Below are positions 1 through 32,098 of a stretch of 32,098 bases of DNA, in pieces. This DNA is from a virus. Position 1 is the stretch's first letter. Every line of letters starts with the position of its first letter. The notes beneath the pieces were generated by a model. It was not told the origin of the DNA. It did not search any database and was given only the letters and a program-made list of their open reading frames with translations. The position numbers and the translations under genes were made by a program. The stretch spans positions 1 through 32,098 of the IMG/VR virus record IMGVR_UViG_3300022926_000065, one strand, 5' to 3'.

Positions 1-119
1 TCAACTGGTCTGTTTTCTTCTAGTGCTACTATATAATCACCAATAATGATGACTCCTAATAATATTAATACTCCTGATGTGATCAGTAATATTACTATAT
101 CTTTAAAGTTTTTAATCAC
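1..119 (-). CDS. small membrane protein, 3' end cut by window edge
   Basis: The reading frame starts at a GTG (complement of 117-119) and runs off the left edge without a stop. The first residues are VIKNFKDIVILLITSGVLIL, followed by more hydrophobic residues, so one transmembrane segment covers about residues 8-28. The GTG start is supported by a strong AAGGAGG about nine bases upstream inside the preceding gene. The start overlaps the preceding stop by 8 bases, which suggests translational coupling with the small membrane protein at 112-390. Function is unknown; a pair of small membrane proteins could belong to lysis, but nothing seen proves this. Confidence 0.6.
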   Translation of the reverse strand, partial: MIKNFKDIVILLITSGVLILLGVIIIGDYIVALEENRPV

Positions 120-390
120 GTCTTGCGTCCTCCTTGCCTTCGTTCGCGGCTAGTCTTTCTATGTTAGGCTTTACACCAACTACATGGGAAAGTAAAGCAT
201 CAATTTTAATTAGATCGTTATTCATTGTTTGCACCCTGTTATCAAGTGCATTAATAATATTTTTTAAACCACTAACACTACCCGTGACACTGGCTAAAAT
301 AAACTTTAATGTTGTGAATACAAAGACACCAGCGGCGATTGCCCCGGCGATTGGAAATCCAACTTCTGCTACAAATCCTAAAAAATCCAT
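112..390 (-). CDS. small membrane protein with coiled-coil tail (holin-like topology)
   Basis: 92 residues. The first 35 residues are hydrophobic and rich in Gly/Ala (one or two membrane helices). A polar heptad-like stretch follows (about 42-70, with LDNRVQTMNNDLIKIDALL) and then a charged tail ending ARRD. I recognise this as a small conserved protein of marine T4-like phages without an assigned role. The topology resembles holin or haemolysin-XhlA type proteins, but that is only shape. The ATG at 390 has AGAGGG upstream and lies 24-30 bases after a GATAAATA late-promoter motif (420-427). It is followed by an overlapping GTG-start membrane protein. Confidence 0.75.
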   Translation of the reverse strand: MDFLGFVAEVGFPIAGAIAAGVFVFTTLKFILASVTGSVSGLKNIINALDNRVQTMNNDLIKIDALLSHVVGVKPNIERLAANEGKEDARRD

Positions 391-419
391 ATGCCCTCTT
401 TCTAAATTGCCCTTACAAT

Positions 420-435
420 TATTTATCTATAAATA
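420..435. promoter_or_regulatory. back-to-back divergent T4-type late promoters
   Basis: Positions 428-435 read TATAAATA on the plus strand and 420-427 read GATAAATA on the minus strand, directly abutting. The plus copy matches the T4 late consensus exactly and faces the gene at 441; the minus copy faces the gene at 390. Spacing from the T4 model places the plus transcription start at about the A of the ATG at 441. Confidence 0.65.
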
Positions 436-440
436 GTTAT

Positions 441-818
441 ATGGAAGTATTATTTTCTTTAGTTCTTAAACACGTTTGGATCGATTTAGGATTTCAACCT
501 ACATCATATCCAGCCGGACAGGGTAAGGCTTTTTACTTCGGAAAATATGGACATTTACAGCATTACATACCGCACGGTTTAGGTACTATCTTTGTACTGC
601 TTTTCTTTATAGACCCGTACACGGCGCTTATATGCGGTTTAATCGACTGGTTTTGCCACTGGCATATAGACTATACTAAGACAAACATACGCAACAAGTA
701 TGGCTGGAAGAATATGGATAGAGAGTTTTGGATTCTTAATGCTGTTGATCAATCGTTGCATTTTGCAACGTACTATTTGATTATTTTGATTTCTTCTTTG
801 GCTTTTCTTCAATATTAG
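441..818 (+). CDS. DUF3307-like multi-pass membrane protein
   Basis: 125 residues, starting MEVLFSLVLKHVWIDLGFQP. The open frame extends further upstream, but this ATG follows a TATAAATA motif (428-435) and the upstream part is low-quality sequence, so 441 is chosen. At least two hydrophobic helices are visible (LGTIFVLLFFIDPYTALICG; YYLIILISSLAFL). Conserved polar residues lie around them: an N-terminal H-x(4)-GF-Q, then HYIPHGLGT, a DWFCHWHIDYTK stretch, and DQSLHF near the end. That His/Asp pattern is what I know from the DUF3307 family of phage membrane proteins, whose function is unknown. There is no Shine-Dalgarno. It is one of only two plus-strand genes and overlaps the convergent minus gene by 38 bases. 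Confidence 0.7.
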   Translation: MEVLFSLVLKHVWIDLGFQPTSYPAGQGKAFYFGKYGHLQHYIPHGLGTIFVLLFFIDPYTALICGLIDWFCHWHIDYTKTNIRNKYGWKNMDREFWILNAVDQSLHFATYYLIILISSLAFLQY

Positions 819-2193
819 TTTTTTTAGTTGTAAGTTTTACAAACGCTTTACCCTTATCAACTTTAAGTCTCAAATAAGGAGGAGTTGCAGTTGACGCATA
901 TGTTCTAATTGTTACAAACTCTTCACCTTCTGGAGTTTTGAATACCATCTTTGGTAATGCTACGCCTGTCTTGTGTGTTCCTGATCCGTACTCAACTACA
1001 AAATTAAAATCTTTTGTTGCGACTAGTTTATCCAATAGTTCCATATCAAGAACATAATATCCTTTGTTTGTAAATTGTTTAACATCTACACCGTCTTCAT
1101 CTCTACGAGCAAATTCTTTAAGTTTCTGTAAAAAATTATTCATAAACGTTCTTTCTTCACGGTCAAGATCGCCTTGGAATTTTGCTTTAATATCTGAATA
1201 TGCTTGTCTAAATAATAACACGTTTGCAGAAAATATGTCTTCGGCTTGTTCAAATTCTTTCTGAGCAAGACCACCTTCGCCAGCAACATCAACATTTATC
1301 TCATCAAAGAATTCTTTAGCAATCTCAAATCTTTTTGCCATTGGAGCATTGACTGGTCCTAATCCGTGTTGATGAAGTTCTCGAGTTGTATTTGCTTTTA
1401 AACTAAACTTGGCAACTCTACCAGTTACTTTATTTTTAAATACAATATCGGCTTTTGTACCTTTTTGATCACTGAGCCCGTCACCAACAATTTCAACTTC
1501 GTCAAACTCACCATTAGTTGCATACGTCTTTGCATACTCGCCTGTATTATCGTTCGCATCTGGAATAATACTATTAGCAATTAGATTTTTAATCTTAGGA
1601 TGTTGTAAAATATCTTTACGTTTAATATCTTTCCAAATATCATCGCTGGCTCTAACCATGATAGAAAACTTATCAAACTCTTTACTCTTAATATCTTCTG
1701 CTGTACCTTCTAGTCTAGTACCGTTCTTGAGTTGGTCTAAAATTCTTTGAAGATGAGTAGCATTAATTGATTTTGTTCCTTCTAGCAATCTTGCATACAC
1801 AGCCGCGGCGTGTAATATTTCTGATATCTCTCCTACGTTAGATAAGTCTTCTTCAGAACTTGCTCTTGCTCCAGTGCCGGCTGGCTTTGGAAAATAACTT
1901 GATGGAAGCAATGCCGAAGTATCAGAGCCGTCTAAGAAACCTTGAATATCAAATGCTTTTTGCTTCGGCGCCGCCGCCTGCGACCTAATTTCATTTTCAA
2001 GATCTTTTAGGTTCTTCGGATCTTGATAAAACTCTTTATCAATAACAAACTTCTTACCATCTGTAGTAGTCCAAGTAGCACCAGACTTTATTAAATTTAA
2101 CAAAGCAATGAGTCTATCATCGCTGTCATACTTTAATAACGATTTAGCATTAAGTACGGCTTTTTCGGTTAGTTTAAAATCAATATATCTCAT
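781..2193 (-). CDS. large T4-like phage protein with MRYIDF N-terminus, possible PD-(D/E)XK-like core
   Basis: 470 residues; not confidently recognised. The N-terminus MRYIDFKLTE resembles those of the genes at 24175 and 27945 and the T4 capsid-targeting peptide; LTE at 8-10 would fit a gp21-type cleavage site. Residues 245-268 contain KADIVF (D249), a turn, then FSLKAN (K266), a spacing seen in PD-(D/E)XK nuclease folds with Ser in place of the acidic residue. A helix with E122 and E125 precedes it. This is weak, motif-only evidence for a nuclease. The C-terminus is Lys-rich (PKKKSK). The late promoter CATAAATACTATT (2197-2209) ends almost at the ATG, so the mRNA would have practically no leader, and no Shine-Dalgarno is visible. 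Confidence 0.6.
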   Translation of the reverse strand: MRYIDFKLTEKAVLNAKSLLKYDSDDRLIALLNLIKSGATWTTTDGKKFVIDKEFYQDPKNLKDLENEIRSQAAAPKQKAFDIQGFLDGSDTSALLPSSYFPKPAGTGARASSEEDLSNVGEISEILHAAAVYARLLEGTKSINATHLQRILDQLKNGTRLEGTAEDIKSKEFDKFSIMVRASDDIWKDIKRKDILQHPKIKNLIANSIIPDANDNTGEYAKTYATNGEFDEVEIVGDGLSDQKGTKADIVFKNKVTGRVAKFSLKANTTRELHQHGLGPVNAPMAKRFEIAKEFFDEINVDVAGEGGLAQKEFEQAEDIFSANVLLFRQAYSDIKAKFQGDLDREERTFMNNFLQKLKEFARRDEDGVDVKQFTNKGYYVLDMELLDKLVATKDFNFVVEYGSGTHKTGVALPKMVFKTPEGEEFVTIRTYASTATPPYLRLKVDKGKAFVKLTTKKTNIEEKPKKKSK

Positions 2194-2196
2194 AGC

Positions 2197-2209
2197 AATA
2201 GTATTTATG
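2197..2209 (-). promoter_or_regulatory. T4-type late promoter
   Basis: The minus strand reads CATAAATACTATT, differing from the T4 late consensus TATAAATACTATT only in the first base. It overlaps the stop codon of the bilin reductase gene and lies 3 bases before the ATG at 2193. Confidence 0.7.
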
Positions 2210-2891
2210 CAAGTTTTGGAAAGAGCATATCTGTGCAGAACTTGTCTACATCTTCTTCAGGCAATCCTAAACTTTTCATTACATTTGCTGTATGTGGATT
2301 TTGTTGCTGGTTGTGACAGTAGTAGTCTTGAGACGCCGCGACAATCGTTTGATCACCTTCACCTTTTGTTAATCCTACTTCGTTAAAGTAAGCACGTAGG
2401 TTACTTGTAGCAATACGAATAATTTCGTCTGATTCTTCGTCTGACTTTACATTACCTGCGGCAAGCATTTTACCAGTGAAGATGTTTCTTGCCCATTCTG
2501 GAAGTTCACGTTGCTTCTCTGGAACAAAGTGGTCTACACTTTCGTAGTAGCCTTGTATCATAGGATGGTCTGGATCGCTACTTGGACTAAAGTCGTGGAA
2601 GGCTCCAGTCATTTTGTTCTTACCTGCAATAACATCAAAGCCGTAAATAGGCGCAGGGTTATCTAGTGTTGGAAAGATGCATACGTGCATCATCCACAGG
2701 CCTTTAGTGTTACGAGCGTCTACAACGTCTATATGTGCTCGTCTTACGTGATCGTTAGCCCAAACACGATTGATCCAGCCACTATCAGGCCTATTAAAAT
2801 AGTCTAGACCGGCTTCGTTAATTTCAGTTGCGTTATCATTAAAAATTTCAATTATTTCATCCTTACAGTCAATTAGTTTGTCCCAAATCAT
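2205..2891 (-). CDS. pcyX: ferredoxin-dependent bilin reductase (PcyA/PcyX type)
   Basis: 228 residues, the normal size for the Fe_bilin_red (HY2) family, which reduces biliverdin IXa to phycobilins with ferredoxin electrons. Family landmarks in order: AHIDVVD (53-58), GLWMMHVCIFP (64-74), YGFDVIAG (83-90), HDFSP (99-103), KQRELPEW (126-133), QDYYCHNQQQNPHT (188-201) and a C-terminal FCTDMLFPKL. They align by eye with Synechocystis PcyA. The three PcyA catalytic positions E76, H88 and D105 correspond to D55, H69 and D86, so the proton-donor Glu is Asp here. From memory, phage PcyX proteins (Ledermann et al. 2016) have this type of change and make phycoerythrobilin; the product here is inferred. 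It is coupled by TAATG to the 57-residue ORF and lies downstream of heme oxygenase. Confidence 0.9.
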   Translation of the reverse strand: MIWDKLIDCKDEIIEIFNDNATEINEAGLDYFNRPDSGWINRVWANDHVRRAHIDVVDARNTKGLWMMHVCIFPTLDNPAPIYGFDVIAGKNKMTGAFHDFSPSSDPDHPMIQGYYESVDHFVPEKQRELPEWARNIFTGKMLAAGNVKSDEESDEIIRIATSNLRAYFNEVGLTKGEGDQTIVAASQDYYCHNQQQNPHTANVMKSLGLPEEDVDKFCTDMLFPKLA

Positions 2892-3064
2892 TACTTCGAC
2901 CCCTTTTGCATTAGTAGTGATGTTAATAATAACTTAATATCTTTAAGTTCTTTTCTTAATTCTTTAATCTCTAAAAGAATTTCAGAATCTTGCTGTTCTT
3001 CTTTTTTAATTTCTTCTTGTGCTAGTGCTTGCGCTCTAAACTCAGGTATTTGGCTTAACTTCAT
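2891..3064 (-). CDS. 57-residue coiled-coil ORF between heme oxygenase and bilin reductase
   Basis: Starts MKLSQIPEFRAQALAQEEIK and ends LLMQKGSK. From about residue 15 to 50 it is a continuous charged amphipathic helix with heptad Leu/Ile spacing (ILLEIKELRKELKDIKLLL), a likely coiled coil. Its ATG (complement of 3062-3064) lies inside the last codons of the heme oxygenase gene in another frame. Its TAA shares bases with the ATG of the bilin reductase (TAATG). Such tight two-sided coupling makes it a probable real gene, perhaps a small adaptor in the pathway or only a translation coupler. I know no homologue. Confidence 0.6.
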   Translation of the reverse strand: MKLSQIPEFRAQALAQEEIKKEEQQDSEILLEIKELRKELKDIKLLLTSLLMQKGSK

Positions 3065-3590
3065 CCATCATCTCCTGGAACAATTTTGTTGCAAAGTCGA
3101 AACAGATACGTGCTTCATCAGCCATGCTATCGTTAAGTCTTTCTCTGATCGCTGTCTTTAAAGTATCTGAATCTTCAAAGTCAAACATTTTTCCTGCCCC
3201 TGGAATTTTCTTTCGGATCATTTGTCCGCCGGATAAGTCGCCCATGTGTCTTGTATATATATGTGCCATAAGTTTATCTGGGTCTCCAGAAATACTCATA
3301 ATATGGTCAGCATATTCTCTACTGCTTGGTGCAGTAGCAGGTGGGTTTTCTGAGTCTTCCCAAAGTTCATTAAAGTCTTCTAATATCTTTGGTGCTCTTC
3401 TAATGTCAGGAAGTCCATTAAGAACTCCTTGAGACATAGCAATAGTTTCTAGTATATTGTAATTAACATACTGATTGTATAAAAATGTTGCATAAACTTT
3501 TGGGTCAATATTTCCACCCATTAAAACTTTTACAAATTCCTGTCGTTCTGCATTCCGATGGTGCTCATGTGTTAATTCTTTTAAACTCAT
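3042..3590 (-). CDS. ho1: heme oxygenase
   Basis: 182 residues; family enzymes are about 200-240. Heme oxygenase opens heme to biliverdin, CO and Fe2+. The N-terminal helix holds the proximal-ligand motif THEHHRNAE (7-15) with H11 as the likely heme-iron ligand. The distal helix holds HMGDLSGGQMI, the family hallmark in which the Gly-rich kink lies over the heme. The C-terminus is shorter than in bacterial HO and has no membrane anchor. The start overlaps the end of clpS by four bases (ATGA). The next two genes (the 57-residue ORF and the bilin reductase) overlap in the same way, so clpS-ho-orf57-pcyX looks like one operon, and biliverdin is probably passed straight to the reductase. Confidence 0.93.
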   Translation of the reverse strand: MSLKELTHEHHRNAERQEFVKVLMGGNIDPKVYATFLYNQYVNYNILETIAMSQGVLNGLPDIRRAPKILEDFNELWEDSENPPATAPSSREYADHIMSISGDPDKLMAHIYTRHMGDLSGGQMIRKKIPGAGKMFDFEDSDTLKTAIRERLNDSMADEARICFDFATKLFQEMMDEVKPNT

Positions 3591-3889
3591 TCTTTCTCTA
3601 ACCTTATCTGTAATGGAAATCCGTGATTTCGACTTTGGTTAGTAGTTTCTATAGTTTTTTGTTCTGCTAACTCAAATGAGTAAATACCAACAATAGCACT
3701 ACCTTCTTGATGAATCTGCATAGTTAAATCTTTTGCAGTATCTTTACTATGTCTAAAAATAGATACTAAAATATCAATCACAAAGTCCATTGGAGTTTTG
3801 TCGTCATTTAAAAAAATTACTTTATATCTTTCAGGTACAGATACAAGTTGATCAATCTTTTCATCAATTAAAATTTCTGTGTTGCTCAT
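3587..3889 (-). CDS. clpS: ClpS-like N-degron adaptor for ClpAP
   Basis: 100 residues, the usual size. The core YKVIFLNDDKTPMDFVIDIL (22-41) matches the ClpS signature. N28, D29 and D30 correspond to the E. coli residues that grip the alpha-amino group of the N-degron, and H60 (in QIHQEG) to the binding-pocket His. The C-terminal HGFPLQIRLEKE matches the ClpA-contacting end of bacterial ClpS. It would redirect host ClpAP towards N-end-rule substrates, or occupy it. TAGGAGT lies before the ATG, and an ACTAAATA late-like motif (3905-3912) before that. It is the first gene of the bilin operon. Confidence 0.92.
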   Translation of the reverse strand: MSNTEILIDEKIDQLVSVPERYKVIFLNDDKTPMDFVIDILVSIFRHSKDTAKDLTMQIHQEGSAIVGIYSFELAEQKTIETTNQSRNHGFPLQIRLEKE

Positions 3890-3904
3890 AATTACTCCTA
3901 AAAA

Positions 3905-3912
3905 TATTTAGT
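3905..3912 (-). promoter_or_regulatory. late-like promoter variant ACTAAATA
   Basis: The minus strand reads ACTAAATATTTTT between the hairpin after hsp20 and clpS. The same ACTAAATA word occurs before nrdA (19056-19063) and before the gene at 26522 (26607-26614), which suggests a phage-specific late promoter variant. It would drive clpS-ho-orf57-pcyX. Confidence 0.45.
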
Positions 3913-3914
3913 AT

Positions 3915-3934
3915 AGGGGGAGTCTCCTCCCCCT
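3915..3934 (-). terminator. GC-rich hairpin after hsp20
   Basis: A perfect 8-bp stem (AGGGGGAG / CTCCCCCT) with a four-base loop lies 15 bases after the hsp20 stop. The T-rich stretch on the minus strand follows only after several bases (ATACTAAATATTTTT), so termination may be partial. Confidence 0.6.
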
Positions 3935-3948
3935 AAACCTGACTCGAG

Positions 3949-4410
3949 TTACTTGGCTGTTTTGCCTTCGATTGTGATACCTTCGTTAATCGCAATCTTC
4001 TTAGGTTGTAGTTCTTCTGGAACTTCACGCTTTAAGTGAATGTTAAGCATACCTAATTCAAGATTTGCATTAACTACTTCTACGTGATCAGCAAGAGTAA
4101 ACTCTCTGCGGAAAGAGCGGCCGCCAATACCTTTGTGTAGGTAATTTACGTCCTCATCTCCCTTAGGAGCCGTACCTTCAATTTTCAAAGTATTTTTATC
4201 TTTTTCAATTGAAAGATTGTCCATACCAAAGCCAGCAACGGCAAGCGAGATCATATACTCGTCATCGTTGATTTGTGCAATGTTGTATGGGGGATAACCA
4301 TTTCCATTTGGGCTATTTGCAAATGAACGTTCTAGTTCATCAAATAGTCTGTCAAAGCCAATAGTTGCTCTGTGGAAGTTAGGTAGGTCTAGAGTTGTTA
4401 GTCTTGTCAT
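3949..4410 (-). CDS. hsp20: Hsp20/IbpA-type small heat shock protein
   Basis: 153 residues. The N-terminus has the IbpA-like phrase FDRLFDELERSF; the alpha-crystallin domain runs from about 45 to 135 (PPYNIAQINDDEYMISLAVAGF, then GRSFRREFTLADHVEV). A conserved A-x-L-x-x-GxLxIxL-type stretch (ANLELGMLNIHLKRE) closes it. It is an ATP-independent holdase common in marine T4-like phages. The ATG at 4410 is chosen because AAGGAG lies seven bases upstream; a longer frame beginning with TTG at 4434 would include the Shine-Dalgarno itself. Both a sigma70-type and a late-type promoter precede it, with a structured leader between. Confidence 0.93.
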   Translation of the reverse strand: MTRLTTLDLPNFHRATIGFDRLFDELERSFANSPNGNGYPPYNIAQINDDEYMISLAVAGFGMDNLSIEKDKNTLKIEGTAPKGDEDVNYLHKGIGGRSFRREFTLADHVEVVNANLELGMLNIHLKREVPEELQPKKIAINEGITIEGKTAK

Positions 4411-4500
4411 TTTGTTTCTCCTTTTTAAAAGCAAGATTTGTATTATGGAATCCTTTCGGCATTCCGTTAGTGCAGTAAAGAATCAGTCTTTACTACAAAA
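4411..4500 (-). promoter_or_regulatory. structured hsp20 leader with ROSE-like Shine-Dalgarno hairpin
   Basis: On the minus strand the last part of the leader reads TCTTGCTTTT then AAAAAGGAGA. The TTGCT (complement of 4430-4434) can pair with AAGGAG (4418-4423), leaving a G bulged opposite the Shine-Dalgarno, as in ROSE RNA thermometers (U-U/C-G-C-U motif). Two more hairpins lie upstream: AGTAAAG/CTTTACT, and GGAAT..CC-GAAA-GG..ATTCC with a GAAA loop. ROSE elements are known before small heat shock genes of proteobacteria; the assignment here is inference from pairing and position. Confidence 0.5.
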
Positions 4501-4501
4501 G

Positions 4502-4509
4502 TATTTATC
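4502..4509 (-). promoter_or_regulatory. T4-type late promoter before hsp20
   Basis: The minus strand reads GATAAATACTTTT about 90 bases before the hsp20 ATG, downstream of the sigma70-type promoter. Confidence 0.5.
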
Positions 4510-4519
4510 ATACTAATAT

Positions 4520-4549
4520 ATTATATAGTCACTTTTAGATAAAAATCAA
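4520..4549 (-). promoter_or_regulatory. sigma70-type promoter before hsp20
   Basis: TTGATT (complement of 4544-4549), an 18-base spacer, then a perfect TATAAT (complement of 4520-4525). It would give hsp20 early, host-polymerase expression through the structured leader. Confidence 0.65.
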
Positions 4550-4553
4550 GTGC

Positions 4554-5681
4554 TTATTTTGCCAAAATATCGTTAAATTGTTTACTTACTTCTATAAAAG
4601 TAGCACATTTTGATAACTGTTTTAGTGTTGGTGCACCAACATAAGTACAAGTAGAACGCAAACCACCCAAGATATCTTGAATAGTATTACCCACTGGTCC
4701 TCTGTAAGGTACATGAACTTCTCTTCCTTCACTACTGCGATACTCCTTTAGTCCGCCAAAATGTTTTGTGTTTGCTTTGTCAGAACTCATTCCATAGAAT
4801 TCAACAAACTGTTTCTCTTCAAAAATTGGTGTAAATGATCCGTCAGTATTTCGCTTCCACTGATCACTTTGAAACCATTTGGAATAAACACTACCACCGC
4901 CTTCATCGTGGCCTGCGAGCATTCCCCCAAGCATAACGTAATCTGCTCCGCCAGCAAAGGCTTTAGCGATGTCTCCTGGACAGGTGCATCCGCCGTCTGC
5001 GATAATGTGCCCGCCGAGGCCATGAGCGGCATCTGCACATTCGATGACTGCTGAGAGTTGTGGGTATCCCACCCCAGTTTGAATCCTAGTAGTACAGACA
5101 CTACCAGGACCGATCCCCACTTTAACAATATCCGCACCATTTAATATTAACTCCTGCGTTTGATCTCCAGTAACAACATTACCGGCAATGATAACAATGT
5201 TTGGAAATTCTTTTCTTAGTTTCGCAATGTATTCTGTAAAAAACTTTGTATATCCGTTAGCAACATCAACACATACATATTTAACGTTTTCTGAATATAC
5301 ATTTCTAAACTTACTTAAATCCTTTTCAGTAATGCCCATTGAGTATGCAACGTGTTCTTTACGTGTTTCTGTAGTAAAGAAATCTTTTAGTTCGTCTACA
5401 CTATAAGTTTTAACTAAGCAAGTAAATAATCCTAGTTCAGCAAGTGTATCTGCCATTTTAAATGTGCCAACACTGTCCATATTTGCCGCCATAATAGGAA
5501 TACCGTTATAATGTGGATTACTATCAGGCCGTAAAATTTCCATACTCATTTCAGTAGGCACATAATTACGAAATGTGTAATGTTTTGTTAACCCAACATC
5601 TTTTCTACTGCCAAGCGTTGATCGCTTTGGACGTAATAAAACATTCGTGTAGTCTAATTTTAAACCTTGTTCAATACGCAT
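4554..5681 (-). CDS. guaC: GMP reductase
   Basis: 375 residues (E. coli GuaC 347). The enzyme converts GMP to IMP and NH3 with NADPH. The N-terminal KLDYTNVLLRPKRS and the Cys loop VGIGPGSVCTTR with C196 (E. coli C186) are diagnostic. Then come GVGYPQLSAVIECADAAHG, DGGCTCPGD, GGADYVMLGGMLAGH and the C-terminal GGLRSTCTYVGA. The absence of CBS domains and the closeness to GuaC rather than GuaB favour reductase over IMP dehydrogenase. Some 20-30 extra residues lie near positions 255-300. Its stop-to-start contact with the upstream 2OG oxygenase (5681) suggests an operon. In a phage it would move guanine nucleotides toward IMP and adenine pools. Confidence 0.93.
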   Translation of the reverse strand: MRIEQGLKLDYTNVLLRPKRSTLGSRKDVGLTKHYTFRNYVPTEMSMEILRPDSNPHYNGIPIMAANMDSVGTFKMADTLAELGLFTCLVKTYSVDELKDFFTTETRKEHVAYSMGITEKDLSKFRNVYSENVKYVCVDVANGYTKFFTEYIAKLRKEFPNIVIIAGNVVTGDQTQELILNGADIVKVGIGPGSVCTTRIQTGVGYPQLSAVIECADAAHGLGGHIIADGGCTCPGDIAKAFAGGADYVMLGGMLAGHDEGGGSVYSKWFQSDQWKRNTDGSFTPIFEEKQFVEFYGMSSDKANTKHFGGLKEYRSSEGREVHVPYRGPVGNTIQDILGGLRSTCTYVGAPTLKQLSKCATFIEVSKQFNDILAK

Positions 5682-6268
5682 TACTTAATTGCTCCATAAT
5701 TGAATGACATACTTACTCTATCTTCATTAGATTGATTACCTTTTACTTCATGGGCCAACCAACCTGGGAATACTACAAGTTCTCTTTCTTTAGCATTAAT
5801 AACTTTTCTTGTTCCTAATACTTCGTTTGCTTTTTGTTCTACTGAAATGTAGTATTGTGCTTCATCGTCTCGAATTAATTCTATGCCGCCACTATTTTCA
5901 GGAGTCCTTAAATAAAGATTAGCAACTAACATTACATTTCTATGCTTATGCCAATTGTTGAATCCTTTAGGTGGATTAATATTGAACCAATAGTTTAATA
6001 AGTTAGGCTTTTCATCTAGTTCAATTTCATCTGCTATTGCCCACATTGTTTCATCTAGCCATTGTTGAACTTTAATACCCTGTGGAATTGGTAGAGTAAA
6101 ACGCATATCGCCTTTATTATCAAAACTTTGCCAAGCATTAAACTCATTAAGTTTGCCATCGCCTTGATTTTTTAAATCATATGCCCAGTTAACTAACCAT
6201 TCGGTATCGATATCATCAGGAACTTTAATAGTCCAAACTGGAATTGTAAAAAGATTTATTCTTTCCAT
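5681..6268 (-). CDS. 2OG-Fe(II) oxygenase family protein (2OG-FeII_Oxy_5 type)
   Basis: 195 residues. Pattern of the phage-rich 2OG-FeII_Oxy_5 family: an N-terminal FTIPVWTIKVP, the phrase NYWFNINPPKG (93-102), HKH (107-109) as the first metal-ligand motif, VVFPGWLAHEV (165-174) with the distal ligand H173, and DRVSMSFNY (183-191) in which R184 would bind 2-oxoglutarate. The HxH rather than HxD form is also seen in the neighbouring paralogue. The substrate is unknown. It overlaps the upstream paralogue by 13 bases, and its stop touches the guaC start, so the two oxygenases and guaC are probably co-transcribed. Confidence 0.82.
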   Translation of the reverse strand: MERINLFTIPVWTIKVPDDIDTEWLVNWAYDLKNQGDGKLNEFNAWQSFDNKGDMRFTLPIPQGIKVQQWLDETMWAIADEIELDEKPNLLNYWFNINPPKGFNNWHKHRNVMLVANLYLRTPENSGGIELIRDDEAQYYISVEQKANEVLGTRKVINAKERELVVFPGWLAHEVKGNQSNEDRVSMSFNYGAIK

Positions 6269-6879
6269 ATTTTATTAGGTGCTCCTGGACCATAATTAAA
6301 ACTAATACTATAACGTTCTTTATGGCTCATACTACTATTAACACTGTGCTTTACCCAACTAGGAAATAATAATAGTAATCCTTTTTTAGGTGCATAAGAC
6401 CCTTTTGTACTTGTAAAATGATTGTATCTATCAAGAGGTGGAATAAAATGTACTGCACTGTCTTCACGATGAAAATCAATATTACCCATTAACTCAGGTT
6501 CGTCAACACTTGTGTATAAAACACCACTGATTAAACTTCCTTGATGATCATGCATTAAGTTATGGTCTTTATATCCATTAATATTAAACCACATATTACA
6601 CAACTCTAATTTAGGTAATCCTGCTTGCTGAGATGCTTGACCAACAGCAAGATCTAATTGCATCTTTAACTTTTTAAGTTGCGGGGGAGTTACAGGTTCT
6701 GCAAATTCTGGAAACTCAATTGACGGACTTTGCCAGCCGCCTGCATTTGATATTTTAACACCATCTGGATTTGCTGATCTAAGTTGATCAGCATATTGTT
6801 TTAGCCAGACTGTATCTGCGTCTAAATCAAGTGTTGCCCAGACTATACTAGGAAACCATAAATCTGCTTTCAGTTCCAT
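6256..6879 (-). CDS. 2OG-Fe(II) oxygenase family protein, tandem paralogue
   Basis: 207 residues with the same order of motifs as its downstream neighbour: WFPSIVWATLDL at the start, NMWFNINGY (95-103), HDH (110-112), LLLFPSWVKHSV (169-180; H178) and ERYSISFNYGPG (188-199; R189). All three iron ligands and the 2OG-binding Arg appear intact. Members of this family in T4-like phages have no proven substrate; hydroxylation of a protein or nucleotide is speculation. It begins one base after the stop of bS21 (TAAATG), placing it in the bS21-oxygenase-oxygenase-guaC operon. Confidence 0.83.
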   Translation of the reverse strand: MELKADLWFPSIVWATLDLDADTVWLKQYADQLRSANPDGVKISNAGGWQSPSIEFPEFAEPVTPPQLKKLKMQLDLAVGQASQQAGLPKLELCNMWFNINGYKDHNLMHDHQGSLISGVLYTSVDEPELMGNIDFHREDSAVHFIPPLDRYNHFTSTKGSYAPKKGLLLLFPSWVKHSVNSSMSHKERYSISFNYGPGAPNKIWKE

Positions 6880-7110
6880 TTAATATCCATTTTCCATTTT
6901 GTCTTTGCTCTGTTTTTTAAGCCATCGGGCTCTACCAGCGGCTTTTGCTTTTTTACGTTTCAAACTTGGCTTTTCATAGAATTCTTTTTCTTTAAGCACT
7001 TGCATGATTCCGTCATCATTTACTTTACGTTTAAATTTACGCATTGCTCCGTTAAAGTCTCCATTGCGGACTTCAACTGATAAACCTCTCTTAGGTCTCT
7101 CGTTCTTCAA
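6880..7110 (-). CDS. rpsU: ribosomal protein bS21
   Basis: 76 residues. The core VEVRNGDFNGAMRKFKRKV (12-30) and EFYEKPSLKRKKAKAAGRAR (43-62) are unmistakable bS21: strand, then two basic helices with the FYEKP turn. bS21 sits near the anti-Shine-Dalgarno of the 30S platform, so a phage copy can bias which mRNAs are initiated; it is known from other marine phages including pelagiphages. The frame starts with TTG at 7110, with GGAG about nine bases upstream and a 20-base overlap with the previous gene. It is immediately followed by the 2OG oxygenases. Confidence 0.93.
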   Translation of the reverse strand: MKNERPKRGLSVEVRNGDFNGAMRKFKRKVNDDGIMQVLKEKEFYEKPSLKRKKAKAAGRARWLKKQSKDKMENGY

Positions 7111-7486
7111 AGTAGTTTTCTCCTTCTACCATTTGTGCAATGTCATATACCTTATTAACATTAATCTTATTATACGGCATATGATCCTGAGTTGTCAAGT
7201 AAAAAGTTTTAGAATAGTTTAGAATCCAACCATGTAGCCACTCAATATTGCGAGAGTTATCTATATTAATAAAAACATAGTCTGCCATTTTTACTACATC
7301 GATTAACCATTCAATATCAGAGTCTTGATACAGGTATAAGTTGATAGAAGATTTTAACTCTAGTGCAACTTTGTTAAAGGTTGCTTTATCTTCTTCAGTT
7401 GGATTAATTAATAACACACCGATGTTCTCATTTTGCAGAGTATCAGGGGCCGTTATCAGATTCATTTTGACTTCTTTAGACATCAT
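7091..7486 (-). CDS. conserved T4-like phage protein, unknown function
   Basis: 131 residues, soluble, acidic. It has a Rossmann-like rhythm of strands and helices: IGVLLINPTEEDKATF (about 22-37), then INLYLYQDSDIEWLIDVVKMADYVFINID, then TFYLTTQDHMPY. I recognise it only as a type of protein common in marine T4-like phages. ATG codons at 7486 and 7483 are both possible; neither has a good Shine-Dalgarno. An AATAAATA motif (7490-7497) lies immediately upstream. It overlaps rpsU by 20 bases and starts 7 bases after the -1-frame stop of the upstream membrane protein. Confidence 0.65.
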   Translation of the reverse strand: MMSKEVKMNLITAPDTLQNENIGVLLINPTEEDKATFNKVALELKSSINLYLYQDSDIEWLIDVVKMADYVFINIDNSRNIEWLHGWILNYSKTFYLTTQDHMPYNKINVNKVYDIAQMVEGENYFEERET

Positions 7487-7492
7487 ATCTAT

Positions 7493-9147
7493 TTATTTAC
7501 GGGTCTTTAGGACACGATTAAATAGTGAGTTGTCTTGTTGTTCGCTATTTTGCTTATAAGGCTCAATTACTTCTGTAAGGGTGTATCTTTGGTTTGTTTG
7601 CGTACTTGCTTGTTCTTGTCTTTGGTTATGTACGTTCTTTTTTTTTGAAGTTCGGCTTCTTTAGTAAGTTCTTCTTTATAAAAAATTCGATTTCTAGTAT
7701 TTGGAATTTCTTTTTCGACTTCGGCGGCTTGATTAGCGGCTTCAACCCATTCATTCCATTTATCCAGATTAGTTTCTGGATCGTCCATTGCTTCTTTAAT
7801 TTGTTCACTTATTGAAGGTGATTCGTCCAAAGATTCGTTTTTTTTTGATTCCTGTATTACTTCTGCTTCTTCAGTTTCAGCCACAGTTGGATCAGTTTCA
7901 TCCTGTCCTTGAACGCCTTTTTCATCTTGTGGCGCACTAGGTGTTTCAGTTCCTTCTTCTGTGTTTTCTGAATCTTCTGGTTCTGGTTCTGGATCGCTAC
8001 TTGGTTCTGGATCCGGATCGGACTTTGGGGGCAAACTACCGCCTTTGTCTTCACGGTACCAATTGAATGTGTACTGTGATGCAATTAGAAGCAATACTGC
8101 TAGTGGGTCGAATACAAATATAATAACAATAATAACCCAACGAACTGCTTCTTCTAATAAATTGTTATCTGCATTTTCACCGTAGATAAATTCTGCGATA
8201 TATTTGATAGGACCTACTTCTGCTTCTAGTTTACGATATTCTTTTTCGTAGCCAAACTTTTCTTCTCGAACGTCATCTATGTTCTTTTGTTCAGTTTCAA
8301 TAAACCCTTCAAGTTCAGTAATACGTCCTTCGATATCCTGTGTCTTATTATTTGCTTGGTTACGTAAATCGTTAATACGTTTGTTAATTGAAGCAATGTC
8401 TGTGGCATACTTGGCATCAATCTTAGCAAGGTCTTCATCTAACTTGGTGTTGATTTTTAATATCTCTGCTTGTGCTCTTGAAGCAACACTTAGTTCATTG
8501 TCCTTGGCTTTCTTAACTGCATCTTCGTATGCTTTAGTTCCGCCTAGGGATCCTTCAAACTTTTTCTCTGCGGCCTTAATTTCCGCATCACGTCTGTCCT
8601 GTGCTTGAGTAATACGTAATTGTTGTTGCTCTACTTCAAACTTAGCATCTGCTCTAAAGGCATCCTTCTCGCTCTTGATACGAGTATAAATTTTGTCTAG
8701 ATTGTCCTGTTCGCTTGTAATTAGACTATCAACACGAACATCTTCGCCTTTCAACAAGCGATCAAGTTCTCCACGCCAGCGATCTATCTTGGCTTGACTT
8801 CGTGTTTCTTTGCCGTCGAGTGTATCAATAAGAGCAACTTGCTCTGTACTCATTGATGTTTGTTCAATATGTGCTTTAGATAAGAATCCAAATATACCCA
8901 TGCTTGTAATAAACATTAATACTAATACTGCAACGGATAGGTAACCTTTCATCCACCAAACAGCACGACTCCAATACCTGTGTAGCCAAACTGCTGTTAC
9001 AAGTTTACCAACTTCAAGTACACCGCCCATAATCATAATTGGAATTGCCGCCGCGGCGAAAATAGCCACTAGTCCTGCAACTGAGTAGTAAATAGCAACT
9101 GCACTGATACACAATGCTGTTATAAATGTAATGATTCCAAAAAACAT
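7493..9147 (-). CDS. multi-pass membrane/coiled-coil phage protein, C-terminus frameshifted at A9
   Basis: The uninterrupted frame (7567-9147) gives 526 residues. Four hydrophobic segments lie in the first 95 residues (including GGVLEVGKLVTAVWLHRYW). A long charged coiled coil follows (about 100-320), then another membrane helix (VRWVIIVIIFVFDPLAVLLLIA, about 340-360) and an acidic Pro/Glu-rich tail. The N-terminal part is widely conserved in marine T4-like phages; role unknown. At nine A's (7638-7646) the frame ends in a short Lys-rich tail at 7567. In the -1 frame, however, 48 natural-looking residues continue, ending LFNRVLKTRK at 7493, just before the next gene; the full product would be about 551 residues. 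A second A9 (7838-7846) in the same gene does not disturb the frame. TATAAATA and AGGAG precede the ATG. Confidence 0.75.
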
Positions 9148-9164
9148 ATTGTCTCCTAACTTAG

Positions 9165-9172
9165 TATTTATA
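9165..9172 (-). promoter_or_regulatory. T4-type late promoter
   Basis: Perfect TATAAATA followed by CTA on the minus strand. AGGAG (about 9153-9157) and the ATG at 9147 follow, giving a short normal leader. Confidence 0.75.
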
Positions 9173-9202
9173 GTAGTTCTACTAGGTAGAAAACTATTAC
9201 TA

Positions 9203-9649
9203 TTATCTTCTTAGGAAAGTCCATGCAGTCGAACCGTTACGACAGGCAGTTTCCTTAAAGTCTCTTAGTTTATTTTTGTAATTTATCTGTGAAAAAAGTA
9301 CTCTACAGTAACCACTACCTTGTGGGTAACTCATAACAATAGATACTTTACCACTACTATTAGTTTCGTTACTATACCATTCAATAACTTCGCCTTCTTG
9401 ACTGTTATCTAATGCATAGAATACTGCTTGTTCTTGCTTAACTTGATCTTCGTATGGAAGTTTATACATCTCCCATTTAAAAAAGTTAGTTACAACATTA
9501 ACATAACTTTTATTAGGTTGATAAGAGTTATTAGCACTACTGTTCACACTATTACTAATGTAAGTATCTTTAGATGTACCAGCACATCCTGCTAGTACAC
9601 TAATTAAAATGCTTACGATTAACAATCTCCCAACCACCGTGACCTCCAT
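9203..9649 (-). CDS. lipoprotein resembling 17-kDa surface antigens
   Basis: 148 residues. A hydrophobic signal LLIVSILISVLAGC ends in a lipobox (LAGC, Cys at about residue 22), so an outer-membrane or periplasm-facing lipoprotein is expected. The mature part has WEMYKLPYEDQVKQEQAVFYALD, GEVIEWYSNETNSSGKV and YCRVLF...ETACRNGSTAWTFL. That is the arrangement (aromatic patch, W-N-x-SG, CR, late Cys, G-x-W) of the bacterial RT0821/17-kDa antigen group. Its start overlaps the upstream lipoprotein gene by 50 bases; a GTG four codons later, with GGAGG before it, is an alternative start. It is the last of three co-transcribed lipoproteins. Confidence 0.75.
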   Translation of the reverse strand: MEVTVVGRLLIVSILISVLAGCAGTSKDTYISNSVNSSANNSYQPNKSYVNVVTNFFKWEMYKLPYEDQVKQEQAVFYALDNSQEGEVIEWYSNETNSSGKVSIVMSYPQGSGYCRVLFSQINYKNKLRDFKETACRNGSTAWTFLRR

Positions 9650-9938
9650 TCTTATCTAATTTTTTACAGATGAATCCTCGTTTATATTCTTTACCTACAT
9701 AGTAATAATATTCACGACATGAATCTGCAATCCCGGACTTAACAATTTTCATGTTGTTAAGATTTGGTTTATCTGAACAAGTAACCACAGTTTCGCTTGA
9801 AACTTCTGTATTGTTTTTCTTTACAATCTTTTGATCTGTATAACAATACTGCGATTGGTCGACAGTTTGAACTTTTGGATTAGTTGCACTACAGGCTCCT
9901 AGAATGAGAGCAGTAGACAGTAATACAAGAAGTCTCAT
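9600..9938 (-). CDS. small lipoprotein, unknown function
   Basis: 112 residues: MRLLVLLSTALILGACSA is a classic type II signal with lipobox LGAC (Cys16). The mature part is polar with five further Cys residues (CYTDQKIV, VTCSDK, DSCREYYYY, FICKKL), some of which could form disulphides in the periplasm. No family recognised. The C-terminal coding part overlaps the following lipoprotein gene by 50 bases, and its start lies just after the stop of the upstream LPP20-like gene. Confidence 0.75.
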   Translation of the reverse strand: MRLLVLLSTALILGACSATNPKVQTVDQSQYCYTDQKIVKKNNTEVSSETVVTCSDKPNLNNMKIVKSGIADSCREYYYYVGKEYKRGFICKKLDKNGGHGGWEIVNRKHFN

Positions 9939-9939
9939 A

Positions 9940-10431
9940 TTACTGTACCTGATTCTGTTGTTTTGCTTCGCTAATCAATGCGTCAAATGTTTCTTTAGGC
10001 ATTTTTAACTTAACAAAAGTATAATGCTTTCCACCTAAAGTAAAATGACCCGACTCTCTTTGTAAATGTTCTCTAATGACTGTGTCTTTAACAACATAAG
10101 AAATCATAGTGTCAGTTGACTTAACGTCATTCTTAAACCCAATTTCAGTTTTAGAGTTTACTTTACTATTGATACGTTTTGCAAAATTATTCATTGCAAT
10201 CGCATACATTTGCTCTTCAGCCGCCTGTGCGTAGATACTCTCACCGGCACCACAAGCATATGCATAGTCTTTTTCCCACCAGAACCAACCTTCGGTACCT
10301 GATTCTTTGCATGAGTTATACCACTTAGGCTGTGCATAAGTGTCTCGCTCTGCGATAGTTGTCATTGAACTACAAGCCCCTAGCAAACTTACTAGAGCAC
10401 CTGTTGCTACAATTTTTAATACGCCTTTCAT
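9940..10431 (-). CDS. LPP20-like lipoprotein
   Basis: 163 residues. Signal peptide MKGVLKIVATGALVSLLGAC with lipobox LGAC (Cys20). The mature part has PKWYNSCKE, then YACGAGESIYAQAAEEQMYAIAMNNFAKRINSKV, matching the W-x-x and AxGxGxSxxxAxxxAxxxA pattern of LPP20/FlgT-like lipoproteins. A C-terminal KHYTFVKLKMPKETFDALI strand-helix follows. The ATG follows AAAGGAGG, and the operon has its own sigma70-type promoter (10467-10495). As the first of three phage lipoproteins it probably changes the host envelope early in infection; this is inference. Confidence 0.78.
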   Translation of the reverse strand: MKGVLKIVATGALVSLLGACSSMTTIAERDTYAQPKWYNSCKESGTEGWFWWEKDYAYACGAGESIYAQAAEEQMYAIAMNNFAKRINSKVNSKTEIGFKNDVKSTDTMISYVVKDTVIREHLQRESGHFTLGGKHYTFVKLKMPKETFDALISEAKQQNQVQ

Positions 10432-10466
10432 ATTATAAAGCCTCCTTTAGCCTATTCATTTTATAT

Positions 10467-10495
10467 AGTATATACGATTTAAAATTAAAAGTCAA
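10467..10495 (-). promoter_or_regulatory. sigma70-type promoter of the lipoprotein operon
   Basis: TTGACT (complement of 10490-10495), exactly 17 bases, then TATACT (complement of 10467-10472). A leader with AAAGGAGG leads to the ATG at 10431. It is near-consensus and has no late motif, so early expression is expected. Confidence 0.8.
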
Positions 10496-10512
10496 GCATT
10501 AATTTGCCAAAA

Positions 10513-10965
10513 TTATCCACGTCGCATTGTAGCAATTTCGGTTGCTTGTTTTTGTCCGTTCTTGTCATCATCGTCAGCAAAGATTGGAACCATATTTGAT
10601 TTATGCATAGTAGCAATACCTACAAGTCTACGTTCGCCTGTATATTGCATAGGTTCTTTTTTGGTACACGGCTCAAACCCATCTTTAGAAACATAACTTG
10701 GAATATTTTCTGTTTCTCTAACATAAGGTCCACTATGATGCCACGGAGTGCTAACAACGGATTCAGTTCTAGGTTTCAATTGCCCGTGAATATACTTTAC
10801 ATACTCATCAAAGGTCATCATATGATTCTTCAAACCCAATCGTTTCATTTCTTTATTATGAATTCGATGTTGTTCTTGCCATTTGGCAATTTTAGCCTTT
10901 GTAGGTTTAGACTTTCTTACTCTAGTATTAAGAGTTGTAAGTCCTTGTGCTAAATGCATAGTCAT
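10513..10965 (-). CDS. conserved T4-like marine phage protein, unknown function
   Basis: 150 residues, basic N-terminal half. The opening HLAQGLTTLNTR and the phrases HNKEMKRLGL, TFDEYVKYIHG, YVRETENIPSY, CTKKEPMQYTGERRLVGIATMHKSNMVPIF are the fixed points of a protein I know from many cyanophage-like genomes, always hypothetical. The abundance of His, Cys and Tyr late in the protein might suggest nucleic-acid or metal contact but no motif is complete. Either Met at 10965 or 10959 may start it. It has its own sigma70-type promoter containing a 20-base perfect palindrome. Confidence 0.75.
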   Translation of the reverse strand: MTMHLAQGLTTLNTRVRKSKPTKAKIAKWQEQHRIHNKEMKRLGLKNHMMTFDEYVKYIHGQLKPRTESVVSTPWHHSGPYVRETENIPSYVSKDGFEPCTKKEPMQYTGERRLVGIATMHKSNMVPIFADDDDKNGQKQATEIATMRRG

Positions 10966-10999
10966 AATAATGTTGCCTCTATGTTACTTTAATTACTTT

Positions 11000-11028
11000 A
11001 TTGTACTATTAATAGTACAAGAAGTCAA
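11000..11028 (-). promoter_or_regulatory. sigma70-type promoter with palindromic operator
   Basis: TTGACT (complement of 11023-11028), 17 bases, TACAAT (complement of 11000-11005). The spacer and -10 are covered by a perfect 20-base palindrome, TTGTACTATTAATAGTACAA (11001-11020), a likely repressor or activator binding site. Confidence 0.7.
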
Positions 11029-11058
11029 GAGTTTTTGGAGAAATTAATTTGGATTTGT

Positions 11059-11307
11059 TTATGATAAATTGTCTTTGGCTATATCATACCAATATTGGCC
11101 ACTATCTCGCAGGCTTTCGTTTGCTCTACGTAGTTTTTCCAATGTCTTTACAATTTGCTTGTGTCTAAACTGGGTGTAGGTTCTGTTTGTTTCTAGGTGT
11201 TTTTCTAATTTAGTAATAACGCTGTCAATGTCCGGACAAGTTATATCAGGAACTTTAGGTGCTTTCTTTTTCCACCTCTGCCAGGACGTGAGTCGCTTAC
11301 GCTTCAT
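11059..11307 (-). CDS. small basic helical protein, unknown
   Basis: 82 residues, starting MKRKRLTSWQRWKKKAPKVP with a strongly basic N-terminus. Mainly helical charged sequence follows (ITKLEKHLETNRTYTQFRHKQIVKTLEKLRRANESL). No homologue recognised; nucleic-acid binding is possible from charge only. It follows the UUCG terminator after the porin gene. The ATG has no clear Shine-Dalgarno, but TTAAATAAC lies just upstream. Confidence 0.6.
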   Translation of the reverse strand: MKRKRLTSWQRWKKKAPKVPDITCPDIDSVITKLEKHLETNRTYTQFRHKQIVKTLEKLRRANESLRDSGQYWYDIAKDNLS

Positions 11308-11332
11308 AATGTTATTTAAGCGATATAGTCAA

Positions 11333-11356
11333 ATATAGGCCCCGAAGGGCCTATAT
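11333..11356 (-). terminator. UUCG-loop terminator after the porin gene
   Basis: Perfect 10-bp stem ATATAGGCCC / GGGCCTATAT around CGAA, which on the minus strand is an extra-stable C(UUCG)G tetraloop, followed by a short ATTTG. It lies 12 bases after the porin stop. A near-identical hairpin is at 31976-32001. Confidence 0.75.
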
Positions 11357-11367
11357 AATTGATTGAA

Positions 11368-12447
11368 TTAGAACTTGTATCTAATGCTTGCTAACACCTG
11401 CTGTGTTTCAGCGTATGCCGCACCAGTGAATACATTCGTTCCACTCTTATCGTGGAAGTATAGTCCCATTTCCAAACCATCCTGTTTGTCAGGACGCCTT
11501 GTTTCATCATAGTTTTGGTAGATATTATGGACAATACCGTAGTAGTTTCCATCGTATCCTAGATCATCGTTTTCAGTTCTGTGTGCTGTAACGTATGTTG
11601 ATTGTGTTACATTATACATCACACCATAGTCTAGTCGATCATCTTTTGTGTATGTGCCTGTGTTACCATCGTCCCACAGTTCAACACCCCATAACATTGG
11701 AACACCAAATCTGTGTAGGCTTCCACCTACTGCATAACCTTCTTGATCCTTTGTACCTGCATCTTCAACGCCGTCGATACGCATATAGGATACATCTGCA
11801 AGTCCCATTAGGTTAATAGTACCAGTGTAGTAACCCACGTTACCATCATTGTCCCAACCTAGTGCAACACCCCACGGCTTGTCTCTTTTAATTCTATATG
11901 AATCAAAGTCAAACTCGTTGTCGTATTCCCAACCACCAAATGTGATTACAGTCTTTTCTCTGTGATCAATTCTGTAGTTTGTTTCAGTAAAGATAAGTGG
12001 TGCTGAAATCTTAGGAGTCTTTGCGAAACCCATTCTCTGTGCATCTGTTTCACCAAAGTAGATTCTTGCCGTGTCATTACCAACACCAATTTGCTTTTCC
12101 TGCACGGTGTTGTTTAGTGACGTATCAAGTGAGTAGTGTGTGTCGTAAACCATTGACGCACCTGCCCAATTAATGTTTAGTGAATTCTCTGGTAAGTCTG
12201 TTTCAATACCTAACTGTAATTCACCGCGTGAATCCCAACCCGAGTCATAAGTCTTGTCATCGTAGTATCCTTCCACTTCACCGTTTACAAAGAAGCCAGT
12301 AGGCAAGTTAGGAACGTTCTTCTCTAACTTCGCAACTCTGTCTTCTAGTGTTTCTGCCTTAGCCGGAGCCGTAAATAAGACTGCCGCAAACGCAATCATT
12401 ACTAACCCCAAAATGCCTAAAGCAATTTTATTATGATTTATTTTCAT
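11368..12447 (-). CDS. predicted outer-membrane beta-barrel (porin-like)
   Basis: 359 residues. A Sec signal peptide (Lys-rich start, hydrophobic LGILGLVMIAFAAVLFTAPAKA) ends at an A-K-A cleavage site near residue 31. A short coiled coil (ETLEDRVAKLEK) follows, as in trimeric porins. Then alternating aromatic/Gly strands (GFFVNGEVEGYYDD, RGELQLGIETDLP, WGVALGWDNDGNVGYYTGTI) run to a C-terminal strand ending ASIRYKF; a final aromatic Phe is the usual BAM recognition signal. No exact porin family is recognised. AAAGGAAA lies before the ATG. A phage porin could replace or mask a host receptor porin or alter nutrient uptake; phage PA-2 Lc porin is a known precedent. Hydrophobic N-terminus and C-terminal Phe make the barrel call fairly safe. 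Confidence 0.82.
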   Translation of the reverse strand: MKINHNKIALGILGLVMIAFAAVLFTAPAKAETLEDRVAKLEKNVPNLPTGFFVNGEVEGYYDDKTYDSGWDSRGELQLGIETDLPENSLNINWAGASMVYDTHYSLDTSLNNTVQEKQIGVGNDTARIYFGETDAQRMGFAKTPKISAPLIFTETNYRIDHREKTVITFGGWEYDNEFDFDSYRIKRDKPWGVALGWDNDGNVGYYTGTINLMGLADVSYMRIDGVEDAGTKDQEGYAVGGSLHRFGVPMLWGVELWDDGNTGTYTKDDRLDYGVMYNVTQSTYVTAHRTENDDLGYDGNYYGIVHNIYQNYDETRRPDKQDGLEMGLYFHDKSGTNVFTGAAYAETQQVLASIRYKF

Positions 12448-12478
12448 TATTTTTATATTTCCTTTTTCTTATTCGAAT

Positions 12479-12513
12479 AAAAAAGACACACCTGTAACGG
12501 TAATGTCTTCTTT
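12479..12513 (-). terminator. rho-independent terminator after the tRNA genes
   Basis: On the minus strand AAAGAAGACA pairs with TGTCTTTTTT (one G-U pair) around a 15-base loop, ending in six T's. It lies between the tRNA-Thr gene and the porin start and probably ends the tRNA transcript. Confidence 0.65.
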
Positions 12514-12551
12514 AATAGTTATGCACCCAATGAGTGCAGGTATGATAAAAG

Positions 12552-12626
12552 TGGTGCCGACGGAGAGAATCGAACTCCCAATCTACTGATTACAAATCAG
12601 TTGCCTTACCATTCGGCCACGTCGGC
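12552..12626 (-). tRNA. tRNA-Thr (anticodon TGT)
   Basis: 75 bases including an encoded CCA (complement of 12552-12554). Acceptor GCCGACG pairs with CGTCGGC, discriminator A. Anticodon arm ACTGA-TTTGTAA-TCAGT gives anticodon TGT for ACA codons. T-arm with GTTCGATTC. All arms close. Confidence 0.93.
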
Positions 12627-12649
12627 AATGTAGTATTTAATATAAAATT

Positions 12650-12723
12650 TGGAGCGGGTAAGGAGAATCGAACTCCTAGCATCAGATTGGAAATCTGAGG
12701 TATTACCATTATACGATACCCGC
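12650..12723 (-). tRNA. tRNA-Gly (anticodon TCC)
   Basis: 74 bases including an encoded CCA. Acceptor GCGGGTA pairs with TACCCGC, discriminator T. Anticodon arm TCAGA-TTTCCAA-TCTGA gives TCC for GGA codons. T-arm AGGAG-TTCGATT-CTCCT. Confidence 0.93.
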
Positions 12724-12727
12724 AATT

Positions 12728-12813
12728 TGGCATAGGTGGAGGGATTCGAACCCCCTAGCATCTCTGCTCTAGTTTTGGAGACTAGTGTGACACTCCAACT
12801 TCACCGCACCTAC
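12728..12813 (-). tRNA. tRNA with Trp anticodon (CCA) and long variable arm
   Basis: 86 bases including an encoded CCA. Acceptor GTAGGTG pairs with CACCTAT (first pair G-T), discriminator G. D-stem GTGA/TCAC. Anticodon arm CTAGT-CTCCAAA-ACTAG gives anticodon CCA for UGG. T-arm GGGGG-TTCGAAT-CCCTC. Between anticodon and T stems lie 13 bases (AGC-AGAGAT-GCT-A) able to form a small hairpin, as in class II tRNAs, whereas normal tRNA-Trp has about five. Position 8 is C instead of the usual T. Identity is therefore Trp by anticodon but Ser/Leu/Tyr-like by shape. Confidence 0.75.
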
Positions 12814-12818
12814 ATAAA

Positions 12819-13253
12819 TTACTTGTTAAATCTTAAACTGTATTGTCTTCCATTGTGTGTAAACGTAACTGTTGAATGCGAATAAACCTCTTGATATTCT
12901 TCGTTATATCTAGTTTCAATATTACACTGTGTTCTAGTTCCGCCAGTTGCTTTACTGTTGTTATGTCCAAGAAAGCCACCTAGTAATGCTCCAACTGCTC
13001 CACCGTTTTCTACATTCTTAGTTACATTGTTACCAATAACTCCGCCAATGATTGCACCAGTTAGCATATCACCCGAACGGTCACCAGGTATGTGTACATC
13101 TCGACATACTTCTACACGATAAGGGTCTTTCTTAATAACTTTTTTGTAATGATCTTGGACCACTTCAGCATTTGCTACACCAGATAACCCTAGTAAAAAG
13201 CCTACACCAATAGCGATGGCGATAGTATGAAAATAAACTTCTTTGTACTGCAT
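12819..13253 (-). CDS. secreted glycine-zipper (17-kDa antigen type) protein
   Basis: 144 residues. Signal peptide with hydrophobic AIAIGVGFLLGLSGVANA and A-x-A cleavage near residue 29. The centre holds a glycine-zipper 2TM pattern, GAIIGGVIGNNVTKNVENGGAVGALLGGFLGHN (about 67-99), as in Rickettsia 17-kDa antigen and SlyB-like outer-membrane proteins. The C-terminal part has strands (RTQCNIETRYNEEYQEVYSHSTVTF, GRQYSLRF). AAGGAAA precedes the ATG. It sits between the tmRNA and the tRNA genes. Role probably in the host envelope, like the nearby lipoproteins and porin. Confidence 0.8.
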   Translation of the reverse strand: MQYKEVYFHTIAIAIGVGFLLGLSGVANAEVVQDHYKKVIKKDPYRVEVCRDVHIPGDRSGDMLTGAIIGGVIGNNVTKNVENGGAVGALLGGFLGHNNSKATGGTRTQCNIETRYNEEYQEVYSHSTVTFTHNGRQYSLRFNK

Positions 13254-13265
13254 TTGATATTTCCT

Positions 13266-13562
13266 TGCTCGATGAGCACTAAACGTTAAGGTGCAACTTT
13301 TCTGTTGCCAGGTAAGTTGCCAACCCCGTAGCCTAACTAATTAGGCCGCAAGAGCAAAGTTTTCGTTTGCGTCTATAGATTTGCTTGATTTACGGTCATC
13401 GCCTACCGGTAACTCCACTGCGCCTATGCCGTGTATCGATCCTGTTTCACCCCCATCATAACTACATGAAAATTGTCTGTGTTAATCTCTCCATGTAGTT
13501 ATGGTGGAGGTGGGCGGTACTGCCCCGCCGTCTACTCCGTCGTCAACGTGCTTCAACGTTAC
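13266..13562 (-). ncRNA. ssrA: transfer-messenger RNA, permuted two-piece type
   Basis: On the minus strand the acceptor piece comes first: T-arm GGCGG-GGCAGTA-CCGCC, then CACCTCC, A and an encoded CCA (ends 13502). A spacer of about 47 bases with a perfect 12-base inverted repeat (13457-13468 / 13492-13503) follows. The coding piece starts GGGGGTGAAACAGGATCGA at 13454. GGGGGTG pairs with CACCTCC and carries the G3-U70 pair that AlaRS recognises. The tag frame is GCA AAC GAA ... GCC TAA (13341-13370), encoding ANENFALAA, preceded by ATAGAC (E. coli ATAGTC). The circular permutation and GGCAGTA T-loop are, as I know them, alphaproteobacterial features. Its promoter is a perfect TATAAATA. The two outer ends are approximate. 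Confidence 0.9.
13341..13370 (-). other. tmRNA degradation-tag reading frame
   Basis: Nine sense codons give ANENFALAA followed by TAA; E. coli has ANDENYALAA. The LAA end is the ClpXP/ClpAP-recognised degron. Confidence 0.88.
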
Positions 13563-13567
13563 AAGTA

Positions 13568-13575
13568 TATTTATA
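13568..13575 (-). promoter_or_regulatory. T4-type late promoter of the tmRNA
   Basis: Perfect TATAAATA on the minus strand, about 55 bases before the T-arm of the acceptor piece. The expected start is near 13562. Confidence 0.65.
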
Positions 13576-13581
13576 ACACCT

Positions 13582-13881
13582 TTATACGGTGATGTCAACC
13601 TCTTTTTTTGTTTTTTCTTTGGATTTTGATTGCCTAATTGGTTCTAACCAACTGTCTGCAATGTAGGCTTGTGGACTTGGTCCAAATAGAATAGACAAAT
13701 CGTCTGCTTCTATCCACCAGTAGTGATCTGTAATTACACAAGTGCAGGGCATTCCCCTAAACTGGAATTGCTCGTTCTGTTCAAATCGTCCGATGTACTC
13801 TTTTACCTTTACAATACGTCCGATGTTTTCTGGTCTTAGTGAAAATTTAATTTGGGCAAGGTCGCCCTGGTTGCACTTCAT
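13582..13881 (-). CDS. small SH3-like phage protein, unknown
   Basis: 99 residues. Beta-rich beginning (GDLAQIKFSLRPENIGRIVKVKEYIG) resembling small SH3/KOW-like barrels, then ITDHYWWIEADDLSILFG and AYIADSWLEPI, a phrase that recurs in phage small proteins of unknown role. The tail is Lys-rich. Its ATG overlaps the stop region of the cold-shock gene (position 13881 shared), so the two are translated together. The gene ends just before the tmRNA promoter. Confidence 0.6.
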   Translation of the reverse strand: MKCNQGDLAQIKFSLRPENIGRIVKVKEYIGRFEQNEQFQFRGMPCTCVITDHYWWIEADDLSILFGPSPQAYIADSWLEPIRQSKSKEKTKKEVDITV

Positions 13882-14096
13882 TATGATCTTTTAAGACTGC
13901 CTGCTACTTTTTTACCTCTGAAATCATTTTCTTCGTAGGTTAATGCCATGCCTTCAGTGATTTCATTTTCTGGAATACCTGCGTTTTTAAACTCGCTGAT
14001 ATGTACAAATATATCAGGCTGAGACCCTTCAGGATCAGGTGTAATAAACCCAAAGCCTTTAACAGGATTATACCATTTTAATTTTCCGTTACTCAT
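13881..14096 (-). CDS. csp: cold-shock domain protein (CspA family)
   Basis: 71 residues, the usual CspA size. GKLKWYNPVKGFGFITPD (4-21) carries RNP1 (KGFGFI), and DIFVHIS (29-35) is RNP2; the aromatic residues that stack on single-stranded nucleic acid are present. The end is ENDFRGKKVAGSLKRS. It would bind single-stranded RNA or DNA and act as RNA chaperone. A TATAAATA late promoter lies 27 bases upstream. Confidence 0.92.
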   Translation of the reverse strand: MSNGKLKWYNPVKGFGFITPDPEGSQPDIFVHISEFKNAGIPENEITEGMALTYEENDFRGKKVAGSLKRS

Positions 14097-14122
14097 ATTC
14101 TTATTAATACCCTCTTCGAAGT

Positions 14123-14130
14123 TATTTATA
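14123..14130 (-). promoter_or_regulatory. T4-type late promoter before the cold-shock gene
   Basis: Perfect TATAAATA on the minus strand, followed by ACTTCGAAGAGGG before the ATG at 14096. Confidence 0.65.
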
Positions 14131-14150
14131 ACTTTTCAGCAATGAATATG

Positions 14151-14178
14151 GGGATAGCATAATTAAATATGCTATCCC
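14151..14178 (-). terminator. strong hairpin between the 59-residue gene and the cold-shock gene
   Basis: Perfect 10-bp stem GGGATAGCAT / ATGCTATCCC with an 8-base loop, 15 bases after the stop of the upstream gene. There is no T-run after it on the minus strand, so it may be an mRNA 3' stabiliser or factor-dependent terminator instead. Confidence 0.5.
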
Positions 14179-14193
14179 ACATTCTATATTGTA

Positions 14194-14373
14194 TTATAGA
14201 GAGTTTTTCTTCTCTTGGATTTCCTTACGTCTTTCTTTTGTAAGTTTACCCATTTCGCCTAATGCTTTTCTAGCACGAGCGGCCGCGGCTTTTACACCTT
14301 TAGTTTCAAATGCTTCTGATTCCTTTAAGTAGTCCTCAAATGCTTGTTTGATTGCGTCATGATTTGTTGACAT
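14194..14373 (-). CDS. small basic Ala/Lys-rich protein, 59 residues
   Basis: Starts MSTNHDAIKQAFEDYLKESE and continues KGVKAAAARARKALGEMGKLTKERRKEIQEKK: one acidic helix, then one very basic Ala/Lys/Arg helix. The second half recalls small histone-like proteins of marine T4-like phages; DNA binding is inference from composition. AGGAG lies seven to eight bases before the ATG. The start overlaps the end of the HAD gene by 17 bases. Confidence 0.75.
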   Translation of the reverse strand: MSTNHDAIKQAFEDYLKESEAFETKGVKAAAARARKALGEMGKLTKERRKEIQEKKNSL

Positions 14374-14974
14374 ATCGTTCTCCTGTGATCAATTTATAAA
14401 TTGTGCTCCAAAACTTAGCAGTTGGAATTTCATTAGTATAAACATCTTTGTTATACTCATGCTCGACAATAATAGATTTCAATCCTAGGTTTTTACCTAC
14501 GATCGCATTTTCTACTTTATCTTCAATCCACCAGGCCCCTGAACCTTCATACTCTTTTAGTGCTTCGGTTTTATCAGCACCAGTAGGTAGGAAGGTGATT
14601 TTAGAAATAGTGCCTTCTCCAAACGTTTCATCAAGGTTCATTTTACGTAACGCTTGTGCAGGCTTGTCTATATGCAAAGACGTAATTGCTTCAAAGGTAT
14701 AGCCTTGTCCTTTTAAAGCCTTTACTACTTCTACACTATCTCTTAGAGGATCTAGGAAGGCAATCCAAGCCGAACGATTAAAGTATTCAATTAAGAATTT
14801 ACCCTTTTCCTCCGTAATCGGTTGTCCGTCTAAACCCTGGAACCACTCATGAACTTTATACTTTGTGGTATCCTTTTCTATCACTCTTTCAAGTGCAAGA
14901 AACTGTGTGAAACCGTTCTTCCAATCAAGAACAACTCCATCAATATCAATTAGAATTAATTTGCTGTCTGACAT
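14357..14974 (-). CDS. HAD-superfamily phosphatase, 5'-nucleotidase-like
   Basis: 205 residues. Motif I is DIDGVVLDW (10-18) with nucleophile D10 and acid D12. A cap of helices follows. Motif II is in the ITSLHID region (97-103); the motif III/IV region is WWIEDKVENAIVGKNLGLKSIIVEHE (147-172), with the ED pair holding Mg2+. The arrangement and size fit the NT5C/phage nucleotidase group that dephosphorylates (deoxy)nucleoside monophosphates; substrate is inferred. The ATG shares bases with the -1-frame stop of the Lsm-like gene (TAATG) and lies close to the nrd genes. Confidence 0.8.
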   Translation of the reverse strand: MSDSKLILIDIDGVVLDWKNGFTQFLALERVIEKDTTKYKVHEWFQGLDGQPITEEKGKFLIEYFNRSAWIAFLDPLRDSVEVVKALKGQGYTFEAITSLHIDKPAQALRKMNLDETFGEGTISKITFLPTGADKTEALKEYEGSGAWWIEDKVENAIVGKNLGLKSIIVEHEYNKDVYTNEIPTAKFWSTIYKLITGERYVNKS

Positions 14975-15263
14975 TAAATTTTAATCCCTGTTGTTGCTTC
15001 TGTATATTTTGATGCCATATCCTTTTTTTTTGTGTAAAACACAATATACTAGTCTTTGGCATAGTAATATCTGCATCAGGATCGCCAGTCATCATAAATG
15101 CTCCTAAAACCATTCCTTGTGGACTTTGTAATAAACTTAATGGTTTGTGTAACACATAACTATCATCGTGTATTTTTTGAATCCTAGCAATACATTCTTC
15201 ACCAGTTACTAATTTTACTGATACTGTATCGCCTTCTTTAATTGGTGATGTAATTTTTAACAT
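14946..15263 (-). CDS. Lsm/SH3-like small phage protein, C-terminus frameshifted at A9
   Basis: The open frame gives 105 residues. The N-terminal part, IKEGDTVSVKLVTGEECIARIQKIHDDSYVLHKPLSL, resembles the beta-barrel phage proteins often compared with Lsm folds, followed by GMVLGAFMMTGDPDADITMPKTSILCF. After nine A's (15023-15031) the frame becomes unlike the family (WHQNIQKQQQGL...). In the -1 frame it reads KDMASKYTEATTGIKI and stops at 14974-14976, overlapping the next ATG as TAATG. I recall related phage proteins ending in YIEQTTGI-type sequence, so the -1 product of about 96 residues is probably the true one. It lies between glutaredoxin and HAD genes. Confidence 0.75.
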   Translation of the reverse strand: MLKITSPIKEGDTVSVKLVTGEECIARIQKIHDDSYVLHKPLSLLQSPQGMVLGAFMMTGDPDADITMPKTSILCFTQKKRIWHQNIQKQQQGLKFNVRQQINSN

Positions 15264-15266
15264 ATA

Positions 15267-15539
15267 TTATTGACCGTGTCCTGTTCCGTTAAATCCTGTT
15301 TCTTCTACATATTTGGCTAACTCGTTGTAGCCTCCTATATACTTACCGTTCAGGATAATTTGTGGGACTGATCTTGGTTGTGGTAAACCATTTGCTTTAA
15401 ATTCTTCTGTAAGTTGTTGTACTGAAATATCTGAACCAACTTGAATTGATTCAAATTCAATGTTTAATGTTTTTAACAAGTGCTTTGCTTTATCGCAAAA
15501 TGAACACATTGGTTTTGAATATACTACTGTTCTGCTCAT
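15267..15539 (-). CDS. grx: glutaredoxin
   Basis: 90 residues with the thioredoxin fold order. VVYSKPMCSFCDKAKHLL holds the active site C12-S-F-C15. SVPQIILNGKYIGGYNEL holds the cis-Pro loop (S-V-P) and GG glutathione-binding turn. The CSFC site is a variant of CPYC. Its ATG overlaps the nrdB stop by four bases, so it is almost certainly the electron donor for the phage ribonucleotide reductase. Confidence 0.93.
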   Translation of the reverse strand: MSRTVVYSKPMCSFCDKAKHLLKTLNIEFESIQVGSDISVQQLTEEFKANGLPQPRSVPQIILNGKYIGGYNELAKYVEETGFNGTGHGQ

Positions 15540-16639
15540 AATTTAAATCCTTTGAATGTGTCTTTTTCTACGTCTTGTTTGACACCGCCGATAATGTAAG
15601 ACTCAACTTCAGTCTCTTGCGGTGCAACCTGCAAGCCTGCTGAACTTAACCAATGCTGTGTCCAAGGTAGTGGGTTAGTATTAAGTGGACGATCATACAA
15701 TGTCTTTAATCCAAGTGCTTTCAATCTCTTGTTAGCAATGAATTCTACATAAGCGTGTAATAAGTTTTCATTCAATCCAATGATTGAACCATCTTTAAAC
15801 AAGTAATCTGCCCAACGCTTTTCTTCATCAACACAGTCACGCCACATTTGATAAACTTCTTCTTCACACTCTTTTGCAATCTTAACAAAGTCTGGATCAT
15901 CGTTTCCTTTTGCCCAGTGCTTGAGAATGTGTGTACTCAAGTTTAAGTGTGTTGCTTCGTCACGTGCAATTAATGAAATAATCTTTGCTGAACCTTCCAT
16001 AAGTTTAAGTTCACCAAACGCAAACGTACAAGCAAAGGATACATAGAAACGTAAACCTTCTAAAATGTTTACAGTCATCATTGCTTTGTACAACGACTTC
16101 TTAACATCATAGATAGTGCCTTTACCATTATGGAAATAGTCGTCAGCAACTCTATTAAATTCGTCATAGTGTTTAGTAACACTTTCTGCACGTTCAATAA
16201 TTTTTTCGTCATCTAGGATAGTATCAAAAACATCACTAGGGTTTGCATAAACGTTTTTAACAATATGCGTATATGAACGACTGTGGATAGTTTCAAAGAA
16301 GTCCCAAGCAACAATACAACTTTCAAGTTCAGGTAATGAACAGTAAGGCAAAAATGCCAAACATGGGCCTCGACCTTGTACACTATCTAGTAGTGTTTGA
16401 TACTTTAAGTTACTTGTAAAGATATGCTTCTGCTCTGGACGGAAGTCTGCATAGTCTCCTCGATCTTTTTGAAGACTAACTTCTTCCGGTCGCCAAAAAT
16501 AACCTAACATGGTTTGGTTAAGTTTATCAAACTCTGGAAACTTGAATGTATCGTATCGTTGTGTGTTTTGATCTTCACCAAAAAACATATTCTGCTTTGT
16601 GAAGTCTACTTTGTTTTTATTAAAAACTGTCTTTGCCAT
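15536..16639 (-). CDS. nrdB: class Ia ribonucleotide reductase beta subunit
   Basis: 367 residues from the ATG at 16639 (E. coli 376). ETIHSRSYTHIVKNVY holds E116, H119 and the radical tyrosine Y123, matching E. coli E115/H118/Y122. The second iron site is in GLRFYVSFACTFAFGE and ARDEATHLNLS. The C-terminal VESYIIGGVKQDVEKDTFKGF should dock on NrdA. The frame can be extended two codons to a TTG, but the ATG has AGGGA upstream. A sigma70-type promoter lies between nrdA and nrdB, so nrdB may be expressed separately or by readthrough. Confidence 0.96.
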   Translation of the reverse strand: MAKTVFNKNKVDFTKQNMFFGEDQNTQRYDTFKFPEFDKLNQTMLGYFWRPEEVSLQKDRGDYADFRPEQKHIFTSNLKYQTLLDSVQGRGPCLAFLPYCSLPELESCIVAWDFFETIHSRSYTHIVKNVYANPSDVFDTILDDEKIIERAESVTKHYDEFNRVADDYFHNGKGTIYDVKKSLYKAMMTVNILEGLRFYVSFACTFAFGELKLMEGSAKIISLIARDEATHLNLSTHILKHWAKGNDDPDFVKIAKECEEEVYQMWRDCVDEEKRWADYLFKDGSIIGLNENLLHAYVEFIANKRLKALGLKTLYDRPLNTNPLPWTQHWLSSAGLQVAPQETEVESYIIGGVKQDVEKDTFKGFKL

Positions 16640-16673
16640 TATCAATCGGTCCCTATTATGTACTATTCTTATA

Positions 16674-16702
16674 ACAATACACTCGTTGTTTCACTTTGTC
16701 AA
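16674..16702 (-). promoter_or_regulatory. sigma70-type promoter of nrdB-grx
   Basis: Perfect TTGACA (complement of 16697-16702), 17 bases, TATTGT (complement of 16674-16679), about 35 bases before the nrdB ATG and beyond the nrdA stop (16706). Confidence 0.75.
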
Positions 16703-16705
16703 GTG

Positions 16706-19021
16706 TTAAATTGCACAACTATCACAAAGTTCTTCATCTGTGCTAGTTGTTGGTTGTTCTACTTCAATTGGATTTGATGATTCTTCTTTAGGCTCATCGT
16801 CTTCCATTCCTTTAAAATCATATGTATTCTGATAGTAACTTGTCTTCCAACCATATTTGTATGTGTTTAATAAATCCTTAAACATAACACTCATTGGTAC
16901 TTCGTTATTTTCAAACTGCGTTGGATTGTATGACCAGTTACCACTAATGGCTTGATCAAAAAACTTTTGCATTACCGCAACAACGTTGATGTAACCTTCG
17001 TTGCTAGGCATATCCCAAAGCAGTGTATAATGGTTCTTCAGTGTAGTATACTGCGGAACAATCTGCTTAAGAGGCCCTTTCTTGGACTTTTTAATGGACA
17101 AGTATGCTCTAGGTGGTTCAATTCCGTTTGTTGCATTTGACACAATGGAACTGCTCTCCGAAGGCATCTGTGCGGACAACGTTGAGTGGCGTAACCCGTG
17201 TTCCTTAATATCATTTCGTAGAGATTCCCAATCATAATGTAATTTAAACTTTCCTAACTCGTCAACGTCTTTCTTGTATGTATCAATTGGTAAAAGTCCG
17301 TCTGCGTATTTAGTACGTTCAAAATACTCGCACTTACCTTTTTCTTGTGCAAGTTCATTTGATGCTACTAACAAATAATATTGAAACGCTTCTGATAGTT
17401 CATGTACAAGTTTCCATGCTTGTTTGTCGCCATACTTAAATCCGTTACGGGCAAGATAGTGTGCAAGGCCAATGTAACCAACTCCTAGTGAGCGTCTTGC
17501 TTTAGTTGATATCTCAGCCGCCTTTACAGGATACTTCTGATAATCAATAATTTCATCTAATGCTCTTACTGCTAAATCGCATAGTTCTTCTAAATCGTCT
17601 AAGTCTTTTAGTAGTCCTACATTAATTGCTGACAAAATACAAAGTGCAATTTCACTTTCTTCGTCATCAATATGTTGTAGTGGCTTAGTTGGTAATGTAA
17701 TTTCTTGACACAAATTGCTCATGTAAACTGTGTCTTTAAATGAACTATGTGTGTTAGCATGATCAACGTTCATAATATAGATACGTCCTGTTTCAGCACG
17801 TTCTTTTAATAAGTCACCAAACAAGTCCATTGCTTTAACAGTTTTCTTTCTAAGTGTTGTACTCTTTTCATATTTCTTATACAACTTTTCAAATTCTTCT
17901 TGGTCACTGTAAAATGCTTCATATAGATCTTCTACATCATGTGGCGAGAAAAGAGTGATATCTCCGTTAGACAAAAGTCTTTCATACATTAGTTTATTAA
18001 GTTGAATTGAATAATCTAGTTTGCGTACACGATTATCTTCAGTACCTTTATTGTTCTTTAGTACTAAGATATCTTCAATCTCATAATGCCATAATGGAAA
18101 ATGGACAGTAGCACTACCACCACGTACACCGTTCTGTGTACAACAACGTACTGTGCTTTCGAATTTCTTTAGAAAAGGAACCACTCCTGTATGTGCTACT
18201 TCTCCGCCTCTAATTTTTGAGTTGATCGCTCGTATTCTTCCTGCGTTAATTCCGATTCCTGCTCTCTGGGCAGTATAACGTCCGATAGCCATATCAGAAC
18301 TAAAAATGGAATTGAGAGTATCGTCACTGTCAACAAGAACACAACTAGCAAACTGACGAATAGGAGTTCGTACGCCAGCCATAACGGGTGTGGGGATGTT
18401 GATTTTAAAAAGTGAGGTCGCATCGTAGTATCTCCTTACATATTGCATTCTAACTTCACTAGGATAGTTTGCAAATAGTGTTGCCGCAATCATCATGTAC
18501 ATATGCTGAGGAGTTTCAAACAGTTGACCTGTTGATCTATCTTGACATAGGTACTTGTCTACAATTTGTCTCAATCCTGCATAGGTAAAGTTTTCATCAC
18601 GGTTACGTTTAATATAATTGTCTAATACATCGAGTTCTTCTTCGCTGTAGTTTTTAAGGATTTCAGAATCATATACGCCTCGTTCAATATTAATCTTAAT
18701 CATGTCATTAAGGGTTTTACCTTTGAACTCACCATATACATCTTTATATGTTGCATACAATAACAATCGTGCCGCAACAAATTGATAGTTGGGGTTATCT
18801 AGTGTAATCAAATCATTTGCTGACTTGACCATAATATCTTGAATTTCTTTTGAGGTCATACCATCATAAAATTGAATGTGTGATGACATTTCAACTTGTG
18901 ATGCACTAACTCCTGCTAATCCTTCACAAGCAAATTCTACTACTTTGTGGATTTTATTAACGTCTAATGGTTCGCTTGTTCCATCACGTTTAACAATATT
19001 AATTCCTGTTCCGTTCGACAT
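16706..19021 (-). CDS. nrdA: class Ia ribonucleotide reductase alpha subunit
   Basis: 771 residues (E. coli 761). The N-terminal ATP-cone is present: IVKRDGTSEPLDVNKIHKVV to about residue 95, so allosteric activity control may be kept. The catalytic barrel has QFASCVLVD (redox Cys), AQRAGIGINAGRIRA, SNLCQEITLP (catalytic Asn-Cys-Glu) and ALCILSAINVG (second redox Cys). The C-terminal swivelling pair is C766-D-S-C769-A-I, which would be re-reduced by glutaredoxin. AAGGAAG precedes the ATG. Neighbours nrdB, grx and the nucleotidase-like HAD form a nucleotide supply block. Confidence 0.96.
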   Translation of the reverse strand: MSNGTGINIVKRDGTSEPLDVNKIHKVVEFACEGLAGVSASQVEMSSHIQFYDGMTSKEIQDIMVKSANDLITLDNPNYQFVAARLLLYATYKDVYGEFKGKTLNDMIKINIERGVYDSEILKNYSEEELDVLDNYIKRNRDENFTYAGLRQIVDKYLCQDRSTGQLFETPQHMYMMIAATLFANYPSEVRMQYVRRYYDATSLFKINIPTPVMAGVRTPIRQFASCVLVDSDDTLNSIFSSDMAIGRYTAQRAGIGINAGRIRAINSKIRGGEVAHTGVVPFLKKFESTVRCCTQNGVRGGSATVHFPLWHYEIEDILVLKNNKGTEDNRVRKLDYSIQLNKLMYERLLSNGDITLFSPHDVEDLYEAFYSDQEEFEKLYKKYEKSTTLRKKTVKAMDLFGDLLKERAETGRIYIMNVDHANTHSSFKDTVYMSNLCQEITLPTKPLQHIDDEESEIALCILSAINVGLLKDLDDLEELCDLAVRALDEIIDYQKYPVKAAEISTKARRSLGVGYIGLAHYLARNGFKYGDKQAWKLVHELSEAFQYYLLVASNELAQEKGKCEYFERTKYADGLLPIDTYKKDVDELGKFKLHYDWESLRNDIKEHGLRHSTLSAQMPSESSSIVSNATNGIEPPRAYLSIKKSKKGPLKQIVPQYTTLKNHYTLLWDMPSNEGYINVVAVMQKFFDQAISGNWSYNPTQFENNEVPMSVMFKDLLNTYKYGWKTSYYQNTYDFKGMEDDEPKEESSNPIEVEQPTTSTDEELCDSCAI

Positions 19022-19055
19022 GATTCTTGACTTCCTTCTTTAATTTCTTGTTTAA

Positions 19056-19063
19056 TATTTAGT
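19056..19063 (-). promoter_or_regulatory. late-like promoter variant ACTAAATA before nrdA
   Basis: The minus strand reads ACTAAATATT at the end of the preceding gene, about 35 bases before the nrdA ATG. Same word as at 3905 and 26607. Confidence 0.35.
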
Positions 19064-19487
19064 GGGTGTCTGACATAGGATACACCTTTTGTGATATCCA
19101 TGATGCCGGAACATCCGTTCTATTAAAAACTTTACCTAACATTGGATTGATGACTTCTTCATCCACTGCCAAAAGCATAAAGGTTTCTTTAGTTTTGTTA
19201 TCCGTACTAATATGTATCTCGAACTGACTCTTAGAAAACCTTTCAGTTAATTGTAAAGTATAACATATTCCGCAAATAATGCAAGTATCTGTATAACCAT
19301 TTTTGTAAATTAATTGCCAAGGACCTGGCCAAGTCTTCTGATCCCACATATCTACACTCTTGTCGTGTATTCTTGGTGCTAGGGAATATGCACGGAGGAC
19401 CTCTTCGAAAGGAGTATCACTGTATTGTAATTTTTCTCTTAGAGATCGCCAATGTCGTAATCGTTCTTCAAATACTTCTGAAAACAT
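19059..19487 (-). CDS. conserved T4-like phage protein, unknown function
   Basis: 142 residues. The N-terminal helix is basic and aromatic (FEERLRHWRSLREKL); the centre is WDQKTWPGPWQLIYKNGYTDTCIICGICYTLQL (48-80) with three closely spaced Cys (C69, C72, C75). Then come ISTDNKTKETFMLLAVDEEVINP and ASWISQKVY. I recognise the middle phrase from marine T4-like phages but know no function; the Cys cluster could bind metal. It lies just downstream of the fibre gene and ends 37 bases before nrdA. Confidence 0.65.
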   Translation of the reverse strand: MFSEVFEERLRHWRSLREKLQYSDTPFEEVLRAYSLAPRIHDKSVDMWDQKTWPGPWQLIYKNGYTDTCIICGICYTLQLTERFSKSQFEIHISTDNKTKETFMLLAVDEEVINPMLGKVFNRTDVPASWISQKVYPMSDTH

Positions 19488-19496
19488 TTATTATAT

Positions 19497-21110
19497 CTAA
19501 CTTTTAATTTTGACTTTGTATGTGAAGTTTGCATCTTCACTATTAACTGTATTCTTCATTTTGATACCAACTGTATCGTAAATTGTATCGCCGTTTACAT
19601 CTAATAGTTGACCTTTTAATTCTAAAGTGTCTTTAAACCCGTCTTCACCATTGTAATCATAAGTGTCAGTATATGTAACCGTGTTAGTTGATTTGTTAAC
19701 AATAACTTCTAAAGTACCTTGACGCATTGCATCTACTTGATTACTCTTGTATTGATAGTCAATTAAGTATGTTCTTGTAAAGTCACCTGGTAGTTTAAAG
19801 ATAGTCTCAAATGCGTTTTGTTGATTAGTATTAAGTGTTGTACTTGTTAAGTATGATGAGTAGATAGGTCCTTCTATTTCTGAAATATAAGGAATAGTAT
19901 CAAACGCAACATCTAATGATAAGTCTTTAGTTCTACTAAACCAATCATTAGTTGATGTGTTACCAGCAACAAAACTTTTAATAATTGAATATGCCGCCGC
20001 TGAACTTGTACCACCATTGTTACCTATATTAATAAATTTATTATTTAAACTTACATTGTAAGATCCAGTTTCCCAAATAATTGCATTCTTGTCAATATTT
20101 CTAAATATTGAATTTTCAAATGTATTTTGTTCTGGACCAGTTTGTTGTCCTTGAGAACCAACATTAGTATTCGCACCAAAGTGTACACCATAAGCCATGT
20201 CAGTAAATAAACATTTACTAAATGTATTTTCGTAAACATCATAGTCTGAAGTAATACCGTATCCCCATCCTTGGAACTCTACATGATCAAAAACATTATC
20301 AAAACACCCAACAACAGAACTAAAGTTAGTCATTGTTACTGCAATATGATTGTTACTTGGAGTAATACCTGTTGTCCATGTGCTTTTAATAATTAAATCT
20401 TTAAAAATACTATCTTTACAATCTACTAGTTTTAATCCATTAGAATTAATAGTTGTTGATTCTAATGTTATGCCTTCAATTGTAATACGTCTTGCTTGAT
20501 TAAGTGAAGTAGTAGAACTATTGTCAGCATATGAACCCGGAGTTGAAGTTCCGTTTACAGTTTCAATAATAGGATTGTCTGATGTTTGTTTAATAATTGT
20601 TTTATCAGCACCTGCTCCAATAATAGAAGCATGAGGGGGAATTTTTAATGAGTTTGAAATAACATATGTTCCGGCTTCTAGATGCAATTTAACTCTGCTT
20701 CCAGTTGTGCCTTTGGTAGAAGTATTAATATAAAGTTGATCAATTGCTCTTTGTAATACTGCTGTTTGATCTGTTCCATCACCTGTACCACCAAATGAAC
20801 GAATACTAACAATATCATCTAATCTTTCTTGTAGTGTTCTTTTGATAGGTCCACTTACAGTAGCACCTGTTTGAAGTTCGCCTGCTTTATAGGTGTATTG
20901 GTCTGCAAGTGTGAATAGGTTGTCGTTCTCAGTAAGTACCTTAGTGTTACCTACTGCTGGCGATCCTTCTGATACTGCACCATTACCAATGTAAAGTTCT
21001 TGTGAATCTACTGCCCAGCCAAACTCACCACTTGCTAGTTGTGGTATCCCGGAACCTGTATTCTTACGTCCTCTACGTACTTGAATTTTTGATATTTGAA
21101 CAACAGCCAC
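19497..21110 (-). CDS. tail fibre/tailspike with right-handed beta-helix (pectate-lyase-3-like)
   Basis: 537 residues, GTG start with TAGGAG upstream. The N-terminal IQVRRGRKNTG..IPQLASGEFGWAVDSQELYIGNG (about 8-44) is the attachment-type repeat seen at the head of many phage fibre proteins. DDIVSIRSFGGTGDGTDQTAVLQRAID (97-123) is the start signature of Pectate_lyase_3/tailspike beta-helices. Repeating Asn/Ser/Gly-rich strands with I-F-K-D-L, N-V-F-D-H-V-E-F and N-T-F-S-K-C-L-F rungs run to about residue 380, and a beta-rich trimer-like end closes it. It probably binds or digests host surface polysaccharide; the catalytic residues cannot be told by eye. Driven by CATAAATACTATT. Confidence 0.85.
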   Translation of the reverse strand: MAVVQISKIQVRRGRKNTGSGIPQLASGEFGWAVDSQELYIGNGAVSEGSPAVGNTKVLTENDNLFTLADQYTYKAGELQTGATVSGPIKRTLQERLDDIVSIRSFGGTGDGTDQTAVLQRAIDQLYINTSTKGTTGSRVKLHLEAGTYVISNSLKIPPHASIIGAGADKTIIKQTSDNPIIETVNGTSTPGSYADNSSTTSLNQARRITIEGITLESTTINSNGLKLVDCKDSIFKDLIIKSTWTTGITPSNNHIAVTMTNFSSVVGCFDNVFDHVEFQGWGYGITSDYDVYENTFSKCLFTDMAYGVHFGANTNVGSQGQQTGPEQNTFENSIFRNIDKNAIIWETGSYNVSLNNKFINIGNNGGTSSAAAYSIIKSFVAGNTSTNDWFSRTKDLSLDVAFDTIPYISEIEGPIYSSYLTSTTLNTNQQNAFETIFKLPGDFTRTYLIDYQYKSNQVDAMRQGTLEVIVNKSTNTVTYTDTYDYNGEDGFKDTLELKGQLLDVNGDTIYDTVGIKMKNTVNSEDANFTYKVKIKS

Positions 21111-21130
21111 TTGTTTACTCCTAAATTGTT

Positions 21131-21143
21131 AATAGTATTTATG
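21131..21143 (-). promoter_or_regulatory. T4-type late promoter of the tail fibre gene
   Basis: The minus strand reads CATAAATACTATT, a 12 of 13 match to the T4 late consensus, followed by AACAATTTAGGAG and the GTG at 21110. Confidence 0.78.
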
Positions 21144-21819
21144 CGAACTTATCGTAATACAAGTAGACCCTATCCCACCATTTAGACTCGCACTCTGCAA
21201 ATTTTTCAGGTGTTAAATCAAACTGTTGATACTGTAGATCTCTGCTACACATAAACACATGGCCTTCACGTATATTAGTGCCGTAAACTTCATTATGTGC
21301 TAGTGCATATGCAACTAACTGTAAGTAATAATCTTCAACCCATTCTTCTTTCTTGGGTTTGTTAGTTTGCTTAAAATCCATAATTGCAGGCTGTCCTTTG
21401 TATTGTCCTACAAGGTCGGTAGTACCTGCATAAATTTGAGGGTGGTATAGATTAATTTCACTCCCCCATATTTCGTCTACATCTATCATAGCATTTTCTT
21501 TAATTTGTTCTGCCATCTTGTGTGCTTGTTGAGCAAACGGATTGCTTCCAGGAGTAGGCCATTCACCAAACTCAATGTAGTCTTCTAAATACTTGTGCAT
21601 ACGTGTGCCTACACCTGCGGCTTCGGTAACAATCTCTTGTGCTTTTGCTTCACCAACACGTTTCTTCCAGGCAATTAATCCTGACTTGTCTTTTGTTTTA
21701 TCTAAGATCGTAGTAACACTTGCGACAGCATTGCCGTCTGGACAAGCATACAATCTCTTACCGTCTACTTGCTGTCGTTTGATTTCGCTATAAGAGTAGC
21801 GTTCTGTTATTAATGACAA
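21139..21819 (-). CDS. PD-(D/E)XK nuclease, phage exonuclease type
   Basis: 226 residues. The RecB-like order is clear: GVGTRMHKYLEDYIEFGEW (early helix with conserved His/Glu, about 69-87), INLYHPQIYAGTTDLVGQYKGQPAIMDFKQTNKPK with the first acid D134 and the D148-F-K150 pair, then DYYLQLVAYALAHNEVYG (QLxxYA motif, Q167). All catalytic elements of a PD-(D/E)XK exonuclease are present, similar to T4-like cyanophage exonucleases used in recombination or host DNA breakdown. It starts two bases after the stop of the 2OG oxygenase and ends inside the late promoter of the fibre gene. Confidence 0.85.
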   Translation of the reverse strand: MSLITERYSYSEIKRQQVDGKRLYACPDGNAVASVTTILDKTKDKSGLIAWKKRVGEAKAQEIVTEAAGVGTRMHKYLEDYIEFGEWPTPGSNPFAQQAHKMAEQIKENAMIDVDEIWGSEINLYHPQIYAGTTDLVGQYKGQPAIMDFKQTNKPKKEEWVEDYYLQLVAYALAHNEVYGTNIREGHVFMCSRDLQYQQFDLTPEKFAECESKWWDRVYLYYDKFA

Positions 21820-21821
21820 AA

Positions 21822-22379
21822 TTATTTCCTCGTTGTATATTCTATATCGTAAACTACTGTACGTCTAATAGTATCTGTAGGATAAACTCCATGCCATACT
21901 CTACCGTCTAAGGCTACTACACCTCCTGCAAGACTTTGATAATGTCCTGGCATTTGGAACCCATTTGGATAAGGCATAATACTAAAAAGCATTCCATTAA
22001 ATTTATTCTTTTCATGTGGTATAACAGTGTCTAAATGAATGACTGCACTAAACGTAGTGTAATCTGGATCTCCTGTATGCACATGGAGTCCTTGATAACC
22101 TCCGTCAGTGTAAGCGATTGTCCAACCTCTAATACATTTAAAATCATACATACCACGGTGCAATAATTTAAATTCTAGATATTTAAAAAACTTATCTCGA
22201 GGTTCGTCAAATTCGGGCACACCATCTGGAATATCAATTTGTCTTCCAGAAACTGTTGTCGTAGTTTTACTATAATCAGAGCCAGAAACTTTTTCGAAGA
22301 TAGTTTCAAACTCTTTATAGTTTGGATAATGTGTATGCAGGACAAATTGTTGTCCTAATGATTTATAATCGTCTTCCAT
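21822..22379 (-). CDS. 2OG-Fe(II) oxygenase-like protein
   Basis: 185 residues. RGWTIAYTDGGYQGLHVHTGDPDYTTFSAVIHL has the first ligand motif H99-V-H101; GGVVALDGRVWHGVYPTDTIRRTVVYDIEY has the distal H163 and R172/R173 for 2-oxoglutarate. The double-stranded beta-helix spacing fits, but similarity to the two oxygenases at 5.7-6.9 kb is limited to these motifs. Substrate unknown. It has its own sigma70-type promoter (22402-22430), so it is expected to be expressed early, together with the nuclease that follows. Confidence 0.72.
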   Translation of the reverse strand: MEDDYKSLGQQFVLHTHYPNYKEFETIFEKVSGSDYSKTTTTVSGRQIDIPDGVPEFDEPRDKFFKYLEFKLLHRGMYDFKCIRGWTIAYTDGGYQGLHVHTGDPDYTTFSAVIHLDTVIPHEKNKFNGMLFSIMPYPNGFQMPGHYQSLAGGVVALDGRVWHGVYPTDTIRRTVVYDIEYTTRK

Positions 22380-22401
22380 TTGATACCTATACTTTCTTTA
22401 T

Positions 22402-22430
22402 AGTATAGCGTATTTAGAAAGAAAAGTCAA
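22402..22430 (-). promoter_or_regulatory. sigma70-type promoter of the 2OG oxygenase-nuclease pair
   Basis: TTGACT (complement of 22425-22430), 17 bases, TATACT (complement of 22402-22407). The -10 lies in one arm of an inverted repeat CTATACT/AGTATAG (22387-22408) that could be a regulator site or hairpin. Confidence 0.75.
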
Positions 22431-22434
22431 GTAG

Positions 22435-22743
22435 TTATTGATTCATGGCATTAGCAGTTGCTGATTGAGCCATTTGATCAACTGCACCTGCTGAATCTTG
22501 TCCAGCGTCTGCTGGTTCTTCGCCACCTTTGAGTGTTATACCTTCTTGATCGAAGTTGTTAACTATGTCTTGGATTTGTGGATCTTGGTCGTAAACTGCT
22601 TTGAAAGTTTCTTGGGAGTATTCTTCGTTACCCATATTCTGCATATACTTGTTAATTTCATCCCAAGAAACTTTGAGTTTTTTGTTTTGGAGTAGTAAGT
22701 TTAAGATTTTCAGCAGATTGGGTGATGCTGATTCAATTACTTT
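22435..22743 (-). CDS. -1-frame continuation of the core/structural protein
   Basis: 102 residues open directly from the A9 run at the end of the gene at 22737-23519. They begin KVIESASPNLLKILNLLLQN, continue with LKVSWDEINKYMQNMGNEEYSQETFKAVYDQDPQIQDIVNNF and end in a Gln/Ala-rich TANAMNQ. There is no good Shine-Dalgarno or early ATG; the first ATG is 34 codons in (22644), in the middle of a helix. It is therefore best read as the C-terminal domain of the upstream protein reached by a -1 shift, giving a 361-residue product. An independent short protein from 22644 is less likely. Confidence 0.65.
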   Translation of the reverse strand, partial: KVIESASPNLLKILNLLLQNKKLKVSWDEINKYMQNMGNEEYSQETFKAVYDQDPQIQDIVNNFDQEGITLKGGEEPADAGQDSAGAVDQMAQSATANAMNQ

Positions 22744-23519
22744 TTTTTTGAATCGCCTAGTAATCTGCTCATGCGTCTTGAGCGTTCAATTGACTCACGT
22801 TTTTCTCTGCCGGCTTCTTCTTCACCGCCAGTTGCAGGAGCCGCCGCACCAAACTCATCTTCGCCTTCTGCAGGTGCTTCTGCCTCTGCCTCTGCGTCAA
22901 CTGTTGGTTCCATTTCTGGCTCTTCTGCTGGAGCCTCGGCACCCATTGCTTCAGGTGCGCCTTCGCCTGTTAAGATGGCTACACCACCTGTTAGTGCGTC
23001 ACGTGTTGTTTCTAATGTTGTGAATAGTTGTTCTAGTGCTGGCTTAACTGTTCCAATAAATTGTTCTGATTGTTCACTGCCCATTTCATCGCGAATCTTG
23101 TCGCCAATTTCAAGCATTGATTCTGTTTGCATTTCTGCTGTGTCTTCCATCCAGCCTGTAATTCTATCAACCATATCTTTAGCGGCCATAACCAATGTTG
23201 CCGCTTCTTCTGCGCCTTCTTTAACTGTAGTCGGAGTTGCATCTTCTTCGATGTCTGCTTCGATAATATTTGATCTTTCTTCAATAGCCTGATTAATTAC
23301 TTTAAGGAACATATTTGTTTTTTGATACTCGTCGCCTTGGACTGCGTCAAATGATTCGTTTGTTTCAAATTCTTGTACTTTAGTACGTAGTTTGTTTCTA
23401 GCATCTTGTAATTGCTCTGTTGAAAAAGCATCGACGTTAATTGTTTCGCCAAATCGTTTCTCAAGGCTTTCATTAAGTGCCTTTGCTGTGATAGGTCTAT
23501 TAAATTGTGCTACTCTCAT
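22737..23519 (-). CDS. T4-like prohead core/structural-type protein, frame broken at A9
   Basis: 260 residues in frame 0, ending SRRMSRLLGDSKKK. N-terminal MRVAQFNRPITAKALNESLE, then long acidic helices (EGAEEAATLVMAAKDMVDRITGWMEDTAEMQTESMLEIGDKIRDEMG, about 98-148). A Glu/Ala/Pro-rich linker (about 188-235) and a basic end follow. The helical middle is familiar from marine T4-like structural proteins; an acidic, helical, low-complexity make-up suits a scaffold or core protein, but this is inference. The stop TAA directly follows nine A's (22741-22749); the -1 frame continues for 102 residues. Late motifs GATAAATA/AATAAATA lie just upstream (23540-23551). Confidence 0.7.
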   Translation of the reverse strand: MRVAQFNRPITAKALNESLEKRFGETINVDAFSTEQLQDARNKLRTKVQEFETNESFDAVQGDEYQKTNMFLKVINQAIEERSNIIEADIEEDATPTTVKEGAEEAATLVMAAKDMVDRITGWMEDTAEMQTESMLEIGDKIRDEMGSEQSEQFIGTVKPALEQLFTTLETTRDALTGGVAILTGEGAPEAMGAEAPAEEPEMEPTVDAEAEAEAPAEGEDEFGAAAPATGGEEEAGREKRESIERSRRMSRLLGDSKKK

Positions 23520-23539
23520 TATATTCGTTCCTTTAACTA

Positions 23540-23551
23540 TATTTATTTATC
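23540..23551 (-). promoter_or_regulatory. overlapping late-promoter motifs GATAAATAAATA
   Basis: On the minus strand two frames of the late word overlap (GATAAATA and AATAAATA), 20-30 bases before the ATG at 23519, with AAAGGAA between. Confidence 0.5.
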
Positions 23552-23974
23552 AAATAAGTAATTTTCGATCTGCTCTTTGACACGGTAGCATTCTTCTATT
23601 GCTATATCATATCGCATCTCAGCGGCATCTTTCCTAACTTCATCTTTGCTATGTTCAAATGTGTACTTATGAAATATAGCATCATTGTAGTATTTACTCA
23701 ATTTATTGTCTAAATACTTAATCTTTTGTATGTTATCGTATTTATTCGTTGCAAGTGAATGAGATAGTGCTAAAGCGGTAGCAAGAGAGTGGGAATATTC
23801 GTGAAATTCCTTATCTGTTAAGTCAAAAATATGGTAACCGTGCTTGTTTTTGCGTACAATAGCATTTTTGATACGTATGCTATTACCTTTTTGCACAGGG
23901 ACAGGATAACGAGTTACACCTTCTTCGATGATCTCGTTAAGAGATTTAATTATATCAAGGTTTGTAGTTTTCAT
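23543..23974 (-). CDS. conserved helical phage protein, unknown function
   Basis: 143 residues, charged and mostly helical. Notable phrases: RYPVPVQKGNSIRIKNAIVRKNKHGYHIFDL (22-52, two strands), then EFHEYSHSLATALALSHSLA and a coiled-coil-like C-terminal half rich in Tyr and Lys/Glu. It resembles hypothetical proteins of T4-like marine phages. It overlaps the next upstream gene by 20 bases, so the two are likely coupled. No enzyme motif found. Confidence 0.6.
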   Translation of the reverse strand: MKTTNLDIIKSLNEIIEEGVTRYPVPVQKGNSIRIKNAIVRKNKHGYHIFDLTDKEFHEYSHSLATALALSHSLATNKYDNIQKIKYLDNKLSKYYNDAIFHKYTFEHSKDEVRKDAAEMRYDIAIEECYRVKEQIENYLFDK

Positions 23975-24170
23975 TGGCGACCACTAATACACTTCCATTA
24001 CGAACTATCTTACTTACTAATGCTTTACGAATCAGAGACTCAATTACGAAACGTTCTCTTTCTGTATATGCGTGTATAACTTTAATGTCACTGCCCATTT
24101 TGTCAAGCATATCACGTTCTTCGTTGCTCATCTGTATAGTAAATTTATTTAATAATTCGTTGATTTTCAT
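23955..24170 (-). CDS. small conserved phage protein, unknown function
   Basis: 71 residues: MKINELLNKFTIQMSNEERDMLDKMG, then ERERFVIESLIRKALVSKIVRNGSVLVVANEN. The pattern of helices ending in a two-strand GSVLVVANE wing recalls a winged helix, but it is too short to be sure. The N-terminal MKINELL resembles other short leader-like starts in this cluster. It overlaps the downstream gene by 20 bases and begins 4 bases after the stop of the Ala-rich protein. Confidence 0.6.
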   Translation of the reverse strand: MKINELLNKFTIQMSNEERDMLDKMGSDIKVIHAYTERERFVIESLIRKALVSKIVRNGSVLVVANENYKP

Positions 24171-24174
24171 AATA

Positions 24175-24696
24175 TTACATTCCCGATAATTGTTTAAGGA
24201 TCGGATCTAGATCTTTTTTATTATGAACTGTCTTAATTGGTTCGCCTGGTTTAGGCTTTGGATTTTTAAGGGTTACTTCAGCGCCTTTGACATCATCGAT
24301 TTCAAATTCTTGCTCTTTACCTTGTGCGTCAGGCATTGGAAGTTTTGCACCCTTCTTTAAAACTGCTTGAGCCATTTGGGCTCCTGCTTTGTTTGCTACT
24401 GCTGTTGCGGCTTTTTGTGCAAGTTTTTGTCCTGCTGACTTAACTGCATTTCCAGCCATCTTGGCGGCACCTTTTACTGCGGCTTTACCCATTTGTGCGC
24501 CAACTCTTCCTGCTGTTTTTAATGCGGCACCAGCGGCTTTGCCAGCCACCTTAGCACCCATGGCTCCAACTTTTCCAAGTGCCATGCCAATTGCAGGTAA
24601 AATTTCATCTAGTTGTTCTTCAGAAAGATTAGGATATCGTTTTCTTGCTATTGCTTTTAAATCTTCTTCATTTAATTGAAAATCATTATATCTCAT
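24175..24696 (-). CDS. Ala/Gly/Lys-rich phage protein with MRYNDF N-terminus
   Basis: 173 residues. It begins MRYNDFQLNEEDLKAIARKR (putative capsid-targeting peptide; LNE at 8-10). Then a long low-complexity Ala/Gly/Lys helix region (about 35-120, GKAAGAALKTAGRVGAQMGKAA type) follows, which could be amphipathic or membrane-active like colicin-type or ejected proteins. An ordinary C-terminal domain (EQEFEIDDVKGAEVTLKNPKPKPGE) closes it. No family recognised. Stop and start overlap by one base with the upstream basic protein (TAATG), consistent with one long operon. Confidence 0.65.
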   Translation of the reverse strand: MRYNDFQLNEEDLKAIARKRYPNLSEEQLDEILPAIGMALGKVGAMGAKVAGKAAGAALKTAGRVGAQMGKAAVKGAAKMAGNAVKSAGQKLAQKAATAVANKAGAQMAQAVLKKGAKLPMPDAQGKEQEFEIDDVKGAEVTLKNPKPKPGEPIKTVHNKKDLDPILKQLSGM

Positions 24697-25025
24697 TAAC
24701 GTTTCCTCTTTCTACTTCTAGTCTTAGGTTTAATATTCCTTAGATTACGTCTTCCTGATTTATTAATTCTAGTTAGACGTTGTGTACTTCCTCTTGCTCT
24801 TTTAGTTCTCGAGGACTTAACTTTCATCACACTCCCTTTACGTGCCTTAGCCTTCTTGATGTTAATCATACTTTTAATTCGTTTAGGAGCATTACAAGTT
24901 GCAGGTTTAGCAACAATGCGTCCTTTACGACTTCCAGAAGTACAACGATACTTACGTACCAGTTTGTTTCCTTTGCGCCCCATAATCTGGATTGCGCCTT
25001 CTGTTAAAAGTTCTGCTACTTTCAT
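24696..25025 (-). CDS. very basic phage protein, tandem paralogue A
   Basis: 109 residues, more than a third Lys/Arg. MKVAELLTEGAIQIMGRKGNK, then the shared core KLVRKYRCTSGSRKGRIVAKPATCNAPKRIKSMINIKKAKARKGS (21-65), and a Lys/Arg tail. The core RCTSG-x-RKGRIV-x(5)-C recurs in the downstream-listed paralogue and, as I recall, in cyanophage-like genomes. The two Cys could pair or bind metal. Charge suggests DNA condensation or packaging with the genome. LTE at 7-9 would suit prohead protease cleavage. Confidence 0.7.
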   Translation of the reverse strand: MKVAELLTEGAIQIMGRKGNKLVRKYRCTSGSRKGRIVAKPATCNAPKRIKSMINIKKAKARKGSVMKVKSSRTKRARGSTQRLTRINKSGRRNLRNIKPKTRSRKRKR

Positions 25026-25342
25026 CTTTTCTTAATTGCCTTACGTTTTGCTGAGCCTCTACTACCGCCTGCTTTATTAAGAGTACGAACTCTAATACTT
25101 GTAGGATTAATACGTTTAGTTCTACGAGCCTTACGTGCCATCCTAGCACCTAGTCTTGCTCGTGTTTTCTTCATGCGTATCCTAGCCTTAATGTTCGGTG
25201 CCGCAAAGCACTGACCAACTTTAGAAACAATACGGCCTTTACGTTGTCCTGAGGTACAACGATACTTGCGGACAACTTTTTTGCCGCTTCTAGCCCAAAT
25301 TTGTTTCTCGTCTAGAGGTAAGGTAATTTCTTCTACTAGCAT
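25022..25342 (-). CDS. very basic phage protein, tandem paralogue B
   Basis: 106 residues with the core KVVRKYRCTSGQRKGRIVSKVGQCFAAPNIKARIRMKKTRARLG (22-65), matching paralogue A position for position. A Lys/Arg-rich tail (ARKARRTKRINPTSIRVRTLNK) follows. Stop overlaps the start of A by four bases. The GCTAAATACTA motif (25348-25358) lies almost directly before the ATG, so a leaderless or very short-leader late transcript is possible. A DNA-binding head protein is the best guess. Confidence 0.7.
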   Translation of the reverse strand: MLVEEITLPLDEKQIWARSGKKVVRKYRCTSGQRKGRIVSKVGQCFAAPNIKARIRMKKTRARLGARMARKARRTKRINPTSIRVRTLNKAGGSRGSAKRKAIKKR

Positions 25343-25347
25343 AACAC

Positions 25348-25358
25348 TAGTATTTAGC
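25348..25358 (-). promoter_or_regulatory. late-like promoter GCTAAATACTA
   Basis: The minus strand reads GCTAAATACTA, sharing TAAATACTA with the best late promoters in the window, and sits eight bases (from the end of TAAATA) before the ATG at 25342. Confidence 0.5.
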
Positions 25359-25368
25359 GTTTTAAAGT

Positions 25369-25605
25369 TTAGTTGAAGTTAATAAGAATGACTACAATAG
25401 TTGAAAGTAGTCCTGCAACAATAGTACCTGCGGCGCCAACTAGTACTTTGACCATGGCCTTGTTGCCGTGTTGTATGTCGGCATGGATATGTTCGACTTT
25501 TTCTTCGATCTTAGTAAGACGACCCTCTAAGACTTCATAGCGTTGAGCGCATAAATCCACGTGGGCTTCTAAATTTTCTTTTTCTAAGTTTGTGGCTTTT
25601 GCCAT
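25369..25605 (-). CDS. coiled-coil plus C-terminal membrane helix protein (XhlA-like)
   Basis: 78 residues from the ATG at 25605, which has GGAGAG upstream; a longer frame to 25650 lacks support. An N-terminal charged coiled coil (NLEKENLEAHVDLCAQRYEVLEGRLTKIEEKVEHIHADI) is followed by one membrane helix (VLVGAAGTIVAGLLSTIVVILI). This is the layout of haemolysin XhlA-like phage proteins, often linked to lysis, but a structural or anchoring role is equally possible. A late promoter (25704-25711) lies about 100 bases upstream. Confidence 0.68.
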   Translation of the reverse strand: MAKATNLEKENLEAHVDLCAQRYEVLEGRLTKIEEKVEHIHADIQHGNKAMVKVLVGAAGTIVAGLLSTIVVILINFN

Positions 25606-25703
25606 CTTGTTCTCTCCATTGCTGATGCTTATGCATCGTTTATCGTGCAAGGGGCCTATTTGTACCTATATGTGATGTAAAGTTGCCTATGTTCTTATGA
25701 TAA

Positions 25704-25711
25704 TATTTATG
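25704..25711 (-). promoter_or_regulatory. T4-type late promoter
   Basis: The minus strand reads CATAAATATTATC directly after the stop of the gene at 25712. It would give the XhlA-like gene a leader of about 90 bases. Confidence 0.55.
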
Positions 25712-26128
25712 CTATTCAGTGTCTTCATTATCTGATAATATAAAAACTAAGTTAGTTAGTTCATTGTCTTTAGTTCTGAACATAGTATTATTTATTTCAA
25801 CAGTCTCAGTTAAGTTAGGTATTACAGGAATTAAATCAAGATCGTTAATTAATGTTTTATGATCAATGCCTGCTACTGCTGTTTCTACTTCAAACTCAAA
25901 TGTCCATACACTGTGCTTGCCTTTATATGCTGTTCCAAACCCTATACCTTCAACTGACTCTGTTGTAACTGTAGGGCTTACATCATAGTAAGGATTGAAA
26001 CGCATACTCAAACAATTAAAGAAACTCATAAAGTTTGATTGTTGATTTACTTGTAACTTTTCAACGCAATTATGTTTGTGCTTTTTGGTTTCAGTGATGT
26101 CCAATAATGTCTTAACAATGATCTTCAT
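25712..26128 (-). CDS. phage protein, unknown function
   Basis: 138 residues from MKIIVKTLLDITETKKHKH; an in-frame ATG 18 bases upstream (26146) is less likely because it touches the terminator. The first third is basic with NFMSFFNCLSMRFNPYYDVSP. The rest is beta-rich (GKHSVWTFEFEVETAVAGIDHKTLINDLDLIPVIPNLTETV) with an acidic end. It looks like a regular conserved T4-like small protein; no function known to me. It begins just after a strong terminator, so it needs readthrough or its own promoter, which I could not find. Confidence 0.6.
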   Translation of the reverse strand: MKIIVKTLLDITETKKHKHNCVEKLQVNQQSNFMSFFNCLSMRFNPYYDVSPTVTTESVEGIGFGTAYKGKHSVWTFEFEVETAVAGIDHKTLINDLDLIPVIPNLTETVEINNTMFRTKDNELTNLVFILSDNEDTE

Positions 26129-26146
26129 ACACTTACTTATGGTCAT

Positions 26147-26178
26147 AAAAAAAGGGCCCAGTAAAAACTGAGCCCTTT
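26147..26178 (-). terminator. strong rho-independent terminator
   Basis: On the minus strand AAAGGGCTCAGT pairs with ACTGGGCCCTTT (one G-U) around TTTT, and ends in seven T's. It lies 21 bases after the stop of the gene at 26199. Confidence 0.88.
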
Positions 26179-26198
26179 AGTGTTAATACTAAAAAGTA

Positions 26199-26522
26199 TT
26201 AGTCTGCGATAGTGATCACGCCTGTGATATCTACGTTAGCAAAGTACTCTTCAGCAGTTGTGCTTGGAGTGCCTGTACCTTGAAGTACGATTGTAACTGC
26301 CGCATCACCTACTGCACCTGACATTCCTGCGAATGTAAATGCGTCTGCGTTAGTTAAACTGTCTGCTAAAGATACACCTGCTGTTACGCCTTGAACAAAA
26401 CCGTCAAGTGTTGCTTGTGTGTGGTTTCCACCATCGTTTAGATCAACAGTACAGATATGTGTTTTACCACCTAATCCGTTTCCTGCTCTTACTTTTCCGT
26501 TTACGTCTGTAATTCCAGCCAT
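26199..26522 (-). CDS. small Gly/Ala/Thr-rich protein, possibly abundant virion protein
   Basis: 107 residues: MAGITDVNGKVRAGNGLGGK, ICTVDLNDGG, then beta-like Ala/Gly/Thr/Val stretches ending EEYFANVDITGVITIAD. No Trp, few charges, no signal peptide. AGGAG lies seven to nine bases before the ATG. An ACTAAATA motif stands upstream with an 80-85-base leader, and a strong terminator follows, so it appears to be a monocistronic, highly expressed late unit. Composition and setting suggest a decoration or other virion protein; no family is recognised. Confidence 0.65.
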   Translation of the reverse strand: MAGITDVNGKVRAGNGLGGKTHICTVDLNDGGNHTQATLDGFVQGVTAGVSLADSLTNADAFTFAGMSGAVGDAAVTIVLQGTGTPSTTAEEYFANVDITGVITIAD

Positions 26523-26606
26523 TTTATTTCTCCTATATGTTTTTCTCTGAGAATGTATTCTCTCTTAAATGGCAACTAAGTGTTACTCTACACTTGTTGT
26601 TACTAT

Positions 26607-26614
26607 TATTTAGT
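26607..26614 (-). promoter_or_regulatory. late-like promoter variant ACTAAATA
   Basis: The minus strand reads ACTAAATAATAGTA. The leader that follows holds a short hairpin (GAGAAT/ATTCTC) before AGGAG and the ATG at 26522. Confidence 0.45.
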
Positions 26615-26628
26615 CTTTTTTGGAATAA

Positions 26629-27504
26629 TTACTTCTTATGCTGTTGTTTTGCACGTTTTTCGAGTGCTCTGAGCATAGAAACGAAGGCAGGACCGCCTTT
26701 TACTATATTATCTATAGTTACAATGGCTGGCAAATAGGCCTGTACAAATTGTTGTGGAATACTTTTACCATCCTTAGCAAGTTCAAGAAACTTCTTAGCA
26801 AGCATTAAATTCTTAGAGCCAACTAGGTATCTGTATAATGCTAAGTCTCTACCTGTAACAGTGATGTCAGGAACACTTACAGTTGGTTCTGGATCACTTA
26901 CTTTGCTTGACTCTAGATCTTTTAATGCCGCAAGTTTTTCTAAGTATTCAATAATGTCACTTGAACGCAGTTTCGCTCTAGCCGCAAATAGTAAACGTGT
27001 TACTACTTGTTTCTTATCTGCTGTGCTTAACTTATTCAAGTTAAAAAGATATCTACGTATATCTTTGTAGTCTTGATTTGTAATAGACAATGCCGTTTCA
27101 ATACGTGAAAATACTTGTTGATCATCAAGTGTAGATGCTTTGCCTGTTGATAGATTAGTCAAGTATCTATTAAAATTCATCAATGGTAGGGTTGTATTTT
27201 TTCTTCTAGCCATTGCTGACGCAGAGTCTTTTAACTTGTTAATAGCATCTTCATCGCCTGTAACAAAATAAGCAAAGTTATATAAGTCTGTGTTATATGC
27301 TCTGAAGTGTTTGTAGTTGTCTTTGTCAATAGTCTTTTTAGCATAACCATGCGCCGAGGGAGCAAACTGTGGGAACTGCCTAAGTAGTTGTAACACTAAC
27401 ATAGTCAGATACAAACGCTCGCAACAATCAGTATAGGATAGTACCCTTTGATTATCTGCATTGCGAGTCATTCTCGCTTCATGAAGTTCTGCTAAAAATT
27501 CCAT
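26629..27504 (-). CDS. conserved helical T4-like phage protein, unknown function
   Basis: 291 residues, mainly helical. It begins MEFLAELHEARMTRNADNQR (LHE at 7-9, a gp21-like site), followed by RVLSYTDCCERLYLTMLVLQLLRQFPQFAPSA, YKHFRAYNTDLYNFAYFVTGDED and a series of helices with many Lys/Arg/Leu. A Pro/Val linker (SDPEPTVSVPDITVTG, about 200-216) precedes a last helical domain ending EKRAKQQHKK. Conserved in phages of this type to my memory, always hypothetical. It shares one base with the stop/start of the next gene (TAATG). Confidence 0.65.
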   Translation of the reverse strand: MEFLAELHEARMTRNADNQRVLSYTDCCERLYLTMLVLQLLRQFPQFAPSAHGYAKKTIDKDNYKHFRAYNTDLYNFAYFVTGDEDAINKLKDSASAMARRKNTTLPLMNFNRYLTNLSTGKASTLDDQQVFSRIETALSITNQDYKDIRRYLFNLNKLSTADKKQVVTRLLFAARAKLRSSDIIEYLEKLAALKDLESSKVSDPEPTVSVPDITVTGRDLALYRYLVGSKNLMLAKKFLELAKDGKSIPQQFVQAYLPAIVTIDNIVKGGPAFVSMLRALEKRAKQQHKK

Positions 27505-27935
27505 TATGCGTAGTTGCTTCTCTCAGGACTGTCTGGATTACCGTACTTAGATAAGAACGCTTTTACCATACCATTTTGATCTTTTGCTTGTAGCAACATA
27601 CCAAGTGTCTCACTATTCTGTACATCTTTAGTGAATGCACGTTTAACATCTGGTTTTACTTTGTCTGTAGTTAACAACATTTTGATAACGTTTGCTTGCA
27701 TTGGATTTACCTTATGCTTTTTGCCATCATCTGTTGTAAGTTCTGTTATAGGATTAGGATTGCCTCTTGAGTCAAGTACCTTACCTACCTGTGTAATCAT
27801 TGGTGTTTGTTTAAAGTCTGGATCAAGTCCAGCATTATCATCATCAGCGGCATCTGGACCGCCAAGACCTAAGTCTCTCATATCGTCGTCGATTTCGTGC
27901 ATCTTCACGTCATCTAACATTTCTTTTAGTTTCAT
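27504..27935 (-). CDS. acidic T4-like phage protein, unknown function
   Basis: 143 residues. MKLKEMLDDVKMHEIDDDMRD and a very acidic stretch (GGPDAADDDNAGLDPDF, 25-41). Then a small domain: PMITQVGKVLDSRGNPNPITELTTDDGKKHKVNPMQANVIKMLLTTDKVKP, and an SKYGNPDSPERSNYA end. The domain has a two-strand plus helix look. No homologue of known role. It lies between the ligase-like gene and the helical protein, in the same operon. Confidence 0.62.
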   Translation of the reverse strand: MKLKEMLDDVKMHEIDDDMRDLGLGGPDAADDDNAGLDPDFKQTPMITQVGKVLDSRGNPNPITELTTDDGKKHKVNPMQANVIKMLLTTDKVKPDVKRAFTKDVQNSETLGMLLQAKDQNGMVKAFLSKYGNPDSPERSNYA

Positions 27936-27944
27936 AGTTTGCTC

Positions 27945-29594
27945 CTATCTCATTTGTGCTCTGTTAGCCGCACTAAATCCTCTGCGGTTAACTAGTTTCA
28001 TATCCCCTGTAGGATCTGACAGCACATAGCCTTCACCTCCGGGTTGACCGTTAATTGTTGCAACTACATCGCTATCCTGAGTATCAAGTTGCGAAATAAT
28101 ATTGTCTTTAACTTTCATAATGCCATTAACAGTATCCCATATAGCACTAAAAGTATTAACGTTTTCCTTAATATATTTAATCAAACGTTCTTGTTTAGGT
28201 TTACTTACCTTAGAGTTACTTAACCATTTAAGGAAGTCACGTCCTAAATTATCTAATCCTGTATCCACCTTGCTGTTTGTATATGTGTATAAGATGTTGC
28301 TGAAGTCAGAGACTTTCATCTGTGCGAGTTTATTTTTGTCAAGGAAACTGTCAATAGAACTTGCATTTTTATTAATGAGAGCCTCTAACTTGTTTAATGA
28401 AGTTTCGTCAACCTTAGGGGCTTCGGAAACTGTTACAGGTGGTATAACAAATAACTCGTTACCCTGAAACATATCAAATTCTTTTAAGGGTGACTCATTG
28501 CCATTTTCGTCTACTACTCTGTGAATTACAACACCAACTGAACTTTGTCCTATCCTCTTACCAATTTTGCTATCAGCCTTTACCATGTACTGTACAATTT
28601 GTGGCTTAAACATATAGACATCTTGTTCTTTGTTAGGTGTGTTAAAATAAAGCATATCTCCTTTGAAATATCCTCTAAAATCTTTAGGTGTCGCCTTCTC
28701 CATTACAGAGTAAGCCTTTTTCATATTTGCCGCTAATGCTTTAAACCCATCTGGATTCTTCTGTGCGCCTGGTCTTGCAAGGAACATCTTTTCTACTGCT
28801 TCAGGACTTTTGTTTTTTCCATCGTATCCTTTTGCTCCGAATCCGCCTTTGTCGGTAAGCATAAACTTTCCATCTTCATCGCGACCAAAAATGACTGCGG
28901 GAGATCCATCCCATTTGATAGTAACTTTTCCTTGTCCACCACTTGCTAACTCCTTCAATTGTCCTAATGCACGTTTTGCACCTGCACTACCTTGAAAGAA
29001 TACTAAATCTTCTGCGTGTTGAATACGTGCTTCTGCTTCTTTAATATTTTGTTTCGACTCTTCTACTTTAGTTCTTTGTTTTGATAAGTTAAAAATGTCA
29101 ATACCTTTGTCTCTACTAATAGGACGTTTTGTTTTATCATTTGCTATCCAAGTTTTTGAACCTGCATCATATGTATATGTTGCGCCATCTTGTGCATTAA
29201 CAAATGCACTACCGCCCCTAACTTCTTCAGGACCTAAAATTTTCTTTGTACTAAATTGCTTTGGCTTTGCGGCAGTCTGTGTTGGCTCTCCAGGACCAGT
29301 TTGTGGCTCTGAAGTTTTTTTAGGGTTTACTTCTGCTTTCGCGTCACCGTCGCCCTTAACTAACCCTTTTACGTCTTTACCAATTTGTCCAATGCTCTTA
29401 AGAATGGCTCCAGCATTAGGAGCGGCTTTATTTCCTGCTCCAGTCTTTGCAAACTTCTGTCCTGATTTCCATGCATCCTTAGTCTTAGACCAAAGACCTG
29501 GTTTCTTATCAGGATTGGTCAACTGCTGAGTAAACGTTTTTTGTTTAGGTGCCGGAGCAACAGGAGCCTCTGTTTTAAAATCTTTAAATCTCAT
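27945..29594 (-). CDS. putative polynucleotide-ligase-type nucleotidyltransferase
   Basis: 549 residues. N-terminal MRFKDFKTEAPVAPAPKQ (capsid-targeting-like), then a disordered Lys/Pro/Gly-rich region to about 115. From about 190 a domain contains motifs of the DNA/RNA ligase superfamily in order: KWDG (227-230, motif I, K227 the would-be adenylated Lys) followed by AVIFGRDEDGKF; GYFKGDMLYF (308-317, motif III-like); E521-G-Y-V (motif IV); and DMKLV (531-535, motif V with K533). About 290 residues separate motifs I and IV, with a helical insert (395-500). I know no proven function in phages. It overlaps the end of the nucleotidyltransferase gene by 11 bases. Ligase activity is inference from motifs. 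Confidence 0.68.
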   Translation of the reverse strand: MRFKDFKTEAPVAPAPKQKTFTQQLTNPDKKPGLWSKTKDAWKSGQKFAKTGAGNKAAPNAGAILKSIGQIGKDVKGLVKGDGDAKAEVNPKKTSEPQTGPGEPTQTAAKPKQFSTKKILGPEEVRGGSAFVNAQDGATYTYDAGSKTWIANDKTKRPISRDKGIDIFNLSKQRTKVEESKQNIKEAEARIQHAEDLVFFQGSAGAKRALGQLKELASGGQGKVTIKWDGSPAVIFGRDEDGKFMLTDKGGFGAKGYDGKNKSPEAVEKMFLARPGAQKNPDGFKALAANMKKAYSVMEKATPKDFRGYFKGDMLYFNTPNKEQDVYMFKPQIVQYMVKADSKIGKRIGQSSVGVVIHRVVDENGNESPLKEFDMFQGNELFVIPPVTVSEAPKVDETSLNKLEALINKNASSIDSFLDKNKLAQMKVSDFSNILYTYTNSKVDTGLDNLGRDFLKWLSNSKVSKPKQERLIKYIKENVNTFSAIWDTVNGIMKVKDNIISQLDTQDSDVVATINGQPGGEGYVLSDPTGDMKLVNRRGFSAANRAQMR

Positions 29595-30348
29595 TTAATC
29601 TATCCATTGTATTTCTAAACCATTCACCCGGCTCATATTGTACAGCCTCTGGCAACTTCAATCCATCTTTTTCAAAGTATTTCATTGCATCATCTACCAT
29701 TGCTTTGTAATTAGGATCGCTCTTAATTTTAGCAACAATAGTTTCAACACTATCCAAGTCCGGACCTTTAGCAGTATCACCTAAGAGATACTGTGCAATC
29801 TCGTCTGGATTTTTTGTAATTGTTTTATTTGTAATTCTATCTACTAGTCCTGTCTGACTGTTAAACTTATATCCATGAAACTTAGCAATACTAGAAATAA
29901 GAACTGCTCTATGCATACCTTTGTAAGGTGTGTTGTCCCCAGACCCTTTCATAGCAAACTTCATAAACTCTGGCTCACCAAACATTAAGTCTAATTGAGC
30001 AAAGCCATTCTTCTCATCACCTTTGATAGGAGTTCTAAAATGAACGTTAATTCCTGTTTTGGCTACCCATAATCTTGGATCATCGTTTGGGTGAGTTTTC
30101 TTAACCCAGGATACTAATTTTGCTTCAATGTCTTGTTTTGTATATTTGTCTTTGTCAACAGCAATATCCATATCACCGCTTGTGCTACGAATACCTGTTG
30201 ATCCTAATTTATTATTAACAAGGTCTAGACCAAGAATCTTTTCAGCCCACTGTAATGTAGGATCGACATCTGCTTGATTAATTCGACCAGTTAGTGGCTT
30301 TTGTGATTCAGGATCTTTAAAAACATTACCGCCTTCTTTTAGTAACAT
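29584..30348 (-). CDS. polymerase-beta-type nucleotidyltransferase
   Basis: 254 residues. KLGSTGIRSTSGDMDIAVD (47-65) is the superfamily signature G-S-x(8)-D-x-D, with metal ligands D59 and D61; the third acid is probably D120 in GFAQLDLMFG. GMHRAVLISSIAKFHG follows as the helical part. The C-terminus ends with EPGEWFRNTMDRLNEI. It could transfer nucleotides to RNA, protein or small molecules; the substrate is unknown. MLLKEGGNVF has an LKE that would suit prohead protease cleavage. It overlaps the ligase-like gene, suggesting a joint task such as RNA or DNA end repair, which is only a hypothesis. Confidence 0.8.
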   Translation of the reverse strand: MLLKEGGNVFKDPESQKPLTGRINQADVDPTLQWAEKILGLDLVNNKLGSTGIRSTSGDMDIAVDKDKYTKQDIEAKLVSWVKKTHPNDDPRLWVAKTGINVHFRTPIKGDEKNGFAQLDLMFGEPEFMKFAMKGSGDNTPYKGMHRAVLISSIAKFHGYKFNSQTGLVDRITNKTITKNPDEIAQYLLGDTAKGPDLDSVETIVAKIKSDPNYKAMVDDAMKYFEKDGLKLPEAVQYEPGEWFRNTMDRLNEI

Positions 30349-30605
30349 TAACTTCCCCTTTTACTTTCTTGCACTTTTTGAACTCCACGTCTAAATTTTT
30401 TAGAGTCACCTGTTCTAATGCTGTTCAAAAATCTACGCTCTAGGTCTAATGCCTCTTCTTCAGTATATGTATCTCGCATTCTAGCGATTAGATTAACTGC
30501 ACTTTCAATAATATTTGTGCCAGTTGTGGCGATCAGAGAATCATTATCTCTTGCTCGATGAAGATTGTTTAATTCTTCTAGAATTGATCTAGTTCGTTTT
30601 TTCAT
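30348..30605 (-). CDS. small conserved T4-like phage protein
   Basis: 85 residues, two or three helices: MKKRTRSILEELNNLHRARDNDSLI, NIIESAVNLIARMRDTYTEEEALDLERRFLNSIRTGD, and a basic end. I recognise the pattern RTRSILEELN...ERR.LNSI from other marine T4-like genomes, with no known role. AAGGAAA precedes the ATG. It is the first gene of the long operon to 22.4 kb and has both a late (30625-30632) and a sigma70-type (30676-30704) promoter. Confidence 0.72.
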   Translation of the reverse strand: MKKRTRSILEELNNLHRARDNDSLIATTGTNIIESAVNLIARMRDTYTEEEALDLERRFLNSIRTGDSKKFRRGVQKVQESKRGS

Positions 30606-30624
30606 AATACAGTTTCCTTACTAC

Positions 30625-30632
30625 TATTTATG
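30625..30632 (-). promoter_or_regulatory. T4-type late promoter
   Basis: The minus strand reads CATAAATAGTAGTAAGGAAA, combining the late word and the Shine-Dalgarno before the ATG at 30605. Confidence 0.65.
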
Positions 30633-30675
30633 GCTTTTACAAATAAAATTGTTTGAAGACGGAGCCTAGTTAAAC

Positions 30676-30704
30676 ACTATAGCACAACTCATACTGTAAT
30701 GCAA
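30676..30704 (-). promoter_or_regulatory. sigma70-type promoter
   Basis: TTGCAT (complement of 30699-30704), 17 bases, TATAGT (complement of 30676-30681), facing the operon that starts at 30605. Confidence 0.55.
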
Positions 30705-30724
30705 ACATTATTTGTTCAAATTAT

Positions 30725-30732
30725 AATAAATA
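30725..30732 (+). promoter_or_regulatory. late-like promoter AATAAATA for the DUF1353 gene
   Basis: TATAATAAATATTC on the plus strand, 22 bases before the ATG at 30755, with AGGAGG between. TATAAT here could also act as a -10. Confidence 0.45.
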
Positions 30733-30754
30733 TTCACATAACCAGGAGGGCAAA

Positions 30755-31225
30755 ATGGGTACATTTAACAATAAAATTATGGCTGAATTCAATCCGCCTA
30801 AGAAATGGGTTCTAGGGCGCGAATTATCGTATGATTGTCCTGAATTATCTAAAGATGAAGTCAAAGCATTAACTAACGTTGGCGTTAAAATGAAAGGTAC
30901 AAAAATAACTGTACCTGTAGGGTTTGTAACAGATCTAGCATCAGTTCCAAGAGCCATGTGGTGGTTGATTGCACCTTTCGACGTAGCAAGGGCGGCAATC
31001 ATTCATGACTTACTGTATAAAACTATTAGACAGTATCGTTGGAAAATGAAAGACAAGCAAGACAATGATTTAGTCAAAGCGGCTAAGATAGCATCTGATT
31101 TAGTATTCTATCACGGTATGAATGATGCCGAGCCAGCAATTCCTAAGTGGAAGAAATATTCTGCTTGGAAGGCAGTAGATTTGTTTGGTAATGGATCAAT
31201 AGTTCCAAACGAAGACAACATTTAA
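30755..31225 (+). CDS. DUF1353 family protein
   Basis: 156 residues; strong AGGAGGG before the ATG. The family core VPVGFVTDLASVPRAMWWLIAPFDVARAAIIHDLLYK (54-90) is clear. The conserved D-L-A-S-V-P and the I-H-D-L-L-Y are the hallmarks, with His and Asp residues that might bind metal. DUF1353 proteins are common in tailed phages, small and of unsettled function. One of two plus-strand genes. It converges with the sugar dehydrogenase gene, and the two stop codons overlap in TTTAAA. Confidence 0.85.
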   Translation: MGTFNNKIMAEFNPPKKWVLGRELSYDCPELSKDEVKALTNVGVKMKGTKITVPVGFVTDLASVPRAMWWLIAPFDVARAAIIHDLLYKTIRQYRWKMKDKQDNDLVKAAKIASDLVFYHGMNDAEPAIPKWKKYSAWKAVDLFGNGSIVPNEDNI

Positions 31226-31959
31226 ATCTTACGTATGCGGTTGTTATACTCGATCGCTTCTTTAATTATAGACAGGTCAACATTATCTCGTTGACCTGTT
31301 TGCACGATTGCTGAAGTATCTTTAGGAAAACAATGCCCGCCAAATCCTCGTTCTTCTGTAACTTGTGTATGGCTTTCTGTAATACGAGAATCCATTCCTG
31401 TATAGTGTGCTACTGCTTCATATTCAATACCAAGTGCTTCGCATAGATCATATACTTGATTAAAGAATGCAACCTTAGTTGCTAAAAAACTATTACGCAT
31501 ATACTTTGCAAGAATAAGTTCTTTTGGATCTGCAATTTCAATATCTTTAGAAAAAACCTTACCCCAAAAACTACATGAGGTACCTCCGATGAGAATAAGT
31601 TCTGCATCTTGCAAATCCTGTACTGCTGAACTAGCACGTAGAAACTCCGGACTAAAGTTTAGCATCCGATTAGGAAATGTATCTATTAGCATATCCCATC
31701 CTTCAACTGAAATTGTACTTTTAATTAAGATAGGTACGTCTGGTGCTCTTTCTATAACATCATACACATTGTCCATGTGACACGAACCATCTTCTCGTGG
31801 CGGTGTTGAAACACAAACAATAACTGCATCTGTGTCTTGCGGAATTGGTTTATTGTATTCTGGCCAAGCAGGATCTACAATAGTAATGTCATGCTTGTCT
31901 TTTAATACTTCTCGATGTGCTTTGCCTACAAAGCCATAGCCTGCTATCGTTATCTTCAT
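31222..31959 (-). CDS. short UDP-glucose/GDP-mannose dehydrogenase-type protein
   Basis: 245 residues from ATG 31959; the frame extends upstream through the terminator, which is not coding. Rossmann NAD site G7-Y-G9-F-V-G12. VIVCVSTPPREDGS (46-59), KSTIS (80-84), FSPEFLRASSA (102-112) and LAKYMRNSFLATKVAFFNQ (150-168; K152, N156) are family motifs. RGFGGHCFPKDTSAI (204-218) holds the catalytic Cys C210. After this, only about 30 residues follow, so the C-terminal nucleotide-sugar-binding domain of normal 390-450-residue enzymes is missing. Similar short forms occur in marine T4-like phages. It probably acts on a sugar nucleotide, or binds NAD only. Confidence 0.85.
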   Translation of the reverse strand: MKITIAGYGFVGKAHREVLKDKHDITIVDPAWPEYNKPIPQDTDAVIVCVSTPPREDGSCHMDNVYDVIERAPDVPILIKSTISVEGWDMLIDTFPNRMLNFSPEFLRASSAVQDLQDAELILIGGTSCSFWGKVFSKDIEIADPKELILAKYMRNSFLATKVAFFNQVYDLCEALGIEYEAVAHYTGMDSRITESHTQVTEERGFGGHCFPKDTSAIVQTGQRDNVDLSIIKEAIEYNNRIRKI

Positions 31960-31975
31960 AAAATTATTTAAGAAA

Positions 31976-32001
31976 AGAATAGGCCCCGAAGGGCCTATTC
32001 T
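31976..32001 (-). terminator. UUCG-loop rho-independent terminator
   Basis: 11-bp stem AGAATAGGCCC / GGGCCTATTCT around a CGAA (UUCG on the minus strand), followed on the minus strand by TTTTCTT. It ends the transcript of the gene at the right edge. Same core as 11333-11356. Confidence 0.85.
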
Positions 32002-32005
32002 GGTT

Positions 32006-32098
32006 TTACTTCTCTGCTGGGAAGTTATAAGCAGGATTACCGTAGTATGGTGGACGATAAACATCACGACCGTCACCCTGTGCGGCAAAGTTACCTGC
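32006..32098 (-). CDS. C-terminal end of an unidentified phage protein
   Basis: The last 30 residues plus TAA are in the window; the 5' part lies beyond the right edge. The end is Tyr/Pro/Asn-rich (GDGRDVYRPPYYGNPAYNF, then PAEK), as in the tail end of some virion proteins. The strong terminator five bases later suggests a well-expressed gene. No family can be named from this fragment. Confidence 0.6.
   Translation of the reverse strand, partial: AGNFAAQGDGRDVYRPPYYGNPAYNFPAEK

Follow-up and report, generated by a model that had tools for sequence, protein, structure and literature searches.

A short two-hairpin ROSE-like element, very probably an RNA thermometer, in the leader of a phage hsp20 gene

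The hsp20 locus and the structure of its leader

The stretch of viral DNA analysed here (32,098 nucleotides, referred to below as the window) comes from a virus of marine bacteria and contains on its minus strand a gene for a 153-residue protein of the Hsp20/alpha-crystallin family, with the ATG at position 4410 and the stop at 3949. Within the region 3042-5681 (minus strand) hsp20 is preceded by a gene resembling those for IMPDH/GMP reductase and followed by genes for a ClpS adaptor and a heme oxygenase. Elsewhere on the same strand (13290-13613 and 12552-12813) lie a permuted, two-piece tmRNA of the alphaproteobacterial type and then genes for tRNA-Trp, tRNA-Gly and tRNA-Thr. Given the strong GC hairpin at its 3' side, hsp20 is probably transcribed alone, as a transcript of its own with no co-transcribed neighbour; this hairpin is absent from the output of the terminator scan, its T-run being too far away. 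In the 5' to 3' direction, the sigma70-like hexamers are followed by ATAAATA, hairpin 1, hairpin 2, the Shine-Dalgarno (SD) hairpin and the hsp20 ATG:

4520-4549, minus strand: sigma70-like hexamers TTGATT and TATAAT spaced by 18 nt, at chance level
4502-4508, minus strand: T4-type late-promoter motif ATAAATA, conserved in related leaders
4471-4497, minus strand: hairpin 1, an extra upstream hairpin of 11 bp (-11.5 kcal/mol, z -5.2)
4447-4465, minus strand: hairpin 2, the 5' hairpin of the element, 5 bp, with bulged G4460, CC/GG and the GNRA loop GAAA (-7.8 kcal/mol, z -3.1); strong covariation
4416-4466, minus strand: compact two-hairpin ROSE-like element (covariance model R1, 53.9 bits, E 3.8e-15)
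4417-4436, minus strand: SD hairpin over the SD, in which UCUU, the bulged G4432 and CUUU pair with AAAGGAGA; core invariant, outer pair covarying
4418-4423, minus strand: SD sequence AAGGAG, assigned from the sequence, 7 nt before the ATG
3949-4410, minus strand: hsp20 coding sequence (Pfam PF00011, E 1.9e-15)
3909-3938, minus strand: terminator-like GC hairpin 3' of hsp20 (-21 kcal/mol, z -3.6)

The preliminary description of this DNA had proposed that both a sigma70-type and a late promoter feed the leader, of which only the late promoter held up. Related leaders were obtained from 80 viral loci picked solely by similarity of the Hsp20 protein, which yielded 49 unique sequences; ATAAATA occurs within 160 nt of the ATG in 48 of these leaders, at a distance of 55-98 nt, as against 1.7% of control segments. 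Sigma70-type sites are no more frequent in the region than expected by chance (3 found, 2.6 expected), and an 11/12 match is present in only 11 of the 49 related leaders.

The leader structure extends from about 4497 to 4411 on the minus strand and contains the compact two-hairpin fold of the ROSE type. Its last hairpin had been described as placing TTGCT against AAGGAG with a bulged G, and this pairing was recovered: T4436-C-T-T-(G4432 bulged)-C-T-T-T4428 faces A4424-A-A-G-G-A-G-A4417, and the RNAalifold consensus agrees. UUGCU (4434-4430) thus lies opposite AAGGAG (4423-4418) in the imperfect U(U/C)GCU-SD pairing that characterises the ROSE-like class, and G4432, unpaired between U4433-G4420 and C4431-G4421, is the bulged G of that class. 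The general layout is also that of the class, with two to four hairpins, the SD in the 3'-most of them and a heat-shock gene downstream. The leader is not of the fourU type, as the SD is opposite UCUUGCUU and the UUUU at 4430-4427 is located at the loop end, facing A residues. A second partner for the anti-SD strand is CAAGA in codons 2-3 (ATG ACA AGA; window 4436-4402, minus strand), to which its UCUUG is complementary; this alternative pairing, which spans the start codon, is kept in the MTR... clade and absent from many other phages.

Two further hairpins had been reported upstream, and both are present (4497-4471 and 4465-4447). Hairpin 2 reads GGAAU-G-CC-GAAA-GG-AUUCC. Conservation does not extend to hairpin 1; in several relatives it is missing or a promoter occupies its place. 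The whole leader folds more stably than shuffled sequences (z -3.5); the isolated SD hairpin is no more stable than its shuffles (z -0.5), so the argument must rest on conservation.

Conservation and covariation of the element

CTTGCT...AGGAG was found next to the start codon in all 49 unique related hsp20 leaders. A more distant set of 71 viral hsp20 leaders, chosen by protein alone at 41-73% protein identity, showed the signature U(U/C)GCU...AGGAG in 65 cases; three others are near misses (L314, L341, L342) and the signature is clearly missing in the remaining three (L304, L335, L344). The preliminary description had named loss of the pairing in relatives as refuting its reading; the pairing motif is kept well beyond the closest sequences. 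A blastn search of the window leader against phage records gave no match.

Covariance model R1 was built from the leaders of 19 relatives sharing one loop length, the window sequence not being part of the training set. MAFFT alignments of all leaders put the SD in the wrong place, and the remaining leaders were therefore aligned to R1. The scan of the 32-kb window detected the hsp20 leader (score listed above) and no other convincing match, hsp20 being the sole gene there with the element. Across 100 sources (444 kb), 89 matches at E<=0.01 were obtained at the expected leader positions, and all of those inspected precede hsp20 or dnaK. Second matches in two sources (G008 and G009) were rejected, having E>0.05 and no gene downstream.

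In the alignment of the 89 elements, which was fitted to the R1 structure and is biased towards it, 96.4% of cells are paired compared with 78.9% in shuffles, double-sided changes occupy 222 cells compared with 58, and the covariation score is 0.437 compared with 0.121 for shuffles and at most 0.09 for slid structures. The 5' hairpin contributes most of this covariation; its stem is freely rewritten while the bulged G and the CC/GG pairs are kept. The inner pairs of the SD helix are nearly invariant, as is expected because one of its strands must also pair with 16S rRNA, and most of these pairs therefore cannot display covariation. The outer pair of the helix is compensated (UA in 56 elements, CG in 7, AU in 3, and not paired in 20); in 70 non-redundant phage leaders, none of 5000 shuffles pairs as well at this position. 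RNAalifold recovers both hairpins unaided, including the SD hairpin.

Distribution among viruses, cellular genomes and chaperone genes

The carriers of the element include genomes of cultured pelagiphages, methylophages and cyanophages as well as many marine and freshwater viruses. Among cultured phages, R1 detected it before hsp20 in Melnitz (E 2.3e-13) and Mosig (4.7e-8), and it also precedes hsp20 in P-SSM4, S-RSM4, S-PM2, Sinorhizobium phage Phosso and phage C48C1, and in the phages Syn33, S-H35, S-CAM4, P-RSM1 and S-H38. The hsp20 leader of HTVC008M gave a weak match (E 0.009), and no element was found at hsp20 of S-TIM5. Pseudomonas phage Y7, an unverified 22-kb record that is probably bacterial DNA, was left out of the counts.

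The element is also present in 25 of 32 small AT-rich alphaproteobacterial genomes (0.9-2.0 Mb) from the order of the MAG holding locus L204. Nearly all of the strong cellular matches fetched lie on an hsp20 gene whose protein starts with MQN, and by size, base composition and protein these small genomes look like SAR11; at least one further match, in G026, sits on a phage-like contig (L368). On the Hsp20 tree the proteins of these cellular genomes form one clade with pelagiphage-type neighbours, and the window clade lies elsewhere.

Copies also stand before dnaK, groES and groEL in other phages, the products being assigned by Pfam (L127, L128, L158, L180, L200, L359-L367, L422-L501), and often the same genome has another copy on hsp20. 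The signature stands directly before dnaK in 77 of 80 viral dnaK loci picked by protein; among the exceptions, L456 is truncated where its contig ends. The two others, L496 and L500, have CTTACTT for CTTGCTT, that is, an A instead of the near-invariant bulged G. Most of the 80 loci possess a second copy of the element behind dnaK, and it precedes hsp20 in all 47 examples examined. A scan for groES with a single protein found only two loci, both already known. The element is thus wider than first proposed, being chaperone-wide in many phages and common to alphaproteobacterial genomes as well. Weaker copies, with UUCGCU followed by AAGGAAA, were seen in two phages (L357, G022:C1:83167-83225, E 8.6e-5; L358, G021:C1:118173-118227, E 0.02) before genes whose small products (92 and 77 aa) have no Pfam match; both phages also have the hsp20 copy.

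Thermometer reading, alternatives and known ROSE elements

The preliminary reading of the leader as ROSE-like is borne out by its architecture, core motif, gene context, conservation, covariation and similarity to the Rfam family ROSE_3. On these observations the phage hsp20 mRNA very probably carries in its 5' leader an RNA thermometer of the short, two-hairpin ROSE-like type; from them we infer occlusion of the SD in the cell, the melting temperature and heat induction during infection. Transcription from a late-type promoter would yield a leader in which U(U/C)GCU, with its bulged G, is paired to the SD in the last hairpin. At low temperature this hairpin would keep ribosomes off the hsp20 mRNA, and warming would melt the weak pairs that flank the bulged G so that Hsp20 is made, while the 5' hairpin would stay folded and may insulate the sensor or aid its folding.

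Predicted SD exposure of the window leader rises mildly from 0.26 to 0.56 between 5 and 55°C (ViennaRNA), with no sharp melting, and its average in other genes of these phages is not much different. Bona fide ROSE elements show almost no melting in the same calculation, which is therefore uninformative rather than contrary; as it neither separates the element from control genes nor reveals melting in bona fide ROSE, it was not used as support. At 25°C the isolated SD hairpin has a mean of -3.8 kcal/mol in phages and -4.3 kcal/mol in the cellular genomes, compared with -7.4 to -11.4 kcal/mol in Bradyrhizobium-type ROSE, which makes the phage hairpin weaker by about 4 kcal/mol or more; two of four Bradyrhizobium-type hairpins fall to -3.8 to -3.9 kcal/mol only near 45°C. 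A quoted rule of thumb takes -5 to -6 kcal/mol as enough for inhibition of translation (PMC3669281). Since the window hairpin has -5.7 kcal/mol at 15°C and -4.9 kcal/mol at 20°C, its hold is predicted to be lost near 20°C. These modelled energies suggest a switching threshold near that temperature; AT-richness alone would push the value the same way.

Three other explanations were weighed. The first, which is improbable, is that the ROSE fold mediates translational control answering a protein or the stage of infection, for example the phage repressor RegA, and not temperature. The conserved bulged-G 5' hairpin with its GNRA or UUCG loops is a possible protein site, S-PM2, S-RSM4 and S-CAM4 have regA immediately upstream of hsp20, and the response of the thermometer to temperature is itself something we infer. 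However, nearly all loci examined concern chaperone genes only (hsp20, dnaK, groES, groEL), which together with the ROSE core fits control by heat; the 5' stem varies freely in sequence with its pairs kept, unlike most protein sites, and the element occurs in cellular genomes too. Slightly less probable again is an ordinary strong ribosome-binding site, in which the match of CUUGCUU to the SD is incidental and the stable 5' hairpin merely protects the mRNA. The weakness of the isolated SD hairpin, not above shuffles, would agree with this, but the persistence of CUUGCU in every near leader and of U(U/C)GCU in 65 of the 71 distant ones, while the surrounding linker varies freely, and the covariation of the outer pair argue against it. 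It is hardly credible that the element came with the gene from a host and persists as a relic without function in a lytic phage. Inheritance is possible, as the same element stands on hsp20 of alphaproteobacterial genomes, but strong covariation among phages and its use in four families of chaperone genes point to purifying selection and reuse.

The element is real and, as a very probable thermometer, represents a new phage branch of the short ROSE-like type. The viruses with it probably have their own heat-sensing control of chaperones. It is somewhat more plausible than not that some phages possess an RNA-only heat-shock regulon, in which separate thermometer copies on hsp20, dnaK, groES and groEL, several per genome, switch at about 20°C (15-25°C) and make chaperone production respond to heat in the infected cell, with no need for the host heat-shock sigma factor. 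To our knowledge, the phage RNA thermometers known so far can be counted on one hand, and hsp20 is regarded as a core gene of T4-like cyanophages. A ROSE-like element occurs on hsp20 of cultured phages that infect cyanobacteria, Pelagibacter and OM43, and many uncultured phages have it on chaperone genes. This suggests direct control of phage chaperone synthesis by the temperature of the water; the reason why phages carry hsp20 becomes testable, and naturally low-temperature thermometers are on offer.

The thermometers named in phages, lambda cIII, SPbeta blyA (fourU) and the sigma70 gene of gut Caudoviricetes (fourU) (PMC11182007, PMC10586365), likewise act in phage mRNA but are not ROSE elements, concern other genes and do not form a multi-gene chaperone set. 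No phage ROSE or chaperone-gene thermometer was found in the open-licence literature (PMC11182007, PMC10586365), and an earlier notice elsewhere is possible. Neither hsp nor heat shock is mentioned in a 2009 survey of Pelagibacter for structured RNAs (PMC2704228). Some cyanophages carry another structured RNA, the manA motif, which is reported to precede genes including those for ibpA chaperones (PMC2864571); it has no match in the sequences scanned here.

The Rfam ROSE search proposed in the preliminary description succeeded in part. At the gathering cutoff no ROSE was detected in the window; a permissive search gave RF02523 (ROSE_3) as the best match by E-value at the hsp20 leader (4468-4405; 24.3 bits, E 0.0027 for 181 bases), below the cutoff of 43 bits. 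ROSE_3 matches the same leader position in 7 of 20 close relatives, with up to 37.5 bits (L009), and one phage relative exceeds the cutoff (L324, 46.1 bits). Freshwater-2, PGK and other Rfam matches in the leader were below their cutoffs and were rejected. Since its architecture and motif fit while its score is below the cutoff, the window element is, as judged from sequence, ROSE-like and not a formal member of RF02523. The four-hairpin ROSE model RF00435 has no match in the window, whereas Bradyrhizobium loci reach 82 bits. The nearest cellular Hsp20 proteins found belong largely to the Bradyrhizobium ROSE group (about 50% identity), and classical Bradyrhizobium ROSE agrees with the element in its bulged-G 5' hairpin and SD-hairpin core but contains three to four hairpins, the SD hairpin being far more stable. 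The closest likeness is to the experimentally proven short ROSE thermometers of Pseudomonas, which have a two-hairpin layout with a heat-stable first hairpin and U(U/C)GCU and the SD in the second (PMC3669281). Like the Pseudomonas ibpA element (RF02523; PMC3669281), the phage type comprises about 60-70 nt and two hairpins, the 5' one stable, with U(U/C)GCU and its bulged G against the SD directly before a small heat-shock gene; unlike it, the phage type is AT-rich, has a weaker SD hairpin, is mostly phage-borne, driven by a late promoter and below the Rfam cutoff in most cases, and in other phages is also placed on dnaK, groES and groEL.
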